From Blastocatellia bacterium (lineage in GTDB: Bacteria > Acidobacteriota > Blastocatellia > Chloracidobacteriales > Chloracidobacteriaceae): 64,000 nt of DNA. How positions within the stretch are numbered: position 1 is the first letter of the stretch; each line of letters opens with the position of its first letter. Below the pieces are notes generated by a model. The model worked only from the letters and a program-made list of their open reading frames with translations. It was not told where the DNA came from and searched no databases. Location of the stretch: NCBI GenBank assembly GCA_019695185.1, contig JAIBAN010000018.1, positions 1 to 64,000 of the forward strand, in the 5' to 3' direction. Both the position numbers and the translations under genes were made by a program. This document shows positions 1 through 64,000 of the stretch, piece after piece.

Positions 1-136
1 GTTTAGTTTTCAACTCTCAACTCTCAACTCTCAATTCTCAATTAAAAAGACCCTGGACCCTGAACCCTAGACCCTAAACCCTAGACCCTGAACCCTAGAC
101 CCTGAACCCTAGACCCTGAACCCTGGCCCCCAACCC
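1..136. repeat. Heptad tandem repeat block at the left edge
   Basis: Two adjoining families of 7-base repeats fill this gap. Positions about 10-45 are copies of CAACTCT/CAATTCT, and about 51-126 are alternating CCCTGAA/CCCTAGA/CCCTAAA units. The second family is the same as the CCCTGAA arrays near 44.8, 49.3 and 55.4 kb. The block begins right after the TAG stop of the ABC ATPase gene. Only one arm is visible; if the pattern seen elsewhere holds, an inverted partner lies left of the window. No gene is seen here. Confidence 0.85.
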
Positions 137-1066
137 CTACTGCACTTCCCCTTTGGTCACGCTCATAAAGATTTCTTCGAGGTTGGCGCGTTGTTGTTTG
201 AATTCCACAATCCGGAAACCACGTTGCACCAGATGCACCAGCAAATCACAGCACATGTCCTCCGGCCCGTTGACTTCGGCGGCAATTTCGGGGCCAACCA
301 CCCGGACGGCTTCAATATTGGGCAACTGAAGGAGTTCACGGTACAAATCCTCTTGCCCCGCGAACGGTCGGATGAGAACCGTCCGTTTGGGAACCCGGCT
401 GGTTATCAGTTCCTGCATGTTTCCGGCCATCAAAATATGGCCCCGCTCAATAATCACCGCGCCGTTACACATTTCCGCCAGCTCGGTCAAAATGTGCGAG
501 CTGATGAGAATGGCTTTGCCTTGAGTGGCCAAAACCCGCACCAGTTCCCGCAATTCAATCCGGGCGCGCGGGTCCAGTCCGGCTGCCGGTTCGTCCATAA
601 TCAGAATCGGCGGGTCATGCAGTAAAGCGCGGGCCAGTGTCACTCGTTGTTTCATCCCCTTGGAAAGAGAATTCACCATTTTTTCCCGGATACCGGTCAG
701 ATTGGTAAATTCCTGAACTTCCTCCAGCACCTGCCGCCGGGCGGCTCCCCGCAATCCATAGGCACGGGCAAAAAAATCCAGATACTCCTGCACCGACATG
801 TCGCTATGACCGGGCAGCGCATCCGGCACATATCCAACCAGGTGACGGGCTTTTTCCGGTTCCTCCACCACTGACACGCCGTCCAGAAAAACGTCCCCAC
901 TGGTGGGTTCGTCCAAAGTGGCAATGATGCGCATGGTGGTGGTTTTCCCGGCTCCGTTGGGACCGACAAAACCCACGATTTGCCCGGAGGAAAAGGAAAA
1001 GGACACATCGTCCACCGCTTTGGTATTTTCAAAATGCTTTTTCAGATGAACGACTTCAAGTTTCAC
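137..1066 (-). CDS. ABC transporter ATP-binding protein
   Basis: This is a 309-residue nucleotide-binding subunit of an ABC exporter or ABC-2-type system. It would hydrolyse ATP on the cytoplasmic side for a membrane partner. Walker A GPNGAGKT is at residues 35-42, the signature LSKGMKQR at 134-141 and Walker B LIMDEP at 155-160, followed by AAGLDP. The Q-loop region reads GYVPD rather than GYVPQ, a variation common in NatA/CcmA-like proteins. The C-terminal ~90 residues are an accessory domain typical of ABC-2 drug/Na+ exporters. Its ATG overlaps the stop of the upstream gene by 4 bases (ATGA), so the two are translationally coupled. The expected permease gene is not in the window and may lie beyond the left edge. 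The family call is firm; the substrate is unknown. Confidence 0.93.
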   Translation of the reverse strand: MKLEVVHLKKHFENTKAVDDVSFSFSSGQIVGFVGPNGAGKTTTMRIIATLDEPTSGDVFLDGVSVVEEPEKARHLVGYVPDALPGHSDMSVQEYLDFFARAYGLRGAARRQVLEEVQEFTNLTGIREKMVNSLSKGMKQRVTLARALLHDPPILIMDEPAAGLDPRARIELRELVRVLATQGKAILISSHILTELAEMCNGAVIIERGHILMAGNMQELITSRVPKRTVLIRPFAGQEDLYRELLQLPNIEAVRVVGPEIAAEVNGPEDMCCDLLVHLVQRGFRIVEFKQQRANLEEIFMSVTKGEVQ

Positions 1067-2925
1067 TGGCCTTCACCTCCGACGATGCCAAAGACCACCG
1101 AACTGTTATTATGCTTGGTGATTTTGGGATTCCCTTCCTCCACAAACGGACTGTTATCCAGAATGGCCAGATAGGTGTTGGGGCGTAATACCTTGCCGGG
1201 GTCCTGTGAGCAATTCCACACCAAACCGGTCCAATCCCAGGTGTAAAGCTGGCGGAATTTGGCCGCATCTCCGTTTTCAAACAACGGGTGCATCATGTCA
1301 TAAGTGGTGGCGGGCGGGTGACTGTCAAAAATCAGGGGTGCCGGTTTTCCTGCCGGGATGTTTTTTCCATGCAGAATTTTACCGTCGGAACGGGCGTACC
1401 AGATTTCCTTGATGCCTGCTCCCAAAGCGTTGGTAATTGAGACTGTTCCATCCGCCTGCGGCTGGATGGTCAATCGTTCCCGCCGAATCTCACTTTTACG
1501 CACCAGAAAATGCGAAGGGACCCGCGCCTGGAGCCAGCCGGAATCCAGGTGCTGGTCTTCGGTCCAGTCAATCGTCCGGTTGGCCGACCCGTCCCGATAA
1601 TAATATCCGGCATAAACCTGTGGGGTTACTTCCGTTTCAGTGGAAAAATGCAGTCCTTCGCCGCGGGTCAAGGGCGAATAGTAGGCCGTCCACCCAATGG
1701 TTGCCGCCTGATGGGTCCGTTCATCCAGAATGGTCAAGGTTTCACACCGGCCAAAACTGGCAAAACCCTCGGAAAACAAGGCAACCGTCGCCACCAGCAA
1801 ACATGTCAGCAGCGACAAGGCAGGAACGGTGGCCAGGAGCAATATCCGCATTTTCTTGCGGGTCAGAATGCTGATATTGACCGGCCCAATCAACACCACA
1901 AACACCAACATGACCAAAAACAAAGTTCGCAAGGGGATTCCGAACTTCGGAACGACCGGAAATGCCTGATTGGCGTCGCCCGGATTTTTCATGGTGGTAA
2001 AAGGAGTTCCGGTCTGGAGCCACAGCCGTTCCAGTTTGGCCCATTCCGCTTCGTCCAGATCAGCGAGTGATGTGTTTGTCTGGGCAATGACCCCAAACCC
2101 AAGAAATTTCAGGGAAAATCTGCCGGATGTACCAGTAGCCTGAACCAATCCCGTCAAAGATTGGGTGCCAAAATGAATCAGTACCCCCCCGGCGGAAACA
2201 TATTGGAGCAAGGCTCCTTTGACCTGGACCGGCATGGATTCCACATCGGCATCCGTCACAACCACAGCGTCATAGCGCGAATAGCCCAGCCAATTCCCCG
2301 ACCACTCCGAAACCTGCCCCGGAACCCGAATGGCATTAAAATTGACCTTCCCATCCGAATTGGTCAAAAACTTTTGGCCAGCGGCCTCAAAATCAGGAAC
2401 ACTTGTTACCGAAGCCCCACGACTCAATAAAATCGGCGGCCCCACGGTCCGGGAATAGGAATAGGTATCGGCTCCATGCTGCACGGCTGAAAGGGACACC
2501 ATTTCATCCCGTACCTGCCCGTCAATCAGCACTCCGATACCACCGGGAAAGTCGAGTTTCAATCCTGGTTGGAAAAGACTGAAACTGACCTGGCCAAAGG
2601 GCTCCACCACAATTGAACGAGTAAGCTGCCGTAAACTGCCGTAGCGGGCATTTTCCTTGGGAAAATTGAGTGTGACCAGATGCCGCTGCGGGTCATAACT
2701 GACAATTGTGACCCGGTATTCCAGGTACCCATGCCGACTTTCCCCCGTCGGAGCGTCAATTTTTACCCCAACCGGTCCAACCAAGGTAAAATCCGAAGGG
2801 TTTTTTTTGACTGCCATTCCGGGCTTGGCTTCCGTCTGAGCCGGAACGCCCTCCCCCAGCCCCCAGCCGGCCAGCAGCAGGATTCCCAGAAAACAGTTGC
2901 GCACAAATCGAAAAGAAATGGACAT
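1063..2925 (-). CDS. Exported membrane protein with amidotransferase-like domain
   Basis: The protein has 620 residues. The N-terminus is a signal peptide (hydrophobic stretch about residues 10-26, then PAQTEAK). A large extracytoplasmic region follows. Around residues 215-260 it has a class-I glutamine-amidotransferase/ThuA-like pattern (DAVVVTDADVE, then LLQYVSAGGVLIHFG), which is usually non-catalytic in such proteins. Two strong transmembrane helices lie at about 335-355 and 362-388, followed by a second beta-rich extracytoplasmic domain. No catalytic residues are evident. Its stop overlaps the start of the ABC ATPase, and a MoxR ATPase gene lies just upstream, so it is probably an accessory part of a membrane complex served by both. 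The exact function is not recognised. Confidence 0.8.
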   Translation of the reverse strand: MSISFRFVRNCFLGILLLAGWGLGEGVPAQTEAKPGMAVKKNPSDFTLVGPVGVKIDAPTGESRHGYLEYRVTIVSYDPQRHLVTLNFPKENARYGSLRQLTRSIVVEPFGQVSFSLFQPGLKLDFPGGIGVLIDGQVRDEMVSLSAVQHGADTYSYSRTVGPPILLSRGASVTSVPDFEAAGQKFLTNSDGKVNFNAIRVPGQVSEWSGNWLGYSRYDAVVVTDADVESMPVQVKGALLQYVSAGGVLIHFGTQSLTGLVQATGTSGRFSLKFLGFGVIAQTNTSLADLDEAEWAKLERLWLQTGTPFTTMKNPGDANQAFPVVPKFGIPLRTLFLVMLVFVVLIGPVNISILTRKKMRILLLATVPALSLLTCLLVATVALFSEGFASFGRCETLTILDERTHQAATIGWTAYYSPLTRGEGLHFSTETEVTPQVYAGYYYRDGSANRTIDWTEDQHLDSGWLQARVPSHFLVRKSEIRRERLTIQPQADGTVSITNALGAGIKEIWYARSDGKILHGKNIPAGKPAPLIFDSHPPATTYDMMHPLFENGDAAKFRQLYTWDWTGLVWNCSQDPGKVLRPNTYLAILDNSPFVEEGNPKITKHNNSSVVFGIVGGEGQ

Positions 2926-3016
2926 GGTGAATCAGGAAAAAATCAGGCAGACCTTCTGACACTGCGGTTCCCCGCCGGGAATAAAAACAGGCTCAGTCCT
3001 TCGTCCTGTTTTTAGC

Positions 3017-4048
3017 CTAGGCAGGCTGGGTAATTTTCACGTCCGAGGGCAGTTTGACCCCGGTTTCCTCAAGTTTCCCAAGCAAATTGCGAATTAAACC
3101 CGAAGTCGTGATTTGGTCAAATTTCGCTTTGTAATTCAAAATCATGCGATGGTTGAGCACCGGTTCGGCCACCATTTTCACATCTTCAAACCCAACTGTG
3201 GGCCGACCCGCGAGCAGCGCCACGGCCCGCGCACTTTCGGCAATGGCAATGGCTGCGCGGGGTGAAGCGCCATAGGCCACATAGGCCCGTATGTCATCAG
3301 GAGATTCGTCGTGCAACGGATGCGTGGCAGCCACCAGGCGCGCAATATAACGGGACACCGGTTTGGGCAGGAAAATCCGGTCCAGCATGGCAAAAACACT
3401 CGAAAGGTTCTCGGCACTCATGGTCCAGGAAGGAACCGGAGGAGCCCCTCGCCGCCGGGTCGAGATAATGCCGTCCAGCACATCAACATCTACATTCGTG
3501 ACATTCAATTTGAACAAAAAGCGGTCAAGCTGGGCTTCGGGCAACGGGTAGGTGCCTTCCAACTCAATCGGATTCTGCGAAGCCAGCACAAAAAACGGGT
3601 CAGGCAGCATCCGGGTGGTTCCCAACAAGGTCACCGACTGTTCCTGCATGGCTTCCAACAAGGCGGATTGGGTTTTCGGTGAGGCGCGGTTGATTTCGTC
3701 CGCCAGCAGAATATTGGTAAAGACCGGGCCTGGATGAAACACCATATCGCGGCCTCCGGCCTCGTTCTCCTGAAGGATATGCGCCCCCACAATGTCGCTC
3801 GGCATGAGGTCGGGCGTAAACTGAACCCGCTTGAATTCCAGACTGAGCAGTTGCCCCAAAGCCTTGACCAGAGCGGTTTTTCCCACCCCCGGAAGGCCCT
3901 CCAGCAAAATATGCCCACGGCTCAAAATGCCGACCAGAACCAACCGGTGGAGGTCGGTTCGGCCCAGTAAAATTTTGTCCAATTGCTCCAGTGCCTGGCT
4001 GGCCAGTTGCACTGCCGGTTTGAGTTCTTCAGGTGTGGGAAGATTCAT
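3017..4048 (-). CDS. MoxR-family AAA+ ATPase
   Basis: This 343-residue AAA+ ATPase is of the MoxR type (AAA_3 plus AAA lid). Walker A GLPGVGKT is at 51-58. The Walker B region ILLADEINRA is at 113-122, and the sensor region FVLASQNPIE follows. MoxR proteins act as chaperone-like ATPases that mature or assemble partner proteins, often VWA-domain proteins and membrane complexes, and commonly sit with DUF58, VWA and transmembrane genes. Here the partners are a coiled-coil membrane protein upstream (4223-5614) and the amidotransferase-like membrane protein downstream. No DUF58 gene is seen in the window. The start ATG at 4048 follows a gap filled with heptad repeats, so the gene may not be in one transcript with its upstream neighbour. 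Confidence 0.93.
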   Translation of the reverse strand: MNLPTPEELKPAVQLASQALEQLDKILLGRTDLHRLVLVGILSRGHILLEGLPGVGKTALVKALGQLLSLEFKRVQFTPDLMPSDIVGAHILQENEAGGRDMVFHPGPVFTNILLADEINRASPKTQSALLEAMQEQSVTLLGTTRMLPDPFFVLASQNPIELEGTYPLPEAQLDRFLFKLNVTNVDVDVLDGIISTRRRGAPPVPSWTMSAENLSSVFAMLDRIFLPKPVSRYIARLVAATHPLHDESPDDIRAYVAYGASPRAAIAIAESARAVALLAGRPTVGFEDVKMVAEPVLNHRMILNYKAKFDQITTSGLIRNLLGKLEETGVKLPSDVKITQPA

Positions 4049-4060
4049 AATAAAAGTAAT

Positions 4061-4200
4061 GAGGACTGAGGACTGAGGACTGAGGATAAATCCAGAGCCG
4101 GGAAACAGTTTCGGTCCATATGTGTCTGTCGCATGTCCAAAGTGGTGTTATTCAAGAACCGGCAGAAACTCAGTCCTCAGTCCTCAGTCCTCAGTCCTGG
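4061..4200. repeat. Inverted GGACTGA heptad repeats between tandem genes
   Basis: Positions 4061-4086 carry about 3.7 copies of GAGGACT. Positions 4169-4198 carry about four copies of its reverse complement (AGTCCTC), and one more copy lies near 4210. Next to the arms, AAATCCAG (4088-4095) and CTGGATTT (4197-4204) are also complementary. The ~80 bases between would loop out. The whole 4049-4222 gap, between the coiled-coil gene and the MoxR gene, holds only this element. It could form a long hairpin in RNA. Confidence 0.85.
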
Positions 4201-4222
4201 ATTTGTTCTCAGTCCTCTTGTT

Positions 4223-5614
4223 TTATTGTCTTTCAAAGTACCGTTTCACGGCTCCCCGATGTTTGGGGAGAATGGTCTGTTGAAAAGCCGAACCGTTTCC
4301 AGCCTGGGTGCCGGAAAGTGCGCCCGGACGCGCTGTGTTACCCTTTTCGATTTGGGGCGCGCTGTTGGTAACTGCAATGGTCTGGCTGTTTTTGAGGTCG
4401 GAACCGGCTCCGGAAGACAGCGTTTTTTCCTTGAATTTGGCCCCTTCTTCGGATGATGCGTCACCATAATTGAGCTTCGCATCCCCCCTGCCGCGTGAGG
4501 TTCCGCCCGTTCCATAGGCATCCATCAATTCCCCGACGGAGCCGCTCCCTTTATTCTCCTTGATGAAAGCCGCCAAACCGGCTCCGTTGCACTGTCCGGC
4601 CTTTTCACATTGCTTGAGGGTTTTGGGGTCAATCAAACCTGCTTTTTGCAGCTTGTCCATCTGTTTGAGAATATCCTGTTTGCTGCCTTTGAGGGCTTTG
4701 GCCAGTTCAGCCAGTTGTTCTTTTGAGAGTTTTCCGGATTTCAGGGCTTCCTTTAAGGCTTCGGACAGTTCCTTGTTCAGGGCTTCCGCTCCTTTGCCTG
4801 ATTGGCCCATGATTTGTTGGGCCAGTTTGGCCAGTTCCTGCGTTGCCTCATTCATGGTCTGCTCGTCAAGCTGATTGTTTTCAGCAGCCAATCCTTCGGC
4901 CAAGGTTTGGGCCTTGGCCATCTCCTCGGTTTTGGCAACACTGTTTTCCGCCGCCTGTTTGGCATTGTTGGTGACTGTTTCCTGAATCCGGTCAAGAGCC
5001 TCCCAACTTTTTTGCGGGTCTTTCCCTTCCGCCTGCTGCTGCACTTTCTGCAAGGCTTCGACCAGTGAGGCGGTTTTCTTCTGGTCAAGCAAGTCTTCTT
5101 CTTTGAGGGTTTCTATTTTCTGTTCGAGCTTTTCGACTTCCTTGCCGATTTCCAGCTTTTGGTTGGCCCGCACGGTTTCAGCCGGAATCGGGACGAGAAA
5201 AGCAGCGGTCAGAAAAATGGCGGCTACTGCCAGACTGGTCCAGGATTTCCGCCCATCCCATGCCACGACCGGCAGGGTGAGGCGGCTGGCTTTGCCGTTC
5301 CAGGCTCCGACGGGTTCGCTTTCGCCAGCCATGACCAAACCGCCGGCCTGGTTCTCCTTATCAAGGATTGCCAGCAATTCCCGCCGCCCCGGAATCTGGC
5401 GGCGGGAATCAAACCAGGCGGCCAAAACAAACCCCAGAAACCCCAACATCCCCCATGCCAGCCGTTTGGCGTCGGTTCCCACAAAGGTGCGGGCCGCAAT
5501 CACCCCTACCCCCAGACCAAACGACCATAAAGCACAATACCAGACGGCTGTGCGCATCCAGAAAACCAACACCAGGCGACGTTCGAACTGTTTCACAAGC
5601 GATTCGATGGACAT
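4223..5614 (-). CDS. Coiled-coil membrane protein of a MoxR cluster
   Basis: The protein has 463 residues from the preferred ATG at 5614 (MSIESLVKQFERR). The open frame extends upstream to 5677, but that extension looks non-coding. Hydrophobic segments lie at about residues 15-40, 52-66 and 124-142, giving a short membrane-anchored N-terminal part. Residues about 150-330 are highly charged and Glu/Lys/Gln-rich, an extended coiled coil. The C-terminal 100 residues are Gly/Ser/Asn-rich and probably disordered. It resembles the large coiled-coil membrane proteins often found in MoxR/BatA-type clusters, but no named family is certain. It is the most upstream gene of the minus-strand cluster and would be transcribed first. 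Confidence 0.75.
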   Translation of the reverse strand: MSIESLVKQFERRLVLVFWMRTAVWYCALWSFGLGVGVIAARTFVGTDAKRLAWGMLGFLGFVLAAWFDSRRQIPGRRELLAILDKENQAGGLVMAGESEPVGAWNGKASRLTLPVVAWDGRKSWTSLAVAAIFLTAAFLVPIPAETVRANQKLEIGKEVEKLEQKIETLKEEDLLDQKKTASLVEALQKVQQQAEGKDPQKSWEALDRIQETVTNNAKQAAENSVAKTEEMAKAQTLAEGLAAENNQLDEQTMNEATQELAKLAQQIMGQSGKGAEALNKELSEALKEALKSGKLSKEQLAELAKALKGSKQDILKQMDKLQKAGLIDPKTLKQCEKAGQCNGAGLAAFIKENKGSGSVGELMDAYGTGGTSRGRGDAKLNYGDASSEEGAKFKEKTLSSGAGSDLKNSQTIAVTNSAPQIEKGNTARPGALSGTQAGNGSAFQQTILPKHRGAVKRYFERQ

Positions 5615-6149
5615 AATTTCGGTGGGGGCTGGCCAGCAAGATGAGGTTGCAATTTTCGAAACAATACCAGATAGCACAGCAATCGAAAACGCTTGCCTGA
5701 CAATTCAGGCAATCCGGCCTGCGGCCTGCAAAAGTGCAGTAACAATCCGGCTTCGTTGGTGTAACAAGGTCTGGTTAGTTTCGGTGGATTCAGTGTTGCT
5801 CACTGACGCAAACCAGAGGAAGAAGGTTCCGCGAAAGCAGCTTTTTTTCAGCCTGAAGTTTGGTTTTTTGGTTTTCCGCCTTGAGGTTTTAGTGCTTGAA
5901 GAGTAGTTTTCCGGTTCACAAGTCAAAACGGTTTTTCAGGATGAACGGGCAAGGGGTGTGGTAACCACCGCGACATTTCCCCAACAATTCTTCTGACGGA
6001 ATCTTCCTTAATCACTGAACGCTTCAACAAATCACGGGAACCGTGCCTTTTTGCCTTCAGGCCCATTTCTCATGCGGATGGTGCTGTGTGCTGCGGCATC
6101 GTTGCCTTTCCATCAACAAAAAAACCTTCGCGCCAACACAAGGGGGTAT
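5615..6149. promoter_or_regulatory. Divergent intergenic region with an inverted repeat
   Basis: This 535-bp gap separates a minus-strand gene (start 5614) from a plus-strand gene (start 6150), so it must hold two promoters. The one clear element is a perfect inverted repeat at 5693-5712: TTGCCTGA, a 4-base spacer CAAT, and TCAGGCAA. It is sized like a dimeric repressor site and lies about 90 bp upstream of the minus-strand start. Reading frames run into it from both sides, but none has a convincing start or domain. No confident -10/-35 pair was identified. Confidence 0.45.
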
Positions 6150-9100
6150 ATGCACTTGAAACCTAGTCTATCGAAACGTCTCGGAGTTGGAACACTTGTT
6201 TCACTCATCCTGCTCGGCTCGGTCTTTTTTGGCCTTGATTTCAAAAAGAAATGGACCACTGCCCGTGCCGACAGCACCGCCCAAGTCGTGCCTTTTACAC
6301 AAAACTGGACCACCACAACGCTTATTACAGCCAATGATAACTGGAGCGGCGTGCCGGGGATTGAAGGCTTTTTAGGTCAGGACATCACCACAGCCACCGG
6401 TGCTGACCCGCAAACATTGCTTACCACCAGCGCACTGGGCAGCGACCTGGATGTGATAGCCAACCAAGCCAATCCGAATACCAATACCGCTGGCGGGGTC
6501 GGGGAATTTGACGGGATTGCCAATCCGACTATTGCCCTGCAAGGTTCGGGAACTGCCGATGCCCCTTATGTGATTTTTTATCTGAATACCACGGGTCAAT
6601 CGAGTATCAATGTGGCCTATAACTTGCGGGATATTGACGGCTCGGCTGACAACGCCATTCAACCGGTGGCCTTGCAGTACCGGGTGGGAAATACCGGAAA
6701 TTTCACCAACGTACCGGCTGGCTTTGTGGCTGACGCCACCACCGGTCCCAGTCTGGCCACGCTGGTTACACCGGTCAGCGCCACTCTGCCGCCCGCCTGT
6801 GACAACCAGGCCCTGGTGCAAGTGCGGGTCATTACCGCCAATGCCGTCGGCAGCGACGAATGGGTGGGTGTGGATGACATCAGTATCACTGCCGGAGGCG
6901 GCGGCGGCATGCCGGGTCTGACCGTTACCGATGTGACCCAGGCCGAAGGAAATGCCGGAACCACCACGTTTAATTTTATGGTCAACCTGTCCTCCCCGGC
7001 AGGTGTGGGAGGGGTCACCTTCAACATCGCCACAGCGGACGGCACGGCCACCACGGCCAATAATGACTATATGGGGCAGACCTTAAACGGTCAGACGATT
7101 GCCCAGGGAAATTCAAGTTTCCAGTTCAGTGTGACGGTCAACGGGGATACCACACCCGAACCGAATGAAACGTTTTTCGTCAATGTGACCTCGGTCACCG
7201 GAGCCACCGTGATAGACGGTCAGGGCGTTGGCACCATCAACAACGACGACGTGGTCATCACCAGCATCAACGCCATTCAAGGCCCTGGCTCCACCTCGCC
7301 ATTTGCCAACCAAATGGTAGTGACGACAGGGGTCGTGACAGGGCTGCGGAGCAACGGCTATTACATCCAAAATCCGGATGCCAACATTGACAGCGACCCG
7401 AATACCTCGGAAGGCATTTTCGTTTTCACCGGCAACCCGGTTCCGGCAGCAGCAGCGATTGGAAATCTGGTCCAGGTGAGCGGGATGGTGATTGAATTCC
7501 GGAGCACCTCGGCACCAACCAACGGGCCGACCCTGACTGAATTCAGCAACGGACCGACCACCACGTTACTTTCCACAGGGAACGCGATTCCGACCGCCAC
7601 CACCATCACAGCGGCGGATACCAACCCCAATGGTGCGTTCGAACAACTTGAGAAATTCGAAGGCATGCGCCTGCGCATCAACTCGTTGACGGTCTGTGCC
7701 CCAACCGATGGGTTCAAAACCGAAACTGCCGCCACCTCCACCTCCAGCGGCGTCTTTTGGGGTGTGGTTACCGGTGTGGCGCGGCCCTTCCGGGAAACCG
7801 GGATTGAGTTTCCCAAAGGCGTCCCAGTGGGCGGTGGCGTGACCATTCCGCCGGTCCCGCAGTTTGACGGAAATCCCGAAAAAATCCGGTTTGATGATGG
7901 TCAGCCGGGCTCAGCCACCCTGGATGTGACCACCGGAGCGGTCATTACCAACCTGGTGGGCGTGTTGGATCCAGGCGGTTTCCCGAATTACACCTTTTAT
8001 CCGGAAGCAGCCACAACCCCGGTGGTCACGGGTAATGTGACCTTCACTCCGACGCCAGTGCCGGGAGCGACCGAGTTGACCGTGGCTTCATTTAACCTGG
8101 AACGGTTTTACGACAACATTGACGACGCCGGCGGTGACGTGGTGCTGACCACCACCGCGTTCAACAATCGTCTGAACAAAGCCTCGCTGGCCATCCGCAA
8201 TGTGATTCGCACGCCGGATGTGGTGGGCGTCATTGAAATGGAAGACCTCAAAACCCTTCAGGCACTGGCCACCAAAATCAATAACGATGCCGTGGCAGCC
8301 AGCCAGCCGAACCCGATGTACACTGCCTTTTTGGTCGAAGGTAATGACGTGGGCCTGATTGACGTTGGGTTCCTGGTCAAATCAAGCCGGATTAATGTGG
8401 TGGATGTCACCCAGTTCGGCAAAACCGATACCTACATCAACCCCAACAACGGTGCGGCTGAAACCCTGAATGACCGGCCCCCGTTGGTTTTGCGGGCAAC
8501 GGTTCCCACCGCAGGCAACTTTGCCTTTACGGTGATTGTCAACCACCTGCGGTCCCTCAACGGAGTGGATGACGATACTCCGGATGGAACCGGCACTGCT
8601 GGTACCCGGGTGCGGGCCAAGCGTCGCGCCCAGGCTGAATTCCTGGCCAATTTGATTCAGGCCCGGCAATTGGCCGACCCCACTGAGCGGATTATTTCGG
8701 TGGGCGACTACAATGCCTTCCAGTTCAACGACGGTCTGGGTGATTCGATGGGAACCATCAAAGGAACCCCGACACCCGCCAACATGGTCGTTGCGGCGAG
8801 CCCTGATTTGGTCAACCCGGACCTCGTCAATCTGGTGGAAACCGAACCGTCCAACGAACGCTATTCCTTTGTGTTTGATGGAAATGCCCAGGTGCTGGAC
8901 CATGCCCTGATTACCTCAAATCTGATGTCGCGGCTGGTACGGTTCAATCATGGACGGGTCAACGGCGACTTCCCGGAAGTGTACCGCAGTGACGCCATGC
9001 GCCCCGAACGGGTTTCCGACCACGATCCGTTGGTGGTCACCCTTGAAACCAACCAATCCCCTGCAATTTCAGCGCAGGGCGTTTCGGTCAGCCAGGGTGG

Positions 9101-10445
9101 AACGACCACCGGGGCCACAATTGCCACAGTTACCGACGCGGAAACACCAGCCGGCAGTCTGACCGTCACCGCCCAAACCGTTCCGGCAGGTTTGACAGTC
9201 AGTAACATTGTCAACACGAACGGAACCGTGACAGCCACCGTTGCGGCCACCTGCTCGGCCACGGTGGGTGCCAACACGGTGGTGCTTCAGGTAACGGATG
9301 GCAATGGTGCCACCACCACCACCAATCTGACGGTTACCGTCACGGCCAACACACCGCCCACGCTGGGAACCTATCCGGCCACCGGAGTGAGTGTTGGCGG
9401 AGGTGCCACGGTTACGCCGAGCGCGGCCCCAACTGACAATGGCAGTGTGGTGAGCCTGACGGCAGCCGCTCCCGGATTTACGGGAACGTTGACCGGCAAT
9501 CCCGCCACTGGGGTCATCACCGTCGCCAACGCCAACTCCGGCGGGCCGTTCACCGTAACAGTGACTGCCACCGACAATTGTGGTGCGACCAGCACCGCCA
9601 CCTTTACCATTACAACCAACACGGCCCCAACCATCACGCCGGGTGTTGCCATCTCTCGCCAACAAGGCAGCACTGGCACGGTTTCGACCATTGCCACGGT
9701 TTCCGACGTTGACCAGACGGCGGGCACCTTGACCGTGACAGCTCAGACCGTACCGACAGGAATCATGGTCACTGGGATTACCAACACCAACGGAACCATC
9801 ACCGCCACGGTCACTGCCGCCTGCAGTGCCACTCTGGGTGCCAACACCGTGGTGTTGCGGGTGCAGGACAGTGGCGGGCTTTCCACGACGGCCAATCTGA
9901 CGGTCAACGTGACCGCCAACACGGCACCAACTGTGGGAGCCTATCCGAATATGTTTGTCACGGCAGGAACCACAGCGACGGTTGCACCGGCTACGCCTCC
10001 GGCTGACAACGGGACCGTGGCTTCGGTCACGGTGGCAGCTTCCGCTGGGTTTGCCGGAACCATTTCAGTCACTCCGGCAGGGGTTGTGACGGCACTGCCC
10101 TCCAATAGCGGGGCCTTTACTGTGACGGTGACGATTACCGACAACTGCGGGGCAACCAGCACCGCCACCTTCAGCATGTTTGTCCAGGCTTTCGGTAAAT
10201 CGCCAGTGGTCAATTCACTCAGTCCAACCAGCGGCACAATTGGAACCAGTGTCACCCTGACCGGTTTCAACTTTACCAACGTCAACACCGTCACCTTCAA
10301 TGGAGTGGCTGCCAGCTTTACGATTGACTCGGCAACCCAAATTACCGCGACGGTTCCGGCTGGTGCCACCACTGGAACAGTGAATGCCAGCAGCACGTCC
10401 GGCACCGGTGTTGGACCGACCTTCACGGTCATTCGGACCAAGTAA
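6150..10445 (+). CDS. Secreted multidomain nuclease-like protein (ExeM/NucH type)
   Basis: The protein has 1431 residues from the ATG at 6150, chosen because AGGGGGT (6141-6147) precedes it and a signal peptide starts there; the frame is open from 6051. After the signal come a galactose-binding-like region, a Calx-beta domain (about 258-365) and an OB-fold of the ExeM/YhcR type (about 368-465). An endonuclease/exonuclease/phosphatase domain follows (about 641-967: ASFNLERF, VGVIEMED, VNHLRS, VGDYNAF, SDHDPLVV). Then come two copies of a ~190-residue beta-repeat module (968-1347) and a C-terminal IPT/TIG domain (1350-1431). The catalytic Asn, Glu, Asp and His residues of the phosphatase fold look intact. 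It probably degrades extracellular DNA or another phosphodiester. The beta-repeat module recurs in the exoprotein at 56759-60382. Confidence 0.88.
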   Translation: MHLKPSLSKRLGVGTLVSLILLGSVFFGLDFKKKWTTARADSTAQVVPFTQNWTTTTLITANDNWSGVPGIEGFLGQDITTATGADPQTLLTTSALGSDLDVIANQANPNTNTAGGVGEFDGIANPTIALQGSGTADAPYVIFYLNTTGQSSINVAYNLRDIDGSADNAIQPVALQYRVGNTGNFTNVPAGFVADATTGPSLATLVTPVSATLPPACDNQALVQVRVITANAVGSDEWVGVDDISITAGGGGGMPGLTVTDVTQAEGNAGTTTFNFMVNLSSPAGVGGVTFNIATADGTATTANNDYMGQTLNGQTIAQGNSSFQFSVTVNGDTTPEPNETFFVNVTSVTGATVIDGQGVGTINNDDVVITSINAIQGPGSTSPFANQMVVTTGVVTGLRSNGYYIQNPDANIDSDPNTSEGIFVFTGNPVPAAAAIGNLVQVSGMVIEFRSTSAPTNGPTLTEFSNGPTTTLLSTGNAIPTATTITAADTNPNGAFEQLEKFEGMRLRINSLTVCAPTDGFKTETAATSTSSGVFWGVVTGVARPFRETGIEFPKGVPVGGGVTIPPVPQFDGNPEKIRFDDGQPGSATLDVTTGAVITNLVGVLDPGGFPNYTFYPEAATTPVVTGNVTFTPTPVPGATELTVASFNLERFYDNIDDAGGDVVLTTTAFNNRLNKASLAIRNVIRTPDVVGVIEMEDLKTLQALATKINNDAVAASQPNPMYTAFLVEGNDVGLIDVGFLVKSSRINVVDVTQFGKTDTYINPNNGAAETLNDRPPLVLRATVPTAGNFAFTVIVNHLRSLNGVDDDTPDGTGTAGTRVRAKRRAQAEFLANLIQARQLADPTERIISVGDYNAFQFNDGLGDSMGTIKGTPTPANMVVAASPDLVNPDLVNLVETEPSNERYSFVFDGNAQVLDHALITSNLMSRLVRFNHGRVNGDFPEVYRSDAMRPERVSDHDPLVVTLETNQSPAISAQGVSVSQGGTTTGATIATVTDAETPAGSLTVTAQTVPAGLTVSNIVNTNGTVTATVAATCSATVGANTVVLQVTDGNGATTTTNLTVTVTANTPPTLGTYPATGVSVGGGATVTPSAAPTDNGSVVSLTAAAPGFTGTLTGNPATGVITVANANSGGPFTVTVTATDNCGATSTATFTITTNTAPTITPGVAISRQQGSTGTVSTIATVSDVDQTAGTLTVTAQTVPTGIMVTGITNTNGTITATVTAACSATLGANTVVLRVQDSGGLSTTANLTVNVTANTAPTVGAYPNMFVTAGTTATVAPATPPADNGTVASVTVAASAGFAGTISVTPAGVVTALPSNSGAFTVTVTITDNCGATSTATFSMFVQAFGKSPVVNSLSPTSGTIGTSVTLTGFNFTNVNTVTFNGVAASFTIDSATQITATVPAGATTGTVNASSTSGTGVGPTFTVIRTK

Positions 10446-10487
10446 AAACCAATGGCGGGCATTTCCAACCGGGATGTCCTAAACAAC

Positions 10488-10530
10488 AAAACCTCCGGTC
10501 AGGGTGCTTTCCTGGCCGGAGGTTTTGCTT
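10488..10530. terminator. Bidirectional rho-independent terminator
   Basis: A 15-bp stem with a single G-T wobble joins AAAACCTCCGGTCAG (10488-10502) and CTGGCCGGAGGTTTT (10512-10526), with a 9-base loop. T-rich sequence lies on both sides. It sits between two convergent genes (ends at 10445 and 10554), so it can serve both strands. Confidence 0.93.
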
Positions 10531-10553
10531 TTCAGTGGAACCAAGGGAAAAGG

Positions 10554-13241
10554 TTAGATTGACGACTCCCAAAAATCATCACTCTGTTGTGGTTTACCGG
10601 ATTTGGTTTGAAGAAACGGTGCAACTTCATACTGGAGGGCTTCAAAAGCCATCCGGTGCCGTTCGAAAACCGCCACCAAAACAGTGAACGTGACACCGGG
10701 GGTTTGCAAAGCAGCCAGAATTTCCACCACTGCCGCTCGCAGGAACCGTTGCAGCCCACTTAACTGCAGGCCCAAATCCGAGAGGGCCAGGACCGCCAGC
10801 AAGCGTTTTCGGCTTTGTTCCAGCTCTTCCCACCGGGGAACCCGGTCAGTTTCGAGTTCAGTTCTGACACTGGCAAAAACATTCATAAATTCGGTAAACA
10901 CGTGGTCAAAGTCCTGTGCCCGGACCGGAGGAGCGGCATTGGGAATAGAACGTTCCCGTTCCATTTCCATCATGTCCGGAACCGGCGGCTGGGGTTTGGG
11001 CCGACTTGGTTTTCCAGCCTTTTCGGCGGAAGGCTGGAAAATGCCGCCGATGGCTCCTGACACAGAGTCCACCACTTCCTCCATGAAGTCCATCAATCCA
11101 CCACCTTTTGTGGGTGGCATGACCGCCGGAGCAGCCATTGGCGGAGGTGACGGCGGGGGCGGAGGCAGGGCTCCCGGCATGAACCCTTCCGCTTTCGACA
11201 TGGGCACGCCCTGGCCTCTCAGTCTTGCACCCTGAGCTGGCGGCGGAGCGCCCACAGAAGTACAAGCTCTGGTAAGACCGGTTCCAGGGTCGGGGGCTGA
11301 CTGAGCTCCCATTTGCCATAAGTCAGGCATGGCAACCGGTTGCACCACCCGTTTGCGCGTACCGTCGGGGTTGACCACCTCGGTTTCATCCACCACCACA
11401 AAAGCGGTGAATTTGGTCAGAATTGAGTATGTCACTGACAACGCAATGATTTCCTTGCGCACGTCCGCTTTTTTGCCCTGGTTGGTCCGGAACCGGTCTT
11501 CCAGGTCTACCACCCTGGCTTTGGCCCAGAGTTGCGCCAGGGCTGGCACCTCAACTTCCTGTGGTTCAAGCATTTCGGAAAAAGCCCGGCCATCGGCAGA
11601 GGTACCTGAAATTCGTATCCGGCCTTTGTTTTTCACCGGGAAAAACCCCGTGACGGCTCTCCCCGCAAAAAGGTCCGGCAGTCGGGCCGGAGCCAGTTGA
11701 CTGGGCTCGGAACCGCTGTTCTCCTCTGTCACTTTGAGGTCCAGCAGCAAAGGAGTCCCGATTTCCTGACCAACCAACCGCAAGGCGTCTTCAAGTTGGG
11801 TGCCGGGCTCGACAAAAGTGGCGGTTCCGCCCCCCAGCGTGGCCAGCCGCCGCAAAAAGGTTTCATTGACGGCAGTATCAATTCCCACGGTAAAGACACG
11901 GGCTTCGCCGATTTCCTGCTGAATGCGTTTCAACACCCTGGATTCATCGGAAATTTGCCCGTCTGTCAATAATACAATGACCGGAATCCGACCTGACCGC
12001 TGCCGGGTTTTCTGAAAAGCAGTGATGGCCGTTTGCATGGCCTTGTCCAGTTCGGTTCCGCCCCGGCTGTTGATTTTTCGCAGCAGGGCTTCGCCCCGCT
12101 CAATGCCAAGCTGGTCGGCCTGCCAGAAATTATCCCCGGACCGTCCCTGGGGCAGGGTCACCCATTCCATCCGGTCATCAAAAGCCAGAATGGCAAAGCG
12201 GTCCCGTGGTCCCAACGTGTTCAGCAAACAGGAACAGGCCCGTGCGGCTGAATTCATCTTGAGCCCCTCCATCGAACCGGAACGGTCCACCACAAACACC
12301 ACGTCGCGCGGGGTTCCGAGAAACACATCCTGACGCGGAGCGATGACTGAAAGCAGGCCAATCCGGTTTCCCTGCTCATCCCGGTGGACCAGCAACCGGG
12401 AACGAACTTCGGTTCCGGCCATGCGCCAGCGCAGGACAAAATCCCGGTCCAGCCGCTCCCCCTCCCGTGCCAACGAAACCAACACGGCCCCGTGGCTCGA
12501 AACGGTGCGGATGGCATGTTGGGAACAAAACAAATCAGCCAGTTCTTCGCGTTCCCCCAGACTGTTGAGGCGGACCAGTTCCACCGAAATCCGGCAATTT
12601 ACTTGCGGGTCAAACCCCTTGGCCAGCCGGGGCGGCGAGATGCGGGAGGCATCCGGCACCAGGTCGGTATCCTCGGCAATGCCGGTTCCCACCGGTTCTT
12701 TTCCGGTTGCTTTTCCCGGCACATAGCGGGGTGCAACCACCAGCGGCAGCCGCATTTCAGTCGTTCCATCCTCAAAAAACGGGAGCTGGGCCGAATAGGT
12801 CAATCGGACAGTAATGGTCTCGCCCGGTGGCAGGTTTCCGATTTGCATGGTGAAGACATCATCCCGTTCCTGTTCGAGCAACGCTGCCCGGCGACCTGCC
12901 TCCACCGCCGCCTGGTATTCCTCACGAGCTTCCCGCCGTTCTTTGACTTTTCCCCGGATGATGCGGTCACCAACCCGCAATTCAAAGGAATTGACCACGG
13001 CACTGCCCGGCAGCGGAAAGGTATAGACCGCCTCCAGATGCTCACTGTAGGGATTTTGGAACTGTTGCGTCATTTCAACCGAGGCAATCCGGTCCGCCAC
13101 CCTCGCGGAAAGCGCCACCTCTGCCAAAGGCAAAGGCTGTGGCTTGAGCTGGTGAATGATGGCCAGAATGCCCAGACCACAGTTTCGTTCCTGGGTCAGC
13201 GATTCAATCAAGGGAATCATTTGAGGTGCAGTTGCGGTCAT
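10554..13241 (-). CDS. VIT and von Willebrand A domain protein
   Basis: This 895-residue protein has the inter-alpha-trypsin-inhibitor heavy-chain layout. A VIT domain lies at about 28-160 and a VWA domain begins at about 315 with an intact MIDAS motif (FVVDRSGSM, DxSxS). Matching threonine/aspartate metal positions follow (NSRGGTELD and LLTDGQISD). The C-terminal part has a Pro/Met/Ala-rich linker (about 660-740) and an alpha-helical end. No signal peptide or transmembrane helix is visible, so a cytoplasmic location is likely unless exported by an unusual route. It follows the MerR-type regulator gene with a 4-base gap, and its AGGAGAAA ribosome site lies inside the end of that gene, so the pair is translationally coupled. 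The family call is firm; the ligand is unknown. Confidence 0.92.
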   Translation of the reverse strand: MTATAPQMIPLIESLTQERNCGLGILAIIHQLKPQPLPLAEVALSARVADRIASVEMTQQFQNPYSEHLEAVYTFPLPGSAVVNSFELRVGDRIIRGKVKERREAREEYQAAVEAGRRAALLEQERDDVFTMQIGNLPPGETITVRLTYSAQLPFFEDGTTEMRLPLVVAPRYVPGKATGKEPVGTGIAEDTDLVPDASRISPPRLAKGFDPQVNCRISVELVRLNSLGEREELADLFCSQHAIRTVSSHGAVLVSLAREGERLDRDFVLRWRMAGTEVRSRLLVHRDEQGNRIGLLSVIAPRQDVFLGTPRDVVFVVDRSGSMEGLKMNSAARACSCLLNTLGPRDRFAILAFDDRMEWVTLPQGRSGDNFWQADQLGIERGEALLRKINSRGGTELDKAMQTAITAFQKTRQRSGRIPVIVLLTDGQISDESRVLKRIQQEIGEARVFTVGIDTAVNETFLRRLATLGGGTATFVEPGTQLEDALRLVGQEIGTPLLLDLKVTEENSGSEPSQLAPARLPDLFAGRAVTGFFPVKNKGRIRISGTSADGRAFSEMLEPQEVEVPALAQLWAKARVVDLEDRFRTNQGKKADVRKEIIALSVTYSILTKFTAFVVVDETEVVNPDGTRKRVVQPVAMPDLWQMGAQSAPDPGTGLTRACTSVGAPPPAQGARLRGQGVPMSKAEGFMPGALPPPPPSPPPMAAPAVMPPTKGGGLMDFMEEVVDSVSGAIGGIFQPSAEKAGKPSRPKPQPPVPDMMEMERERSIPNAAPPVRAQDFDHVFTEFMNVFASVRTELETDRVPRWEELEQSRKRLLAVLALSDLGLQLSGLQRFLRAAVVEILAALQTPGVTFTVLVAVFERHRMAFEALQYEVAPFLQTKSGKPQQSDDFWESSI

Positions 13242-13245
13242 ATAA

Positions 13246-13767
13246 TCAGTTTCTCCTGTGGCCGTTTTGGGGTTGGGCCTGTAGTGCAGCCAGAGCCGCC
13301 CGAATTCGTTGTTCCAATAGCTGCGGTTCCAGCCGACTGTGCCAGCCGGCTTCCGCCATGATTTTCAATCCAGGTTCAATCACAATTTCCTGCCAGTACA
13401 CCACGGAGACGGGTTCTGCCGGTTGCCGCCGGTTTTGTTCGGCAGCCGTTTGCAACAATGCCTCCAGCTCCGTGTTCGTCCGTCCATACAACCGGGTCTG
13501 GATTTCAGCCAACGACAGCGATGCCTGCTGCAAGAGTTTGATGGCAATCAGTTGCCGCAAGTGCCTGGGGCCATAGCGGGCCTGCCGCCCGCTGGTTTGA
13601 GGTGGATCCAACAAGCCCAGGGTGGTGTAATACCGGATGGTCCGGGCATCCGGCACCCCTGAAATCCGCCCATCCCGCTGCCCTTCCCGAATACCAAACT
13701 CGGCCAGTTTCAGCTCGGCAGCCCGAGACAATTCTTCCAGGTTGTACTCAAGGTTTATCTCATTCAT
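13246..13767 (-). CDS. MerR-family transcriptional regulator
   Basis: The protein has 173 residues from the ATG at 13767 (MNEINLEYN); an in-frame ATG at 13794 lies inside the promoter and is less likely. Residues about 40-105 match a MerR winged helix (DARTIRYYTTLGLLDPP, then RHLRQLIAIKLLQQASLSLAEI). The domain sits ~35 residues in, instead of at the extreme N-terminus as in classical MerR. The C-terminal half has no metal-binding cysteines. It is the first gene of a two-gene operon with the VIT-VWA protein. Its own promoter carries a palindrome across the -10 box, so autoregulation and control of the VWA protein are likely. The inducer is unknown. Confidence 0.88.
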   Translation of the reverse strand: MNEINLEYNLEELSRAAELKLAEFGIREGQRDGRISGVPDARTIRYYTTLGLLDPPQTSGRQARYGPRHLRQLIAIKLLQQASLSLAEIQTRLYGRTNTELEALLQTAAEQNRRQPAEPVSVVYWQEIVIEPGLKIMAEAGWHSRLEPQLLEQRIRAALAALQAQPQNGHRRN

Positions 13768-13768
13768 A

Positions 13769-13802
13769 ACAGTAAAATATAAAATTACTGTCATACTGTC
13801 AA
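13769..13802 (-). promoter_or_regulatory. Promoter and operator of the MerR/VIT-VWA operon
   Basis: Read on the minus strand, TTGACA (plus positions 13797-13802) is followed after 17 bases by TATTTT (13774-13779), and the start codon comes 7 bases later. A 23-bp inverted repeat, ACAGTAA-N9-TTACTGT (13769-13791), covers the -10 region and spacer. A third half-site, GACAGTA, overlaps the -35 box. A dimeric regulator bound here would block or distort the promoter; the downstream MerR-type protein is the obvious candidate. Confidence 0.72.
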
Positions 13803-13942
13803 TATCAATTATTTGAATTTCTCAAGGAGTCGGGGAAATGGTTGCGGAAAAGGGGTTAACAATGGTACAAGTGGCCTACTCACTCAATTATCATAAAGCT
13901 CCCTGAAAAAAATCATTCTGCGGTTTTCACATATCAAGGGGA

Positions 13943-14109
13943 ATGTCCCAACCGGAGGTCTTGTGCCTGTCGAACCGTCGGCTAGCCCTGGTATCGCGGC
14001 GCACCTCGTATCTTTCAGCTACAGTTTAGTCCAGGGACATCACGGCCTTTTCTTAATGGGTTTACCATTGTGTCTATGAGATGGTTTGGTCTGATGAATT
14101 AAGAAAAGG
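13943..14109 (+). other. Candidate structured RNA leader
   Basis: The 368-bp gap between the divergent MerR and WecA-like genes contains nested complementary segments. ATGTCCC (13943-13949) pairs with GGGACAT (14034-14040). Inside it, GAGGT (13955-13959) pairs with ACCTC (14003-14007), and GGCTAGCC (13980-13987) is self-complementary. A second hairpin follows: CCTTTTCTTAAT (14046-14057) pairs perfectly with ATTAAGAAAAGG (14098-14109), ending about 10 bases before the ribosome site of the glycosyltransferase gene. This could be a cis-regulatory leader or a small RNA. No known riboswitch consensus was recognised, so the family is unassigned. Confidence 0.4.
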
Positions 14110-14135
14110 GTTTGCAGCCAGAGAGGGGGAACCCT

Positions 14136-15722
14136 ATGCGAACCTATACATTAGTTTTTTTCACGTCATTGGTAGCCTCGTTTATCCTCACACCGGTTAT
14201 CCGAAACTATGCCATGCGCCGGGGCATGGTTGACGATTCCACTGAACATCGAAAAATCCATGTGGGGTCCATTCCCCGTTTGGGCGGGATTGGGATTTTT
14301 CTGGCCTTCTTTGGCTCTCTCGCCATGCTCGGTTTGATTGAAAGCCAGGTGGCGCATAATTTTCGGGACGAATTTCCGGACCTGTTGCGGCTGTTTGTAC
14401 CCTGCCTGGCCATGTTTGTGCTGGGGCTGACAGATGATTTGTACCGCTTGAATGCCAGCGTCAAGTTTGTGGCCCAGATATTGGTGGCGATTTGCTTTTA
14501 CTTTTTCACCGCCAAAATCGGAGTCATTGCCAACCCTTTTACCGGAAACCTGATTGACCTGGGCTGGCTTTCCCTGCCCATCACGGTGTTGTGGCTGGTG
14601 GGTATTACCAATGCCTTCAACTTGATTGATGGGATTGACGGTCTGGCGGCTGGCTCTTCGCTCTTCACTGCCTTGGCGATGCTCTGTGTGGCGTTGGCGA
14701 CCAACAATGTGATGGTCGTATTGGTAATTTGCGCCCTGGCAGGCGGGATTCTTGGATTTCTCAAATACAACTTCAACCCTGCCACCGTTTTTATGGGAGA
14801 TAGCGGCAGCCTTTTCATAGGGTTTACCCTGGCTTCACTGGCGATTCGCGGGGCTCAGGAAAAGACCACCATCATTGCCGTTGCGATTCCGCTCGTTTCT
14901 TTCGGCCTTCCCATCATGGAAACCCTGCTTTCGGTTTTACGGCGGTTTCTGGCAGGCCAGCCACTCTTTAGCGCAGACCGACGGCACATCCATCACCAAC
15001 TCCTGGCCAAAGGGTTTTCTCAACGCCAAGCCGTCATTATTCTGTATGGAGCTTCGGCAGTTTTTGCGGTTGTGAGCCTGCTTGTGATGAGTTCCCCGGA
15101 AGGGGTGATGGGGTTGATTTTGTTGGTATTTGGAATTTCCGCCTGGATTGCCATCCAACACCTGGACTATCACGAATTTGGTGAAGTGGGCCGGTTGTTC
15201 CAGCGGTCGCTGGTCCAGCGGGCGGTGATGATCAATAACATCCGGATTCAGTCAATTTTGAGCGGCTTGGCAGAAGTCCGAACTTTTGGACAGCTTTTTG
15301 ATCGGCTGGATGAGTGTTTCCGGACGCTTGGTTTCATCAGTGTTGACATTCAACTTTCGCCGGCATTCTCCCAGGTATTGGAAGACCACGTGTGCTTTAC
15401 CTCCCGTTTTACAGACCAGGGGCTGGTGGTAACCTGGCGTAACACACCCCAACGGACCGAACCGGTGAAAACGTTTCAACTTCACATACCTTATGAATAT
15501 CAGGTTGGGAATCGGATGGTGACCGGGTTTATTATTCTGCATCGGCAAATTCAGGAAGGGCCCATGCTGTTTGACCTGAATCTGTTATTAAATAATTTAC
15601 GACAGAGCTTTGAACAATCCCTGGTCCTTCTTTCACGGGGCACCGTAACCGAACCACTGGTCAACCGGTCAGCCCAAGTGGAGCCCCTGGCCTGCAATGA
15701 ACAAACCAGCTTCGAGTTTTAG
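14136..15722 (+). CDS. Undecaprenyl-phosphate sugar-1-phosphate transferase (WecA/TagO family)
   Basis: The protein has 528 residues. It would transfer a sugar-1-phosphate (usually GlcNAc-1-P) from a UDP-sugar to undecaprenyl phosphate, the first step of many surface polysaccharides. About ten to eleven transmembrane helices fill residues 1-345. Diagnostic motifs are LTDDLYRLNASVKF (DD motif), NAFNLIDGIDGLAAG, FMGDSGSLFIGF and the cytoplasmic HIHHQLL. The chosen ATG at 14136 follows GAGAGGGGGA with a 5-base gap; the frame also opens with a TTG at 14112. A soluble C-terminal domain of ~185 residues exceeds the ~350-residue family norm and resembles extensions seen in some soil bacteria. It stands alone, without neighbouring glycosyltransferases. 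Confidence 0.93.
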   Translation: MRTYTLVFFTSLVASFILTPVIRNYAMRRGMVDDSTEHRKIHVGSIPRLGGIGIFLAFFGSLAMLGLIESQVAHNFRDEFPDLLRLFVPCLAMFVLGLTDDLYRLNASVKFVAQILVAICFYFFTAKIGVIANPFTGNLIDLGWLSLPITVLWLVGITNAFNLIDGIDGLAAGSSLFTALAMLCVALATNNVMVVLVICALAGGILGFLKYNFNPATVFMGDSGSLFIGFTLASLAIRGAQEKTTIIAVAIPLVSFGLPIMETLLSVLRRFLAGQPLFSADRRHIHHQLLAKGFSQRQAVIILYGASAVFAVVSLLVMSSPEGVMGLILLVFGISAWIAIQHLDYHEFGEVGRLFQRSLVQRAVMINNIRIQSILSGLAEVRTFGQLFDRLDECFRTLGFISVDIQLSPAFSQVLEDHVCFTSRFTDQGLVVTWRNTPQRTEPVKTFQLHIPYEYQVGNRMVTGFIILHRQIQEGPMLFDLNLLLNNLRQSFEQSLVLLSRGTVTEPLVNRSAQVEPLACNEQTSFEF

Positions 15723-15747
15723 CAGGGTTGAATTTCTGGAGTGTGCC

Positions 15748-15835
15748 TGACACGTCGCCTCATTGCTCCTTTTTCGACGTGTCAGCCCCTCCCCGGATTG
15801 CCAAACCGACCTTCAGTCCTCGGTCCTCAGTCCCC
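15748..15835. repeat. Inverted repeat plus one-sided heptads between convergent genes
   Basis: TGACACGTCG (15748-15757) and CGACGTGTCA (15775-15784) form a perfect 10-bp inverted repeat with a 17-base loop. Positions about 15813-15835 hold three units of the CAGTCCT/CGGTCCT heptad family with no visible opposite arm. The element lies between the convergent WecA-like and acyl-CoA synthetase genes and may help end transcription, although no strong T-tract follows the stem. Confidence 0.6.
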
Positions 15836-15838
15836 AGG

Positions 15839-17626
15839 CTAGACGTACATCCCTTCCAAAACCTCGTGATATTTTTCCGCCACGACTTTACGTTTGACTT
15901 TCATGGTAGGCGTGATTTCGTCGGCCTCAACGGTGAAATCGTGTTCCAGAATGACAAACTTTTTAATGGCCTCGGTCGAAGAAACCCGTTCGTTCACACC
16001 GGTAACAATGGTTTGCACCAGTGACCTGATTTCAGGGGTTTTGGTCAGGTCCGCAAAAGTTTCAAAAGCAATTCCATTGCGTTTGGCAAACGATTCGGTT
16101 TCCAGTTGGTTGAGGGTTATCAGAGCCGTAATGTAGCTTTTGTTATCGCCATAGGCCATGGCTTGGCTAATCAGGTGATGTTCCCGGAGAAGGTTTTCCA
16201 AAAGCGCGGGAGGCACTTTTTTTCCGGTTGAGGTGACAATCAGTTCTTTTTTGCGGCCTGTGATTTTCAGGAAGCCATCCGCGTCCAGTTCCCCCAAATC
16301 GCCCGTATAAAGCCAGCCATCCCGCAGCACCTCGGCGGTTTCAGCCGGTTGTTTAAAATAGCCGGAAAACATCATTTCACTGCGGACCATAATTTCGCCG
16401 TCTTCGGCAATTTGAATGGCACATCCCGGCATAGCCGGTCCGACCGTGCCAAACCGGTATTTGTCAGGCCGGTTAAAAGCCACACAGATGTTTTCAGTCA
16501 GGCCGTAGGCTTGCAGCAGGGGAACTCCCAGCGCATCAAAAAACTCTGCGATTTCCCTGGGCAGAGGGGCTCCGCCTGAAGTCGTGATGCGGATTTCCCC
16601 ACCAAAATAATCTTTCACCTTTTGGATGACCGGCGGTGCCAACCGGTCATAACTGGCCTGTATGTCCTCCGGCACCGGTTCGTTGTTTTGGCGCAGCAGA
16701 CTGATGGTGCGACCCGTTTGCAAAACCTGGTTAAACACCGCTTTTTCCTCCGCCGGAAGGTTTTCCACATCGGCCAAAACGCGGGCATGAATTTTTTCCA
16801 AAAAGCGGGGCAAGCTGCCAAATACGGTTGGTTTGACTTCGAGCATGTAGTCCCACAGCCGGGTCAAATCATCAACAAAATAGGCCGGCGAAGCGGCATT
16901 GAGACGGTTGTACAGTCCGGAAATCCGCTCCGCCACGTGGCAGTACGGCAGGTATGAGAAAGAACGGTCGGATTCGGTCACCGGTATGGTCTGCTCCAAT
17001 GATTCCGCACTCCGCAAAATATATCGGTGACTGAGGCAGGCACCTTTCGGCAATCCGGTGGTTCCGGAGGTGTAAACCATGATGGCGGTATCATCAAGAT
17101 TGGCTTGTTCCGCTTTGGCAATCAGTTCCTGATGAAAATCAGCGGCGGATTCCCTTCCATCCTGCAAAAACCGGGTAAACGATACAACCCCCTCGTGCGC
17201 CTCGGCAGCCGCCTCATCCAAACAGATAATTGACTTGACCCGGAATAACTCCTGCCTGACCGACAGAATTTTTTTCAATTGGCCAGCCGTATCAACCACC
17301 ACAAACTCGGCTTCGGAATGGTCAATGATATAGCGGCACTGTTCAGCCGAATTGGTGGGATATAAACCCACTCCAACCCCTCCCGCCAAAATGGTGCCCA
17401 CATCACCGACCGGCCATTGCGGAACATTTTTCATCAGGAGGCACACCGATTTTCCAGGAGTCAGCCCATGCCGTAACAATGCCTGCCCAAACGCATAGAC
17501 ATCTGCCGCAAATGATTCCCAGGTGATGGGCTCCCAAACTCCGGCCTGACGGATAAAAAAGACCGGGTTCCCCTGGTGGGCCTGTACCCGGTCCCGAAAA
17601 AGTTCATACAGATTCCGGTAGTCCAT
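15839..17626 (-). CDS. Long-chain acyl-CoA synthetase (AMP-forming)
   Basis: The protein has 595 residues from the ATG at 17626 (MDYRNLYELFRDR), preceded by AAGGAAAA. It activates fatty acids to acyl-CoA via an acyl-adenylate at the cytoplasmic face of the membrane. The AMP-binding P-loop YTSGTTGLPKG is near residue 180. ITTSGGAPLP and LQAYGLTENIC are the A4/A5-type motifs, and LYTGDLGELDADGFLKITGRKKE carries the adenylate-binding Asp and hinge. Length and motifs match the FadD15/plant-LACS-like branch. The KAS III-like gene lies directly upstream on the same strand, with a perfect palindrome between them centred 60 bp before this start. That palindrome recurs before other fatty-acid genes in the window and is a likely operator. 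Confidence 0.93.
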   Translation of the reverse strand: MDYRNLYELFRDRVQAHQGNPVFFIRQAGVWEPITWESFAADVYAFGQALLRHGLTPGKSVCLLMKNVPQWPVGDVGTILAGGVGVGLYPTNSAEQCRYIIDHSEAEFVVVDTAGQLKKILSVRQELFRVKSIICLDEAAAEAHEGVVSFTRFLQDGRESAADFHQELIAKAEQANLDDTAIMVYTSGTTGLPKGACLSHRYILRSAESLEQTIPVTESDRSFSYLPYCHVAERISGLYNRLNAASPAYFVDDLTRLWDYMLEVKPTVFGSLPRFLEKIHARVLADVENLPAEEKAVFNQVLQTGRTISLLRQNNEPVPEDIQASYDRLAPPVIQKVKDYFGGEIRITTSGGAPLPREIAEFFDALGVPLLQAYGLTENICVAFNRPDKYRFGTVGPAMPGCAIQIAEDGEIMVRSEMMFSGYFKQPAETAEVLRDGWLYTGDLGELDADGFLKITGRKKELIVTSTGKKVPPALLENLLREHHLISQAMAYGDNKSYITALITLNQLETESFAKRNGIAFETFADLTKTPEIRSLVQTIVTGVNERVSSTEAIKKFVILEHDFTVEADEITPTMKVKRKVVAEKYHEVLEGMYV

Positions 17627-17673
17627 AACATTGTTTTCCTTGGGTTTAAGCAAATGTTCTCAATCGTTTAGAC

Positions 17674-17699
17674 TGAATTGTCCGAGCTCGGACAATTCA
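17674..17699. promoter_or_regulatory. Palindromic operator candidate, copy 1
   Basis: This is a perfect 26-bp palindrome whose core is TTGTCCGAGCTCGGACAA, extended by TGAA/TTCA arms. It is centred about 60 bp upstream of the acyl-CoA synthetase start and overlaps the TGA stop of the KAS III-like gene. It is one of seven identical cores in the window. The lack of any loop argues against a terminator and for a dimeric DNA-binding protein. Confidence 0.75.
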
Positions 17700-18686
17700 A
17701 AACTGATACAGCAGGCAGGCCATGTTCAAGCCACCGCCCGAAGCACAAAAAATCACTTTGTCACCGGGTTTGATTTTTCCTGCGGCCAGGGCATCATCCA
17801 ACACCATGGGAATGCAAGCCGACCCTGTATATCCCCATTTCCCCATAATGGTATGGGTTTTTTCTGCCGGGATTTCCATCCGGCGCATGACTTCCTTGAT
17901 GGTGCTGAGATTGACCTGGGTGAAGAGAAAGAAGTCCACCCCTTCCACTTGCAATCCGGCCTTGGCCAACACATCGTGAATGATGGATGGCCACCCCTCA
18001 AGATTGACTTCAGGCGGATATTTCTTGGCAAACCGCACCTTTGTAAAATTATTTTCCGCCAGGACCTCATGGGTAATTGGCAGATGGGTTCCGCCTGCAA
18101 AAATCCCCATGTGGTCATGGTATGCGCCATTGGCGACCAGTTTTGAAGCCAGAATTCCAGGGCCGGTTGCGGATGCCTGAAGGACTACGGCTCCGGCTCC
18201 ATCAGCAAAAATGGTGCAGGTTTTTTTATCGTTCCAATCCAAAAACTTGGTCATGGCATAGGCACCGATGACCAGCACATTCCGGTAATTTGAATCGGCC
18301 AGAATGAATTTTGAAGCAGTTTCGAGCGCAGTGACAAATCCAGCGCAGGCGCAATTGATATCAAACGTTCCCGCCCTGGCGGCACCAAGACGATATTGCA
18401 CCACGACTGAAGTTGCCGGAGACAAATATTCGGGTGTGTCGGTGGCCAGGATGATAAGGTCTATTTCTTCCGGTTTGACTTTGGCTGCGGAAAGTGCCCG
18501 CAAGGCTGCATTGGTGGCCAGGTCCGCCGTGCTTTCATTGTCCCCACACACGTGTCGTTCATTGATACCGACAACATTGGCAACAAAATCATTGATGTTT
18601 TCACCCAGACGTTCACTTAATTCGGCATTGGTCACAACCCGCTCAGGAACATAGGAACCCGTCCCTGCGATTTTCACGAAAGGCAT
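17697..18686 (-). CDS. Beta-ketoacyl-ACP synthase III-like protein with altered triad
   Basis: This 329-residue thiolase-fold protein is of the FabH type. The nucleophile is present: Cys114 in NCACAGF. The catalytic His normally found in PHQAN is Thr256 here (LFTQVNL), and the Asn of GNTSAAS is Tyr286 (GYTGSAC). The rest aligns closely, including the C-terminal KPGDKVIFCASGGGLNMA. Canonical FabH uses Cys-His-Asn for decarboxylating condensation. With two of three residues changed, this protein may instead carry out acyl transfer or non-decarboxylating chemistry, as known for other divergent KAS III proteins; that is inference. It lies between a hydrolase gene and the acyl-CoA synthetase gene, suggesting a lipid-modification or degradation role instead of core fatty-acid synthesis. 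Confidence 0.85.
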   Translation of the reverse strand: MPFVKIAGTGSYVPERVVTNAELSERLGENINDFVANVVGINERHVCGDNESTADLATNAALRALSAAKVKPEEIDLIILATDTPEYLSPATSVVVQYRLGAARAGTFDINCACAGFVTALETASKFILADSNYRNVLVIGAYAMTKFLDWNDKKTCTIFADGAGAVVLQASATGPGILASKLVANGAYHDHMGIFAGGTHLPITHEVLAENNFTKVRFAKKYPPEVNLEGWPSIIHDVLAKAGLQVEGVDFFLFTQVNLSTIKEVMRRMEIPAEKTHTIMGKWGYTGSACIPMVLDDALAAGKIKPGDKVIFCASGGGLNMACLLYQF

Positions 18687-18725
18687 AGTTTCTTTTCTCG
18701 ATTCAGTAAGATAAATGGCAGGAGT

Positions 18726-19517
18726 TTAGCTGCGTAAAAACTCACAGACTATTTGATTGTACGCTTCCGGCTGTTCCATGAAAAAGGCATGACCGCCGGC
18801 CATGATTTCAAGGGTCGCCTGGGGGATGCGGTCAGCCAGATTGCGGGAATTCTGGGTTGGCACAATTTCATCCTCATCGCCGGAAATTACCAGGGTGGGA
18901 GCCAAGATACCTGCCACCCGTGCGGCACAGTCAAACGTGGCGGCAGCCTGGAGCTGGCTGAGATACACCATTTCCGAAATTGGGGTTTCGGCTCTCAGAC
19001 GCAATACTGTTTCAACTTCACTGGGCGCGGTTTCCAAAAATTCTTTGGTGAAGGCGAGGAGCAGATTCCGACGGGAACGTTCCTCCGAATTCAACCCCGA
19101 AAGGCTGGCCATCGCCATCAGGGTTTCCGGCCTGGGCATGACATGGCCCGGTCCGCCAAAACCGGTACAGGTCAACACCAGCTTTTCAACCAACTGGGGA
19201 AAGTGCAATGCCAATTCCTGGGCGATAAAGCCCCCCATCGAAGTGCCCAGCACATGAACTTTTGACAAACCCAAACCGGTTATGAGTCCGGCCACATCTT
19301 CTGCATATAACTTGATGGAATGTGGGGTTGAATTGATTCCTGAAGTTCCCACCCCGCGTGGATTGTAAATAATGGTCTGAAAGTGTTTGGCAAAATCAGG
19401 CACTTGGCGGTACCAGATCCAAAGGCCCGCGCTAAATCCGGGGATGAGCACCAAAGGGGGCCCTTCACCATGGATTTCATAATAGAGGTCAATGTCGTTG
19501 GCTCGCACGTGGGGCAT
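18726..19517 (-). CDS. Alpha/beta hydrolase
   Basis: This 263-residue alpha/beta-hydrolase-fold enzyme has the nucleophile elbow GTSMGG (Ser93). The acid lies in SGDEDEIVP (Asp214 or Asp216) and the base is His243 in AGGHAFF. The oxyanion-hole region is LIPGFSAG. Length and motifs fit the 3-oxoadipate enol-lactonase/carboxylesterase-like group, but the substrate cannot be named. It lies 39 bp upstream of the KAS III-like gene on the same strand, so the two plus the acyl-CoA synthetase may be co-transcribed. There is no signal peptide, so it is cytoplasmic. Confidence 0.9.
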   Translation of the reverse strand: MPHVRANDIDLYYEIHGEGPPLVLIPGFSAGLWIWYRQVPDFAKHFQTIIYNPRGVGTSGINSTPHSIKLYAEDVAGLITGLGLSKVHVLGTSMGGFIAQELALHFPQLVEKLVLTCTGFGGPGHVMPRPETLMAMASLSGLNSEERSRRNLLLAFTKEFLETAPSEVETVLRLRAETPISEMVYLSQLQAAATFDCAARVAGILAPTLVISGDEDEIVPTQNSRNLADRIPQATLEIMAGGHAFFMEQPEAYNQIVCEFLRS

Positions 19518-19528
19518 ATTTTTTTTAG

Positions 19529-19573
19529 GGCTGAGGACTGAGGGCTGATTGTGTCCTCAGTCCTCAGTCCTCT
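19529..19573. repeat. GGACTGA heptad hairpin
   Basis: CTGAGGACTGAG (19531-19542) pairs perfectly with CTCAGTCCTCAG (19556-19567) across a 13-base loop. Flanking units GGGCTGA and AGTCCTC extend the heptad pattern on each side. On the minus strand it lies just after the lipase gene and is followed by an A/T-rich run, so it could work as a terminator between the lipase and hydrolase genes. Confidence 0.8.
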
Positions 19574-19576
19574 GAC

Positions 19577-20665
19577 TTACGTGGTTGAGTGGTATTTGAC
19601 CATCCGCAATTGGTAGTAAGGTGTCAGGTCTTTGCAATTGAAATGGCCATACGGGGCGGCAGTGTACCGTTTTTCACCATTCTGTCCGGGAATCTGACAG
19701 GTATATTGCCCCCAGACAATGGAACCATACCCGACGACCTCATCCACAGTGGACCAGATTGTATAGACGTAGGTTCCTTCATAATGGGACGTGGCATTGA
19801 TGTCCGTCAGAATGTTTGAAAGCCCCAGCGGTCCATAATAATAGCCCGGATATAAACCATTGGTGACGGCACAGGTTGGTGTTGAGCCGTTGGTTTGATA
19901 ACAGGAGGTCAATCCCCAATTGGCCCCGGCAATCCCCACAAATGTATCCACTGAACTGGTGAGGGACGAACCCAGGTTGTAGGCCCCGCCTTCCAATGCG
20001 TCGTTGGCCGAACCGCCTTTAATCGCTTTTCGTGCCAGGGTGACCCCCATCGAATGGCAGACCACATCCACTTTGGTTGCTCCGGTATAGGCTTTGACCG
20101 CCTGGATGAAGGCCCGGATTTTGGTCAGGTACGTTTTTGAATGGTATTGGTAAGGTGAGAGCAATGGGTCCGCTGGCCCCCAGGTGGTGGCATAAACCTC
20201 TGAGGTTTTGTAGCCCTGGGCCAGGAAATAATCAATCGAGGCAGTCCAACCGGTTTGTCCTGCCGTGCTCCCGACGGCTTTATCCGAATTTCCATGGATA
20301 AAAATGACCGGCTGATTGACCACCGTGTCAGCGGAACTGGCCTTCCCTCCGTAACTTCCCCCCACTAAATCATCCCGCTCAAAATTGTAGCTGCCATAGC
20401 CATTGGCCTGGAGCCAGGTGCGGAAATGGGTAGTAAACCCGGTGGTTGAAGCATTGGTCCGAACCCCACTTTCCTTGTTGGCCAAGTAAGTGAGTGGTTC
20501 CAGGTCGGTGGACAGGGAGTCGTATTCCGTTTGGATTGGGGTTGGGCGGGTGGTTGGGTCGGTGGCGGAGGCTCGGACTCTCCTTCCTTGGGTTATCGTT
20601 CCCACCGTGATGAGCAATAAACAAAAACTTGTTACAAGAACCCGAAATGTTCTTCCTTTCAACAT
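19577..20665 (-). CDS. Secreted lipase-like hydrolase (class 2 lipase family)
   Basis: The protein has 362 residues. The N-terminus is a signal peptide (basic MLKGRTFR, hydrophobic core to about residue 26). The mature part matches the lipase class 2/EstA-type alpha/beta hydrolases. IFIHGNSD contains the oxyanion-hole HG, and VDVVCHSMGVTLAR holds the nucleophile Ser in a CHSMG variant of the usual GHSMG elbow. The catalytic Asp and His would lie in the C-terminal third. It probably hydrolyses extracellular acylglycerols or other esters. The TetR-type regulator is just upstream on the same strand, and enzymes for activating the released fatty acids are downstream. Confidence 0.85.
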   Translation of the reverse strand: MLKGRTFRVLVTSFCLLLITVGTITQGRRVRASATDPTTRPTPIQTEYDSLSTDLEPLTYLANKESGVRTNASTTGFTTHFRTWLQANGYGSYNFERDDLVGGSYGGKASSADTVVNQPVIFIHGNSDKAVGSTAGQTGWTASIDYFLAQGYKTSEVYATTWGPADPLLSPYQYHSKTYLTKIRAFIQAVKAYTGATKVDVVCHSMGVTLARKAIKGGSANDALEGGAYNLGSSLTSSVDTFVGIAGANWGLTSCYQTNGSTPTCAVTNGLYPGYYYGPLGLSNILTDINATSHYEGTYVYTIWSTVDEVVGYGSIVWGQYTCQIPGQNGEKRYTAAPYGHFNCKDLTPYYQLRMVKYHSTT

Positions 20666-20698
20666 GCTTCATCCTCCGTCTACAACCCTACGCTTTTT

Positions 20699-21337
20699 TC
20701 ACTGGCGTGGGGGTTCGGGGTCTTTGAGGACTCCCTGGTGAAAAATGCGGGCCAACTGCTCGATGGCTATTTCGTCTGGAACGCCCAAGTGACTGTTTCC
20801 GGCAAAGAGCTTTTCAACCAGAAAATAGTTAAAGAACTGCATGTAAGCGGCGGCAAATCCAAGTTTGGGGTTGGTCCCTTCCCGGAGGCGACCGGTTTCC
20901 CGCAGCTTTTCATAATATGCTGCAAATTTTTCTTCCAACCTGGCTGAAACCCCGTCAAACATTTTCCGGAAGTGCTGGTTGTTGAATTCCAAAACATCAA
21001 TGTACATCAACAGCCAGTAATCCTGATGCTGGTTGACTAAATCCCGGACCCGTTTCCCAAACTCAACCAAGCTTTGGTACTCCAAAGGCTCCCACATCTG
21101 GCTAAAAATCTGGTCCAGTTCGTGTTCAATCACTCGGTTGTATTTCCGAATGATGGTTTCCAGGATTTCATCCTTGGTCGTGAAGTAGTTATAGAGATTT
21201 CCCAGCGAAATTTCGGCATCCTCGGCAATCGACCTGATGGACGTGGCATGGAAGCCCTGCTGGATAAAGAGTTTTTTGGCAACTTCCTCGATTTGTTCTT
21301 TTTTGAGCTCGAGGGTTTCGGGGCTGAGTTTCGGCAT
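20699..21337 (-). CDS. TetR-family transcriptional regulator
   Basis: The protein has 212 residues from the ATG at 21337 (MPKLSPETLELKKEQI); the frame continues to 21391, but that part covers the promoter. The N-terminal helix-turn-helix is typical: AKKLFIQQGFHATSIRSIAEDAEISLGNLYNYFTTKDEIL. The C-terminal ligand and dimer domain is all-helical. Its start is 13 bp below a TetR-style operator, so it should repress itself. The next gene on the strand is the secreted lipase, and KAS III, hydrolase and acyl-CoA synthetase genes follow, so a fatty-acyl ligand is plausible but not shown. Its operator differs from the seven-copy palindrome found elsewhere. Confidence 0.92.
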   Translation of the reverse strand: MPKLSPETLELKKEQIEEVAKKLFIQQGFHATSIRSIAEDAEISLGNLYNYFTTKDEILETIIRKYNRVIEHELDQIFSQMWEPLEYQSLVEFGKRVRDLVNQHQDYWLLMYIDVLEFNNQHFRKMFDGVSARLEEKFAAYYEKLRETGRLREGTNPKLGFAAAYMQFFNYFLVEKLFAGNSHLGVPDEIAIEQLARIFHQGVLKDPEPPRQ

Positions 21338-21341
21338 AAAA

Positions 21342-21362
21342 AACGAACACTCGTTCATTATA
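21342..21362 (-). promoter_or_regulatory. TetR-type operator and -10 box
   Basis: AACGAAC (21342-21348), spacer ACTC and GTTCATT (21353-21359) form a near-perfect inverted repeat like many TetR-family operators. On the minus strand a TATAAT box (plus positions 21357-21362) abuts it, so the transcription start would fall within the operator. A weak TTGCAA at 21382-21387 may be the -35 element with a 19-base spacer. Confidence 0.7.
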
Positions 21363-21391
21363 ATATAGGATTTTTTTGGTTTTGCAACCAT

Positions 21392-21566
21392 AATTTTTTT
21401 GTGGGGGTTTCACAACCAAAACCCAAAAAATACCCATTTTTCGTAAAACCCTACCCAGGTTTTACTCACTTCACCTGTTTTTTTTGATTTTTTTGATTTT
21501 TTCGGTAAAATCTCCTCAACATATCGTCCAGGGCAATTTTTTCCCTTTTCCGTTCCTTTTTCCACT
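21392..21566 (+). promoter_or_regulatory. AT-rich promoter region of the replicon-type operon
   Basis: The gap is AT-rich, with T-runs repeated as TTTTTTGA units at about 21478-21502, giving phased A-tracts on the other strand. A reasonable promoter is TTGATT (21484-21489), a 16-base spacer, and TAAAAT (21506-21511), about 50 bp upstream of the first gene. The low melting stability also suits a DNA-unwinding element. No Shine-Dalgarno sequence is visible before the first start codon. Confidence 0.5.
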
Positions 21567-21770
21567 ATGCAATACAAAATGAATGAAATTGTCGAGATTG
21601 TCGGCATTACCCGCAAAACTTTGAAAAATTGGCTTGGTCGGCACGTTCCTGAGCCAAAACGTGCCCAAAACGGGTACCGGGTCTTTTCCGAGGACGATTT
21701 GCGCCAAATCATGGCTTACAAGCAAAAATTGGTTGCAACCACGAATTATCACCTAGGAGCGTTGAAATGA
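21567..21770 (+). CDS. Small MerR-like HTH protein
   Basis: This 67-residue protein is little more than one winged helix of the MerR/excisionase type (MNEIVEIVGITRKTLKNWLGR, then NGYRVFSEDDLRQIMAYKQ). It lacks the coiled-coil dimerisation helix of full MerR proteins. Its TGA overlaps the ATG of the first ParA gene (ATGA), so it is translationally coupled to the partition operon. Small DNA-binding proteins of this kind often control plasmid partition operons or bind centromeres; here it could recognise the decamer repeats 1.2 kb downstream. An internal ATG at 21579 is an alternative start. Confidence 0.8.
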   Translation: MQYKMNEIVEIVGITRKTLKNWLGRHVPEPKRAQNGYRVFSEDDLRQIMAYKQKLVATTNYHLGALK

Positions 21771-22576
21771 CCGAACGTACCCGGATTCGGAAGATTTCTG
21801 TTCAAAATTTCAAGGGTGGAGTCGGAAAGACGGCTACGGTTTTGAATTTGGGGGCCTGTTTCGCCGACAAGGGTTACAAGGTTTTAATGATTGACTGTGA
21901 TACCCAAGGCGATTTGACCGAAGTTTGCGGCATTCGGCTGGAAAAGCGGCAGCCCACCCTGTATCACGTTTTGATCGAGGATTTGAACGTGATGGAAGTC
22001 GTCGTTCCCTTGCGGCCCAATGTGCATATTCTCCCCTCTGACAAAAAATTGGCTGCCGCTGAAGCGTTGTTGGTGGGAATGACCGCCCGTGAAACCACCC
22101 TTTCCCTCAGGCTTGGGCACCTTGCCGAATTTGATATTGTTTTGCTGGATTGTGCCCCGGCTCTGAATCTTATGCACCAAAACGCCCTTTTGTTTGCTGA
22201 CGAGCTTTTAATCCCGGTGGATATGGACAAGCTTGCCATCTCCGGGTGTCGGGCAATTTTGGAATCAGTCAATACTTTAGGCGTTTATAATAATTTTCGG
22301 ATTCCCGAACTGACCGGGATTATACCCACTTTTGTGGACCAGAGGACCAACATTACCAACCAGGTGTTAGGCGTCCTTGAAACGCTCTACCCTGGGAAGG
22401 TCCTTCCTTCCATTCGGTCCGACACCAAACTGAAACAAGCAGCCGCAGCCTCCCAATCCATTTTTGAATTCGATCCGAAAGCCAAAAGTGCCAACGATTA
22501 CCGGGTTGTTACCGAGACGCTCATACAAATGAAGGAGGGCTTCCGTGATGAGGAAGCAACCGCCGTCTCCCAATAG
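21767..22576 (+). CDS. parA: ParA-family partition ATPase (first copy)
   Basis: This 269-residue deviant-Walker-A ATPase has NFKGGVGKTATV near residues 11-22, keeping both the signature Lys (KGG) and the P-loop Lys. DCDTQGDLT is the switch-I-like motif and DIVLLDCAP the Walker B. ParA ATPases bind DNA cooperatively with ATP and are released by ParB, moving replicons or other cargo. It starts 4 bases inside the preceding HTH gene and its end overlaps the next gene by 29 bases, so the operon is tightly packed. It lacks the long N-terminal HTH of P1-type ParA; the separate small HTH protein may replace it. Confidence 0.92.
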   Translation: MTERTRIRKISVQNFKGGVGKTATVLNLGACFADKGYKVLMIDCDTQGDLTEVCGIRLEKRQPTLYHVLIEDLNVMEVVVPLRPNVHILPSDKKLAAAEALLVGMTARETTLSLRLGHLAEFDIVLLDCAPALNLMHQNALLFADELLIPVDMDKLAISGCRAILESVNTLGVYNNFRIPELTGIIPTFVDQRTNITNQVLGVLETLYPGKVLPSIRSDTKLKQAAAASQSIFEFDPKAKSANDYRVVTETLIQMKEGFRDEEATAVSQ

Positions 22577-24038
22577 CTCTGGGCCTAAAAAAGTTTTGAC
22601 TCCTCCTTCCTGGCTGAAAGATGTGACGCCTGATGAAGAAGTCATGGCCGCGTTTTATAAAAGCAATCCACCGGCATCTCATCTGAAGCCGGTGGAACCC
22701 TTGGTGGCCGGTCTTGATACGCTTCCCGCTCCTCCCAGCCAAGAAGAAATTTTAGCAAATTCACCTACGGAACAGTACGGAACAGTACGGAACAGTACAG
22801 AACAGTACGGAACACCTCCAACTCTTCAACCACCTACTCCTTCTTTCAATCAAACTATTGAAAATCAGCACTTTACCTATCAACCACCGATTCCCCAGCC
22901 ATCGCCCTCCGCTCTTTCAGCCACCTACGGTACAGTACGGAACAGTACGGAACAGTACGGAACATCCACCCAGAAAGAACTCTTCCCTTTGGGTGAGAAC
23001 AAAAGAGTACAGCCACTCCAGCCGGTTTCGGTGCAACGGGATTACAACAAACGGCCAAATTCGCTGGAACGGGATGCAGTGCCATTGGGACTCTTTCCGG
23101 GCACGACCAAGGTTTTGTATGACATTCTGTTTCAGAGGTCACGGGGAGCTGTGGAACCAACCAGACTGGTCCAACTCAGTTCAGCCAACCTCATCAAGTT
23201 GGCCCGTCTTTCGGAAAAAACGCTGTGGCGGCACCTGACCTATTTGGAAAACACGGGTTTGATTGCACGTCGGATGGATTTGATCAACGAGCCCCAGTTT
23301 GACAAGAAGGGGGGAAATATTTATGAGGTTTTTATCCCGGAAGAAATCAACCTCGAACGGGCGCTCCTGATTGCCAAAGATAGCAAACTCAATGAGCCGG
23401 GCAAAAAAAGTTTTCCACAGGGGAACAGTACGGAACAGTACAGTACAGTACGGAACAATGTTCCCGGAACAGTACGGAACAATGTTCCGTACCTGAATTC
23501 CGCAAGTTCTTTGGAATCAACAAATGCAGCCCCCTTAAGACATGTAAGACATACTACGGAAGAAGAAAGCGCGGCTGCGCGGCTGACCGGTTACCTGAGC
23601 CAAATCTTCAACGAACAGCTCGGTCGGGAACTGACCACCGAAGAACGACTGGGCATTTTTGCCACCCTCACGGAGGAACTCCTGGACTTGGTTCACATTG
23701 CCCTCCAGGCCAATGGCCAATACGGCCAACAACCCATTGAAAACCCGGTCGCCTGGTTTACCGCCATGATTGGCCAACGGCTGGCTGGCAGGAATCGCAA
23801 GCGCTCGCCGGAAGAAAGCCTGCGGGCAGCGGTCTGGGTAACTTTACGGGAAATCGAACGGGAACACGGTGGCCGCATCACGGCAGAAGAACGGGATGAT
23901 GTGGAACTGGAATTGATGCGCCGACTGGTGCCAAAATATAACCAGAAAATGGCCAATCCGGCCCGATTCATCAAGGAACAAATCACCAGTTGGTGGATGA
24001 TGATCAAACCAACCGGCCCAACCACGGGACAGAAATGA
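22548..24038 (+). CDS. Winged-helix protein with embedded iterons (candidate replication initiator)
   Basis: The protein has 496 residues from the ATG at 22548, after AAGGAGGG; a GTG at 22545 is an alternative. Residues about 165-255 look like a winged helix (SANLIKLARLSEKTLWRHL, then LENTGLIARR). The C-terminal ~150 residues are all-helical and charged. Two low-complexity parts (about 74-140 and 290-325) repeat EQYGT and VRNST because the DNA beneath them is made of exact 10-bp repeats. An origin-like cluster lies in the second part. It sits between two ParA genes, overlapping both neighbours. It may be a replication initiator or centromere-binding protein; no named family was recognised. 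Its A+T-rich, repeat-driven codon use is unlike its neighbours. Confidence 0.75.
   Translation: MRKQPPSPNSSGPKKVLTPPSWLKDVTPDEEVMAAFYKSNPPASHLKPVEPLVAGLDTLPAPPSQEEILANSPTEQYGTVRNSTEQYGTPPTLQPPTPSFNQTIENQHFTYQPPIPQPSPSALSATYGTVRNSTEQYGTSTQKELFPLGENKRVQPLQPVSVQRDYNKRPNSLERDAVPLGLFPGTTKVLYDILFQRSRGAVEPTRLVQLSSANLIKLARLSEKTLWRHLTYLENTGLIARRMDLINEPQFDKKGGNIYEVFIPEEINLERALLIAKDSKLNEPGKKSFPQGNSTEQYSTVRNNVPGTVRNNVPYLNSASSLESTNAAPLRHVRHTTEEESAAARLTGYLSQIFNEQLGRELTTEERLGIFATLTEELLDLVHIALQANGQYGQQPIENPVAWFTAMIGQRLAGRNRKRSPEESLRAAVWVTLREIEREHGGRITAEERDDVELELMRRLVPKYNQKMANPARFIKEQITSWWMMIKPTGPTTGQK
22766..22815 (+). repeat. Iteron array 1 (five 10-bp direct repeats)
   Basis: Five contiguous units of TACGGAACAG follow with exact 10-base spacing; the fourth is TACAGAACAG and the last ends in C. 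The array lies inside the winged-helix gene. Since 10 is not a multiple of 3, the repeat is read in all three frames, so it was kept or amplified as DNA and not as a protein repeat. One unit per helical turn puts all sites on the same DNA face. Confidence 0.92.
22926..22965 (+). repeat. Iteron array 2 (four 10-bp direct repeats)
   Basis: Four contiguous units: TACGGTACAG, two of TACGGAACAG, and TACGGAACAT. Consensus and spacing match array 1, which ends 110 bp upstream. The array is inside the same winged-helix coding sequence. Confidence 0.92.
23411..23492 (+). other. Origin-like cluster: DnaA box, iterons and inverted repeat
   Basis: TTTTCCACA at 23411-23419 fits the DnaA-box consensus TTWTNCACA exactly. 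It is followed at once by a third run of GGAACAGTAC-type repeats (23422-23458). The run ends in two inverted sites. At 23452-23464, GGAACA and TGTTCC are separated by one base. At 23472-23492 there is a perfect 21-bp palindrome with arms GTACGGAACA and its complement around one A. Direct repeats therefore contain the half-site of the palindrome, as in iteron plasmids where the initiator binds both. The cluster lies in the winged-helix gene, a position known for phage lambda O and RepABC repC origins. Confidence 0.6.
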
Positions 24039-24817
24039 AAAGAACCATAGCCATTTGCAACCAAGCCGGAGGCGTTGGGAAAACGACGACCACCAGAGAC
24101 CTCGGATTTGAACTGGCGGAAAGAGGTCACCGGGTTTTGGTACTGGATGCCGACTCCCAAGGGTCGCTGGGAGAATTCCTCGGCTTAAACCCCCACCGCA
24201 GCGAGCGACAAAGCATCTGGCAATTCATTGCGTCCGAAGCGGACCCGGCGCGGGAAGAGCCGCCACCGGACATGCTCTGCGAGGCCTACGGACTGACAGT
24301 GGGCATTTCCAATCTGCAATTGATAAAACTTGAACGCCGCCTGATCGAACAAAGACAACCGCACCGGCTGTATACAATTTTGGCGTCGTTGGGTGACAGA
24401 TTTGACTATGTCCTCATTGATTGCCCGCCCAACATCAATGAAATCAGCATTCAGGCGCTCTTTGCGGCAGACGAATTGATTGTCCCCGTCCAAACCGAGG
24501 AAAAAGCCGTGGCCGGAATGTTTCTCATCCAGGAGGAACTGATCGAAACCAACAAGCGGCGGATGCCTTTCAGACCAACTCTGAAAATCGCCGGATTTTT
24601 ACCAACGCGCTACAATCCGAGCCGCAACCTGCATAAACACTGCCTGACGGAAATCGAACGGATGACCGCCAGTCTCAATTGCGCGTTGTTTGATCCCATC
24701 CGGGAATATATCGCCGTCGCCGAAGCCTGCAATGCAGGCAAGCCATTGAAACTGCATGCCCCCCATTGCCCGGCGGTTCGTGACATCCAGAACCTGGCTG
24801 ACCGGCTTTCAGCGTAA
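24035..24817 (+). CDS. ParA-family ATPase (second copy) lacking the signature lysine
   Basis: The protein has 260 residues from the ATG at 24035, which overlaps the stop of the preceding gene (ATGA). The P-loop reads NQAGGVGKTTT, so the deviant-Walker signature Lys (normally KGG) is Ala11, while the P-loop Lys16 and Thr17 remain. DADSQGSLGEF and YVLIDCPPNINE are the other ATPase motifs. It differs greatly from the first ParA (21767-22576), so this is not a recent duplication. The signature Lys normally reaches across the dimer to the partner's ATP; its loss is known in the McdA branch of ParA-like proteins. The ParB gene follows after 7 bases. It could partner ParB while the first ParA serves another cargo. 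Confidence 0.88.
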   Translation: MKRTIAICNQAGGVGKTTTTRDLGFELAERGHRVLVLDADSQGSLGEFLGLNPHRSERQSIWQFIASEADPAREEPPPDMLCEAYGLTVGISNLQLIKLERRLIEQRQPHRLYTILASLGDRFDYVLIDCPPNINEISIQALFAADELIVPVQTEEKAVAGMFLIQEELIETNKRRMPFRPTLKIAGFLPTRYNPSRNLHKHCLTEIERMTASLNCALFDPIREYIAVAEACNAGKPLKLHAPHCPAVRDIQNLADRLSA

Positions 24818-24824
24818 AAAAACT

Positions 24825-25712
24825 ATGGCAAAAAATTTTGCTTCGCGCAGCCAACACGAATTCGACACCTTAGCCAACAAGGTCAAAGCCAGTACCGCCG
24901 GTGAAGCGGTTCACTTGGTCTCAGCGGAAAAACTGACGCCCAACCCATTTCAACCGAGAACCACGTACCAGGACCGCGAACTGCTCGAATTAGCGGAAAG
25001 CATCCGGGAGTTTGGCATTTTGGAACCGTTGGTGGCCCGAATGGAGGCAGGTGGAACCTATCAGTTGGTGGCAGGGCACCGTCGGTGGGCAGCCGCCCGA
25101 AAAATCGGTTTAACTGAGGTTCCGGTGGTGGTCCGCCACGTGCGGGACGATGAAATGCTGGTGCTGGCTCTGGTGGAAAACATCCAACGGCAGGACCTCC
25201 ACCCGGTGGATGAAACCCTGGCGTACCGGGAGTTGGTGACCCTCTGCGGCAGCCAGGAAAAAGCCGCCCAGCGCATCAGCAAAAACCGCAGCACCCTGGC
25301 CAACAGTTTGCGATTGCTCAACCTGGGTGACGACCTTTTAGCCCAATGCCGGGAACTGGCGGATGTGTCGCAAGCCACCCTCCTGAAAATCCTCCGGATT
25401 CCCGAAGCCTTGCGCCCACAAGCCGTGCAAAAATTGAAGGCAACCCAAACCCTGACCCCAGCCGGACCGCAACCCGCAGGCGAACGGAAAAAAACCGGAA
25501 GGTTTGTGGTTTCCCACCGGTTTGACCGAAAATCCTCGCCCTTTAAGGTGGAGGTCCGGTACCGGAAAACGAATCCCGCCCCAAGTGAGGTTGAGCAAGC
25601 TTTGCTCTATGCTTTGTACAGCCTGGAAGGAAAACCCGAAGACAGACCCAAGCAGGGTTTTGCCGAATTTGTGCGGGCTTTTGAAACATTCAGGAAAAAT
25701 CTGGCGGACTGA
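24825..25712 (+). CDS. parB: ParB-family partition protein
   Basis: The protein has 295 residues from the ATG at 24825 (MAKNFASRSQHEF), 7 bases after the second ParA gene. It has the ParB N-terminal CTP-binding domain: LTPNPFQPRTTYQD, then LAESIREFGILEPLV, VAGHRRWAAAR and ALVENIQRQDLHPVDE. A helix-turn-helix follows (SQEKAAQRISKNRSTLANSLRLLNL). The C-terminal 90 residues differ from the chromosomal ParB dimer domain, having beta-rich FRKSSPFKVEVRYRK-like sequence. ParB clamps spread from a parS site and stimulate ParA. No TGTTTCACGTGAAACA-type chromosomal parS site was seen nearby, but the GGAACA/TGTTCC repeats 1.3-2 kb upstream resemble parS half-sites. Confidence 0.92.
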   Translation: MAKNFASRSQHEFDTLANKVKASTAGEAVHLVSAEKLTPNPFQPRTTYQDRELLELAESIREFGILEPLVARMEAGGTYQLVAGHRRWAAARKIGLTEVPVVVRHVRDDEMLVLALVENIQRQDLHPVDETLAYRELVTLCGSQEKAAQRISKNRSTLANSLRLLNLGDDLLAQCRELADVSQATLLKILRIPEALRPQAVQKLKATQTLTPAGPQPAGERKKTGRFVVSHRFDRKSSPFKVEVRYRKTNPAPSEVEQALLYALYSLEGKPEDRPKQGFAEFVRAFETFRKNLAD

Positions 25713-25777
25713 AACCCGGCTCTGCCAAAAAATCCACCTCCTCCCCCCACTCAGCCCACGTTGGAAAAGGAAACACA

Positions 25778-27859
25778 ATGAAACAACGAAAACGGACCCC
25801 TGCCATCCGGGTCACCATCTGGCTCCTGTGTCAGGGGCTGGTGTGGTTAACCATTCCCGCCTGGGGAAAAAACCAACCCAAACCGTTTCTGCCAAACCGG
25901 AAGTGGAATCAGGAAGTCATTTACTTTGCCCTGACGGACCGCTTCCTGGACGGAGACCCGGCCAACAACATTCCGGCAGGCAGCGACCCCAACCTGTATG
26001 ACGCAACCCAAACGGACCTCAACAAATACCACGGCGGAGACTTGAGAGGGCTGGAGCTGGCGCTCAAGGCCGGCTACTTCAACCGCTTGGGCATCACGGC
26101 GCTGTGGATTACCCCGCCGGTCAAAAACACATGGTTTTCCAAAGTTGAAAACAAAACCGGTTACCACGGATATTGGGCGCAGGATTTCCTCGACATTGAC
26201 CCCCATCTGGTCAGCCGCACCAAACTGAACGGGGGAACCTATCCTGATACCAGGGAAGGGCGGCTGGAGCATTACCGCGATTTCATTGAACTGGCCCACA
26301 AAAAAGGCATCAAAGTGATTCAGGACATTGTGTGCAACCATGCCGGGCCGGTGTTTTATTACGACAGCAACGGAAACGGAAAATTCGACCAGGATTTTAC
26401 CGATGCCAATCAAAGCGAATGGATTCAGCCTTTTTTGCCCAATGGACGGCATGAAAACACTCGTTGGGCGGACATACAGCCCTGGAACCTGCAACAAACC
26501 CAGCCCGCCGGACCGGTCACCCTCAAGTTGCGTGGAAACACCGTAACGGTCAAAACCAGCGGGATTTTAAGCACCTTTGAAGCCTATGGCCGCCGAGGGT
26601 ACCGGGAAGGCAGCCTGGGGAAATCCGACGGTGAGGAAGTCACCTGTGATTTTTTTGCCCTGCGGGATTTTGAGACCGCCCCAACTGCTCCCAGGTTTGA
26701 CCAATTGACCGAGGAATTTGCCGAAATCTATGCCTTCTACGTTCGTGAACTGGGGGTTGACGCCTTGCGGGTGGATACGGTCAAGCATGTCCATCACGAG
26801 TTTTGGGATGCGATGTTTTCCAAATTGCGGGCCAAAATCGGGCCGGAAAGAGCCCGGAACTTTTTCATCTTCGGGGAAACTTACAGCGGCAACCCGGCTG
26901 ACATTGGCCGCACCACCTACCGCAAGGACGGCAAAACAGGACCCTGCCTGGATTCCATGCTGAACTTCCAGTTTTGTTTCAATGCCCGCAACTACCTCCG
27001 AGTGGAAAACAATGGTTACGGGGATTCGACCGAAATCGTCAACACACTGCGGGAAATGTACGAAGGCAAAGACGCCCAGGGCCGACCCTTTTACAATCCG
27101 GAGCCGGGGCCGGACGGCCTCACCGCCCGCGAAAAACTGGTCACGTTTTTGGAAAACCACGATGGTTTGAATCGGTTTCGGGCCCAGGGCATCAGTGCGG
27201 AAAACAACCGGCTCCAGTTGGGTTTGCTGGCTGTCATGGAAGGGATTCCCTGCATTTACTACGGTTCCGAAGCGGATTTGCAAGCCTCCGGTTCTATCAA
27301 AGGCGACAGTGAAACCGGTCGCATGACGTTTTGTAAACCCGGAGATGTTCAGAATCTGAAAAAAGTCGAAGCCGGGAAAACCTTCCGGATGCTTTCAACT
27401 CTGCTGGCGTTACGCCGGAAATTCCCGGCTTTGCAGGAGGGAAAAACCAACGTCGTGTGGTCGGACACGCACGCCAGTCAGGACGATGACGGGGTGCTGG
27501 CACTGGTTCGGTATACCGAAAAAAACGGGGTCATTGACCCTCGTCAAACCATGCTGGTCGTCATCAATGCCCATCCTGACAAAGCAGGCACCACGACTCG
27601 GCAGGGTGAAACCATGGTGCTGGTTTCACGGGACGGCAAACCGGTGGTGGATCGGCGGATGGTTATGGACATGCAGTTTCCCTTCAAGCAAAAAGACATC
27701 AACCCGGTGGACCGGATTCCGGTTCATTGGAAAGGCGGTCAGCCAACCCTGACGCTGGGGGAACAACCCAAATCCATCACCATTTATCGGGCTTTGCGCC
27801 CGCCGATTACGTATGTTTCCGCCAGGGGGCGTGAAACGGAAAATCACTGGCGGTTTTGA
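25778..27859 (+). CDS. Secreted GH13 alpha-amylase-like glycosidase
   Basis: This 693-residue protein starts at the ATG at 25778 after an AAGGAAA ribosome site. A signal peptide (basic start, hydrophobic to about residue 28, ending IPAWG) indicates export. GH13 conserved regions are present: region I IQDIVCNHAG, region II DALRVDTVKH with the nucleophile Asp near 332, region III FIFGETYSG with the acid Glu near 366, and region IV FLENHDG with Asp near 461. WNQEVIYFALTDRFLDGD is typical of cyclomaltodextrinase/CGTase-like amylases. The C-terminal part is the beta-sandwich domain. Likely substrate: starch or other alpha-glucan. It follows the partition operon by 65 bp but is functionally unrelated. 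Its 3' end overlaps the convergent CoA-transferase gene by 53 bases. Confidence 0.93.
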   Translation: MKQRKRTPAIRVTIWLLCQGLVWLTIPAWGKNQPKPFLPNRKWNQEVIYFALTDRFLDGDPANNIPAGSDPNLYDATQTDLNKYHGGDLRGLELALKAGYFNRLGITALWITPPVKNTWFSKVENKTGYHGYWAQDFLDIDPHLVSRTKLNGGTYPDTREGRLEHYRDFIELAHKKGIKVIQDIVCNHAGPVFYYDSNGNGKFDQDFTDANQSEWIQPFLPNGRHENTRWADIQPWNLQQTQPAGPVTLKLRGNTVTVKTSGILSTFEAYGRRGYREGSLGKSDGEEVTCDFFALRDFETAPTAPRFDQLTEEFAEIYAFYVRELGVDALRVDTVKHVHHEFWDAMFSKLRAKIGPERARNFFIFGETYSGNPADIGRTTYRKDGKTGPCLDSMLNFQFCFNARNYLRVENNGYGDSTEIVNTLREMYEGKDAQGRPFYNPEPGPDGLTAREKLVTFLENHDGLNRFRAQGISAENNRLQLGLLAVMEGIPCIYYGSEADLQASGSIKGDSETGRMTFCKPGDVQNLKKVEAGKTFRMLSTLLALRRKFPALQEGKTNVVWSDTHASQDDDGVLALVRYTEKNGVIDPRQTMLVVINAHPDKAGTTTRQGETMVLVSRDGKPVVDRRMVMDMQFPFKQKDINPVDRIPVHWKGGQPTLTLGEQPKSITIYRALRPPITYVSARGRETENHWRF

Positions 27860-28679
27860 CGGCCCGCAGCGGAAGCCCTTGGGCAAGTGCCAGGGCTTCC
27901 CATTCAGCGCCTGATTTGCTTCTAAAAAGCGTTTTAAGCTCCTCCATGGTGTTCCAGGCCTCTGACCCCTCGGAAAATGCCTTAAAAAGCCACTCAGGGC
28001 GGTTTACGGCCTTGCAGAATTTTTCCCAGAGATGTGGTTCCAGGGCGGCCAGCGCGATTTGGCCTTCCTGGGCCGGGTAAATCGCATAACAGGGAAGCCG
28101 TCCGTCCAGCATCGGCAGGGCCGGGTATGCCAGTGAGCCGGCTGTTTCACTCAGGTACACTTCAAAAAACCCGCCTCCTTGGCGCATGCCTTCAACCGCA
28201 GCCAGGGCTCCCCAGAACCCTCCGGAAGCATCGGCAAACTGGTATCCTCCCCACTGTTCGGAAAAACGGTCCAAGAGCCCGGCGGCAGCCAGATAGGTCA
28301 GGTCATGACCGGGAGCCTCCCGCCAGGGTTCCTCCCGGAAGCCGGCAATCCGGACATAGGTGAGGGCCGGATTGAGAGTCAGCAGTTCCAGCGGACCCAC
28401 CCCCAGTTTTTCCATGACACCAGGTCGGTTGGTCTCCAGCAACACGGCAGCCGAGGGAACCAGCTCCCGCAACCGCCGTGTTCCTTCCTCCCGTTTGAGA
28501 TCAATGGTTTCGGTCCGTTTGGAGCTTCCCAGCCATTCATAGAGGTCCGGTTGCAGAAATGCCGTCATATCTCCCGCCGGTGGCAGCAGGCGGAGCACGT
28601 CAAAACCCATCTGGGCCAGAATTCGTCCGGCCAGCGGGCCGGGAAGCAGACGGGTCAGGTCAAGAACCAATGGTGCCAT
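27807..28679 (-). CDS. CoA-transferase family III / alpha-methylacyl-CoA racemase-like protein
   Basis: This 290-residue CaiB/BaiF-fold protein begins VLDLTRLLPGPLAGRILAQMG, typical of the family. APGHDLTYLAAAGLL holds the His-Asp motif characteristic of alpha-methylacyl-CoA racemase, and ADASGGFWGALAAVEGM carries the second active-site Asp. This suggests epimerisation of 2-methyl-branched acyl-CoA, feeding beta-oxidation, more than CoA transfer. It is shorter than the usual 350-400 residues, lacking C-terminal length. CGGAGAG precedes the ATG at 28679. Two copies of the window's conserved palindrome lie 75 and 165 bp upstream, linking it to the acyl-CoA synthetase and dehydrogenase genes. 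Confidence 0.87.
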   Translation of the reverse strand: MAPLVLDLTRLLPGPLAGRILAQMGFDVLRLLPPAGDMTAFLQPDLYEWLGSSKRTETIDLKREEGTRRLRELVPSAAVLLETNRPGVMEKLGVGPLELLTLNPALTYVRIAGFREEPWREAPGHDLTYLAAAGLLDRFSEQWGGYQFADASGGFWGALAAVEGMRQGGGFFEVYLSETAGSLAYPALPMLDGRLPCYAIYPAQEGQIALAALEPHLWEKFCKAVNRPEWLFKAFSEGSEAWNTMEELKTLFRSKSGAEWEALALAQGLPLRAVKTASDFPFHAPWRKHT

Positions 28680-28744
28680 AGAAGACTCTCCGAATTTAAC
28701 TTAAACAGATAGTAAAATAGTGAAAATAAAGTGGTTGAACTGTA

Positions 28745-28762
28745 TTGTCCGAGCTCGGACAA
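28745..28762. promoter_or_regulatory. Palindromic operator candidate, copy 2
   Basis: This is the perfect 18-bp palindrome TTGTCCGAGCTCGGACAA, with TGT and ACA one base further out. It is centred 75 bp upstream of the CoA-transferase/racemase start. The promoter probably lies between it and the start, where AT-rich TATTTT and TACTAT sequences occur. Confidence 0.75.
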
Positions 28763-28833
28763 GACAGTTCCAAAAAACAGCCCCAATTTACAATTTTTTC
28801 CTCTTTTCAATTGAAAAGAAAGGGTTTGTGCGG

Positions 28834-28853
28834 ATTGTCCGAGCTCGGACAAT
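28834..28853. promoter_or_regulatory. Palindromic operator candidate, copy 3
   Basis: The core palindrome is extended by A/T to 20 bp and centred 90 bp from copy 2 and 165 bp upstream of the CoA-transferase/racemase start. A separate 16-bp palindrome, CTTTTCAATTGAAAAG, lies between the two copies at about 28803-28818. Confidence 0.75.
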
Positions 28854-28878
28854 TCAATTATGAGGTGTGGCTGTTGCT

Positions 28879-28952
28879 CAACAGAAGCAGGCATTGAACC
28901 AGCGCCCACTCGGTTACGAGCCGAGTGCTCTCAGCCACTGAGCTACCCTGGA
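28879..28952 (-). tRNA. tRNA-Thr(CGT)-like sequence with a poor acceptor stem
   Basis: Read on the minus strand, the D-arm TAGCTCAGTGGCTGAGAGC is normal. The anticodon stem CTCGG/CCGAG closes a 7-base loop CTCGTAA with anticodon CGT (threonine). A 5-base variable loop and a T-loop starting TTCAA follow. The T-stem has one T-T mismatch. The acceptor stem pairs TCCAGGG with TTCTGTT: the two outermost pairs fail and the two innermost are G-T wobbles. No CCA is encoded. It is either a diverged working tRNA or a decaying copy. It lies alone between the VWFA and CoA-transferase genes. Confidence 0.6.
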
Positions 28953-29035
28953 GCATTGCCAGGAGCATCAAATCAGGTCTTTCCCACGTAGTCCAGGTCA
29001 GGGTGATTTGAAAAGCAATTTCCACCATGGAACAA

Positions 29036-29080
29036 GAAAAAAGTCCACGGGAAAGGAGTCAAAATATTACCTTTCCCGTG
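29036..29080 (-). terminator. Rho-independent terminator of the VWFA gene
   Basis: CACGGGAAAGG (29046-29056) and CCTTTCCCGTG (29070-29080) form a perfect 11-bp stem with a 13-base loop. On the minus strand the stem is followed by GAC and six Ts (plus positions 29037-29042). It lies about 40 bp beyond the stop of the VWFA protein gene. Confidence 0.88.
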
Positions 29081-29118
29081 AACCTTTATGGTGACTTGCA
29101 GGCATGGAGACGGGGAAT

Positions 29119-31230
29119 TCAGGGAATTACTTCAAAATCCGTCCATTGGGAAAAAACCGGAGGGGCTGTTCCTTTTTGTTTATCCCGAATGACCAGTTGG
29201 ATGGTGTATTCCCCCGGTGCCTGTTTCGAACTCAGTTGAAAGGTGCCTTGAGCCACCAGATGTTCCTGTTTTTCACCCAGCGGTAAGAGGGCTTTCGGGG
29301 TGCCGGAGAGCACCAGTTCATCGCCTTTGAAAACCAGAATCTGGGATTCCAGGGTGGTCAGTGGATTTTTTGGTTTCTTGCCGCCGGGAAAAACCGCACA
29401 TTGATAATTCACTTCGGAACCGGCAGGGAATTTTCGCAAAGCCGGACTTGATTGCGGGTCCAGCACCAGTTGGGGGTTGTTGGTTCCCGGTTGGGTTTGC
29501 CCAAAAGCAATCAAACTGGAACTGACCAGGGCATGTTTTTTCCCATCCTGAATTTCCAGGAAATGCCCGCCCGAACCGATTTTCCCGGATTCGACATCCC
29601 GGACCGCCACCCGAAACTGAAAGCCCCCGTTGAGATTGAAAGGCAGGGTTTGAAATTGCAGCAAGCCTTTTTGACAGGCTGCCTGATAGTCTGCATCCGC
29701 CAAGCCGATTTTGAGCTTTTTCAGGTTTTGGGCCACCACTTCACCATTTTCACTCAGGGCCGCCGTCAGGATTTCGATGGTTGTGACCTGGAGGTTGTCC
29801 TGGCGGGAAAAACTCAGTTCCTGCGGGTCAAGCCAGACATAGGTCCTCACAAACGGCTTGTTCTCCTTCCCCAGGCCATGGACACAAGTCACCTGGGTAT
29901 GTAACTGACTGGTGGCAAAGGGAGACAAAATCGAGTCAATCATCTGGGTGAGCGAGGTGGTTTCGGTGAGGCGTTCCGGTTCGGCTGGCTTGGTATAAAA
30001 TCCGTTGCGGGTCCGCACAGTCAGTTCCGGTCGTTTGACCCGGACAGCAAGCCGATGGGCTTTCAACCAGTCGCCGTCAGCCGGGTTGGTCAAGACATAA
30101 CCGAGCAGGTAATAGCCGCGTTGCTCCTCCAACACCTTTCCCAATGAATGATTCAGGTTGTTTGAATTCAAAAAGGCAACCCCGCCGGTTTCACGGGCCA
30201 GACTGCGTAATCCCTGTTGGGAGTCCAACCGGTCGGAAGTCCGAATTCCCTGAAGGGTGCTGAGATTGGTTCCGGTGTCAGAAACCCGGTCGGCACCAGT
30301 CAAACCTCCAGTTTCGAGACCCGTGGCTTCAATTGGGTAGACCACCACTTCGGAACGGTTGGCCTGCTGCACCAGTTTTTCAAAGGATGAATGGAGCCGG
30401 GAGTTCCCCGTTCCCAATTGGGGCAACCCGTCTGAAAGAAACAGAATGGATTTGCGACCAGGAAGGTTTTCCAACCCTTTGACCGCCAGCCGGAGTGCGG
30501 AAAGGGAAGCTCCAATCAGGTTTTCGGTTCGACCGGCATTGAGATTTTCAGCCAGTTCCGCATCAAACAAGCCGCCTTTGCCGCCGGTTGCCTGGGAGGT
30601 GGACCGGTCACTGCCCCAGGAAGCGCCACTCAGACGGCCCCGACCCGCCGGATTCCAGTGCAGGTTTTGAACTGCCCCCAACAGTCTCCGTTTGTCATTG
30701 GTGAATTGTTGTAAAATTCCCTGGCTTTTCCCGGTTTGAAGAATAGCCACCAGGTCAAAGGGCTGCATTTGTTCAATCAGAAACGATTTCAAGGCAGACT
30801 GAACCCGGCGGATGCTTTCCGCCGACAGGTTCAGGTCATCCACCACCAGCACATAGGAACGCCGGATATTTTCCGTCCTCGGCAGGGAACTGGCCGGTGC
30901 CAGTGAATATTCATCTTTGGGTGTTTTGGCCAAAGGCAAGTTGGCGGAATTGGTCCCGGCCACCGGTTGCAGGCTGACGTAAGCAAAGTTGGAAATTGGT
31001 TGAGGCTGTTTGTCTTCCAGAATTTCAAAATCCTCAGCCGTCAAATTCGTGACATGCCGCCCCTGTTTATCCACAACGACGGCGTCAATTTGGACCAATG
31101 AGGTGGAGACTTTCAAAATTGCATCGGGTTCTTGTGTTGTGAGGTTCTGAGAAAATCCACTGACTGTGTTTCCCCAGGCAAAGCTCACGCAAAGCAATCC
31201 CGCACACAAAGCAGATGCTTGTTTTTTCAT
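29119..31230 (-). CDS. Secreted VWFA-related Acidobacterial-type protein
   Basis: The protein has 703 residues from the ATG at 31230 (MKKQASALCAGLLCVSFAWG), chosen for its signal peptide; the open frame continues to 31413. The beta-strand pattern ILKVSTSLVQIDAVVVD, followed by NLTAEDFEILEDK, opens the characteristic VWFA-related domain. The VWA-like fold follows (RSYVLVVDDLNLS, LVAILQTG, ILFLSDGLPQLG). The first MIDAS-type motif is VVDDLNLS rather than DxSxS, typical for this group. The C-terminal 300 residues are beta-rich. The family is strongly associated with Acidobacteriota; its function is unknown. A copy of the palindrome lies 225 bp upstream, behind a CACAGAG hairpin. Confidence 0.9.
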   Translation of the reverse strand: MKKQASALCAGLLCVSFAWGNTVSGFSQNLTTQEPDAILKVSTSLVQIDAVVVDKQGRHVTNLTAEDFEILEDKQPQPISNFAYVSLQPVAGTNSANLPLAKTPKDEYSLAPASSLPRTENIRRSYVLVVDDLNLSAESIRRVQSALKSFLIEQMQPFDLVAILQTGKSQGILQQFTNDKRRLLGAVQNLHWNPAGRGRLSGASWGSDRSTSQATGGKGGLFDAELAENLNAGRTENLIGASLSALRLAVKGLENLPGRKSILFLSDGLPQLGTGNSRLHSSFEKLVQQANRSEVVVYPIEATGLETGGLTGADRVSDTGTNLSTLQGIRTSDRLDSQQGLRSLARETGGVAFLNSNNLNHSLGKVLEEQRGYYLLGYVLTNPADGDWLKAHRLAVRVKRPELTVRTRNGFYTKPAEPERLTETTSLTQMIDSILSPFATSQLHTQVTCVHGLGKENKPFVRTYVWLDPQELSFSRQDNLQVTTIEILTAALSENGEVVAQNLKKLKIGLADADYQAACQKGLLQFQTLPFNLNGGFQFRVAVRDVESGKIGSGGHFLEIQDGKKHALVSSSLIAFGQTQPGTNNPQLVLDPQSSPALRKFPAGSEVNYQCAVFPGGKKPKNPLTTLESQILVFKGDELVLSGTPKALLPLGEKQEHLVAQGTFQLSSKQAPGEYTIQLVIRDKQKGTAPPVFSQWTDFEVIP

Positions 31231-31443
31231 AGGGTTCACCAGATTTGTAAATTGTTTTGCTGCGCGGAGTGTTCGGGATGCTATGACCGGAAAAAGAGAT
31301 GGCTGGGAATTTCCAAAAATTTGAAAAGAAGTTCCCGGTTTGTAGTGGGGAAGGGGGCTTCCGTCCGGGATTGGTTCAGACAGCCACTTTTTTAATTTGA
31401 TGGTTTTTCCCATCCTACTGATTGAAAATAAATCACTTATGTG

Positions 31444-31465
31444 AATTGTCCGAGCTCGGACAATT
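31444..31465. promoter_or_regulatory. Palindromic operator candidate, copy 4
   Basis: The core palindrome is extended by AA/TT to 22 bp. It lies in the 391-bp gap between the acyl-CoA dehydrogenase and VWFA genes, 225 bp upstream of the VWFA start. This distance is larger than at the fatty-acid genes, so its target is less clear. Confidence 0.7.
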
Positions 31466-31496
31466 GATCTGCCAACAATCCTTTGGTTTCAAGGCA

Positions 31497-31580
31497 ATCA
31501 CCACAGAGACACAGAGGACACAGAGTTTTTCTTTGCGTTTCTCTGTGCGTCCTCTGTGCCCTCTGTGTCTCTGTGGTGAT
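31497..31580. repeat. CACAGAG inverted-repeat element
   Basis: Two 20-bp arms (31497-31516 and 31561-31580) are perfect reverse complements starting ATCACCACAGAG. Each arm continues inward with further CACAGAG-type units, giving an 84-bp foldback. It lies just past the acyl-CoA dehydrogenase stop and may terminate or stabilise its transcript. From memory, very similar elements are dispersed in many bacterial phyla and yield spurious short protein predictions. Confidence 0.85.
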
Positions 31581-31621
31581 AAAAATTTTCCAAAGTGTTC
31601 CAAATCTTGGGGGGGACCGGT

Positions 31622-32785
31622 TTAGAGAGAACGTTTTTTTTCTGAAAACAGCCCTTCGAATTTGGCAATGATGCCGAGCATGACTTCATCCGCCCCGCCG
31701 CCAATCGGCAGCAACCGGGCGTCGCGGTAATAGCGGGCCATCGGATATTCTTCCATGTAGCCTATCCCGCCATGAAACTGCATACAGACATCCGCCACCT
31801 GCCGGGTAAGATGGCCAGCCTTGAGTTTGGCCATTGAGGCTTCGCGCGTCATGTCCTCGCCAGCCACCAGCTTGCGGGTGCAGTGGTAACAAAGCTGTTT
31901 CAGCAGTTCGATTTCCGTCAGGCATTCGGCCAGCTTGAACTGAATCCATTGGTTGTCAATCAAGGGCTTGCCAAACGTCTTCCGTTGCTTGAGGTACTCA
32001 ACCGTCATCCGGACAACTTTGTGCGCCCCGGAATAACATAAAATCGCCGCAATCAGACGTTCTTTTTGAAATTGCTGCATTTGCAACATGAAGCCCTGTC
32101 CTTCAGCCCCAATGCGATACCATTTCGGCACCCGCACCTTGTCATAGGATAGCTCGGCGGTATCACTGGAATGATTTCCCATTTTCTTCAGTTTTCGGCT
32201 GACCGAGAAACCGGGGGCATCGGTGGGAACCATAATCAGGGACATACCCTCAAACCCGGTTCCAGGTGAGGTCCGCACCAGCGTGCAAACCCAGTCGGCC
32301 TGCGTTCCGTTGGTGATATAGAGCTTGGTTCCGGAAATCACATAATGGTCGCCGTCGGCTTCGGCTTTGGTACGGATGGACGCCACATCCGAACCGGCAT
32401 CAGGTTCGGTCACACCAATGGCCCCGAGCATGTCACCCCGCAGCGAAGGCTCCAGAAAAGCTTTTTTCAGGTCGTGGGAGCCAAAATCAGCAAGTGCCGG
32501 CGTACACATGTCGGTGTGGACGGTCAACCCCATCGGAACCCCGGCACAGTTGACCCGGCCCAACTCTTCGGCCCGAATCAGGTTGTACCAGAAATCAAGT
32601 CCCAAGCCGCCGTATTCTTCCGGGTAGTTGACACCGAGGAACCCCAGGTCGCCCATCTTTTTAATCAGTTCATGGGCGGGAAAATTTTCCTCCTGTTCCC
32701 ATTTTTCAACATGAGGATTGATTTCGTTGTCCACAAACCGGCGCATGGCACTCCGGAATTGACGATGTTCTTCGGTAAACTTCAT
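31622..32785 (-). CDS. Acyl-CoA dehydrogenase
   Basis: The protein has 387 residues from the ATG at 32785 (MKFTEEHRQFRSAMRRF), preceded by AAAGGAG. It is an FAD enzyme for the first step of beta-oxidation, passing electrons to ETF. Motifs: IGVTEPDAGSDVASIRT (FAD/substrate), KLYITNGTQADWV, and the C-terminal QFHGGIGYMEEYPMARYYRDAR. The position of the medium-chain catalytic Glu is not Glu here (YPMARYYRD). The helix-G Glu in QKERLIAAI fits the long-chain/isovaleryl-CoA type, where the base lies there. Two palindrome copies lie 80 and 147 bp upstream. Other beta-oxidation genes are at 15.8, 27.8 and 47.4 kb. Confidence 0.94.
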   Translation of the reverse strand: MKFTEEHRQFRSAMRRFVDNEINPHVEKWEQEENFPAHELIKKMGDLGFLGVNYPEEYGGLGLDFWYNLIRAEELGRVNCAGVPMGLTVHTDMCTPALADFGSHDLKKAFLEPSLRGDMLGAIGVTEPDAGSDVASIRTKAEADGDHYVISGTKLYITNGTQADWVCTLVRTSPGTGFEGMSLIMVPTDAPGFSVSRKLKKMGNHSSDTAELSYDKVRVPKWYRIGAEGQGFMLQMQQFQKERLIAAILCYSGAHKVVRMTVEYLKQRKTFGKPLIDNQWIQFKLAECLTEIELLKQLCYHCTRKLVAGEDMTREASMAKLKAGHLTRQVADVCMQFHGGIGYMEEYPMARYYRDARLLPIGGGADEVMLGIIAKFEGLFSEKKRSL

Positions 32786-32852
32786 GCTGAAACACTCCTT
32801 TGAGGAAATCACGAAAAAACGTTGTATCCAACTGATTTTCAAGGGATTGGCT

Positions 32853-32878
32853 TGAATTGTCCGAGCTCGGACAATTCA
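32853..32878. promoter_or_regulatory. Palindromic operator candidate, copy 5
   Basis: This is a perfect 26-bp palindrome with the shared core and TGAA/TTCA extensions, the same extent as copy 1. It is centred 80 bp upstream of the acyl-CoA dehydrogenase start, close to the spacing at the acyl-CoA synthetase (60 bp) and racemase (75 bp) genes. Confidence 0.78.
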
Positions 32879-32920
32879 GGTGCGAAGTGCCATTTGCGCC
32901 TGTTTGAGGATTGCCACGCA

Positions 32921-32942
32921 AATTGTCCGAGCTCGGACAATT
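32921..32942. promoter_or_regulatory. Palindromic operator candidate, copy 6
   Basis: This is a 22-bp palindrome with the shared core, centred 66 bp from copy 5 and 147 bp upstream of the acyl-CoA dehydrogenase start. The pairing of two copies repeats the layout before the CoA-transferase/racemase. The rest of the gap to 33132 holds a short TTTCAA/TTGAAA hairpin near 33094 and nothing else recognised. Confidence 0.75.
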
Positions 32943-33132
32943 CACCCAAGTCATTTTGTTTCAAGTGAATAAAGGGGAAAAACGGCAAATTCAAAAGCGC
33001 ACATGAACCTGACTGGCTGCAATCCCAACGGTAGCACAACTGAAGGGTTGCTGCTGGGGCTTTTTTCTCCAGGCGGATTCGGAAAACAGTGATTTCAACT
33101 CATTGAAACGAAAAAATGAAATGAAACGAGGT

Positions 33133-34863
33133 TTAAGGATGCACTCCGGCTTTTTGCAAAAGTTCAAACAGCAACGCCTCTTCCTTATCAGCTTTCCGCC
33201 GCTGCTCCAGGAACAAGGCCTTTTCATTTTCAGGAAGTTTAGGCAGGAGCTTTTCAAACTCCTTTTCATTCGGATGTCGCCCGGTTAGAACCAGATTCTT
33301 CCAACCTGAATAATCCAGGACATCAACGTTGGCTCCTGCTGTGAGCAGGGTTGTGAAAATTTCCAGCCGGTCATTGTGGTTGCCTCCAAGTGAAGCAGCA
33401 TACATCAAAGCCGTAAACCCCTTTTTGTCGGCCAGATTGACATCAGCATGAGCCGCCAGCAATTTTTGCAGGAATTCCAAATCATGGATATCCCGCCTTT
33501 GAGACACAATCATCAGAGGGGTTTGGCCGGAACGGTCCTGGGCATTGACTTTGGCTCCCGCAGCCAACAACTGTTCCAGCAGAGGAATTGACTCACATAA
33601 ACCACAGTCACGAGCCAATAACAGAAGGACCGTATCTCCATCACTGTTTGTCAGTTCCAGATTGACTCCGGCTTCCGTCAGTGCTTTCACCGAACCCAAA
33701 TCCCGGTCACCCAGGACCGCACCCATTATTGGGGTCCAGCCTGACGTGCTTTGGGCATTTGGGTTTGCCCCGGCTTTCAACAAAAGCCGGATGACCTGGG
33801 GAGAGCTTCGATACATTGCTCTGTGTAAGGGAGTTTCTCCTGCCCAGCCCTTGTGATTGACATCTGCCTTGTGATTGAGCAGGAGTTCAACCAGGGCTGG
33901 TCTGGCATCCCGGTTTTCGGATTCGACCGCAAAGAACAGCGGGGTTTGTTCAACTGGTCCAACTGCAATCGCGTTGGCACCTGCCTTCAGCAAAGCTTGG
34001 ACAATCGTGATATTTCCTTTTTCCAGCGCCAGCATCAATGGTGTAATTTGGTCGTCTTCCGATTTTTCATCCGTGGCCCCGGCCCGTGCGACTTGCTCTG
34101 CCGGAACCCCGCTGGAGAGCAAAAACTGCACCATCTCCACCCGATTGCCCAACACAGCCCAAAAGAGGGGGGTAAATCCATTGCGGGCATCTGGTTGGTT
34201 GATTTTGGCTCCGGTTGCCAGATGGTTTTTGACGGTTCGCAGGTCCCCTGCAAACACGGCTTGGTCAAAAGGCGATTGTGGGAATAAATGGCGGGGGCCA
34301 TATTGAGGCTGAATCATGGCCAGTTCCAGAGGGGAAAGCCCGGATTGTGCCACCCATTGGTCCAGTTCAGGCAGGTGCATGTCGCCTAACAGCGCGTACT
34401 GATAGCGGGTGTTGACGGCTTCAGCCAGTTCCCGTCCAGCCGTGGCGGCAATCAAATGGCCGACGGCACAAAGATTTCCCTCCCGGTCAATAAAGCAAGG
34501 GCGACGGTTGGTTGAAGGTTCAAACACATGGGGGAAAACGCCCCGTTGCCAATAGGCGTGCAAATGGTCCAGATTGACTTGCCGTTGGGTCAGTTGTTGG
34601 GGAGACAATCCGGCAGGTGTTTTTTGGCGCAATATGCCTTCAATGTAGGCCAAATGCGTTTTGATGCGGAGGTTTTCATCGGTTTTGGAATGGGGTAAGA
34701 CGCCAAACCGGGCATGGAAGCTGATGTCGCCGACCACGGCATTCACTGGTTGTGATTGTTGAATGGAAGCAAGTGGATTGACTGGTGGAACCTGAGCGAA
34801 AACACCAGTTCCTCTCAGGAAAACCAGAGCAAGGAACCAGAACACCACGAAATCGATTTTCAT
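33133..34863 (-). CDS. Secreted ankyrin-repeat protein
   Basis: The protein has 576 residues with a signal peptide (to about residue 23, ending GVFAQ). Residues about 45-200 form a conserved N-terminal region with WQRGVFPHVFEPSTNRRP and the Cys-containing FIDREGNLCAVGHL; I do not recognise it by name. From about 205 to 545 there are roughly ten ankyrin repeats with typical turns (GFTPLFWAVLGNRVEMVQFLL, GETPLHRAMYRSS, GWTPIMGAVLG, GFTALMYAASLGG). Ankyrin repeats bind other proteins. The signal peptide implies a periplasmic or outer-surface partner. It is separated from the acyl-CoA dehydrogenase gene by a gap and is probably a separate transcript. Confidence 0.9.
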   Translation of the reverse strand: MKIDFVVFWFLALVFLRGTGVFAQVPPVNPLASIQQSQPVNAVVGDISFHARFGVLPHSKTDENLRIKTHLAYIEGILRQKTPAGLSPQQLTQRQVNLDHLHAYWQRGVFPHVFEPSTNRRPCFIDREGNLCAVGHLIAATAGRELAEAVNTRYQYALLGDMHLPELDQWVAQSGLSPLELAMIQPQYGPRHLFPQSPFDQAVFAGDLRTVKNHLATGAKINQPDARNGFTPLFWAVLGNRVEMVQFLLSSGVPAEQVARAGATDEKSEDDQITPLMLALEKGNITIVQALLKAGANAIAVGPVEQTPLFFAVESENRDARPALVELLLNHKADVNHKGWAGETPLHRAMYRSSPQVIRLLLKAGANPNAQSTSGWTPIMGAVLGDRDLGSVKALTEAGVNLELTNSDGDTVLLLLARDCGLCESIPLLEQLLAAGAKVNAQDRSGQTPLMIVSQRRDIHDLEFLQKLLAAHADVNLADKKGFTALMYAASLGGNHNDRLEIFTTLLTAGANVDVLDYSGWKNLVLTGRHPNEKEFEKLLPKLPENEKALFLEQRRKADKEEALLFELLQKAGVHP

Positions 34864-35049
34864 GAAGCACTATCCTCTGGGAAGTAACAGACTGCTGACC
34901 GAAAATCCAACGGTTTGGGTGTCAGGTTGGTTAACCCGGAAGGACCAGCCATCCCGTGGGTTGTCAGGGACAGCGCTTCAAATCAATTTGCCCGTCACAA
35001 TATTTCACAAAGGAACGATTATTTCTGTTCGGTTCTCTCCGTGGAGGTC

Positions 35050-38000
35050 TTAACGTTTTCCAGCCAGATTGCCCCATTCGCCTGACAGGATAAAACTGGC
35101 CCAGAAGTAGGGATGGGCCCGCTTGGGGTTTTTCAGAAAATTCAACCGAATCTGCCGGAGGGCGGCGGAACGGCCCGCCCCGTTTTTGAGTTGGCCGTAG
35201 AAATCCACCATCAAATCCCTGGTGCCTGCATCCGAAACCGGCCAGAGGCTGACCAGTTGACTTTCGGAACCGGCCAGCACAAAAGCCCGCCGGAGGCCAT
35301 AGACACCTTCGCCGTTTTTGACATCCCCCAGCCCGGTATCGCAGGCGGAAAGCACCACCAGTTTGGTGCCCCACAGGTCGAGCGAGGCGGCTTCCAGGGC
35401 GGTCAAAATGCCGTCGGCATCGCCAACGCTGGCTTCATGATTGGCTCCGGCAAAGAAGAGATAGGAACGCAGGAGCGGATTTTCCTGCCGGATTTTGTCC
35501 AGGTTGACTGGCGTGTCATCACGTAACAACAGGCGCTGGCTGCTGTTTCCGGAAGCGGAATCCATTTCAACATCGGGAAAAAAATAGCCGTGGGTGCCGA
35601 TATGCAGGAATTCAGGGCGGCGGGTTTGGGTCAGCGCGGTTTCCGTGGCGCGGGTTTCCTCATAGGTGTTAAGGGCTGGAAACAGGGTTTTCAAGGCGGC
35701 TGCCTCGGCGGCGGTGCCAGACAGTCGGGCCAACGGCTGGAATTGTTTCCCCAACAGCTTGGGCCCCTGGCCGGCGGCATAATCGGGATTGGCCAGAGCC
35801 AGCGGCGGGTTGGTGCTGTGACTGCCGTTTTGCAACCGGAGCAGGTCGCGCCCGCTGGTCAGGTAGGAAAACTCATAGGATTGGACAAGAAACCGTCCGC
35901 GTTCATCCACCAGCGCGTCAAAAGGAATCAGGTTCAGGCTGCCGTCCGGTGAAAGGAGCACTCTGGTGCTTGCGCCAAGCAATTTCCGCACGGGTTCAAA
36001 GACGGCCCGCTCCAGTTTCCGGCCCAGGGTCTTGGCCTGTTTGTTGGCCGGGTTGCGGATGGCCTGGCGGAATTCCGCCACCACTGGTTCAAGCGGCTTG
36101 ACCGGACCCAGGGCGGCAAACCGGATGTCCCCGGCAGCATTCAACAGATAGGCCGCCAGGTGTGGTTCGCCAAACTGTTGGTGTTGCGCGTCAAAGGGTT
36201 GATAAACGGCATATTCCACCAGCACGGCCCCAGCCGGAATCCATTTTTGCACCTCAGCCAGGGTGATAGGAGTGGTCTGGGTCCGGAATTCAACGCTGCG
36301 GCGGCTGATGTCCATTTCCAGTTGTTCCTTGTTGGTTTTCAACTCATTGAGCAGGGCTTCGTGTTGCTGGGGATTTTTGTTTCCAGGTCCCCGCAGGGTG
36401 AGCGCCGAAATTTGCCCGGCCACTGTGGCGTACTCATTGAGCAACTTTTGGACTTCCGGGTTTTGATTGCGCCGGAGTGCCTCCAGGGCGTTGGTCATGG
36501 CATCCAGCGCCCGGCCTTTGCGGCGGAGAAGGACGGTCAGGGCGGCTTCCTGGGCGGCACGGTCCTGCGGGGCAGCCAGCAGATGCAGGGAAATGGTCTG
36601 GTCGGTGCGGGAGGCGGTCCGTTTCAAATAGAGCGTTTTTTGGTTTTCGGAGCCGGAAAGCAAATTTTGATTCAGGTCCTGTTCAATGATGTCATTGGCC
36701 TGCGCCAGGGCTGCCACGGCCTGCGCCGGTTGGTTGGCGGCTTGCCGGACACCAGCCAGATTGCTCAAGGTGGTTGCCACCAGCGGGTGAGTGGGACCCA
36801 GGGCTTTGACGATAATTTCCTGAGCCCGTTGAAAATGGGCCAGAGCCTGCACATTGTCCCCTTTGTTCCAGTAAATCCAGGCCAGATTGTTCAAATCAGT
36901 CGCCACCACCCGATGTTCCTGACCCAATACTTTTTCGTCAATTTCCAGGGCACGCCGCTGCAAAGGTTCCGCCACGTCAGGTTTTCTTTGTCTGCGATAG
37001 AGGGAGGCCAGATTTCCCAAGGTAAGCGCTACGTTGGAATGATTGGGGCCTAACGCCTTTTCCTGGATGGCCAGCGCTTTTTGGTAACAGGTTTCGGCCT
37101 GGAGCAGGTCACCTTTCAATTCATACACACTGCCCAGGTTGAACAGATTAAACCCCACATCCGCATGGTTCGGTCCCAGCGCTTTTTCCCGAATGGCCAG
37201 CGCCTGCTCCAAAAGCGGCAGGGCCGTCTCTGCATCCCCTTTGCCTTTGGAGACCATTCCCAAATTGACCAGACTGGTGCTCAGGTCCGGATGCGTCGGG
37301 GGGAGGATTTGCCGCCGGATTTCCAGGGCTTGGCGGAAATATTTCTCCGCTTTGTCATATTCGGCTCTGGATTCGTAAAAGGTTCCCAAATTGTTGAGGG
37401 TGGTGGCAGTTCGGTTGTGGATTTTGCCAAATGCTTTTTCCCGGATGGCCAGTGCGCGCAGAAAAAAAAGTTCTGCCTGGGGATACTTGCCAATGGCAAA
37501 ATAGAGAGTGCCCACATTGTTGACCGACTGGCTGGTGTCGGGGTGGTCCGGGCCCAAAGCTTTCTCCCGAATGGCCAATGCCCGCTGGTAAGCTTTTTCA
37601 GCAGCAGGGTAATTGCCGGCCCGGTCATAGAGCAGCCCCAGACTGTTCAGCGTATCGGCAACAAACGGGTTTTCCGGACCGAAGACTCCTTCCCGAATGG
37701 CCAGGACCTTGAGGAACATGGATTCAGCCTGTTGATAATCGCCTTTGGCACTGTAGAGGGTTGCAAAATTGGATAGCGTCTGAATGGTTTCAGGATGTTC
37801 AGCGCCGTATAGTTTTTCTTCCAGAGCCAGGGCCCGTTGGAAATTGGGTTCCGCCTGGACATAGTTGCCGGCATTTTTATAGAGCACGGCCAGGTCATTC
37901 AGGACCGCAGCAATATCCACTTCCAGGTCAGGATACAGTTCATAAATTTTCAGGGCTCGCTGGTAAAACTGTTCGGCTGCGGCCCGATGCTCAAGTGCCA

Positions 38001-39135
38001 ATTCCACCTGAGCCAGGTTGCGGAGGGTTTCCGCCACTGCCGAATGGTTTATTCCGAGCGCCTGTTCGCGCACCGCGAGGGCGCGTTGCAAATAGTCCAC
38101 AGCTTGTTTGTAATCCCCTTTTTCCCGCCAGAGGAATCCGATGTTATTGAGGGTTTCACCGACTTTGGCATGGGTGGAGCCCAACCACTTGTTCCTGATG
38201 GCCAGTGCCCGTTGGAACATGGGTTCGGCAGTGCCCAGGTTTCTGGTTCTGACCAGCAGTATCGCCAAAAAGTTCAAACAGTCGGCGGTCTCCAGGTCTT
38301 CGGGACCCCGAATTTTCTCACTCAGCGCCAATGCCCGCCGCAGGCAGGACTCGGCTTCAGGGTATTTCCCCAGGGATTTGTACAGATTCCCCAGGTTTTG
38401 CAATTGGGTGAGGGTTTCAGGATGGTCCGGCCCCAGGCTTTTTTCCGTCATAGCCAGGGCGTTTTGCAAGATTGATTCAGCTTCTTTGGGTTGGCCTGAC
38501 TCCATCAGGAGCACACCCAAATTGTTCAGGCTGGAGGTCCGCGTCGGATGCCCCACCGGCAGTTGCTGCTCGCTGGCGGCTGTGATTTGTTTTTGTAAAG
38601 CCAAAGCTTCAGCCAGTTTTCTTTCCTGCCACAATTCAGAAACCCGATCTGTTTTGGCTGCCAGCAAAATGGCGGGAGCGTCGGTGGGAACCGCCTGTCT
38701 CAGTTCCGTCAATTTGATTGCAAATTTCCCCTCTCGTATGGGGTGACCTGCCGGAGCAACTTCCACCCGATACATGCCACTTTTGGGGGCGATAGAGGCG
38801 AGCAGCTCAGTGTTGTAGGCATCGTGAAATACATCCTGCGTCACCAAGGTTTTGCCATCCGGTCCAATCAAGCTGGCGACAACATCAATTCCGCTTTGCG
38901 CCACTGTAATCTCCAGATAGAAACCTGCTTTGGCCTTAAATCCAAAAACGGATTTCTGACCAGGAACCAATGGCTGTTCCACTGGTTTCTTGACTTCAAG
39001 CACAATCGGGGCATCAGGTTGTTCTTTCTTTTGGGCAAACAATGAAAGGGCAGGAAAAACCAGATGCTGGCCGAGGCACAGCCATCCAATCACAACACAG
39101 GCGTTCCAAAAACGCCAAATCCGGGAGCAGTTCAT
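35050..39135 (-). CDS. Exported TPR-CHAT protein (caspase-like peptidase domain)
   Basis: The protein has 1361 residues. A signal-peptide-like N-terminus (to about residue 36) is followed by a beta-sandwich resembling bacterial pre-peptidase C-terminal domains (about 45-145). Then come fifteen consecutive 42-residue tetratricopeptide repeats of the kinesin-light-chain type (about 196-825; unit ends such as ALAIREKALGPDH). A helical linker follows, and the C-terminal CHAT domain spans about 1060-1350. The caspase-like dyad is visible: His in LHIGTHGYFF near 1180 and Cys in VVLSACDTGLG near 1264. CHAT proteases are often activated through the TPR part. Export would place it outside the cytoplasm, unlike most defence CHAT proteins. 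Targets are unknown, and no adjacent gasdermin or toxin gene was seen. Confidence 0.92.
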   Translation of the reverse strand: MNCSRIWRFWNACVVIGWLCLGQHLVFPALSLFAQKKEQPDAPIVLEVKKPVEQPLVPGQKSVFGFKAKAGFYLEITVAQSGIDVVASLIGPDGKTLVTQDVFHDAYNTELLASIAPKSGMYRVEVAPAGHPIREGKFAIKLTELRQAVPTDAPAILLAAKTDRVSELWQERKLAEALALQKQITAASEQQLPVGHPTRTSSLNNLGVLLMESGQPKEAESILQNALAMTEKSLGPDHPETLTQLQNLGNLYKSLGKYPEAESCLRRALALSEKIRGPEDLETADCLNFLAILLVRTRNLGTAEPMFQRALAIRNKWLGSTHAKVGETLNNIGFLWREKGDYKQAVDYLQRALAVREQALGINHSAVAETLRNLAQVELALEHRAAAEQFYQRALKIYELYPDLEVDIAAVLNDLAVLYKNAGNYVQAEPNFQRALALEEKLYGAEHPETIQTLSNFATLYSAKGDYQQAESMFLKVLAIREGVFGPENPFVADTLNSLGLLYDRAGNYPAAEKAYQRALAIREKALGPDHPDTSQSVNNVGTLYFAIGKYPQAELFFLRALAIREKAFGKIHNRTATTLNNLGTFYESRAEYDKAEKYFRQALEIRRQILPPTHPDLSTSLVNLGMVSKGKGDAETALPLLEQALAIREKALGPNHADVGFNLFNLGSVYELKGDLLQAETCYQKALAIQEKALGPNHSNVALTLGNLASLYRRQRKPDVAEPLQRRALEIDEKVLGQEHRVVATDLNNLAWIYWNKGDNVQALAHFQRAQEIIVKALGPTHPLVATTLSNLAGVRQAANQPAQAVAALAQANDIIEQDLNQNLLSGSENQKTLYLKRTASRTDQTISLHLLAAPQDRAAQEAALTVLLRRKGRALDAMTNALEALRRNQNPEVQKLLNEYATVAGQISALTLRGPGNKNPQQHEALLNELKTNKEQLEMDISRRSVEFRTQTTPITLAEVQKWIPAGAVLVEYAVYQPFDAQHQQFGEPHLAAYLLNAAGDIRFAALGPVKPLEPVVAEFRQAIRNPANKQAKTLGRKLERAVFEPVRKLLGASTRVLLSPDGSLNLIPFDALVDERGRFLVQSYEFSYLTSGRDLLRLQNGSHSTNPPLALANPDYAAGQGPKLLGKQFQPLARLSGTAAEAAALKTLFPALNTYEETRATETALTQTRRPEFLHIGTHGYFFPDVEMDSASGNSSQRLLLRDDTPVNLDKIRQENPLLRSYLFFAGANHEASVGDADGILTALEAASLDLWGTKLVVLSACDTGLGDVKNGEGVYGLRRAFVLAGSESQLVSLWPVSDAGTRDLMVDFYGQLKNGAGRSAALRQIRLNFLKNPKRAHPYFWASFILSGEWGNLAGKR

Positions 39136-39402
39136 AAAATGAGGGAATCAGTTACAGGCAATTCTGGAAATTGAAAATCGGCTTTGGTGCGGGGGCAAAA
39201 CCGATTCTTGCTCATCTAAACACAAAAATATTGTCAAATTGTAACAATTCCCAATGTGATCCAAAAGTTTTCAGTAACTGTTTTGACTGTGGTTCACAGG
39301 CAGAGCCACTGGTTACTGCTGTTTTGGTGCTACCGCCGCAGAGTCTTTCCAAAGTTGCACGCAGTTGCAGGTAAATAGTTGTAAAGAAAATGTTTACCCT
39401 GC

Positions 39403-39422
39403 ATTGTCCGAGCTCGGACAAT
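39403..39422. promoter_or_regulatory. Palindromic operator candidate, copy 7
   Basis: This is a 20-bp copy of the conserved palindrome, 13 bp beyond the stop of the methyltransferase gene and 278 bp upstream of the TPR-CHAT start. The 299-bp gap holds nothing else recognisable. Of the seven copies it is the least obviously tied to a lipid gene. Confidence 0.68.
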
Positions 39423-39434
39423 TTGTGCAAGCAG

Positions 39435-40388
39435 TCACAACTTATGTTTGGTGCCGCTCATCAGGAGCCGTTCCCCCAGGCCCAGCAATCCCAACAGCCG
39501 GTCCATTCCCTGGTGAAACAGGTTGAAAGGAAAAACCGCCGGCTGGGTATGGGAGGCTGGTGAAGCCGGATCATGAGGCGGCTGGGATTCGGTTTGACTT
39601 CGCAGGTCGTGCCACATGCCCTGAAGGTTGAGGCCCTTGGTCTGGGTGGTTTTTACTTCGAATCCATGGACCTCCAGAAAAATCCCTAATGATGTTTCCG
39701 AAAAACAATTGATGTGAGGGCAGCCAAGAAAGCGGGACTTGGGACCCAGAACCCGGATGTTCAGGCTTTCATAATTGGGCACACTGACAGCCAAAATCCC
39801 GCCGGGTTTCAAAATCCGAAAGGCTTCTTCCAGAAAGAGGTCAGGAAATGGAACCTGCTCCAGGATTTCCCACATGGTAATCACATCAAAATGGTCAGGT
39901 GGAAACATTCCTGAAGTGAAATCACCCGATTGGGCAGGCGGTCCTCCAGCCTTTGGTTGCGTCAGGTTGGAGGCGGCAGTCTCAATGCCCGTGACGGTGA
40001 ATCCCGCTTGGCGGGCAGCTTGCACAAACCCGCTTTGGGGATAACCCACATCCAAGAGAAGTCCCTGGTGGGGGCGGGGAAGTACCTGCAGTTCCGTTTG
40101 AAAGCCAGGCGGGGCAGACTCAAGGAGATTCGCACCCGATTGACTGGAACGAAGAGGTGTATTTCTGGTATCCGGAGAGGAAAAACCAACTTTTTCCGGA
40201 AGCCGTTGGGAAAACACCATTCCACAACCCTGGCATTGGACAAAAGTGAGGGATTTTTTTTCAAATTCAGGCTTGGGCTTGGCTTGGCAGCAAACAGGGC
40301 AAACCCGCTGTCGGCGGGAAGACAGGGGTGTCTCTTCCGACAGGAAATAGGCTGATTCGGGAAATCCAGAAATGGCAGGTGAATCCAT
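39435..40388 (-). CDS. SAM-dependent methyltransferase with zinc-ribbon N-terminus
   Basis: The protein has 317 residues from the ATG at 40388 (MDSPAISGFPESAYF). The frame is open to a TTG at 40466, with no good ribosome site at either, so the start is uncertain. A four-Cys zinc ribbon (CPVCCQAKPKPEF, then CQGCGMVF) precedes a class I Rossmann methyltransferase: LLLDVGYPQSGFVQAAR (motif I, variant of the GxGxG loop), then FDVITMWEILEQVPFPD and AFRILKPGGILAVSVPN. This layout is common in methyltransferases of surface-polysaccharide sugars. The C-terminal ~60 residues are disordered then amphipathic. Substrate unknown. The Wza-like export gene 1 kb upstream supports a polysaccharide link. Confidence 0.85.
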   Translation of the reverse strand: MDSPAISGFPESAYFLSEETPLSSRRQRVCPVCCQAKPKPEFEKKSLTFVQCQGCGMVFSQRLPEKVGFSSPDTRNTPLRSSQSGANLLESAPPGFQTELQVLPRPHQGLLLDVGYPQSGFVQAARQAGFTVTGIETAASNLTQPKAGGPPAQSGDFTSGMFPPDHFDVITMWEILEQVPFPDLFLEEAFRILKPGGILAVSVPNYESLNIRVLGPKSRFLGCPHINCFSETSLGIFLEVHGFEVKTTQTKGLNLQGMWHDLRSQTESQPPHDPASPASHTQPAVFPFNLFHQGMDRLLGLLGLGERLLMSGTKHKL

Positions 40389-40514
40389 AGTCTTCACACA
40401 GCAGGCCGGTTCGTCGCAAGCGGGGTTTAAATAGTCCAAAGCTGGTATCGGAGTGTTTTGTCCCAAACATTGACAGGGAATTCGAGGCCGAACGGGGCTG
40501 GCAGCAAGGTAAAA

Positions 40515-40599
40515 CGAAAATATTGCGAAAATATTGCTTTGGGACAGGAAAATGAAGGAGTGAAGGAGTGAAGGTTTGGGTATTCACCGTTCACTCCTT
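40515..40599. repeat. Tandem 11-bp and 8-bp repeats upstream of the methyltransferase
   Basis: CGAAAATATTG occurs twice back to back (40515-40525 and 40526-40536), one helical turn apart. From about 40553 come TGAAGGAG units in 8-base steps, with an opposing TTCACTCCTT at 40590-40599. The gap (40389-40639) lies between the XRE-cupin gene and the methyltransferase gene. The 11-bp pair looks like a regulator site; the 8-base units resemble the inverted short-repeat elements elsewhere in the window. Confidence 0.6.
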
Positions 40600-40639
40600 A
40601 TCAATCAATTGTGGATTTTCTGCCGATGGCAGGTGAGGG

Positions 40640-41269
40640 TTACTTGACGATTTGCTCCGGCGGCTCGCCGTAGGTCATCACCAAAAACATGACCGTTTCC
40701 TTTTTTCCTGGATTCTGATAGGCATGGGCCACATCGGCCCGAAAATACACGGTGTCTCCGGTGCCCAATTCAACCGGTGGTGCGCTGCCTACGGTCAGGG
40801 TTAACTTGCCAGACTGGACAATCAGATTTTCAAAGGTTCCGGGGGCATGGGGTTCGGCCTGTTCCATATGGCCGGCAGCGAGCCGGAGTTCATAAAATTC
40901 AGCCCGGCGGTGAGTGTCAAACGGAAACAAGGCCCGGCTTTCAAAACTTCCGTCAGAGGAGCGGAGCACTTTGGCCTGTGCCGACCGCTGTATCCAGATG
41001 TCAGAGGTTTGTTCCTCGCCCAGCAAATCGGCAAACCGTGCTTCCAACCCCTGTGAGATTTTCCAGAGCAGCGCAATGGTCGGAGCGCTTTCCCCGGATT
41101 CAATCTGACTGAGCATGGTCCGGCTGACGCCGGACAGGACCGCCAGCCGTTCAAGGCTCAAGCCGCGTCGTTTGCGCAGTCGCTCCACATTGTCACCAAC
41201 CCGTTTTTTGAGTTCCTGGGCTTCAAAATCATTTTTGACCGGTTTGGTTTTGGCAGACTTCTGAACCAT
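40640..41269 (-). CDS. XRE-family regulator with C-terminal cupin
   Basis: This 209-residue protein has an N-terminal XRE helix-turn-helix (RGLSLERLAVLSGVSRTMLSQIESGESAPTIALLWKI, about 33-70). A C-terminal cupin_2 beta-barrel follows (about 125-200: HAPGTFENLIVQSGKLTLTVG, then LGTGDTVYFRADVAHAYQN). This class senses small molecules in the cupin pocket and often controls nearby metabolic or export genes. It is 6 bases downstream of the Wza-like gene stop, with GGAAGG as ribosome site, so both are co-transcribed. It may regulate that operon or the methyltransferase after it. Confidence 0.93.
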   Translation of the reverse strand: MVQKSAKTKPVKNDFEAQELKKRVGDNVERLRKRRGLSLERLAVLSGVSRTMLSQIESGESAPTIALLWKISQGLEARFADLLGEEQTSDIWIQRSAQAKVLRSSDGSFESRALFPFDTHRRAEFYELRLAAGHMEQAEPHAPGTFENLIVQSGKLTLTVGSAPPVELGTGDTVYFRADVAHAYQNPGKKETVMFLVMTYGEPPEQIVK

Positions 41270-41275
41270 GACAAC

Positions 41276-42307
41276 TTACCTTCCAATGACAATAAACCCG
41301 AGCGAGGCGGCAATTCCGGTGATAAAGGCGCGATAAAAATTGATGCCCACATTGCGGGGTTCGGAATCACGCAAATAAACCACGTCGCCAGGTTGCAGAA
41401 TGGGGTCTTCCACTTTTTTCTTTTCGATATCGGCCAGATTGAACCGGATTTCGTCCATCCCCGGCTTGTTCGGTGACACCCGCAGGAGCGAGGCTTTGGA
41501 TTTGGCAGCCAGGGCCGTCACCCCACCAGCCTGATACACAGCCTGAGTAAAGGTAATGGATGATTTGATTTGAATGGAGCCGGGTTTGTTGACCTGACCA
41601 ATTACATAGACCACGGCAGCTTCCGGCACACTCAGGATGTCACCCGGCTGGAGGCTGCGATTTAACCCGATTTGTCCGTTGAACAGTTCCCGAATATTGA
41701 TGGATTCAATCTGGGGCTCGCCTTCGGGTTGAGTTTCATTTCCGCTGCCGGTTTTGGAATCGGGTTGAGGATTGCGAATCAGCAGCAGCTTGTCACCGGC
41801 AACAGGGGACATTCCTCCCGCAGCCAGCAGCACATCGAGCAAACGGGTATTGGCTCGGACCGGATATTTCCCCGGTTTCGCAATGGCTCCTATCACAGTC
41901 ACGGCCTGAGCTGCATATTCGGCCACAGCCACATACACCTGTGGTTCCCGAATGTACTTCTGAAAGCTCGTCCGCAGCAACTCGGCCAGTTGCGGTTCCG
42001 TCAGACCGGCTGCCTGAACCTGGCCCAGCAGTGGAATGGTTACATTTCCAGTTGCATTGACCCGAAATTTTCCACTGAGGTCCGCCTGCTTAATGATACG
42101 AATATCAAGCACATCGCCTGGCCCAATATTATAATCGCCCGAGGTTTCGCTGGCGGATTGAGGAGGTGTGAGGGGTGCTTCAATTGCTGGTGGTTCAGCC
42201 GGTTTGGGTTTTTCCTGGGCAGAACAAGGGACTGCTGCCCAACAGCCTGTATATAAAACAACAAGCACAAAAAGAGCGGGAAGACGGGGTTGTCGCAAGA
42301 AAATCAT
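41276..42307 (-). CDS. Polysaccharide biosynthesis/export protein (Wza-like)
   Basis: The protein has 343 residues. A signal sequence (to about residue 30) contains YTGC, a weak lipobox candidate. The Poly_export domain starts at about 57 (YNIGPGDVLDIRIIKQADLSG). Two SLBB domains follow (VIGAIAKPGKYPVRANTRLLDVLLAAGG, then VYVIGQVNKPGSIQIKSS and FTQAVYQAGGV). The C-terminal hydrophobic segment (RAFITGIAASLGFIVI) could be the membrane-spanning helix of the outer-membrane channel. It would form the exit pore for a capsule or exopolysaccharide. No Wzc/Wzx/Wzy partners are adjacent. The gene is divergent from the membrane kinase gene across a 189-bp gap. Confidence 0.92.
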   Translation of the reverse strand: MIFLRQPRLPALFVLVVLYTGCWAAVPCSAQEKPKPAEPPAIEAPLTPPQSASETSGDYNIGPGDVLDIRIIKQADLSGKFRVNATGNVTIPLLGQVQAAGLTEPQLAELLRTSFQKYIREPQVYVAVAEYAAQAVTVIGAIAKPGKYPVRANTRLLDVLLAAGGMSPVAGDKLLLIRNPQPDSKTGSGNETQPEGEPQIESINIRELFNGQIGLNRSLQPGDILSVPEAAVVYVIGQVNKPGSIQIKSSITFTQAVYQAGGVTALAAKSKASLLRVSPNKPGMDEIRFNLADIEKKKVEDPILQPGDVVYLRDSEPRNVGINFYRAFITGIAASLGFIVIGR

Positions 42308-42496
42308 CAGAATTCGTTGAAAATTGCCAAGAGATATGCCATTTGATAGGAATCAGGAACAAGCATCAAGACTAACTCAACCGCGCCTGTAACTTCAAGA
42401 TAACACTCTTTCGAACTAGGGGGGACTTTGCCACAAGCGCTGGTGGTTGCATTGGTTGCAATCAAAGCGAAATTGCATTGTGAGGAGAAGTTCTCA

Positions 42497-44716
42497 ATGA
42501 CACCCATGACCCTGTTGCAGAAAAAAATCGGCCCATTCGGGTTAATCAAGGAAATCGGTAACGGAACCCTGGGGGAAACCTGGGTGGCCCGCAAAGACAA
42601 CACCATGGCCGATTGCATGGTCAAGATAATTCCGGTTTCCAAACAGTCCGAGGAAGCCTTGCTGCTCGAAGCCAAATACTGGCTTGATTTGGGAATTCAC
42701 CCCAACATCCTTCCGATTGCCGAAGTCACGGCGGTTGATGCAAAAATCATTGTGGTTCTGGAAGCGACTCCGGCCACCACTTTGGAACGCTGGCTTAAAA
42801 TCAATCACGGGAAATCCCCATCCATTAAAACGGCGGTTCAGATTGTTTCCGACATCCTGAAAGGGCTGGAACATCTGCATACCAACGGGATTTTGCACGC
42901 CGACCTAAAACCATCGAATGTCCTCCTGGACGGGCTGGTGCCCCGGTTGACGGATTATGGAATTGTGCATGTGCTGAAGCCGGATGTGAGCACCCTGAAA
43001 TTACCGCACCTGTGGTATGCCTCACCTGAAGCACTCAGAGGGCGCTTTACCCGCAAGGCCGACCTTTGGGCGGCAGCCGTGTTGTTATATCAAATGCTGG
43101 CCGGAAGGCTGCCGTTCCCGCATACCGAACCCGAAGAAGTCCGCTGGGCAATTGCCACTCAGATTCCAGACCCTTTGCCGATGGTGGTGCCGCAGTCGCT
43201 CCATGAATTTCTGGAAAAAGCCCTTTCAGTTGAAATGGGGAATTTTTTTCCCACGGCGGCGGAAATGCGGGCTGAGTTGCTGAAATGCTTTTGGGGGCTC
43301 CAAACGACTGAAGACAAAACCACGAGCCCGAAAATGGCGGATATCCCGGCTCTGGCCCCGGTGCGGGAAACTGCTCCGGACCCAGCCGCCAAGCCACATA
43401 TTACGGAACCTTTTTCCAGTGCGGCAGTGTTGCCTTTTGAAAAAGTCGTCGAGGTAGAAGCCGAAATCACGGCCAAGGTTCCGGTTCAGTCCACTACCGT
43501 GCCCTTGGTGCGGGCGGTCGTGACAGAACCGCTCGCCACTGGCACTGAGGCTTTGTCTGCTGGAACGGAACCGTTGCATGGGACAACCGAACATTTACCG
43601 GAAGGGGGAACCGAAAATCTTTTACCAGGAACCAGTTCCTTGACTGCTTCGACTGAGCCATTACATACACTGACTGGTCATCTGCCAAAATCCAGTGAAA
43701 CAGTGAAAACCCCGGTCGTGGAACCCACTCAGCCGGTACCAGCTCAGGAAGGACCTCCATCTGTGCCAGGTTTCGGGGCCGGTTCGGCTTTTTCCACCTA
43801 CGCTGAACCACAACCGCGCCGGCTTGGCTTTCTACTCCTTCCCGTGGCCTTGATTTTATTGGTTGTGGGTGGTGTGGCCGGGTTTTTATGGTGGCGTTCG
43901 ACCCGTCCGGCCCCCGCCGTTGCCAAACAACCTCCAGTGGTAGCCAAAACATTACCCCCAGCCCCCAAACCAGTTGAACCCAATCCGGCCCCCACTTCCA
44001 CGAGCCCATCCCCATCCCCTCCAGTTGCCACAACCGGCCCGAAAACCGTGGTGGCCAAGGATGGTTCCGGTCAATTCCGCTCCATCAACGAAGCGTTGGC
44101 CCAGGCCCAGCCCGGTGCGGTGATTGTCATTAAACCCGGTACCTATGAGGAAAATCTGGTTCTGAACAAGCAGGTGACCATCCAGGGCGAGGGAAATCGG
44201 GATGACATTGTGATTACCAACCACAGTGGGGCCGTTTTGGAAATGGCAACCGAAAAGGCCGAAATCCGGGGGGTCACCCTGGATGGAGCCGCCGGTTCCA
44301 GCCGCCGGCAGGCGTTCACAGTCTTTTTAGCCAAGGGGCAACTCTTGCTCGACCAATGCACCATTTCATCGGATTCGCAGGCTTGCGTGGCCATCCAAGG
44401 GCCGGGAACCAATCCAACTTTGCGGCGGTGCCTGATTTTTGACGGAAGTTCAAGCGGCATCGGCATGTGGGACCGCTCCAAAGCCACCATTGAGGATTGT
44501 GAAATCAAAGGCAATCAATTTGCCGGGATTGTGATTACCAAGGGAGCCTCACCAACCATCAAAAACTGTAAAATCAATGCCAATCGGCTCCAGGGCATTA
44601 AAGTTGGCGAGGGTGGCTCGGCCAATGTGGAAAATTGTGATTTAAGCAATAATCGCAAGGGTGCCTGGGCGATTGACCCTGGCTGCCAGGTCACCAAGAA
44701 CGGAAATCGGGAATAG
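42497..44716 (+). CDS. Membrane Ser/Thr protein kinase with beta-helix domain
   Basis: The protein has 739 residues from the ATG at 42497, after GAGGAGAAG; the open frame starts at 42428. The N-terminal kinase domain (about 10-270) has EIGNGTLGETWVARK (P-loop), Lys in CMVKII, GILHADLKPSNVLL (HAD for HRD, catalytic Asp kept), LTDYGIVH (DYG for DFG) and WYASPEALRG. A low-complexity linker (about 340-425) repeats TEPLH/TEHLP-like units. One transmembrane helix lies at 442-466, then a Pro/Ser-rich spacer. A right-handed parallel beta-helix of the pectinesterase/NosD type forms the C-terminus (about 515-739, beginning VVAKDGSGQFRSINEALAQA). The layout suggests an extracytoplasmic glycan-sensing module controlling an internal kinase. 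Hanks-type kinases usually have PASTA or other repeats outside. Confidence 0.92.
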   Translation: MTPMTLLQKKIGPFGLIKEIGNGTLGETWVARKDNTMADCMVKIIPVSKQSEEALLLEAKYWLDLGIHPNILPIAEVTAVDAKIIVVLEATPATTLERWLKINHGKSPSIKTAVQIVSDILKGLEHLHTNGILHADLKPSNVLLDGLVPRLTDYGIVHVLKPDVSTLKLPHLWYASPEALRGRFTRKADLWAAAVLLYQMLAGRLPFPHTEPEEVRWAIATQIPDPLPMVVPQSLHEFLEKALSVEMGNFFPTAAEMRAELLKCFWGLQTTEDKTTSPKMADIPALAPVRETAPDPAAKPHITEPFSSAAVLPFEKVVEVEAEITAKVPVQSTTVPLVRAVVTEPLATGTEALSAGTEPLHGTTEHLPEGGTENLLPGTSSLTASTEPLHTLTGHLPKSSETVKTPVVEPTQPVPAQEGPPSVPGFGAGSAFSTYAEPQPRRLGFLLLPVALILLVVGGVAGFLWWRSTRPAPAVAKQPPVVAKTLPPAPKPVEPNPAPTSTSPSPSPPVATTGPKTVVAKDGSGQFRSINEALAQAQPGAVIVIKPGTYEENLVLNKQVTIQGEGNRDDIVITNHSGAVLEMATEKAEIRGVTLDGAAGSSRRQAFTVFLAKGQLLLDQCTISSDSQACVAIQGPGTNPTLRRCLIFDGSSSGIGMWDRSKATIEDCEIKGNQFAGIVITKGASPTIKNCKINANRLQGIKVGEGGSANVENCDLSNNRKGAWAIDPGCQVTKNGNRE

Positions 44717-44722
44717 GGAAAA

Positions 44723-44862
44723 TAGGGTCCAGGGTCCAGGGTTCAGGGTTCAGGGTCTGGGGTCTTTTGAATGGACAATGGGCAATTACAATCAGTTCAA
44801 AACCCTTTCTTTTTCTGGTCTTCGAAAACCCTGAACCCTGAACCCTGAACCCTGAACCCTAT
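44723..44862. repeat. Inverted GGGTTCA heptads between convergent genes
   Basis: The left arm (44724-44762) has five AGGGTCC/AGGGTTC units, and the right arm (44828-44860) has nearly five CCCTGAA units, its reverse complement. The gap between holds ~65 bases of unique sequence. The right arm runs into the TAG stop of the anti-sigma-like gene. A T-tract (44862-44867) lies on the + strand beyond the right arm. It could act as a two-way terminator. Confidence 0.88.
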
Positions 44863-45923
44863 TTTTTGATGACATAGGGCAAATAGCGGACCCCTTTTTT
44901 TCCGTTCGTCCATTCCTCACACACTACCATTCCCTGCATTTCATTTTCGTCCAGGTGACTGTTAGGCGTTTTCTCAATCCGCAGGACAGAACCGTTCCAA
45001 AACCGACTGCCGACTTTCAGGAAGAATTTGGCTTTTCCTTCCTTGAGGGTAACCAGGGCCTGCAATCCATCGGATTTTTCAAACATACCGATGACGCGTA
45101 CTTCGTCAATCAAGTAGGGTTCACTGGTTTCAGGCAAGGCCGGGCCGGGAAACTCTTTGAGGGGGCGCTTGGCTTTCCACTGCTGAATCCGGCTGGTCCG
45201 GGGAGGCGGAGTTGCATCAGCAGGCTGGTTTTGGGCGGGGGAAAATCCATGCGTATTGGAAAAAGGGTCGTCTGCGGGTGGCAGCCCTTTGGCTCCCGGT
45301 GGTTCTGCCCGTTCGGTGGGTTCTGGAAAAGGAAGCTCCAGAAACGGGTCGGTTGTTTGGTTCCGGTTGGTTGAAGGTTTGGCAGGTTTGGCAAGAACCG
45401 CTTTTTCCGGAACCGGGGCCGGGGTTTCCCTGGTTCCGTTGAGGTGGAAGGTGGTGTAAAACCAACGGGAACCCAAAACCAGTGTGGAACCACTGATAAC
45501 AAAAACCAATATTCCGGCAGCCAGGACCGTCAGGGCCAAACGCAAACGGGGCTGGCGCGAAAAAAACCAACGGGTCAAACGGGTTCGAAGCGGTGGTTGG
45601 GAGTTTGCCAGCCCGGTCACCACAGGATTGGGGGATGCTTGCCGCGAAGTTTCAAAATAGGCGTGCAGGGCCTCCGAAACGGCCAGTTTTCGTTCCAAGG
45701 CCGGGTCCATGCGCACCCGTTGCCGTAACTGGTTTTGTAGGGCAGGTGTCAACTCACCTCCGGCAAACTGGTCCAGCAGGTCCTCCTCCAGGGATTCCAG
45801 CAGGGCGAAAAGTTCCGCATCCTCCAACAAACGGGCCTCCAGTGCATCCCGTTCGGCTGTGGGAAGTTCCCCTTTCAGATAGGCAGTTAATTGGGCTTCG
45901 AGGGAATGGTTGGTTTCCGGCAT
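44859..45923 (-). CDS. Membrane anti-sigma-like protein with PilP-like C-terminal domain
   Basis: The protein has 354 residues. The N-terminal ~95 residues are helical and acidic (LTAYLKGELPTAERDALEARLLEDAELFALL), like zinc-finger-free anti-sigma domains. A transmembrane helix lies at about 131-156, followed by a Pro/Thr-rich periplasmic linker. The C-terminal ~85 residues (about 270-354) are a small beta-domain: VRVIGMFEKSDGLQALV, then FFLKVGSRFWNGSVLRIEK. It resembles PilP-type domains and is clearly related to the C-terminus of the secreted protein at 46719-47264. The gene follows the ECF sigma gene after 3 bases, so it is very likely its anti-sigma factor. The stop codon TAG is continuous with heptad repeats. 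Confidence 0.85.
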   Translation of the reverse strand: MPETNHSLEAQLTAYLKGELPTAERDALEARLLEDAELFALLESLEEDLLDQFAGGELTPALQNQLRQRVRMDPALERKLAVSEALHAYFETSRQASPNPVVTGLANSQPPLRTRLTRWFFSRQPRLRLALTVLAAGILVFVISGSTLVLGSRWFYTTFHLNGTRETPAPVPEKAVLAKPAKPSTNRNQTTDPFLELPFPEPTERAEPPGAKGLPPADDPFSNTHGFSPAQNQPADATPPPRTSRIQQWKAKRPLKEFPGPALPETSEPYLIDEVRVIGMFEKSDGLQALVTLKEGKAKFFLKVGSRFWNGSVLRIEKTPNSHLDENEMQGMVVCEEWTNGKKGVRYLPYVIKK

Positions 45924-45926
45924 AGG

Positions 45927-46556
45927 TTATTTCCGCCGTTCAGCAATATTGCGTACAGTAAGGCACCCATTGATGCAAGTTTCAAGCTTTTCCCGAATCC
46001 GGTGAATGCGCAACCGCAGGGAACTCATGGGGATTCCCAGGTCTGCCGCCAGCTTTTCACGGGTGGCAATCCGTTCCCGGAGGGCTCCCTGGTGATAAGT
46101 AATGAACAACTCCCGTGATTCAGGCGAAAGTTTTTGTAAACAGGTTTCCAGGCATTCCAGTCGTCTTTCCTTGGTCTGTTGTTCCTCGATTTTCTCAATT
46201 TCCTGGATTGGATTGGTGGCCGGCGGTTGAAAAATTGGTCGGTCGGCCAGCCCCTCGACGTTGCGTTCCTGGCTTTTCCAATATTCCCGGAGCACGTTCC
46301 GGGCCACTCCCTGGATGTAGGTGAACGGATTTTCCGACTCAATCCGGACACCTTCAGCCAGTCTCCGGGCCACCCGGAACAGCGTTTCATCGGCCACTTC
46401 CTCCGCGCCGGGGCAACCCTGTAACAACAACAGTTTCCGCAGCCTTCCCCGTAGTTGTTCAAACACAATCCCGGCCTGCTCCCGGTCTGGATGGAGCCAG
46501 AACAGAAACTGGTCAAACACTTCCTGCGAAAGTTCAAAAGTTGGCTTGACTGCCAT
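45927..46556 (-). CDS. ECF-type RNA polymerase sigma factor
   Basis: This 209-residue sigma-70-family protein has a region 2 around residues 35-105 (FRVARRLAEGVRIESENPFTYIQGVARNVLREYWKS). Region 4 spans about 135-195 (LSPESRELFITYHQGALRERIATREKLAADLGIPMSSLRLRIHRIREKLETC). No region 3 is evident, so it is ECF-like. It is co-transcribed with the anti-sigma-like gene, whose start is 3 bases downstream. It is divergent from the small secreted protein gene at 46719, which shares a domain with the anti-sigma protein and may be its regulon member or partner. The start ATG at 46556 has only a weak AAGG upstream. Confidence 0.93.
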   Translation of the reverse strand: MAVKPTFELSQEVFDQFLFWLHPDREQAGIVFEQLRGRLRKLLLLQGCPGAEEVADETLFRVARRLAEGVRIESENPFTYIQGVARNVLREYWKSQERNVEGLADRPIFQPPATNPIQEIEKIEEQQTKERRLECLETCLQKLSPESRELFITYHQGALRERIATREKLAADLGIPMSSLRLRIHRIREKLETCINGCLTVRNIAERRK

Positions 46557-46609
46557 GCAAGAGAATCAACCTTTGGTTAAAGGGGCCGGGTACAATGAAA
46601 TTGGCTTGT

Positions 46610-46629
46610 TTGGTGCGAGCCTGCACCAA
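46610..46629. promoter_or_regulatory. Inverted repeat in the sigma/secreted-protein divergent gap
   Basis: TTGGTGC (46610-46616) and GCACCAA (46623-46629) form a perfect 7-bp inverted repeat with a 6-base spacer. It lies in the 162-bp region between the divergent sigma and secreted-protein genes, so one bound regulator could affect both. Confidence 0.45.
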
Positions 46630-46718
46630 TTGAAAACAATTCAAAAAAACGCGAAATACTTTCCGAATTCTGCCACTGAGCGCCCAACAAACCAATTTTG
46701 TTCGTGGAGGAATTCCCT

Positions 46719-47264
46719 ATGAAACGTTTTCAGCTTGTGACAGTGGCAGTTTTTTTTCTTTCGGTCTTTGTCTTTCCATTGTTGCTTGGTGCCCAGACAC
46801 CTGAACAACCACATTTTCGCGCAGTTGAAAAAGACCCATTTCGGCGGTCTGAGGAAGAGCGCAAAACCAAGCCCGAATTTACCCCTTTGGGATACCCTGA
46901 TTTTATTCAACGCGAAGCCGATTGGCGCAAAAAACGGAAAACCGCCCGTGATGCCGGCCAATCAGGACCAGCAGAAGCTGAAAAGTTTCTAGTCAGTGAA
47001 ATCGAGAAAGTGTCCGGATTGGTCCAAACACCCAAGGGGATTGCCGTATTGGTGAAAATGTCCAAAGCCCCTGGAATGCTGGTGGTCCAGGAAGGGACCA
47101 CCTTTTACAATGGTTCCCTGGTTCGGATTGAGAAAGTCAAACTTCAGGAAGCCGACGGAAAGCAGGTAATCGGGTTGGTTACCTGCAAGGAAGTGGAAAT
47201 CAATACCTACGACCGGAAGGAGATTCGGTCCCTGGACCGGGTGTTTGAAGTAAAAACCAGGTAA
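46719..47264 (+). CDS. Small secreted protein with PilP-like domain
   Basis: The protein has 181 residues from the ATG at 46719, after GTGGAGGAA. A signal peptide (MKRFQLVTVAVFFLSVFVFP, ending LLGAQ) precedes a charged linker. A C-terminal beta-domain (about 95-181) follows: VSGLVQTPKGIAVLV, then GTTFYNGSLVRIEKVKL and EVEINTYDRKE. This pattern (GLV-x-GxxAVV-xxG-xxYxNGxVxxI) is that of PilP-type domains, and the same domain ends the neighbouring anti-sigma-like protein. PilP proteins link inner and outer membrane parts of type IV pili, but no pilus genes are here, so a sensing or envelope role is just as possible. Confidence 0.75.
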   Translation: MKRFQLVTVAVFFLSVFVFPLLLGAQTPEQPHFRAVEKDPFRRSEEERKTKPEFTPLGYPDFIQREADWRKKRKTARDAGQSGPAEAEKFLVSEIEKVSGLVQTPKGIAVLVKMSKAPGMLVVQEGTTFYNGSLVRIEKVKLQEADGKQVIGLVTCKEVEINTYDRKEIRSLDRVFEVKTR

Positions 47265-47267
47265 CAC

Positions 47268-47385
47268 CATTTGCGATTTGCGATTTGCAATTTGCAATTT
47301 GCCAGAAAAAGCGCTCAGTTTGATTGAACAAAACGACGAGCGCAATTTCAGGCAATTCCAAATGGCAAATGGCAAATCGCAAATG
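47268..47385. repeat. Inverted TTTGCGA/TTTGCAA heptads between convergent genes
   Basis: The left arm (47268-47303) has five units ATTTGCG/ATTTGCA; the right arm (47352-47385) has the reverse complement. CATTTGCGATTTGC (47268-47281) pairs perfectly with GCAAATCGCAAATG (47372-47385). A short T-run follows on the plus strand. The design is the same as in other convergent gaps but the heptad sequence is unrelated. Confidence 0.88.
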
Positions 47386-47388
47386 CTT

Positions 47389-48180
47389 TTACTTGCCGGT
47401 GAAATTCGGTTTCCGTTTTTCGACAAAGGCGGCAATGCCTTCGAGGAAATCGTGCGAGCCGCCAAGTTTCATCTGAGTTTCCAGTTCAAGCTGGAGTTGG
47501 GCTTCAAGTGTGTTGGTGTAGCTGGCTTTGAGCAATTGCTTGGCATAACCCATGGCACCGGTCGGAGCTTTGGCCAAACGGCGGGCCAATCCTTCAACCG
47601 TACTGGCAAACTCGGCATCTTCCACCACCTGATGAACAATCCCCACCTGCAAGGCTTCATCGGTCTGGATGATACGACCGGTCAATATCATTTCCGTGGC
47701 CCGGCTCCAGCCCACCACCCGTGGCAACAGATAGGTGCCGCCACCATCCGGAATCAAGCCGATATTGATAAATGCCTGAGTGAAAGTGGAGCTTTTGGCG
47801 GCCACCCGGATATCACAGGCCAAGGCGAAGTTGAAGGCGATTCCGGCACAGGGTCCATTGATGGCAGCCACCACCGGTTTGGGCATTTCACCCAACATGG
47901 TGGTTACGCCATTTAAGGTGCCAATCAGTTGGGTAACCAGGTCGGCTGAACTTTGACTGGCTGATTTAAGCATCCCTTTAATATCGCCGCCGGAGGAAAA
48001 CGCCCTTCCCGCTCCGGTGAGGACGATCACGCGCACGGCCTCATCGTTGCGCAACTGTGTCAGAGCCTCAACCAACTCTTCTCCGATGTGTTTATTGATG
48101 GAATTGAGTGAATCAGGACGATTGAGGGTCAGCCGGGCCACCCCTTCGTTGATGTCGAGCAAAATGTTATCGTAAGCCAC
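47389..48180 (-). CDS. Enoyl-CoA hydratase/isomerase family protein
   Basis: The protein has 263 residues from a GTG at 48180, chosen because AAAGGAGA lies 7 bases upstream; an in-frame ATG at 48219 lacks such a site. It is a crotonase-fold enzyme hydrating trans-2-enoyl-CoA in beta-oxidation. LNRPDSLNSIN and RAFSSGGDIKGM form the CoA/oxyanion regions, and KPVVAAINGPCAGIAFNFALACDIRVA is the second oxyanion loop. The first catalytic Glu of crotonase is replaced in GPCAGIAF, and the second lies near FINIGLIPDGGGTYLLPR (Asp for Glu). Isomerase-type chemistry is therefore possible. No palindrome copy lies upstream. Confidence 0.9.
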   Translation of the reverse strand: MAYDNILLDINEGVARLTLNRPDSLNSINKHIGEELVEALTQLRNDEAVRVIVLTGAGRAFSSGGDIKGMLKSASQSSADLVTQLIGTLNGVTTMLGEMPKPVVAAINGPCAGIAFNFALACDIRVAAKSSTFTQAFINIGLIPDGGGTYLLPRVVGWSRATEMILTGRIIQTDEALQVGIVHQVVEDAEFASTVEGLARRLAKAPTGAMGYAKQLLKASYTNTLEAQLQLELETQMKLGGSHDFLEGIAAFVEKRKPNFTGK

Positions 48181-48293
48181 GCTGAAATCTCCTTTGTTTT
48201 TTTGACCAAAATCGGCCACTTGGTTAGTATGGCAAGTGCTGGATTTTTCGTTTTGGCAGTTGAAATTTTTCCCTACTTCCAGGAGAGGCCGAA

Positions 48294-49145
48294 ATGATTT
48301 CGCACGATAGCAGGAACCCCCGTCCGGACCAACCGGACCGTGTCAGAATTCTGCAATTTACCGACACCCACCTTTTGGCCCGTGAAGACGGCAGATTGTT
48401 GGGGATGAACACCTTGCAATCGTTTCAATCGGTTTTGGAACTGGCCCAAAAACATCCCTGGATTCCGGATGTCGTGTTGGCCACCGGGGATTTAACCCAG
48501 GACCATACGCCCACGGCTTATGGACGGGTCCGGGAGCAATTTCAAACCTTTTCCCAAAATGTTGGCAAATCCGATTTGCAGGTTTATTGGCTGGCCGGAA
48601 ACCACGATGATATGAGCGTTATGCTGGAGCACCTTCCCGGAGGTCCCATGCAATCGTTTCATTCCTTTCAATGCGGCAACTGGAATGTGATTCTGCTCGA
48701 CACCTCGATTCCCGGTCAGGTTGAAGGAAAACTCGAACCGGCGGAGTTGGCCCGATTGGATGAAACCTTGGCAGCCTTTCCCCACCACCATGCGCTGGTT
48801 TGTACCCACCATAATCCACTGCCCACCCACAACGAATGGATGGGGGAAATTGGCCTGCTCAATGCGACTGACTATTTTTCCGTGCTGGACCGCCATCCCC
48901 AGGTCCGGATTTCCCTTTGTGGGCACGTTCATCAGGAATTCCGGCAGGTTCGTAAAGATGTCACTTTTATCAGCTCACCTTCCACCTGTTTTCAGTTCAA
49001 ACCCCACACCATCAAATTTGCCATTGACGAAATCGGGCCGGGCTACCGCTGGTTCGAACTGATGGATGACGGCACTTTTGCCACCGGAGTCCTCCGCGCC
49101 GAGTTTAAGAACTGGGATTATAAGCCCTCGCCAGGGGGATACTGA
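48294..49145 (+). CDS. cpdA: 3',5'-cyclic-AMP phosphodiesterase CpdA-type
   Basis: This 283-residue class III calcineurin-like metallophosphoesterase starts at the ATG at 48294 after CAGGAGAGG. Metal ligands are in the usual order: TDTHL (D, H), VVLATGDLTQD, WLAGNHDD, VCTHHNP and LCGHVHQEF. Length and motifs match CpdA, which hydrolyses cAMP; other calcineurin-like phosphodiesterases cannot be excluded. It is cytoplasmic, with no signal peptide. The fatty-acid and glyoxylate-shunt neighbours are often cAMP-controlled in bacteria, but no CRP gene is seen here. Confidence 0.88.
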   Translation: MISHDSRNPRPDQPDRVRILQFTDTHLLAREDGRLLGMNTLQSFQSVLELAQKHPWIPDVVLATGDLTQDHTPTAYGRVREQFQTFSQNVGKSDLQVYWLAGNHDDMSVMLEHLPGGPMQSFHSFQCGNWNVILLDTSIPGQVEGKLEPAELARLDETLAAFPHHHALVCTHHNPLPTHNEWMGEIGLLNATDYFSVLDRHPQVRISLCGHVHQEFRQVRKDVTFISSPSTCFQFKPHTIKFAIDEIGPGYRWFELMDDGTFATGVLRAEFKNWDYKPSPGGY

Positions 49146-49150
49146 TTTTT

Positions 49151-49346
49151 GGGTCCAGGGTCCAGGGTTCAGGGTTCAGGGTTCAGGGTTCAGGGTTCAG
49201 GGGCTTCTGAAAGCAAAAGGCAGAAGGCAGTAATGAAACCCGAACCCAGGGTGGCGGAATGAGAATTGTAAGCCGGTTCAAAACCTGGATTTTCCGGTAT
49301 TCAAAAACCCTGGACCCTGAACCCTGGACCCTGAACCCTGAACCCT
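49151..49346. repeat. Inverted GGGTTCA heptads between convergent genes
   Basis: The left arm (49151-49201) has seven units of the GGGTCCA/GGGTTCA type. The right arm (49307-49345) has CCCTGGA/CCCTGAA units ending in the TAG stop of the regulator gene. A short AGGCAGA heptad lies inside at about 49217-49229. Both neighbouring genes converge here, and nothing else is recognisable in the 199-bp gap. Confidence 0.88.
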
Positions 49347-50856
49347 ATTTCTTCCGATACTCCCGCCCAAGTTGTTCCAATACCTCACCTCGCCGGCGGA
49401 GTTGTTCGAATTTCTGGTAAATAAAGGCCGGAGCCGAACGGTCATGACAGTCCTCTGATGGCAGCGGGCACCGTTCACAGGTCAAATTGACGGTTGTCAA
49501 CGGAAGTTTCGGGTCATCGGCAAACCGGACCAACTCTCGAAATTGGTCGGTGATGCGAATCCCCAGAGAAACGCTGGAAACCGTATTCGGTGAAAGTACC
49601 AGTGACCGGGCGACGGTAATTACAAAGAAATCCTGCTTTTTATCCAGGAAATGAACTCGTTGGGCGACGGCTGTTAATTGTTCAGGTTGTTCACTGGCGG
49701 GATGAATTGGATTTCTCAAGGACTGAATGCCCGACCAGCGCCGGCAATAGGATTCACCAAAACCCTTGTCGTGGGGAATCGGAAGCTCGGTCAAATTCAG
49801 TATTTTGGTCAACCTGAAGGTATGCGGTTCGGTGTGCCGATGATTGAACCGAAGGAAGTACAGTTCCTGAAAGTTGTAAAACTGGGGCAACAACTCGGTT
49901 AAACGGTAGAAAAACATTTCCGGTGTGACGTTGAAGCGCTGCAACATTGCCAGAAAGCGGGTGGAGTCCCACTTCTTTCCTTTGAAAAACGCTTCCATCT
50001 CGGTCCGGACCTGATTTTGCTCCATCAAAATCGCACCGGCGAAATAAGATGCCTTGAAAGCATTCAGCACCTGTTCAAACGATTCCACCTTGACCCAGGA
50101 CGAGGTGGCCGGACGCTCCGTCAGTTTCAAATAGCAATACCCCAGTTCCCGTCCGAGCACGAAGGCTTTTTGGGAATCAAGCAACCGCCCGTTAATCAGC
50201 AGACTTGGTTTGGGACCGGCAAACCAGACCGAGCGCAGTCCCTCCAATTCGGGCAGGGAGGTCAGTTTCTGGTCGTCCACCTGATAGCCGTAGCTGCGTT
50301 CCAGCAAATGTTGCAATTGTTCAGCGGTCACCGGAGCTTTGGGGTTGAATTCGTTGTGTTGGCGAAAGGTCAAGGCGGCCTGTTCCAACTCGTCAAAATA
50401 ATTTCCGTTCAACTGTTGCAGCGACCGCAGCACGGCAAAAAGGAAATGCTCCACCCGCACATCGTACACCCGGCTGATTTCCAGGAACGTTTTGACCAAG
50501 GCCCGTGCTTTGTCCGGATTGTCAACCATCAGATGGAGGAGTTCCTTGGGCTGAATGCCAAACATGTGGAAAGGGAACTCCTGGATAAATTCAGAGTCCA
50601 ACAGGTCCTTGAGCGGGTTCAGCGTCTCTCCCACTTTCATCGAGACCATTTCGTCAAAGGAAACATCAAGGGTTTCAGCCAACTGCACGATTTTTTCCGG
50701 TTTTGGGTATTTCTTTCCTTTTTCAATTTCGCTCAAGTAGGAGATGGACAGCCCGGTGCGTTCCGCCAAGTCCTTGAGGGAAAAGCCCCTTTCCTGTCGA
50801 AATGTTTTCAGTTTGACGCCAAAAAGAAAGCTCAGATTTTCTGTATTGAGTTCCAT
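49345..50856 (-). CDS. ScfR/RamB-type transcriptional regulator
   Basis: The protein has 503 residues. An XRE helix-turn-helix is at about 12-68 (LKTFRQERGFSLKDLAERTGLSISYLSEIEKGKKYPKPEKI). An IrrE/ImmA-like region follows (about 195-270), but the metalloprotease HExxH is not conserved (LGRELGYCYLKL). The C-terminal ScfR domain ends with a Cys cluster, CERCPLPSEDCHDR. ScfR/RamB regulators control acetate and short-chain fatty-acid metabolism; RamB of Corynebacterium regulates aceA and aceB. Here the gene is divergent from aceB-aceA across a 158-bp gap with TTTCGC repeats, so control of the glyoxylate shunt is likely. Its TAG stop merges with heptad repeats. Confidence 0.88.
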   Translation of the reverse strand: MELNTENLSFLFGVKLKTFRQERGFSLKDLAERTGLSISYLSEIEKGKKYPKPEKIVQLAETLDVSFDEMVSMKVGETLNPLKDLLDSEFIQEFPFHMFGIQPKELLHLMVDNPDKARALVKTFLEISRVYDVRVEHFLFAVLRSLQQLNGNYFDELEQAALTFRQHNEFNPKAPVTAEQLQHLLERSYGYQVDDQKLTSLPELEGLRSVWFAGPKPSLLINGRLLDSQKAFVLGRELGYCYLKLTERPATSSWVKVESFEQVLNAFKASYFAGAILMEQNQVRTEMEAFFKGKKWDSTRFLAMLQRFNVTPEMFFYRLTELLPQFYNFQELYFLRFNHRHTEPHTFRLTKILNLTELPIPHDKGFGESYCRRWSGIQSLRNPIHPASEQPEQLTAVAQRVHFLDKKQDFFVITVARSLVLSPNTVSSVSLGIRITDQFRELVRFADDPKLPLTTVNLTCERCPLPSEDCHDRSAPAFIYQKFEQLRRRGEVLEQLGREYRKK

Positions 50857-50875
50857 TGCACCATGTTTCCTTCAG

Positions 50876-50949
50876 TGTTTTTCGCTCTTTGTGGAATTTT
50901 TTATTTAGCGAAATTTCGCTTGACAACTTTGTTTCGCAAATATTATACA
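50876..50949. promoter_or_regulatory. Divergent promoter region of scfR and aceBA with TTTCGC motifs
   Basis: A perfect 14-bp palindrome AGCGAAATTTCGCT lies at 50907-50920. TTTCGC recurs near 50880 and 50932. On the plus strand, TTGACA (50920-50925) overlaps the palindrome edge and is followed by TATTAT (50941-50946, 15-base spacer) or TATACA (50944-50949, 18-base spacer). A repressor at the palindrome would cover the aceB -35 box; the adjacent ScfR-type protein is the likely binder. Confidence 0.6.
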
Positions 50950-51014
50950 TTAGCCATCTGAATCACACCAACCGATTTAACTAATTCCTCCGTATCTTTT
51001 TGTGAGGATTTCCT

Positions 51015-52691
51015 ATGGAAACCGGAACCATCTGCGTAACTGAACCCGAACACATGAAAATGATTGTGTTGGCTTCTGGTGTGGGCATCCACGAACCGGC
51101 CTGGACACCCCAGGCACAAAGCCTCCTGACCTCGGAATGGGTTGGATTGCTGGCCAAAATTCATCGTGAACTGGCTCCTCAAAGAAAAACCCTGCTCGCG
51201 GCCCGGCAGGAACGCCAAGCCCGCTATGACGCCGGGGAATTGCCAGCTTTTTTGCCAGCCGATTCGGAAGCAGTAACGGGTACGTGGCAGGTGGCCCCAA
51301 TTCCCGCCGATTTGAAAAAACGCCGGGTCGAAATCACCGGTCCCATTAACAGCACTAAAATGGTCATCAATATGTTGAGCCGGAACGGGGAAGGCGACCG
51401 CGCCGACACCGCCATGCTCGATTTTGAAGACTCCATGAAGCCTTCCTGGGAAAACGTCATCCAGGGACTTCACAATTTGATTGGGGCTGCTGCTGGAACC
51501 CTCAGCTTGGTCCAACCGGCTGTCGGAAATCAACCCGAAAAAGTCTATGCCCTCGACCCGAACGACATGCCGGTGGTGATGGTGCGGGTGCGCGGGTTGC
51601 ATTTGGATGAAGCCAATGTGGTGATTGACGGCGAACCGGTGGCCGGCGGCCTGTTTGATTTCGTGTTGAGCATGGCCCACAGCGCCAAAATCCTGCTGGC
51701 CCAGGGAAAAACCCCCAAATACTATGTGCCCAAATGCGAACATTACCTGGAAGCCCGCTGGTGGAACCAATTGTTTACGCTGGTGCAACAGGAGTTGGGG
51801 CTCCCGGTGGGAACCATCCGGGCCACGTTTTTGATTGAAACCCTGCCCGCCGCTTTTCAGATGGAAGAAATTCTGTATGAAATCCGTGAACACGCTGCCG
51901 GATTGAACGTGGGACGCTGGGACAAAATTTTTAGTGACATCAAGGTATTGAAAAATCATCCGGACCGGATACTGGCAGACCGGGCGAGCATTGGGCTCAA
52001 TCGTCCCTGGATGAAAAATTACGCCCTCCGGCTGATTAAAATCTGTCATTCGCGTGGTGCCTTTGCCATGGGCGGCATGGCTGCGTTCACACCGGGAAAA
52101 ACCGCCGAACTGCGCCGCGAGCAAACCAACAAAGTGCGCGAAGACAAGGAATTGGAAGCCGGGATGGGGCACGATGGTTGTTGGGTTTCGCATCCCTACT
52201 TTATCGGAGTGGCGATGTCGGCCTTTACCCGCGACAACCAGTTGGATGCCCTGCTGCCCGAATTTGACAAATATCCGGACCTCCTGCCACAGGCCACCGG
52301 GCCGAAAACCCTGGCCGGACTGCGCAAGAATATCCGGGTCGGAATTGCCTACCTCCAGGGCTGGCAACAGGATATCGGGTGTGTGGCCTGGGACAATCTG
52401 ATGGAAGACCTGGCCACCCTTGAGATTTCCAGAGCCCAAACCTGGCAATGGCTCCGCCACCGGGTCACGCTGGATGATGGTTCCGTGGTGACACCGGAAC
52501 TTGCCACACAGATTTTTGACGAAGAATTTGCCCGTATCACGAACGAAATTCAGGAAGAAATGAACGGGCTGCCCAAAGAAAAAATCGAGAACACACTGAA
52601 AGAGTTCTCGCAGGCCAGACGCGACGCCGAACGGCTGTTTTTACAGGAAACCTTTCAGGACTTCCTGGCGACCACTTCGGATTTGGCCTAG
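51015..52691 (+). CDS. aceB: Malate synthase A
   Basis: This 558-residue enzyme condenses glyoxylate with acetyl-CoA to malate, the second step of the glyoxylate shunt. Motifs of the A-type enzyme are clear: KKRRVEITGP, DFEDSMKPSWENVIQG, VRVRGLHLDE, YVPKCEHYLEARWWN, TFLIETLPAAFQMEEILYE, GRWDKIFSDIK and AFAMGGMAAFTPGK. Length matches the family (~530-560). The ATG at 51015 follows GTGAGGATTT. The isocitrate lyase gene follows after 38 bases, giving an aceB-aceA operon divergent from a ScfR/RamB-type regulator. Confidence 0.97.
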   Translation: METGTICVTEPEHMKMIVLASGVGIHEPAWTPQAQSLLTSEWVGLLAKIHRELAPQRKTLLAARQERQARYDAGELPAFLPADSEAVTGTWQVAPIPADLKKRRVEITGPINSTKMVINMLSRNGEGDRADTAMLDFEDSMKPSWENVIQGLHNLIGAAAGTLSLVQPAVGNQPEKVYALDPNDMPVVMVRVRGLHLDEANVVIDGEPVAGGLFDFVLSMAHSAKILLAQGKTPKYYVPKCEHYLEARWWNQLFTLVQQELGLPVGTIRATFLIETLPAAFQMEEILYEIREHAAGLNVGRWDKIFSDIKVLKNHPDRILADRASIGLNRPWMKNYALRLIKICHSRGAFAMGGMAAFTPGKTAELRREQTNKVREDKELEAGMGHDGCWVSHPYFIGVAMSAFTRDNQLDALLPEFDKYPDLLPQATGPKTLAGLRKNIRVGIAYLQGWQQDIGCVAWDNLMEDLATLEISRAQTWQWLRHRVTLDDGSVVTPELATQIFDEEFARITNEIQEEMNGLPKEKIENTLKEFSQARRDAERLFLQETFQDFLATTSDLA

Positions 52692-52729
52692 ACAATAATT
52701 GACAGCTTTCAAGAAAGGACTTTTCCAAA

Positions 52730-53998
52730 ATGACCAGCGTGTATCAAATGCTCGATGACTGGAACACCGACTCGCGGTGGGATGATGTGGTTCGCCCTTA
52801 TACTCCTGAAGATGTGCTGCGGCTGCGCAATACGGTAGACATTAAATATTCATTGGCCGAAATGGGAGCCAAACGGCTGTGGAAGCTGCTGCACACGGAT
52901 GATTTCGTTCCTGCTCTGGGTGCCCTCACCGGCAACCAGGCCATGCAACAGGTCAAAGCCGGCCTCAAGGCCATTTACCTGAGCGGCTGGCAAGTGGCAG
53001 CCGATGCGAATTTGTCCGGTCAAATGTATCCCGACCAGAGTCTGTATCCGTCAAACAGCGTCCCTGCTGTCGTGCGCCGAATTAACCAAACCCTGCTGCG
53101 CGCCGACCAAATCAGCAATTCCGAAGGGAAGCACGACACCTATTGGCTGGCCCCGATTGTGGCCGATGCCGAAGCTGGTTTTGGCGGACCGCTCCATGCC
53201 TATGAATTGATGAAATCCATGATTGAGGCGGGTGCCGCAGGGGTTCACTTTGAAGACCAACTGGCTTCTGAAAAGAAATGCGGTCACCTGGGTGGCAAAG
53301 TGCTGGTTCCGACCAGCCAGTTTATCCGTACCCTGGTTGCTGCCCGTTTGGCGGCTGACGTGCTGGATGTGCCGACCGTTTTGGTGGCGCGCACGGATGC
53401 CGACAGCGCACAGTTGCTGACGAGCGATATTGACCCGCGTGACCATGAATTTTTAACCGGCGAGCGGACCCCGGAAGGGTTCTATCGCATTCATGGTGGT
53501 CTGAAAACCGCCATTGCCCGTGGGCTGGCCTATGCCCCGTATGCCGACCTGATTTGGTGTGAAACCTCGACCCCGGACCTCAATCAAGCCAAGTTGTTTG
53601 CTGATGCCATTCGGAGCGAGTTCCCCAACAAAATGTTGGCCTACAACTGTTCGCCTTCGTTCAACTGGGCGGCGAAGCTCGATTCGACGACGATTGCCAA
53701 GTTCCAGCGGGAACTGGGGGCCATGGGCTACAAATTCCAATTTGTCACTCTGGCCGGTTTCCACGCCCTGAACTATGGCATGTTTACTCTGGCCCAAGCC
53801 TACAAACAACGCGGCATGGCGGCCTATTCGGAACTGCAACAGGCTGAATTTGCCAGTGAAGCACTTGGATATACGGCCACCAAGCACCAGCGTGAAGTTG
53901 GGACCGGTTACTTTGACCTGGTGTCCGAAATCGTTTCGAACGGCATGTCGAGCACCACGGCCATGTGCGGTTCGACCGAAGCCGAGCAGTTCGTATAA
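52730..53998 (+). CDS. aceA: Isocitrate lyase
   Basis: This 422-residue enzyme cleaves isocitrate to succinate and glyoxylate. The catalytic signature KKCGHLGGK (Cys nucleophile/base) lies near residue 182. Other motifs are [44 protein letters not shown] and [12 protein letters not shown]. The length is that of the prokaryotic type. AAGAAAGGA precedes the ATG at 52730. It is co-transcribed with aceB and ends with a strong terminator at 54116-54145. With the acyl-CoA genes nearby, this lets acetyl-CoA from fatty acids be used for growth. Confidence 0.97.
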
Positions 53999-54115
53999 TT
54001 CAACCGGCATTTACCGTTTGCCGTCAACGGAAGCTGCAAAACCATGAATTTGTAAGCAAGGGGTTGCAGCCGACCACTGGGAAATGGTAAATCGCCGGCT
54101 CTGTTTTACGAATCA

Positions 54116-54145
54116 GCCTCCTGAAACATTTCAGGAGGCTTTTTC
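54116..54145 (+). terminator. Rho-independent terminator of aceBA
   Basis: AGCCTCCTGAA (54116-54126) and TTCAGGAGGCT (54131-54141) form a perfect 11-bp stem with loop ACAT, followed by a T-run (54141-54145). It lies 118 bp after the aceA stop. Confidence 0.95.
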
Positions 54146-54201
54146 ATATTCGGAAACCGCCCAAATCCAAAAAAACAAGCCGAACCCACAAGGAAAAAAC
54201 T

Positions 54202-55227
54202 ATGGCTCCCCGATTCCTGTTTGCCCTCTTCTTTCTCACCACCTCACTTGGATGGTCATTTCAGGCGCAGGCCAAGGAACCGGTTTCCTTTGCCAAAAGC
54301 AGTATTCCCGTCAAAAAGGAAGTCCTTCGTTTGGAGGCGCACAATGACCATGTGCGCTCCGTGGCAATTTCCCCGGACAGTACCCTGGTTGCGACCGGAG
54401 GAGAAGACTCCCTGGTCAAGCTTTGGGATTTGGCTTCGGGGAAACAGATCAGGACTTTTTCCGGTCATTCAAACTGGGTTTCAAGCCTGCTTTTTGTGCC
54501 TCAAACCAAATTGCTCATTTCCGGCAGTTATGACCGCACCATCCGGATTTGGGAACTTGAAACCGGAAAGGAAGTGGCCTGCCTGGAGGGGACTCCCAGT
54601 CTGATTACCAGCTTGGCCCTGGATGGAACCGGCAACACCCTTGCGGTTGGAAGTCACAACGGGATGATTTCCCTGTGGAATATTCCCAAAGCCAAACTTG
54701 TCAGCCGGTTTCAGGCTCAGGCGGAGACAGTGGCCTCTCTGACATTTACCTCCAATGGACAGTTTCTGGTCTTTGGAGGAGGGGAACAAACGGATTTTGA
54801 TGTCAAAGTCTGGAACCTGGAGCAAAATGCCCTGGTCCAACGATTGGTTGGTCATAGCGACATTGTGACCAGCGTCGGTTACTCGCCACACTCAAATACG
54901 GTGGTGACCTCCAGTCTTGACGGGTCACTTCGGACTTGGGATTTCAGAACCGGAAAACCGGTGGGGCAGGTTTCGTTTGAGGGATGGGAAGTGGTTTCGG
55001 GGCAACTGCAACAGGATGGAAAAACCTTGCTGGCCAGTTGTCGGCCAGCCAGCGGGAGCCAAAGCTGTATCCAACTTTTGGTTGATTTGAAAACGGGTAA
55101 GCCAACCTGCCGCATGAGTGGCGGGGAATCTGATTTTGGATTTGCAACCAGTGGCACACCAAATGGGAAGTATGTGGTTTCGGGCGATTCCAACTCCTAC
55201 AGCCTGCATGTCTGGAAACTCAATTGA
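54202..55227 (+). CDS. Exported WD40-repeat protein
   Basis: The protein has 341 residues from the ATG at 54202, after AAGGAAAA. A signal peptide is present (MAPRFLFALFFLTTSLGWSF, then QAQAK). Seven WD40-type blades follow, for example VRSVAISPDSTLVATGGEDSLVKLWDL, TKLLISGSYDRTIRIWELETG, GNTLAVGSHNGMISLWNI and TVVTSSLDGSLRTWDFRTG, enough for one closed propeller. It should be a periplasmic or surface protein-binding scaffold. There is no enzymatic domain. The aceBA terminator separates it from the upstream operon; the downstream gene converges. Confidence 0.9.
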   Translation: MAPRFLFALFFLTTSLGWSFQAQAKEPVSFAKSSIPVKKEVLRLEAHNDHVRSVAISPDSTLVATGGEDSLVKLWDLASGKQIRTFSGHSNWVSSLLFVPQTKLLISGSYDRTIRIWELETGKEVACLEGTPSLITSLALDGTGNTLAVGSHNGMISLWNIPKAKLVSRFQAQAETVASLTFTSNGQFLVFGGGEQTDFDVKVWNLEQNALVQRLVGHSDIVTSVGYSPHSNTVVTSSLDGSLRTWDFRTGKPVGQVSFEGWEVVSGQLQQDGKTLLASCRPASGSQSCIQLLVDLKTGKPTCRMSGGESDFGFATSGTPNGKYVVSGDSNSYSLHVWKLN

Positions 55228-55236
55228 AAGGTTGGG

Positions 55237-55397
55237 TTTAGGGTCCAGGGTCCAGGGTTCAGGGTTCAGGGTTAAGAAAATCAGAAGTCAGAAGTCAGAA
55301 ATGGAAAACCGAAAAGGGGAACCCATGTTTCAGTTCTTCCTTTTGCCTTCTGCCTTCTGCCTTCAAAAGACCCTGAACCCTGAACCCTGGACCCTGG
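55237..55397. repeat. Nested inverted heptads of three families between convergent genes
   Basis: The outer arms are AGGGTCC/AGGGTTC units (55239-55273) and CCCTGAA/CCCTGGA (55371-55397). Inside lie CAGAAGT units (about 55281-55300) and TGCCTTC units (about 55343-55365). Only the outer pair is mutually complementary. The gap (55228-55421) contains nothing else. Confidence 0.88.
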
Positions 55398-55421
55398 TTA
55401 TAACTTGCAGTTGGCCTGTGG

Positions 55422-56453
55422 TTATCCCCCAACGGGAGTGTCAACCGTTTTGATTTCCGGTACTTTGCGTTCATCACCCCACTTTGAGCCATCAAAGCTG
55501 CGCACATAAATGTTGTTGGATGAACCGCCTTTGAAAGCCACATACAACCGGCCCCGCAACCGGAACAGGCTGGGCGGAGCCGAAGATTCCGAACTGCCTA
55601 TGGTCCGTTCCTCCGTCCAGCGACCGCCGTCCCATTTCATCCAATAGAGTTTTTTGCTGTTTTCACCCCGGTAGGAAATATAAAAATCCCGTTGAAAACA
55701 CCCAATGGACGGGGATGCGGCAGAGCGTGCGTCCGGTAAACGGCTTTCGGAAGACCAGGACCGCCCGTCCCAACTGCGCAGGTTCAACCGTGCCGAAGAC
55801 CGACCCCGGTAGGCGACAAACAGCTCATTCCCACAGGCTGCCAGAGTGGGTGCCGTGGCTGATTCCGAATTCGGCACCTGATACTCGCGTGACCAGGAGC
55901 GCCCTTCCAATCGGCGGGCGTAAATATTGCTGCTGCTGACTCCTTTGTAAGCGATGTACAAGTCCCCGTTGTAAAAGGCCAGACTGGGGGAATCACTCGA
56001 TTGGGCATCCCCCACCGGCTCTTCGCGGGACCATTGCCCATAGTCGTAGGTTCGAAAGAAAACCCGATTGGTGCGGCGTCCTTTATAAGCCAGATACAAA
56101 CGGTCCCGGTCCCGGCAAAAACCAGGTGCGACATCACTTTCCGCATTCGGCACGGGTTCGCCAATGGTCCAGCGGTCACCGTTCCAGGAAGAAACATAAA
56201 TCCGTTCGGAGTTTTGGCCTCGATACGCCAGATAAATCACTTGGTCATCAGTGTTATCATAACGGCCCCGGTCGTCGCGCCGGTCATACCGGTCACGCTG
56301 CCCCCGGTCATCACGCCGGTCCCGTTGGTCCCGGTCATACCGGTCCCGTTGGCCAAAAGCCGGTTCATTCAGATTGGGCAGCAAACCAAAAACAAAAAGG
56401 GCTGCCACAGCCACAGCCCAGAATTGTTTCCGTGCAAACAGAAACTTGGTCAT
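55422..56453 (-). CDS. Secreted propeller-like repeat protein with Arg/Asp-rich linker
   Basis: The protein has 343 residues. A signal peptide (hydrophobic core about 12-28, then EPAFGQ) precedes a 35-residue stretch made almost only of Arg, Asp, Tyr and Gln (RDRYDRDQRDRRDD-like). Six tandem ~45-residue repeats follow, each with a pattern such as LYLAYKGRRTNRVFFRTYDY and a GxxW tail (GQWSREEPV, RSWSREYQV, RWTEERTIG). The pattern suggests a six-blade beta-propeller of the fungal-lectin or sialidase-like kind. No catalytic residues are seen, so glycan or protein binding is the best guess. Confidence 0.78.
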   Translation of the reverse strand: MTKFLFARKQFWAVAVAALFVFGLLPNLNEPAFGQRDRYDRDQRDRRDDRGQRDRYDRRDDRGRYDNTDDQVIYLAYRGQNSERIYVSSWNGDRWTIGEPVPNAESDVAPGFCRDRDRLYLAYKGRRTNRVFFRTYDYGQWSREEPVGDAQSSDSPSLAFYNGDLYIAYKGVSSSNIYARRLEGRSWSREYQVPNSESATAPTLAACGNELFVAYRGRSSARLNLRSWDGRSWSSESRLPDARSAASPSIGCFQRDFYISYRGENSKKLYWMKWDGGRWTEERTIGSSESSAPPSLFRLRGRLYVAFKGGSSNNIYVRSFDGSKWGDERKVPEIKTVDTPVGG

Positions 56454-56758
56454 AGGGATTCCTCCTCAAAATCACAGGAAATTATTGTTTGGAACGGTCA
56501 AAGGTTTGGCGGGAAAGCGTTGTTATTGTTCCCGTTCCGAAAAAAAACACAAGGCTTTCCCGGTTTACCGATTCCTGAACGTTGCCTGAGGTTTCCCAGT
56601 TGAAAATTCCGGATTTACTGATCTTTACTTCTGATAAAGGTGCTAATCAGGATTATTTTTCCTTGAAAGCTGGAGGGAATAAATGCCCAAACCCATGTGT
56701 GGACTGAGTTGGACCTGAAGATTCACTCAGGCTTGCAAGAATTCTGAGTCTGCAGTCC
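56454..56758. other. Gap without recognised features
   Basis: This 305-bp gap lies between two minus-strand genes. AGGAGGAAT immediately before 56453 is the ribosome site of the propeller-like gene. Beyond that I see no gene, heptad array or clear hairpin; a promoter for the propeller-like gene must lie here but was not identified. Confidence 0.6.
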
Positions 56759-59700
56759 TTAAAAAGTGGCTTGTCCGAAACTGACGGCCCGCAGGAGTGA
56801 AAAATCAGTTGAGGTCAATTGCCCGTTGCCCCGGCTCCCGTTCGGGTTCGCTGGAACCACATCAACCGAAAGTGTTTGCCGGGTTGTTGGTGTAGCCAGG
56901 AAGAGCAGAAATGCCCGTGCCAGTGTCACATCATTGGTTGCAAAAACACCATCCCGGTTGACATCGCCCCAGAGAATGAATTCAGGAAAAACCGCTGCCG
57001 GGCTGGATGGGTCTGGGGAATTGGAGGGCAGATTTTCCGTCGTTACGTCAAATCCATCCACCCGCACCGTCAGATAGCCGTTGATATTGCCAGTTCCGTT
57101 GGTGGAAGGCGGTACCGTCACGCTAATGGAATTTGCCGTCGCCGCCGTCACAGTGGCGGAAATCAATCGTCCTTCCCCGAAAAAGACCTGGGTACTGCCC
57201 GGCACAAATCCGGTGCCGCTGATGGTGATGGTTTTCCCGCTGGTTGAGGCCACCGGATAAAACTGCGTCACCGTATGGTTGGGCACGCCCACGGTTACGG
57301 AAAAACTGGCATCGGTCGAGGCTCCACAGTTGTCCGTGGCCCGAATTATGATGGTATGAACCCCCACCGGAGCGGCATTGGCAAACGTCACGGCTCCCGT
57401 GGTGCCATTGACCGAAACGGTTCCGGTGTAGGTTCCCTGGCTTTGCACCGCGAGGCTGGCAATGGAACCGTTCTCCGTCGGCCCGGTGGCAGGGGTAATC
57501 GTCCGCCCGCTGCCCAGCGTCACAGAGGCCGCATTGTAGCTCAGTCCTGGCGGCGTGTTGGCCGTCACATTCACCGTCAGACTAGCCTGGATGTTCTGGC
57601 AAAGCCCATCCGACACCTGCAAACCCACCAGATTGGGTCCGGTTCCCGCCGTGCAACCGGCGGTAATCGCGGCCTCAATCTGGCCGTTGGTGTTGGTGAT
57701 GGAGGTGACGGAAATCCCCGCCGGTACGCTCGTGACGGTCACCACCAGATTTGCGGCGGGCGTTTCCACATCCGCAACGGTGGCAATCGTGGAAATCAGC
57801 AGACTGCCCCCTTGTGACCGGGTGACCGGTGCCGCAGCCGTAATGGAAGGCGTGCTGTTGACCGAGTAGGTTTGTCCGGTAAACGGCAAGCCGGTCACGG
57901 TCGGGGTGGCCCCTGCCGGGCTGGTCATATTCAGCCCCAAGGTGCCGCTCCCGCTGCCCGTGACCGCAGAGACGGTCCAGATGGTGCCGCTGCCGGTCAC
58001 GTTGGTGATGCTGGCTCCGGTCAGTCCGGAACTGACCAGAGTAAAATTTGCCTGACTCAGACCTGCTGTCGGGTCGCCAAAGGTCACGGTCCAACTGACT
58101 GTGGTTCCGCTGCAAACCGTGGCTGACTGGTCCCGATTGAGCGAAACCACTGAGTTGGGCAAATCCCGCAGGATATAGACCGCACCTGACTGACCGGCGG
58201 AATTATCGGCCTGATTCCCATTGATACCGGTGGCGTTGCTACTCTCTCCGGTTGCCCCAATCACCATCGTGTCGCCCGAAAGCGCCACCTGGGTGCCAAA
58301 CGAATCAGAAGCATCCGTATTTGACGCTTTGAGGTACGCCCGCTGGCTCCAGGTGGTGCCGCTGCGGACAAAAAGATAAGCGGCACCCGCACCCGAAACC
58401 GAGTTGTCGGCCTGATTTCCATTGACGCCGGTGGCGTTGCTGTTTTCTCCGGTTGCCCCAACCAGGACCATATCGCCTGCCGCTGCCACTGAAATACCAA
58501 AGCTATCGCTTCCCTCGGTATTGGACGCCTTGAGGTATGCCTGTTGTGTCCAGACAGTTCCATTTCTTACAAAGACATAAGCGGCCCCGGCATTGAGCGC
58601 CGAGTTGTCGGCCTGATTGCCATTGGCTCCAGTGGCATTGCTGCTTTCCCCCACCGCACCCACCACCAGCGTGTCTCCCGAAAGGCCCAGGGACCCGCTG
58701 AACCGGTCAAGCACATCGGGATTGGACGCCTTGAGGTATGCCTGCTGGCTCCAGGCGGTGCCATTTCGCACGAAAACATAGGCAGCGCCGGCACTGGCTG
58801 CCGAGTTATCCGCCTGGTTGCCGTTGACTCCGGTCGCGTTACTGTCTTCCCCGTTCGCCCCCGCCACGACCGTATCACCCGAAATTGCCAACCTCCCTCC
58901 AAAATTGTCCTGCCCGTCGGTATTGGACGCTTTGAGATAGGCCTGCTGGCTCCAGGTGGTGCCGCTCCGGACAAAGACATAGGCGGCACCGGCGGCGCTC
59001 AGGGAATTGTTCGCCTGGTTGCCGTTGACCCCGGTCGCGTTACTATCCTCTCCGGTCGCCCCCACTACGACCGTATCACCTGAAATTGCCAAACCATCGC
59101 CAAAATTGTCGCCCATTCCGGTATTGGACGCCTTGAGGTACGCCTGCTGGCTCCAGGTGGTGCCGCTCCGGACAAACACATAGACGGCACCCGCACCAGC
59201 AGCCGAAGTATCCACCTGATTGCCGTTGACCCCGGTGGCAGCACTTGACTCGCCAACTGACCCAATGACCACCGTATCTCCGGAAATGGCGACCGCAGTC
59301 CCAAACAGCGCCGCCGTCCTGGTATTGGACGCCTTGAGGTACGCCTGCTGGCTCCAGGTGGTACCGTTTCGCACGAAAACATAAGCGGCACCGGCATTAC
59401 TGAGCGAGTTGTCCGCCTGATTGCCGTTGACCCCGGTCGCGTTACTGGCTTCCCTGGATGCCCCCACCACCACCGTGTCGCCTGAAATGGCCAAGGCTCC
59501 AGCAAACCGGTCGCCGCCATCGGTATTGGACGCCTTGATGTATGCCTCTTGCACAATCGGGTCCACCGTGATGGGGAACTCGGCTCCGGCGGTTTCCACA
59601 GCCACTGCCAGAACCCGCTCATCCGGGGAAGTTGCTTCAAAACAGGCGGGCAGCGGTTTTCCGGTCTTGTCCCAGGCTTTCAACCCGCCGTAATTGAGAA

Positions 59701-60382
59701 CCATTCCACCGTCCGGTTTCTGAAACCCAACCCCTTGGCCGTCCTGTCCCGGAACCAGCCGGAGTCCTCCGCGAATGGCCAGATTCAACCGCAGCCGGGT
59801 ATTTTCCGGCCCGGAACCGGTAAGAGGTTGTTTGATGGTCCAACCTTGCTCCAGCCCATTGGCCTGATTGACAAACCATTCGTTGAGGTTTTCATTCCAC
59901 TCGTAGGTGATGCGCTCGCCTACGGTCACCACTTGGGGCTGCTTCCCTGTCAACCGCTGTTCCTTCCCGGCCATTCCGTAGCTCGTCAGTTCCAGCCCCC
60001 AGTTCCAGCTTTGACCATCGGCTTTGAGGTGAAATCCGCGCCCGTCAAACTCCGTCAGGTACTGCTGGCTGTGGCTGCGGGCCATCCATAATTTTTTCCC
60101 GCTGGCAAACACCTTGCGGCGTCCGGATTCGTAGGCGTCCCGGATTCCTTTCCATTCCAATTTCTGCAATCCCTTGGGAGCTTCCTCAACTTGCGGTTTC
60201 TGCAAATTGAGCGCAGAAACCGAGGGACCGAAGACTGAGGACTGAGGCCGAAGGTTTATTGCAGTCGAGGTGCCGGTTTTCTGACCTCTCAAAGAGGCTG
60301 GTTGCCGCAACTGATGGACGCTCCACAGACTTCCACCGAGCAGGCTTAAAATCACAACTATCCGGAAAAGAACGGTACGCAT
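56759..60382 (-). CDS. Large secreted FG-GAP repeat protein with dockerin-like C-terminus
   Basis: The protein has 1207 residues with an N-terminal signal anchor (FRIVVILSLLGGSLWS). Residues about 280-750 hold seven tandem ~66-residue FG-GAP repeats (YLKASNTDGGDRFAGALAISGDTVVVGA, ending AAYVFVRNGTTWSQQ). At DNA level the seven units of ~195 bp at about 58150-59550 are highly alike, so recombination could change their number. A beta module related to that in the 6150-10445 protein follows (about 835-1030), then an IPT-like domain. A dockerin-like end (GDVNRDGVFATNDVTLARAFLLF, then LTSTDFSLLRAV) has one complete calcium-binding repeat and one partial. Near residues 43-53, LRPQSSVFGPS is encoded by GGACTGA heptads, as if an intergenic element entered the gene. 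The role is probably adhesion or matrix. Confidence 0.87.
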   Translation of the reverse strand: MRTVLFRIVVILSLLGGSLWSVHQLRQPASLRGQKTGTSTAINLRPQSSVFGPSVSALNLQKPQVEEAPKGLQKLEWKGIRDAYESGRRKVFASGKKLWMARSHSQQYLTEFDGRGFHLKADGQSWNWGLELTSYGMAGKEQRLTGKQPQVVTVGERITYEWNENLNEWFVNQANGLEQGWTIKQPLTGSGPENTRLRLNLAIRGGLRLVPGQDGQGVGFQKPDGGMVLNYGGLKAWDKTGKPLPACFEATSPDERVLAVAVETAGAEFPITVDPIVQEAYIKASNTDGGDRFAGALAISGDTVVVGASREASNATGVNGNQADNSLSNAGAAYVFVRNGTTWSQQAYLKASNTRTAALFGTAVAISGDTVVIGSVGESSAATGVNGNQVDTSAAGAGAVYVFVRSGTTWSQQAYLKASNTGMGDNFGDGLAISGDTVVVGATGEDSNATGVNGNQANNSLSAAGAAYVFVRSGTTWSQQAYLKASNTDGQDNFGGRLAISGDTVVAGANGEDSNATGVNGNQADNSAASAGAAYVFVRNGTAWSQQAYLKASNPDVLDRFSGSLGLSGDTLVVGAVGESSNATGANGNQADNSALNAGAAYVFVRNGTVWTQQAYLKASNTEGSDSFGISVAAAGDMVLVGATGENSNATGVNGNQADNSVSGAGAAYLFVRSGTTWSQRAYLKASNTDASDSFGTQVALSGDTMVIGATGESSNATGINGNQADNSAGQSGAVYILRDLPNSVVSLNRDQSATVCSGTTVSWTVTFGDPTAGLSQANFTLVSSGLTGASITNVTGSGTIWTVSAVTGSGSGTLGLNMTSPAGATPTVTGLPFTGQTYSVNSTPSITAAAPVTRSQGGSLLISTIATVADVETPAANLVVTVTSVPAGISVTSITNTNGQIEAAITAGCTAGTGPNLVGLQVSDGLCQNIQASLTVNVTANTPPGLSYNAASVTLGSGRTITPATGPTENGSIASLAVQSQGTYTGTVSVNGTTGAVTFANAAPVGVHTIIIRATDNCGASTDASFSVTVGVPNHTVTQFYPVASTSGKTITISGTGFVPGSTQVFFGEGRLISATVTAATANSISVTVPPSTNGTGNINGYLTVRVDGFDVTTENLPSNSPDPSSPAAVFPEFILWGDVNRDGVFATNDVTLARAFLLFLATPTTRQTLSVDVVPANPNGSRGNGQLTSTDFSLLRAVSFGQATF

Positions 60383-60545
60383 ACGATTTTCTCCAATGGC
60401 CGAACAGGGCAGTCAATTTGGATTGGAATGGGTGACGGAGACGGCACCAATAGTGCCTTGGTCGGGAAATCGTATGAGGTTTTTCAGGGAAGGCAAAAAA
60501 TATGCTGCGAACGGTCAAAACCTGCGACGAACGGTCACCTTTCGC

Positions 60546-60580
60546 AGGACTGAGGACTGAGGACTGAGGACTGAGAAAGA
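60546..60580. repeat. GGACTGA heptad run upstream of the FG-GAP gene
   Basis: About five contiguous copies of GGACTGA lie in the 549-bp gap 60383-60931. Related units inside the FG-GAP coding sequence (60225-60254) are in the same orientation, so no inverted arm is formed here. Confidence 0.85.
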
Positions 60581-60609
60581 AAACCGGACCTGTCTTGCTC
60601 CAGTGAGGT

Positions 60610-60860
60610 TTCAGCCCCGCAGGGGCGTGATATGGTAGCCAGGGTGTGGAGCGCAGCGGAACCCCTGGGTAATAATACCCTAACCACCACGCCCTGGAGG
60701 GGCGCATTACCTGATTTGTTTTGATACTGCGCCCCTCCAGGGCGCGGGGCTTTCTTTGGCGAACTATTCCAGGGGTTCCGCTCCGCTCCACACCCTGGCT
60801 ACCAGAATGCGCCCTTTCAGGGCTTTTGGCGCTCCTGCCGGAGCGCAGGAAATGGCTGAA
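60610..60860. repeat. Long foldback element with nested perfect arms
   Basis: A 35-bp arm at 60634-60668 and its reverse complement at 60769-60803 match at 34 of 35 positions. Nested inside, a 17-bp perfect pair joins 60690-60706 (CGCCCTGGAGGGGCGCA) and 60728-60744. Outer GC-rich segments (about 60615 and 60808-60850) add similar CGCCCC units. The element has no terminal duplication or transposase. From memory, such CAGGGGTTCCGCTGCGCT-type elements recur in Planctomycetes and Acidobacteria genomes, so it is probably a dispersed, non-autonomous repeat. Open frames across it are not genes. Confidence 0.85.
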
Positions 60861-60931
60861 ACTCTTATCGTCCAGGGGTTTTGCTGCGCTCCCACTTGGC
60901 AATCGTTTCACCCCCCTGCGGTGCTATATAC

Positions 60932-63900
60932 TTACAAGCGGATTCGAATCCGCGCCCAAACCTGCTGGTTGCGCCGGAAAAAGCGTAAATCTCCACCTTT
61001 GCCAAAGGTCTGGGTCAGTCGTTCGCGGATGTTGTTGAGACCAATATTGGTTGAATCCGCCCGTTTGGCATGGTCGGTTACATCCACCCAGCAGCCCGAA
61101 TTGACCACCCGCAGCCACAGCCGCTTCCGGCCAACCCGGACCGAAAGCATGACCTGGAGCGGCATGTCACTGGTTTGCATCCCATATTTGACGGCATTTT
61201 CCACCAAGGGCTGAAGCAAAAACGGCGGCAGCTTTTGGTTGAGTGCCTCCGGAGCAATGTCAAACGTGACTTCAATCTGGTCTTCAAACCGGATTTTCTG
61301 AATGTCGAGGTAGTTTTGCACCGCTTCAACTTCCTCTTTGAGAGACACTTCCTTGCTGGTGGCGGTGTTGAGCGAATACCGGAGGAATTTGGAGAGCTTG
61401 GCCACCATCTGGCGGGTTCGTTCGGGGTCTTCGTCCACCATGCCCCACACCGTAGTCAGCACATTAAACAGAAAATGCGGATTGATTTGATAGCGTAGCA
61501 TCTGCAACTGGGCCTGCTGGGCTGAGGTCACCGCTTGCAGGGCTTTTTCCCGTTCCTGGCGGTTGGCCATCTCCAACTGCCGGTTCAGGGATTGGATTTC
61601 GGCCAGCGCCTGCAAAGTCCGTTCTTTCTCTTCAACCAGACTTTTGGTTTGGCGGGCGACCTGTTCGCTCAGAATTTTCTGGCGGGCCATCAACCGCCGG
61701 ACTCGCACGCGGTAGCCGGCAAAGCCGCCGATGCCGCCCAGTGTGATGACATAACCAACATAGGCCCACCATGCCAGCCACGGAGCCGGGCGCACCTCAA
61801 AAGTAACCTGAATCGGGCCGGAAACCGTTCCGGCATAATCCCTGGCCCAGACCTGAAAACAGTAGGTTCCGCTGGGTAATGCGGCAAATTCGCGTGCCGT
61901 TTCGGTGGTCCACTGTGTGGGAGCCGTTTCCAGTCCAACCAGTTGGGTGCGAAATCGGGTTTCGGTTTCCCGAAAAAACCGCAACAGGCTGAATTCAAAA
62001 ACCACGTGGTTCTGGTTATGGCCTAAAACCGAGGTCTGGCCATCCGTCCGGAGAGGTTGGAACTCCGCCGGGGAACCACTTTCCACTCCAGCCTTTTCAA
62101 AGAGGGCCGGAGCCGGAGTCGGAGTCGGCGGCTCAGTGGCAGGGTCAAACAGAGCCGCCCCGCCAATGGTTCCGACCCAAATCCGGCCTTGACTGTCCAC
62201 CATTGAGGCTCCCGTATTGCATTCGTTGCTGGGCAGGCCATCCTCAGTGGTAAAGGTTTCCACTGCGAACCCGGACGGGGTTTCTGCACCTGAATTCCCT
62301 GGTGTCAAACGGGCCACACCTTTGTTGGTGCTCAGGTACAGGCGCTGGCGGGCATCTTCCTCAATGCGATAGACGGTGTTGTTGGGCAGGGCGGGAACGG
62401 TTGCATCCGTCAGGTTGTGCCAGTTCAGTCGTGACAAGCTGCCGGGTGCAAGGTTCGCCCAGCAGAGGCCGGAACCGGTGCCGACCCAAAGCAGGGTTTT
62501 ACCTTCGGGAGAAACCGTTTGCTTGAGGCACATGATGCGGTTTCCCACCAATCCTTGATTGGTCGTCAGTTTTTCCCAGCGCCCGGCTTCCTGCCGGTAC
62601 AGTCCATTTTCAGTTCCAACCCAGAGGCAAAACCGGCCAGCGGAGTCGAACGTTTCAAGCACACAACGAACCCGCCCAATCTGTTCTCCGCCGGGCAGGG
62701 CAACCGAAGTCAGAGACTCATTCTGGAAATAAGAAAAACCGTCGTTGTGGCCCAGCCAAATGACAGGGCTGCCATCGGGCAAATGCCCGCCCCCTACGCA
62801 GGTGGTTTGGCGGTTGGTGACCGGAATCCAACGTCCCTGGTGAAAACGGGCGGTTCCGTCTCCGGTTCCAAGCCAAATGTCGCCTGTTTGGTGGTCGGTA
62901 AAAAACGCCTGAGTCAACGCAGTGGCCAAAACCGGAATCCGGTAACGCGTCCAGTGACCAGCCGCAAACCGGGAAACAAAACAACCGGCGGGTTCGGTGG
63001 TGCCGGAAAGCGCCCAGAGCGTTGGATTGCCGCCTTTCCGGTTGAGCGGGTCCAACAGGACGGCACCACCCACCAGCATGGCTGAAGCGCCGTCAACTTC
63101 AGGCAGTTCTAAAATGCTATAGGTAGGATTGCCCACCAACCCTTTTTCGGTGGTGAAACTGACCCAGCCGCCAGGTTTCCAGCGGGCCAAACCTGCTCCC
63201 GAAAGACCAATCCACAACGTTTGGGTCGCTCTTTCCACGGCCAGACACCACACGCCATAGGCCAAACCAACCGACTTGTCAAAATTGGCCCATTTGCCCT
63301 GAGCAACCCGGAATGGTTCGGGTCCGCTGCGGGTGTCTTCAATGCTCAACCGAAGCAGGCCCTGGTTGTGACCCACCCACAAAATCCGCTCGCCTGCCGG
63401 AGTTGCCGTTTCCAACAGGGAAAAAATGAATTTCGGGGAAAAACCGTTTTCAAGTGTCACCCGGCTCCAGGAACCGTCGGCCAACCGGCACAGTTCTTCG
63501 TTGGTTCCGACCCAGAGCACCGGTTTCCCGGCAGGCGAAACGCTGGCCAACAGGCTGCGTACATTGGAGTTGGTCAACCCTGAATTGGTACTGTTGAAAA
63601 TGGTCCACTGGTTGTTTTCAATCCGTATCAGGCCGGGGCCGTCGGTTCCTACCCACAACACAGGATTCCCGGTTTCCGCCGCGGTTTCGGCCAGGCATTT
63701 GATATTGAGCGCCTCAAAGCCCTGATTTCGGCCAAGAATTTCCCAGGTGCCTTGCCTCCAGCGAACCAAGCCTTTTTCTGTTCCCACCCACAAGGCCCCG
63801 TTGCCATTTGGAACATGCGATTCCACCACCGCACTGATGAAATTGCTGGGCAGGCCGGACTGTTCGCTAAACACAGACCAGTTTCCGTTTTTGAGCAGGG

Positions 63901-64000
63901 CTAGACCGCCTCCGGCAGTGCCAAACCACAAGCCCCCGTCTGAGGTGGCCCGAATGACCGAAATCTGGTTTGACGTATTGCGAATGGGGAGGTTGACGAC
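60932..64000 (-). CDS. LytS-type sensor histidine kinase with sensory propeller (5' truncated)
   Basis: The frame is open to the window edge: the 23 codons beyond the first TTG at 63931 are in frame, so the true start is outside. At least 1022 residues are present. The N-terminal ~640 residues hold two-component regulator propeller repeats (for example VLWVGTDGPGLIRIENNQW, VLWVGTNEELCRLADGSW). A Y_Y_Y beta domain (about 680-770) and one transmembrane helix (WWAYVGYVITLGGIGGFAG) follow, then a coiled coil. The His_kinase domain has the phosphoacceptor INPHFLFN, and the ATP site is in QPLVENAVKYGM with NIGLNNIRERL. It senses an extracellular ligand, possibly a glycan, and signals to a LytTR-type response regulator, which is not in the window. 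Confidence 0.93.
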   Translation of the reverse strand, partial: VVNLPIRNTSNQISVIRATSDGGLWFGTAGGGLALLKNGNWSVFSEQSGLPSNFISAVVESHVPNGNGALWVGTEKGLVRWRQGTWEILGRNQGFEALNIKCLAETAAETGNPVLWVGTDGPGLIRIENNQWTIFNSTNSGLTNSNVRSLLASVSPAGKPVLWVGTNEELCRLADGSWSRVTLENGFSPKFIFSLLETATPAGERILWVGHNQGLLRLSIEDTRSGPEPFRVAQGKWANFDKSVGLAYGVWCLAVERATQTLWIGLSGAGLARWKPGGWVSFTTEKGLVGNPTYSILELPEVDGASAMLVGGAVLLDPLNRKGGNPTLWALSGTTEPAGCFVSRFAAGHWTRYRIPVLATALTQAFFTDHQTGDIWLGTGDGTARFHQGRWIPVTNRQTTCVGGGHLPDGSPVIWLGHNDGFSYFQNESLTSVALPGGEQIGRVRCVLETFDSAGRFCLWVGTENGLYRQEAGRWEKLTTNQGLVGNRIMCLKQTVSPEGKTLLWVGTGSGLCWANLAPGSLSRLNWHNLTDATVPALPNNTVYRIEEDARQRLYLSTNKGVARLTPGNSGAETPSGFAVETFTTEDGLPSNECNTGASMVDSQGRIWVGTIGGAALFDPATEPPTPTPAPALFEKAGVESGSPAEFQPLRTDGQTSVLGHNQNHVVFEFSLLRFFRETETRFRTQLVGLETAPTQWTTETAREFAALPSGTYCFQVWARDYAGTVSGPIQVTFEVRPAPWLAWWAYVGYVITLGGIGGFAGYRVRVRRLMARQKILSEQVARQTKSLVEEKERTLQALAEIQSLNRQLEMANRQEREKALQAVTSAQQAQLQMLRYQINPHFLFNVLTTVWGMVDEDPERTRQMVAKLSKFLRYSLNTATSKEVSLKEEVEAVQNYLDIQKIRFEDQIEVTFDIAPEALNQKLPPFLLQPLVENAVKYGMQTSDMPLQVMLSVRVGRKRLWLRVVNSGCWVDVTDHAKRADSTNIGLNNIRERLTQTFGKGGDLRFFRRNQQVWARIRIRL

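What the first reader, a model, noticed from the sequence alone, without database searches (positions are those of the whole stretch)
22766..23492. Ten-base iterons kept in a coding sequence in all three frames
Thirteen or more GGAACAGTAC-type units occur in three clusters with exact 10-bp spacing. As 10 is not divisible by 3, selection must act on the DNA. The same half-site makes the palindrome at 23472-23492. GGAACA/TGTTCC also resembles the parS half-site TGTTCCAC, so the array may be a centromere for the adjacent ParB or for the small HTH protein.
Basis: partly seen in the sequence, partly recalled or inferred. Interest (0 to 1): 0.72.

Follow-up and report, generated by a model that had tools for sequence, protein, structure and literature searches.

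The report
Replication origin hidden inside initiator gene
The ten-base repeats are most likely the landing sites that a DNA-replication starter protein needs in order to start copying its DNA, written into the protein's own gene on both sides of the part that encodes its DNA-reading domain; dozens of related genes in prophages and bacteria show the same layout with other repeat sequences.

Summary
In detail: GGAACAGTAC units stand in three 10-bp-period clusters, in all three reading frames, inside one 497-codon gene, and nowhere else in the 8.3-Mb genome. The centromere reading is not supported: the adjacent ParB has a better site, TTGTCCGAGCTCGGACAA, with 10 exact copies in the genome, 8 of them on this 92-kb contig. 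The gene belongs to an undescribed family of winged-helix, phage-O/RepA_N-like initiator proteins. In all 43 close relatives examined, the stretches up- and downstream of the winged-helix segment share one repeat unit, period mostly 9 or 10 bp (range 7-11). The unit differs between genes, follows the recognition helix rather than the C-terminal domain, and runs in several frames and both orientations. An AT-rich element next to the downstream array keeps its nucleotides, not its reading frame. Best explanation: the initiator's origin (iterons on both sides of the DNA-binding domain plus a DNA-unwinding-like element) lies inside its own gene, here within a secondary replicon's parS cluster. Lambda O and pSK41 RepA_N share the logic. 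New here: arrays on both sides, very short units, many unit types per genome, a new family. Binding and replication are inferred, not shown.

The parts
21567..21770 (+). small MerR/excisionase-type HTH protein, first gene of the module
   Evidence: Pfam MerR_1 8e-9; a small HTH gene precedes the ATPase in many relatives
21767..22576 (+). ParA-family ATPase 1
   Evidence: Pfam AAA_31 1.5e-45; ParA-like directly upstream of the array gene in 25 of 34 loci
22545..24038 (+). initiator-like gene (497 aa) that holds the arrays
   Evidence: family of 43 close relatives; PHROG O-like/DnaD-like matches of members; fold nearest RepA_N
22766..22814 (+). iteron array U1, period 10
   Evidence: TRF
22926..22964 (+). 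iteron array U2, period 10
   Evidence: TRF
23022..23345 (+). segment coding the winged-helix DNA-binding domain, between arrays U2 and D
   Evidence: HMM match, AlphaFold model
23422..23492 (+). iteron array D with two inverted units; ends in the palindrome 23472-23492
23535..23558 (+). AT-rich element TTAAGACATGTAAGACATAC, nucleotide-conserved in relatives but read in another frame; unwinding-element-like
24035..24817 (+). ParA 2 of the partition pair (ATG overlaps the stop of the array gene)
   Evidence: Pfam AAA_31 1.3e-34
24822..25712 (+). ParB of the partition pair
   Evidence: Pfam ParB_N 2.8e-29
17674..17699 (.). candidate parS TTGTCCGAGCTCGGACAA, copy 1
28745..28762 (.). candidate parS, copy 2
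28834..28853 (.). candidate parS, copy 3
31444..31465 (.). candidate parS, copy 4
32853..32878 (.). candidate parS, copy 5
32921..32942 (.). candidate parS, copy 6
39403..39422 (.). candidate parS, copy 7

Best explanation
The 497-aa protein is a replication initiator whose origin lies inside its own coding sequence. Its winged-helix domain binds the short head-to-tail units (iterons) that flank the DNA encoding that same domain. Inverted units end the downstream array, and an AT-rich element about 45 bp further on is the likely site of strand opening and helicase loading by the C-terminal domain and the host. The flanking linkers are predicted to be disordered and tolerate any reading frame, so the DNA can carry the sites. 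Because the domain and its sites form one compact cassette, new specificities can spread by recombination and stay orthogonal to paralogues. Shown by computation: the architecture, DNA-level constraint, covariation and family. Inferred: binding, strand opening, origin function. In this genome the locus probably serves as origin and partition region of a secondary replicon.
For: 43 of 43 close relatives share a unit between the up- and downstream segments: longest shared string min 10, median 16, max 45 bp; cross-gene median 8. 112 control genes from the same loci: median 9, P 8e-21; periodicity P 1e-21. Unit similarity follows winged-helix identity (Mantel rho 0.27, P 0.001), not the C-terminal domain (rho 0.003, P 0.47); recognition-helix columns are the best predictors (P 0.006 against the rest of the domain, P 1e-5 against the C-terminal domain). 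Many frames and both orientations. Excess synonymous conservation 0.36 in the AT-rich element against 0.02 in the winged helix; the element is read in another frame in the window and in L011; AT peak 0.76 there. PHROGs: 16 members match an O-like initiator family (best 2e-5), 7 match a DnaD-like helicase loader (best 3e-6). Fold: RepA_N-DNA complex 5kbj is rank 1 for the window model, though only at E 4.6e-3. A separate ParA2-ParB with private palindromes clustered round the locus, and a GC-skew sign change near it.
Against: No wet evidence of binding or replication. No PF06970 or lambda O Pfam hit on the proteins scanned. The winged-helix fold is common, and generic winged helices score alike. 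The gene next door is usually a ParA ATPase, which a partition reading would also expect. The GC-skew signal is weak and mixed beyond 46 kb. The domain and its arrays are physically linked, which alone could give part of the covariation.
Confidence: 0.8

Rival explanations
1. Partition: the winged-helix protein is the centromere-binding partner of the ParA ATPase encoded just upstream, and the in-gene arrays are its centromere (like TubR, ParR or AspA systems).
For: A ParA-type gene is directly upstream in 25 of 34 loci; centromere-binding proteins often bind short tandem sites (own knowledge).
Against: In 8 of 34 loci the ATPase is an AAA_22/TniB/MuB-like protein, not ParA. The window replicon already has ParA2-ParB with its own clustered palindromes. 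Members match replication-initiation PHROG families. A nucleotide-conserved AT-rich element adjoins the arrays.
Confidence: 0.12
2. The arrays are operators by which the protein represses or road-blocks its own operon.
For: Initiators often autoregulate (own knowledge); the sites lie within the operon.
Against: No GGAACAGTAC-type unit lies at the operon's promoter side; units sit more than 200 bp inside the third gene and again past the DNA-binding domain; the AT-rich element is left unexplained.
Confidence: 0.04
3. Slippage-born low-complexity linkers with no DNA function.
For: Linkers are predicted disordered; this genome has many 7-bp tandem repeats.
Against: The same unit occurs on both sides of a 310-bp unrepetitive domain in all relatives, also inverted; between L019/L020 and L100 arrays diverge 6-7% against 15-17% in the winged helix and about 20% in other linker DNA; 112 control genes show nothing like it.
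Confidence: 0.02
4. One reading: parS centromere for the adjacent ParB.
For: GGAACA/TGTTCC resembles half of canonical parS; the 23472-23492 palindrome is near parAB.
Against: Canonical parS sits on contig C111. The window ParB has a private palindrome: 10 exact and no 1-2-mismatch copies in the genome, 8 on this contig. Sister ParABs carry private palindromes of the same layout TGT..ACA, whereas the array palindrome has its half-sites the other way round, AACA.TGTT. Relatives without a ParB gene next door keep arrays and inverted units.
Confidence: 0.02

Closest known systems
RepA_N plasmid initiators (pSK41, pTZ2162; PLE satellite RepA)
   Same: Winged-helix N-terminal domain binds tandem Rep boxes; in pSK41 these lie centrally inside the rep gene and the encoded linker is dispensable (PMC5703833). 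In PLEs the binding domain covaries with the origin and not with the C-terminal domain (PMC8263062). The closest DNA-bound fold match here is 5kbj.
   Different: No PF06970 match on the proteins scanned. Arrays lie on both sides of the binding domain rather than between the two domains. PLE iterons are intergenic and about 30 bp. Many unit types occur per genome here. The host is not a Firmicute or Vibrio.
Phage lambda O protein and ori-lambda
   Same: Origin inside the initiator gene: iterons, then a 40-bp AT-rich stretch; the N-terminal half binds the iterons (PMC4488673). Several members match O-like PHROGs and O N-terminal models in BFVD.
   Different: Lambda has four 19-bp iterons in one block; here units have periods of about 7-11 bp on both sides of the binding domain. 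No lambda O Pfam hit.
Iteron plasmids of the Rep_3 type (pSK639, pPS10, F, P1, R6K)
   Same: Initiator with winged-helix domains (own knowledge), direct repeats, AT-rich opening region.
   Different: In pSK639 the five 22-bp repeats lie upstream of rep, not in the coding sequence (PMC5703833); no Pfam Rep_3 hit here.

Membership tests
RepA_N (PF06970) | significant match to the RepA_N profile | tested here: not met
   No PF06970 match at E<=1 for the window protein or six relatives
RepA_N (PF06970) | RepA_N-type winged-helix N-terminal fold | tested here: inconclusive
   5kbj rank 1 (E 4.6e-3), 4pql and 4pt7 in top 11 for the window model; Z 9.5 over 86 residues for L036, tied with generic winged helices
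RepA_N (PF06970) | candidate binding sites inside the rep gene | tested here: met
   arrays in the coding sequence of all 43 close relatives; binding itself not testable
Lambda O (Phage_rep_O) | significant match to O profiles | tested here: inconclusive
   16 of 43 members match O-like phrog_18020 at E<=0.1 (best 2.1e-5) and 6 match phrog_678 (best 2e-5); no Pfam O hit
Lambda O (Phage_rep_O) | iterons plus adjacent AT-rich element inside the gene | tested here: met
parS of the adjacent ParB | palindrome of the ParB's kind, clustered near parAB | tested here: not met
   a different palindrome fulfils this; no canonical parS-like site in the window above chance
Functional replication origin | supports autonomous replication | not testable with these tools
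   needs a mini-replicon or marker-frequency test

The most novel reading that the evidence does not exclude
Probability: 0.45. Interest if true: 0.85.

Novelty: new variant of a known kind. Interest (0 to 1): 0.72.

Why it matters
The sites and the protein that reads them sit in one gene, so sequence alone pairs dozens of initiators with their likely recognition sites. That gives a natural data set for a winged-helix recognition code, a way to find origins of uncultured phages and plasmids, and a set of orthogonal replicons for engineering. It also shows a coding sequence shaped by DNA-level function in several reading frames at once.

Tried and rejected
Window protein in PLSDB plasmids and L036 in phage records: no match; L054 in plasmids and viral contigs: none. 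A relative through genome contigs with the window protein: none. Pfam and NCBIfam gave no usable family for the array gene; the solved-structure sequence search gave only a weak hit to a transcriptional regulator, 2d1h E 0.036. DnaA boxes: no excess in the window and none exact near the arrays; one 1-mismatch box TTTTCCACA at 23411 just before array D, within chance. Circularity of contig C121 by end overlap: none seen. GGAACA units near other relatives or other ParAB loci: none. The phylum-wide scan found the family only in the window's class. No description of this arrangement was found in the papers held, but most subscription papers are not held. GC skew was tried as origin evidence: sign change near the locus but weak.

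Full report
OBSERVATION. The array is real. GGAACA stands at 12 exact places plus two degenerate and two inverted ones in 22769-23488. TRF reports period-10 arrays at 22766-22814, 22926-22964 and 23422-23481. All three frames of the 497-codon gene 22545-24038 are used. The 16-mer GGAACANTACGGAACA occurs six times in the 8.33-Mb genome, always in this gene; the 20-mer GGAACAGTACGGAACAGTAC is absent from the viral and genome collections.

THE GENE. Pfam and NCBIfam give no usable match. A protein search in genomes of the same class finds relatives sharing a winged-helix domain (residues about 158-267), up to 11 matches in one genome (G100), and eight viral contigs. 43 non-identical close relatives were collected (the count includes the window gene itself). 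Of 396 genomes spread over the phylum only three have the family, all in this class.

THE KEY RESULT. TRF showed that nearly all relatives carry mostly 9- or 10-bp tandem arrays just before and just after the winged-helix segment, each with another unit: CCACCACTCC, CTAGTCAGA, CTAGTATAC, ACCCCTGTC, CCCAACCCAT and so on. In all 43 the upstream and downstream segments of one gene share a string of at least 10 bp (median 16, max 45); between genes the median is 8. 112 other genes from the same loci, cut the same way, have median 9; P 8e-21 for shared strings and 1e-21 for periodicity. The commonest array 7-mer is read in two or more frame/orientation combinations in 42 of 43 genes, three or more in 29, and in both orientations in 37. 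So the constraint is on DNA. Among three close relatives, arrays diverge 6-7% while the winged helix diverges 15-17%, other linker DNA about 20% and the C-terminal domain 32-34% (L019/L020 against L100). The same layout appears in clades with very different winged helices, with 8-bp units (L054, L055, L182-L184) or longer palindromic ones (L190, L193, L198, L202, L022).

WHO READS THE UNITS. Unit similarity between genes follows winged-helix identity (Mantel rho 0.27, P 0.001) and not C-terminal identity (rho 0.003, P 0.47). After allowing for overall domain identity, the recognition-helix region is the best predictor (P 0.006 against other winged-helix columns, 1e-5 against the C-terminal domain; best positions 112 and 111). 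Examples: GSMVTVDAA goes with CTAGTA, GSRVTxEAN-like with CTAGTC, RNLKTxDxH with CACCACTC, TRHTYRxH with ACCCCTGTC, SKDAxKLH with GTAAGTA, KxIKTINxH with CCAGACC; the window has SEKTLWRH with GGAACAGTAC. Caveat: domain and arrays are linked on the DNA, which can give part of the whole-domain correlation; the helix enrichment is harder to explain that way.

AN ORIGIN-LIKE ELEMENT. Just after the downstream array, relatives carry CCTAAGACTTCTTTTAAGACTAATACT...GATGATGA. Synonymous choice there is far more uniform than expected (excess homozygosity 0.36, winged helix 0.02; F is TTT in 25 of 25, D is GAT in 40 of 40). AT content peaks at 0.76 there. The window has TTAAGACATGTAAGACATAC and L011 CCTAAGACTTTCTTTAAACACTAAGAC, each read in another frame than in the rest, so nucleotides and not residues are kept. 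Iterons plus an adjacent AT-rich element are the anatomy of lambda ori (PMC4488673).

KIND OF PROTEIN. Members match PHROG families of O-like initiators (16 of 43, best 2.1e-5) and DnaD-like helicase loaders (7 of 43, best 3.3e-6). AlphaFold gives confident winged-helix and helical C-terminal domains joined by low-confidence linkers, which is where the arrays are encoded. For the window model the top PDB match is the RepA_N-DNA complex 5kbj (E 4.6e-3), with 4pql and 4pt7 in the top 11 (identity of 5kbj and 4pt7 as RepA_N from PMC7145576); generic winged helices score alike. BFVD hits include replisome organizers and lambda O N-terminal domains.

NEIGHBOURHOOD. A ParA-type ATPase gene precedes the array gene in 25 of 34 loci, an AAA_22/TniB/MuB-like one in 8; a tyrosine recombinase is near in 9. 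A relative of the window ParB was not seen in the other 33 loci. In the window, ParA2-ParB follow with overlapping start. The genome has 16 ParB matches on 16 contigs, most in ParA2-ParB pairs, several beside large Toprim/helicase replication proteins. So ParA2-ParB is an exchangeable partition module, and the HTH-ATPase-array-gene set is best read as the replication module.

CENTROMERE QUESTION. Canonical parS is on contig C111. On C121 the palindrome TTGTCCGAGCTCGGACAA occurs eight times, from 17.7 to 71.2 kb, around the locus; the genome has ten exact copies and none with one or two mismatches. Sister ParAB pairs carry other private palindromes of the TGT..ACA kind. The GGAACA array is therefore not needed as parS. 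GC skew is -0.043 left of 22.5 kb and +0.013 from 24 to 46 kb, weakly consistent with an origin here. The contig also carries core genes (carB- and htpG-like by inspection of translations) and a tRNA-Thr, so it is a chromosome region or a secondary chromosome; its family includes 3.7-Mb genomes in two contigs.

VERDICT. What it works like: an in-gene origin, as in lambda O and pSK41 RepA_N. What it is: a separate family by sequence (no Pfam membership), with arrays on both sides of the binding domain and units of about one helical turn. PLE RepA_N domains are the known precedent for covariation of binding domain and origin (PMC8263062). Binding and replication remain to be shown.

Noticed in passing
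window 17674, 28745, 28834, 31444, 32853, 32921, 39403; contig position 71171: Palindrome TTGTCCGAGCTCGGACAA: 10 exact copies in 8.33 Mb, none with 1-2 mismatches, 8 on this contig; likely parS of the window ParB. Single copies on contigs C22 and C178 may mark the same replicon.
   Followed up: partly
G000, contigs C214, C6, C199, C28, C83, C222, C48, C45, C12, C27, C65, C172, C117, C60, C111 (L141-L155): 16 ParB matches on 16 contigs of one genome, mostly in ParA2-ParB pairs, several with private palindromes nearby and some next to about 1100-aa Toprim/helicase proteins: an unusual number of partition systems; relative G003 has 10.
   Followed up: partly
L092 (G100:C43): Two adjacent copies of the ATPase plus initiator-like module in one place; G100 holds at least 11 members with different units.
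   Followed up: no
window 49-139, 4060-4086, 4169-4198, 44724-44860, 49151-49346, 55234-55273, 60546-60575: Many 7-bp tandem repeats with differing units (GACCCTG, TGAGGAC, CTCAGTC, AACCCTG, GGGTTCA).
   Followed up: no
window 58312-59547: Tandem repeat of period 201/402 inside a 1207-aa predicted protein (56762-60382, minus strand).
   Followed up: no
window 28878-28953: tRNA-Thr (cgt) directly beside two of the parS-like palindromes (28745 and 28834).
   Followed up: no
L068, L092, L097, L101, L105, L106, L107, L109: In 8 loci an AAA_22 (TniB/MuB-like) ATPase takes the place of the ParA-type ATPase upstream of the initiator-like gene.
   Followed up: partly

Follow-up and report, generated by a model that had tools for sequence, protein, structure and literature searches.

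An ECF sigma factor flanked by two PilP-type proteins, one of them a predicted membrane anti-sigma factor, in a relative of Chloracidobacterium

The window, by which we mean the whole 64,000-nucleotide stretch analyzed, comes from a bacterium related to Chloracidobacterium and contains 324 ORFs. In it, the gene of an ECF sigma factor (P0003) is followed by that of P0001, and the gene of P0002, a protein with a hydrophobic N-terminus, is divergent from both. The arrangement (Table 1) agrees with the original prediction, in which P0001 and P0002 flank the sigma factor. P0003 exceeds the curated cut-off (42.9 bits) of TIGR02937, the ECF superfamily model, while its 57.5 bits against TIGR02989 are under the cut-off of that model. 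Judging by its position, its N-terminal homology and its single hydrophobic segment, P0001 is a membrane anti-sigma factor. Its N-terminal part is homologous to proteins encoded directly after sigma genes elsewhere in the same genome, and a hydrophobic peak at about residues 125-153 corresponds to one transmembrane segment, preceded by five K/R and no D/E and followed by three K/R and two D/E. This segment is joined to the C-terminal module by a linker in which 23 of 106 residues are prolines. The zinc-ligand motif of zf-HC2, found in zinc-binding anti-sigma factors, is HxxxCxxC. P0001 was rejected as a member of that group, since it reaches 17.4 bits against zf-HC2 (below 22.2) and its sole Cys is residue 335. 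A scan of P0001 for FecR domains gave no match either.

Table 1. Coordinates of the genes, the PilP module and the inverted repeat in the window
Feature	Coordinates	Strand	Remarks
ECF sigma factor P0003, 209 aa	45927..46556	-	TIGR02937, 47.3 bits
Membrane anti-sigma factor P0001 (predicted), 354 aa	44859..45923	-	begins 3 bases past the P0003 stop
PilP module in P0001, residues 213-354, DPF at 219-221	44862..45287	-	operon-PilP profile and AlphaFold model
PilP-like protein P0002, secreted or N-terminally anchored, 181 aa, DPF at 39-41	46719..47264	+	operon-PilP profile and model
Inverted-repeat arm 1, divergent gap	46598..46616	+	16 of 19 bases pair with arm 2
Inverted-repeat arm 2, divergent gap	46680..46698	-	16 of 19 bases pair with arm 1

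The gene adjoining that of the anti-sigma factor (42428-44716) encodes a Ser/Thr protein kinase whose C-terminal domain is a right-handed beta-helix. A dispersed heptamer element, (CCCTGAA)n, is found as an inverted pair at 44721-44862, abutting the anti-sigma stop codon; its 24-base unit has 386 + 323 matches in the genome against 0 in the reversed control. Another element of short repeats (AATTTGC / GCAAATT type), likewise in inverted arrangement, lies 3' of the P0002 gene (47265-47390).

The inverted repeat predicted in the divergent gap was recovered, with 63 bases between the 19-base arms; when the gap was dinucleotide-shuffled 150 times, as many pairs were obtained once. Each arm reads toward one of the two divergent genes, and this layout would suit twin promoters or operators. 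A regulon defined by the motif was rejected, since the genome contains 24 matches with up to 3 mismatches against 23 in the reversed control, showing no enrichment. The only exact copies in the genome are the two arms, and for this reason no pil gene could be tied to the sigma factor; inspection by eye of the regions preceding pilM and the sister sigma genes showed no copy. No RNA structure was evident in the gap (z -0.33, both strands), and the Rfam matches in 44700-48300 are far under the gathering score and fall on a simple repeat.

P0001 and P0002 had been proposed to share a PilP-like domain in their C-terminal ~85 residues. BLASTP aligns them with 29% identity over 117 aa (E 6e-15), and the common stretch proved to be longer, covering residues 215-342 of P0001. 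A profile was built from 12 PilPs encoded in pil operons, with P0001 and P0002 excluded, and searched against the 324 ORFs of the window. It retrieved only P0002 (E 1.4e-33) and P0001 (E 9.3e-27, over that same stretch), with little change when the PilP of the same genome was removed from the profile (E 1e-31 and 1.9e-25, respectively). The match spans more than the beta-domain, including the DPF motif, the W/R helix region and the C-terminal domain, that is, nearly the whole mature PilP. In P0001, nearly all of mature PilP, with the DPF region, is thus placed behind the transmembrane helix and the proline-rich linker. Neither protein matches the Pfam PilP family (PF04351); the operon PilP of this genome is also below its gathering score (13.1 vs 25.6 bits). 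The profile, the homology to this operon PilP and the folds of the models establish that the domain common to both proteins is PilP, and the PilP-like label therefore holds.

AlphaFold models were produced for P0001 213-354 and P0002 25-181 from five-row alignments, with mean pLDDT of 72.9 and 72.1, respectively. The fold evidence is partly dependent on the sequence evidence, because these alignments contain PilPs. In Foldseek searches against the PDB, the top nine matches of the P0001 model are PilP chains (E 1.2e-3 to 3.8e-2), counting 3jc8_Pa, titled only as pilus machine, which we take to be PilP. The P0002 model has one PilP at E 1.3e-2 with noise beneath, and these E-values are modest, with no match of either model reaching 0.001. 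With VIA-align, the P0001 model aligned with PilP chains at Z 9.5 (2y4y_B, rmsd 1.9, 72 aligned), 9.2, 9.0, 8.9 and 7.9, followed by GspC 3oss_C (Z 7.5), 4av2_M (7.4) and LspC (5.5), the first unrelated chain having Z 4.1. For the P0002 model, three PilP chains reached Z 8.2 (rmsd 2.4-3.5, 74-87 aligned), against 3.9 for the first unrelated chain. Both domains are therefore modeled with the PilP fold and not with different folds. PilP is found by fold comparison alone: PDB searches by sequence, with P0002 alone and with profile A4, retrieved no PilP.

When P0001 or P0002 was used to search its own genome, one further strong copy was found (C34). This gene sits between pilO and pilQ within a pilM-N-O-P-Q operon, the products of pilM, pilN, pilO and pilQ pass their Pfam cut-offs, and we therefore identify it as pilP. 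The window genes are located away from this operon and not between pilO and pilQ. The operon PilP is nearer to each window protein (72.5 and 66.8 bits) than these are to each other (41.5-44 bits). With the P0001 domain it shares 34% identity over 141 aligned positions, rising to 43% in the beta1-beta2 hairpin; both this hairpin and the FWNGS stretch show good conservation. In P0002, one residue is inserted in the first strand of the hairpin, the putative site of PilQ binding. The own PilQ contains an STN-type stretch (E 9.3e-6) whose 25.8 bits are below the Pfam cut-off of 28.4. A second secretin of the genome (C112; L209:2-1990), with a long Asn/Gln-rich C-terminal stretch, is encoded beside a pilin-like protein.

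The presence of the fusion in one genome only could be taken as a sign of misassembly or of chance similarity behind the shared domain. This we reject as having almost no probability: the 354-aa frame is open, with no stops, inside a 92-kb contig, the profile E-values exclude chance, and the P0001 domain is not a chimera of the own pilP, because only 34% of the 141 aligned positions are identical.

A weaker fourth PilP copy of the genome (C81) is a lone paralogue. Lone secreted PilP paralogues lacking the DPF motif also occur in other members of the order, and the one at L174:6030-6803 is close to a T2SSE-type (PilT-like) ATPase and to another ECF/zf-HC2 pair. In phylogenetic analysis, both window domains group with the operon PilPs of the order (96/92), apart from the lone paralogues; the row G001_T2like, present in the first tree, was left out of the second for its long branch. 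The branch of the P0001 domain is long (2.48 changes per column), the grouping of P0001 with the own PilP has support of 35/0, and holding P0001 and P0002 together as sisters gives a p-AU of 0.161. It could be that P0002 is a spare PilP paralogue with a structural role of its own, independent of the sigma pair, its adjacency being a leftover of duplication. Duplication of PilP is common in this lineage, with pilP present in tandem within the pil operons of the relatives G003 and G011 (L075:7586-8906, L076:7451-8642) and the lone paralogue in several genomes, and the tree does not establish P0001 and P0002 as sisters. Against it count the divergent arrangement, whose gap contains a significant inverted repeat, and the coincidence that the adjoining of two separate PilP-type genes away from the pil operon would represent. 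We consider this a real possibility, but lean against it.

In the class, 162 genomes including the present one were surveyed, and the domain was matched in 129 (E up to 1e-10), the operon PilP being widespread. All 9 frames of at least 300 aa from outside the window were fetched and correspond to operon PilPs or pil fusions. Among these 162 genomes, searched at that cut-off, the anti-sigma/PilP fusion was seen in the present one only, and no ortholog of P0001 with a PilP domain was found; searches of 57 relatives with P0002 and P0001 did not find the fusion either. Of 396 genomes drawn across the phylum, 87 gave a match with E no higher than 1e-5. At 29 loci (L178-L206; 21 long frames outside the class and 8 further ones), the domain ORF is always beside pilO and pilQ. 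GTDB r220 contigs, searched with one narrow peptide pattern, gave 22 stretches, 3 of them confirmed loci, and no fusion, which is a weak negative. In the literature on anti-sigma factors with PilP or PilQ, we found no anti-sigma factor carrying a PilP module. Fusions of another kind were also observed: PilP-PilQ fusions in two other genomes of the class (L211:2258-4996, 913 aa; L212:225-3146, 974 aa), and single frames in the sister family that join PilO-, PilP- and secretin-like parts (L161:6255-8177, 641 aa; L213:218-2173, 652 aa).

Sisters of P0003 are found in the same genome at C199 (two), C146 and C72, with 32-41% identity and an anti-sigma-like frame behind each, the one at C72 being short (183 aa). 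They share with the window pair a homologous sigma factor and a homologous N-terminal region of the anti-sigma factor, whereas PilP is found only in P0001: no sister pair in the genome has a PilP domain or a PilP-like neighbor. By reading of the sequences, the three full-length sister anti-sigma factors contain a stretch resembling a coiled coil, and their C-terminal domain is not PilP but another one; in two of them, Pfam scans revealed nothing beyond a weak zf-HC2. Since the sister anti-sigma factors carry other sensor domains, the sensor position has been exchanged between paralogues. The closest sigma factor outside this genome is in G003 (47% identity), with no anti-sigma match behind it; the sequence there reads as a CheB-like gene. 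One anti-sigma factor of G003 seems, also by reading, to have TPR-like repeats.

Several published studies describe what PilP binds. In Neisseria, its C-terminal domain binds the N0 domain of PilQ via the beta1-beta2 hairpin, as in GspC-GspD (PMC3441751), while in Pseudomonas the N-terminal region of mature PilP binds PilNO (PMC5805733). Two-hybrid assays in Myxococcus pair PilP with PilO and with PilQ, the latter contact mapped to the Secretin_N region (PMC3724824). The N0/STN fold is common to secretins and to the signaling domains of TonB-dependent transducers, and in FoxA/FoxR the docking of an STN-type domain shields the anti-sigma factor FoxR from proteolysis (PMC11637429). P0001 retains both PilP regions, the N-terminal one that binds PilNO in Pseudomonas and the C-terminal one that binds PilQ N0 in Neisseria.

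We suggest that this ECF sigma/transmembrane anti-sigma pair senses through a mature PilP module recruited from the alignment complex of the type IV pilus. In the periplasm, it would dock at the sites of PilP, namely the STN-type N0 domain of PilQ and PilN/PilO, and the occupancy of these sites would decide whether the anti-sigma factor is kept or cleaved and, with it, whether the sigma factor is held or free to act on its presumed target genes. The direction of signaling is proposed by analogy with FoxA/FoxR, docking most likely protecting the anti-sigma factor. P0002, devoid of the sigma-binding part, would bind the same sites as a competitor or feedback element, and its gene may share control through the inverted repeat. 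Competition of the secreted copy for an envelope ligand was already part of the original prediction; we infer that this ligand can now be named as PilQ N0 and/or PilN/PilO. That a PilP-sensor anti-sigma factor couples the state of the pilus machine to the ECF sigma factor, with P0002 as competitor or feedback, is our best explanation, and we hold it as evenly balanced between right and wrong. It is favored by the PilP profile matches, the own PilP as nearest relative, the fold matches led by PilP and GspC, the retention of both PilP regions in P0001 with a hairpin above the overall identity, the PilP-PilQ fusions (L211, L212), the FoxR precedent, the swapped sensors of the sisters and the STN stretch of the own PilQ. 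Against it count the single genome, the long branch, the hairpin insertion in P0002 and the absence of a promoter link to pil genes.

Because the P0001 domain is on a long branch, its binding may have changed. The recruited module could now bind another partner, such as the second secretin, a small ligand or a TonB-dependent receptor contacted at its STN domain, the pilus then going unreported. The long branch, the existence of the second secretin and the missing promoter link to pil genes would fit such a change, but relative to the own PilP the fold has been well preserved, as have the hairpin and the FWNGS stretch, and the sequence groups with the PilPs of pil operons and not with the lone paralogues. 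We regard this alternative as unlikely.

The window proteins resemble known PilPs (PF04351; 2y4y, 2lc4, 2ivw) in the fold, the DPF region, the linker and the C-terminal beta-domain, and they are homologous to the pil-operon PilPs of their genome and class. They differ in that their genes are outside the pil operon, in that the P0001 module is behind an anti-sigma domain and a transmembrane helix, and in having no lipobox cysteine, which is also absent from the N-terminal region of the own PilP. The FecI/FecR/FecA systems (e.g. FoxI/FoxR/FoxA) also combine an ECF sigma factor with a transmembrane anti-sigma factor, and by analogy the binding partner of the periplasmic domain of P0001 would be an outer-membrane protein with an STN/N0-type domain. 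However, the sensor of P0001 is PilP and not the STN-like C-terminal domain of FecR, and the proposed partner is the pilus secretin instead of a TonB-dependent receptor; no gene for such a receptor was found among the five flanking genes scanned. The HR domain of GspC, from type II secretion, is similar in fold (3oss_C, Z 7.5) and in following a transmembrane helix and a linker, and it binds the secretin N0. Unlike P0001, GspC has no sigma-binding domain and is a structural part of the secretion machine.

A more specific reading, which we put forward tentatively and think somewhat improbable, is that the locus would be a dedicated transcriptional gauge: the anti-sigma factor would pose as PilP, the ECF sigma factor would read the occupancy or strain of PilQ-PilP-PilNO, and a soluble PilP decoy would tune the threshold. 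If so, this would be cell-surface signaling via the pilus secretin and not via a TonB-dependent receptor. Little is understood of how bacteria register, in their transcription, whether type IV pili are being assembled or used. Should PilQ or PilNO be the docking site of the module, this locus would be a test of feedback from the envelope-spanning pilus complex on gene expression via an ECF sigma factor.
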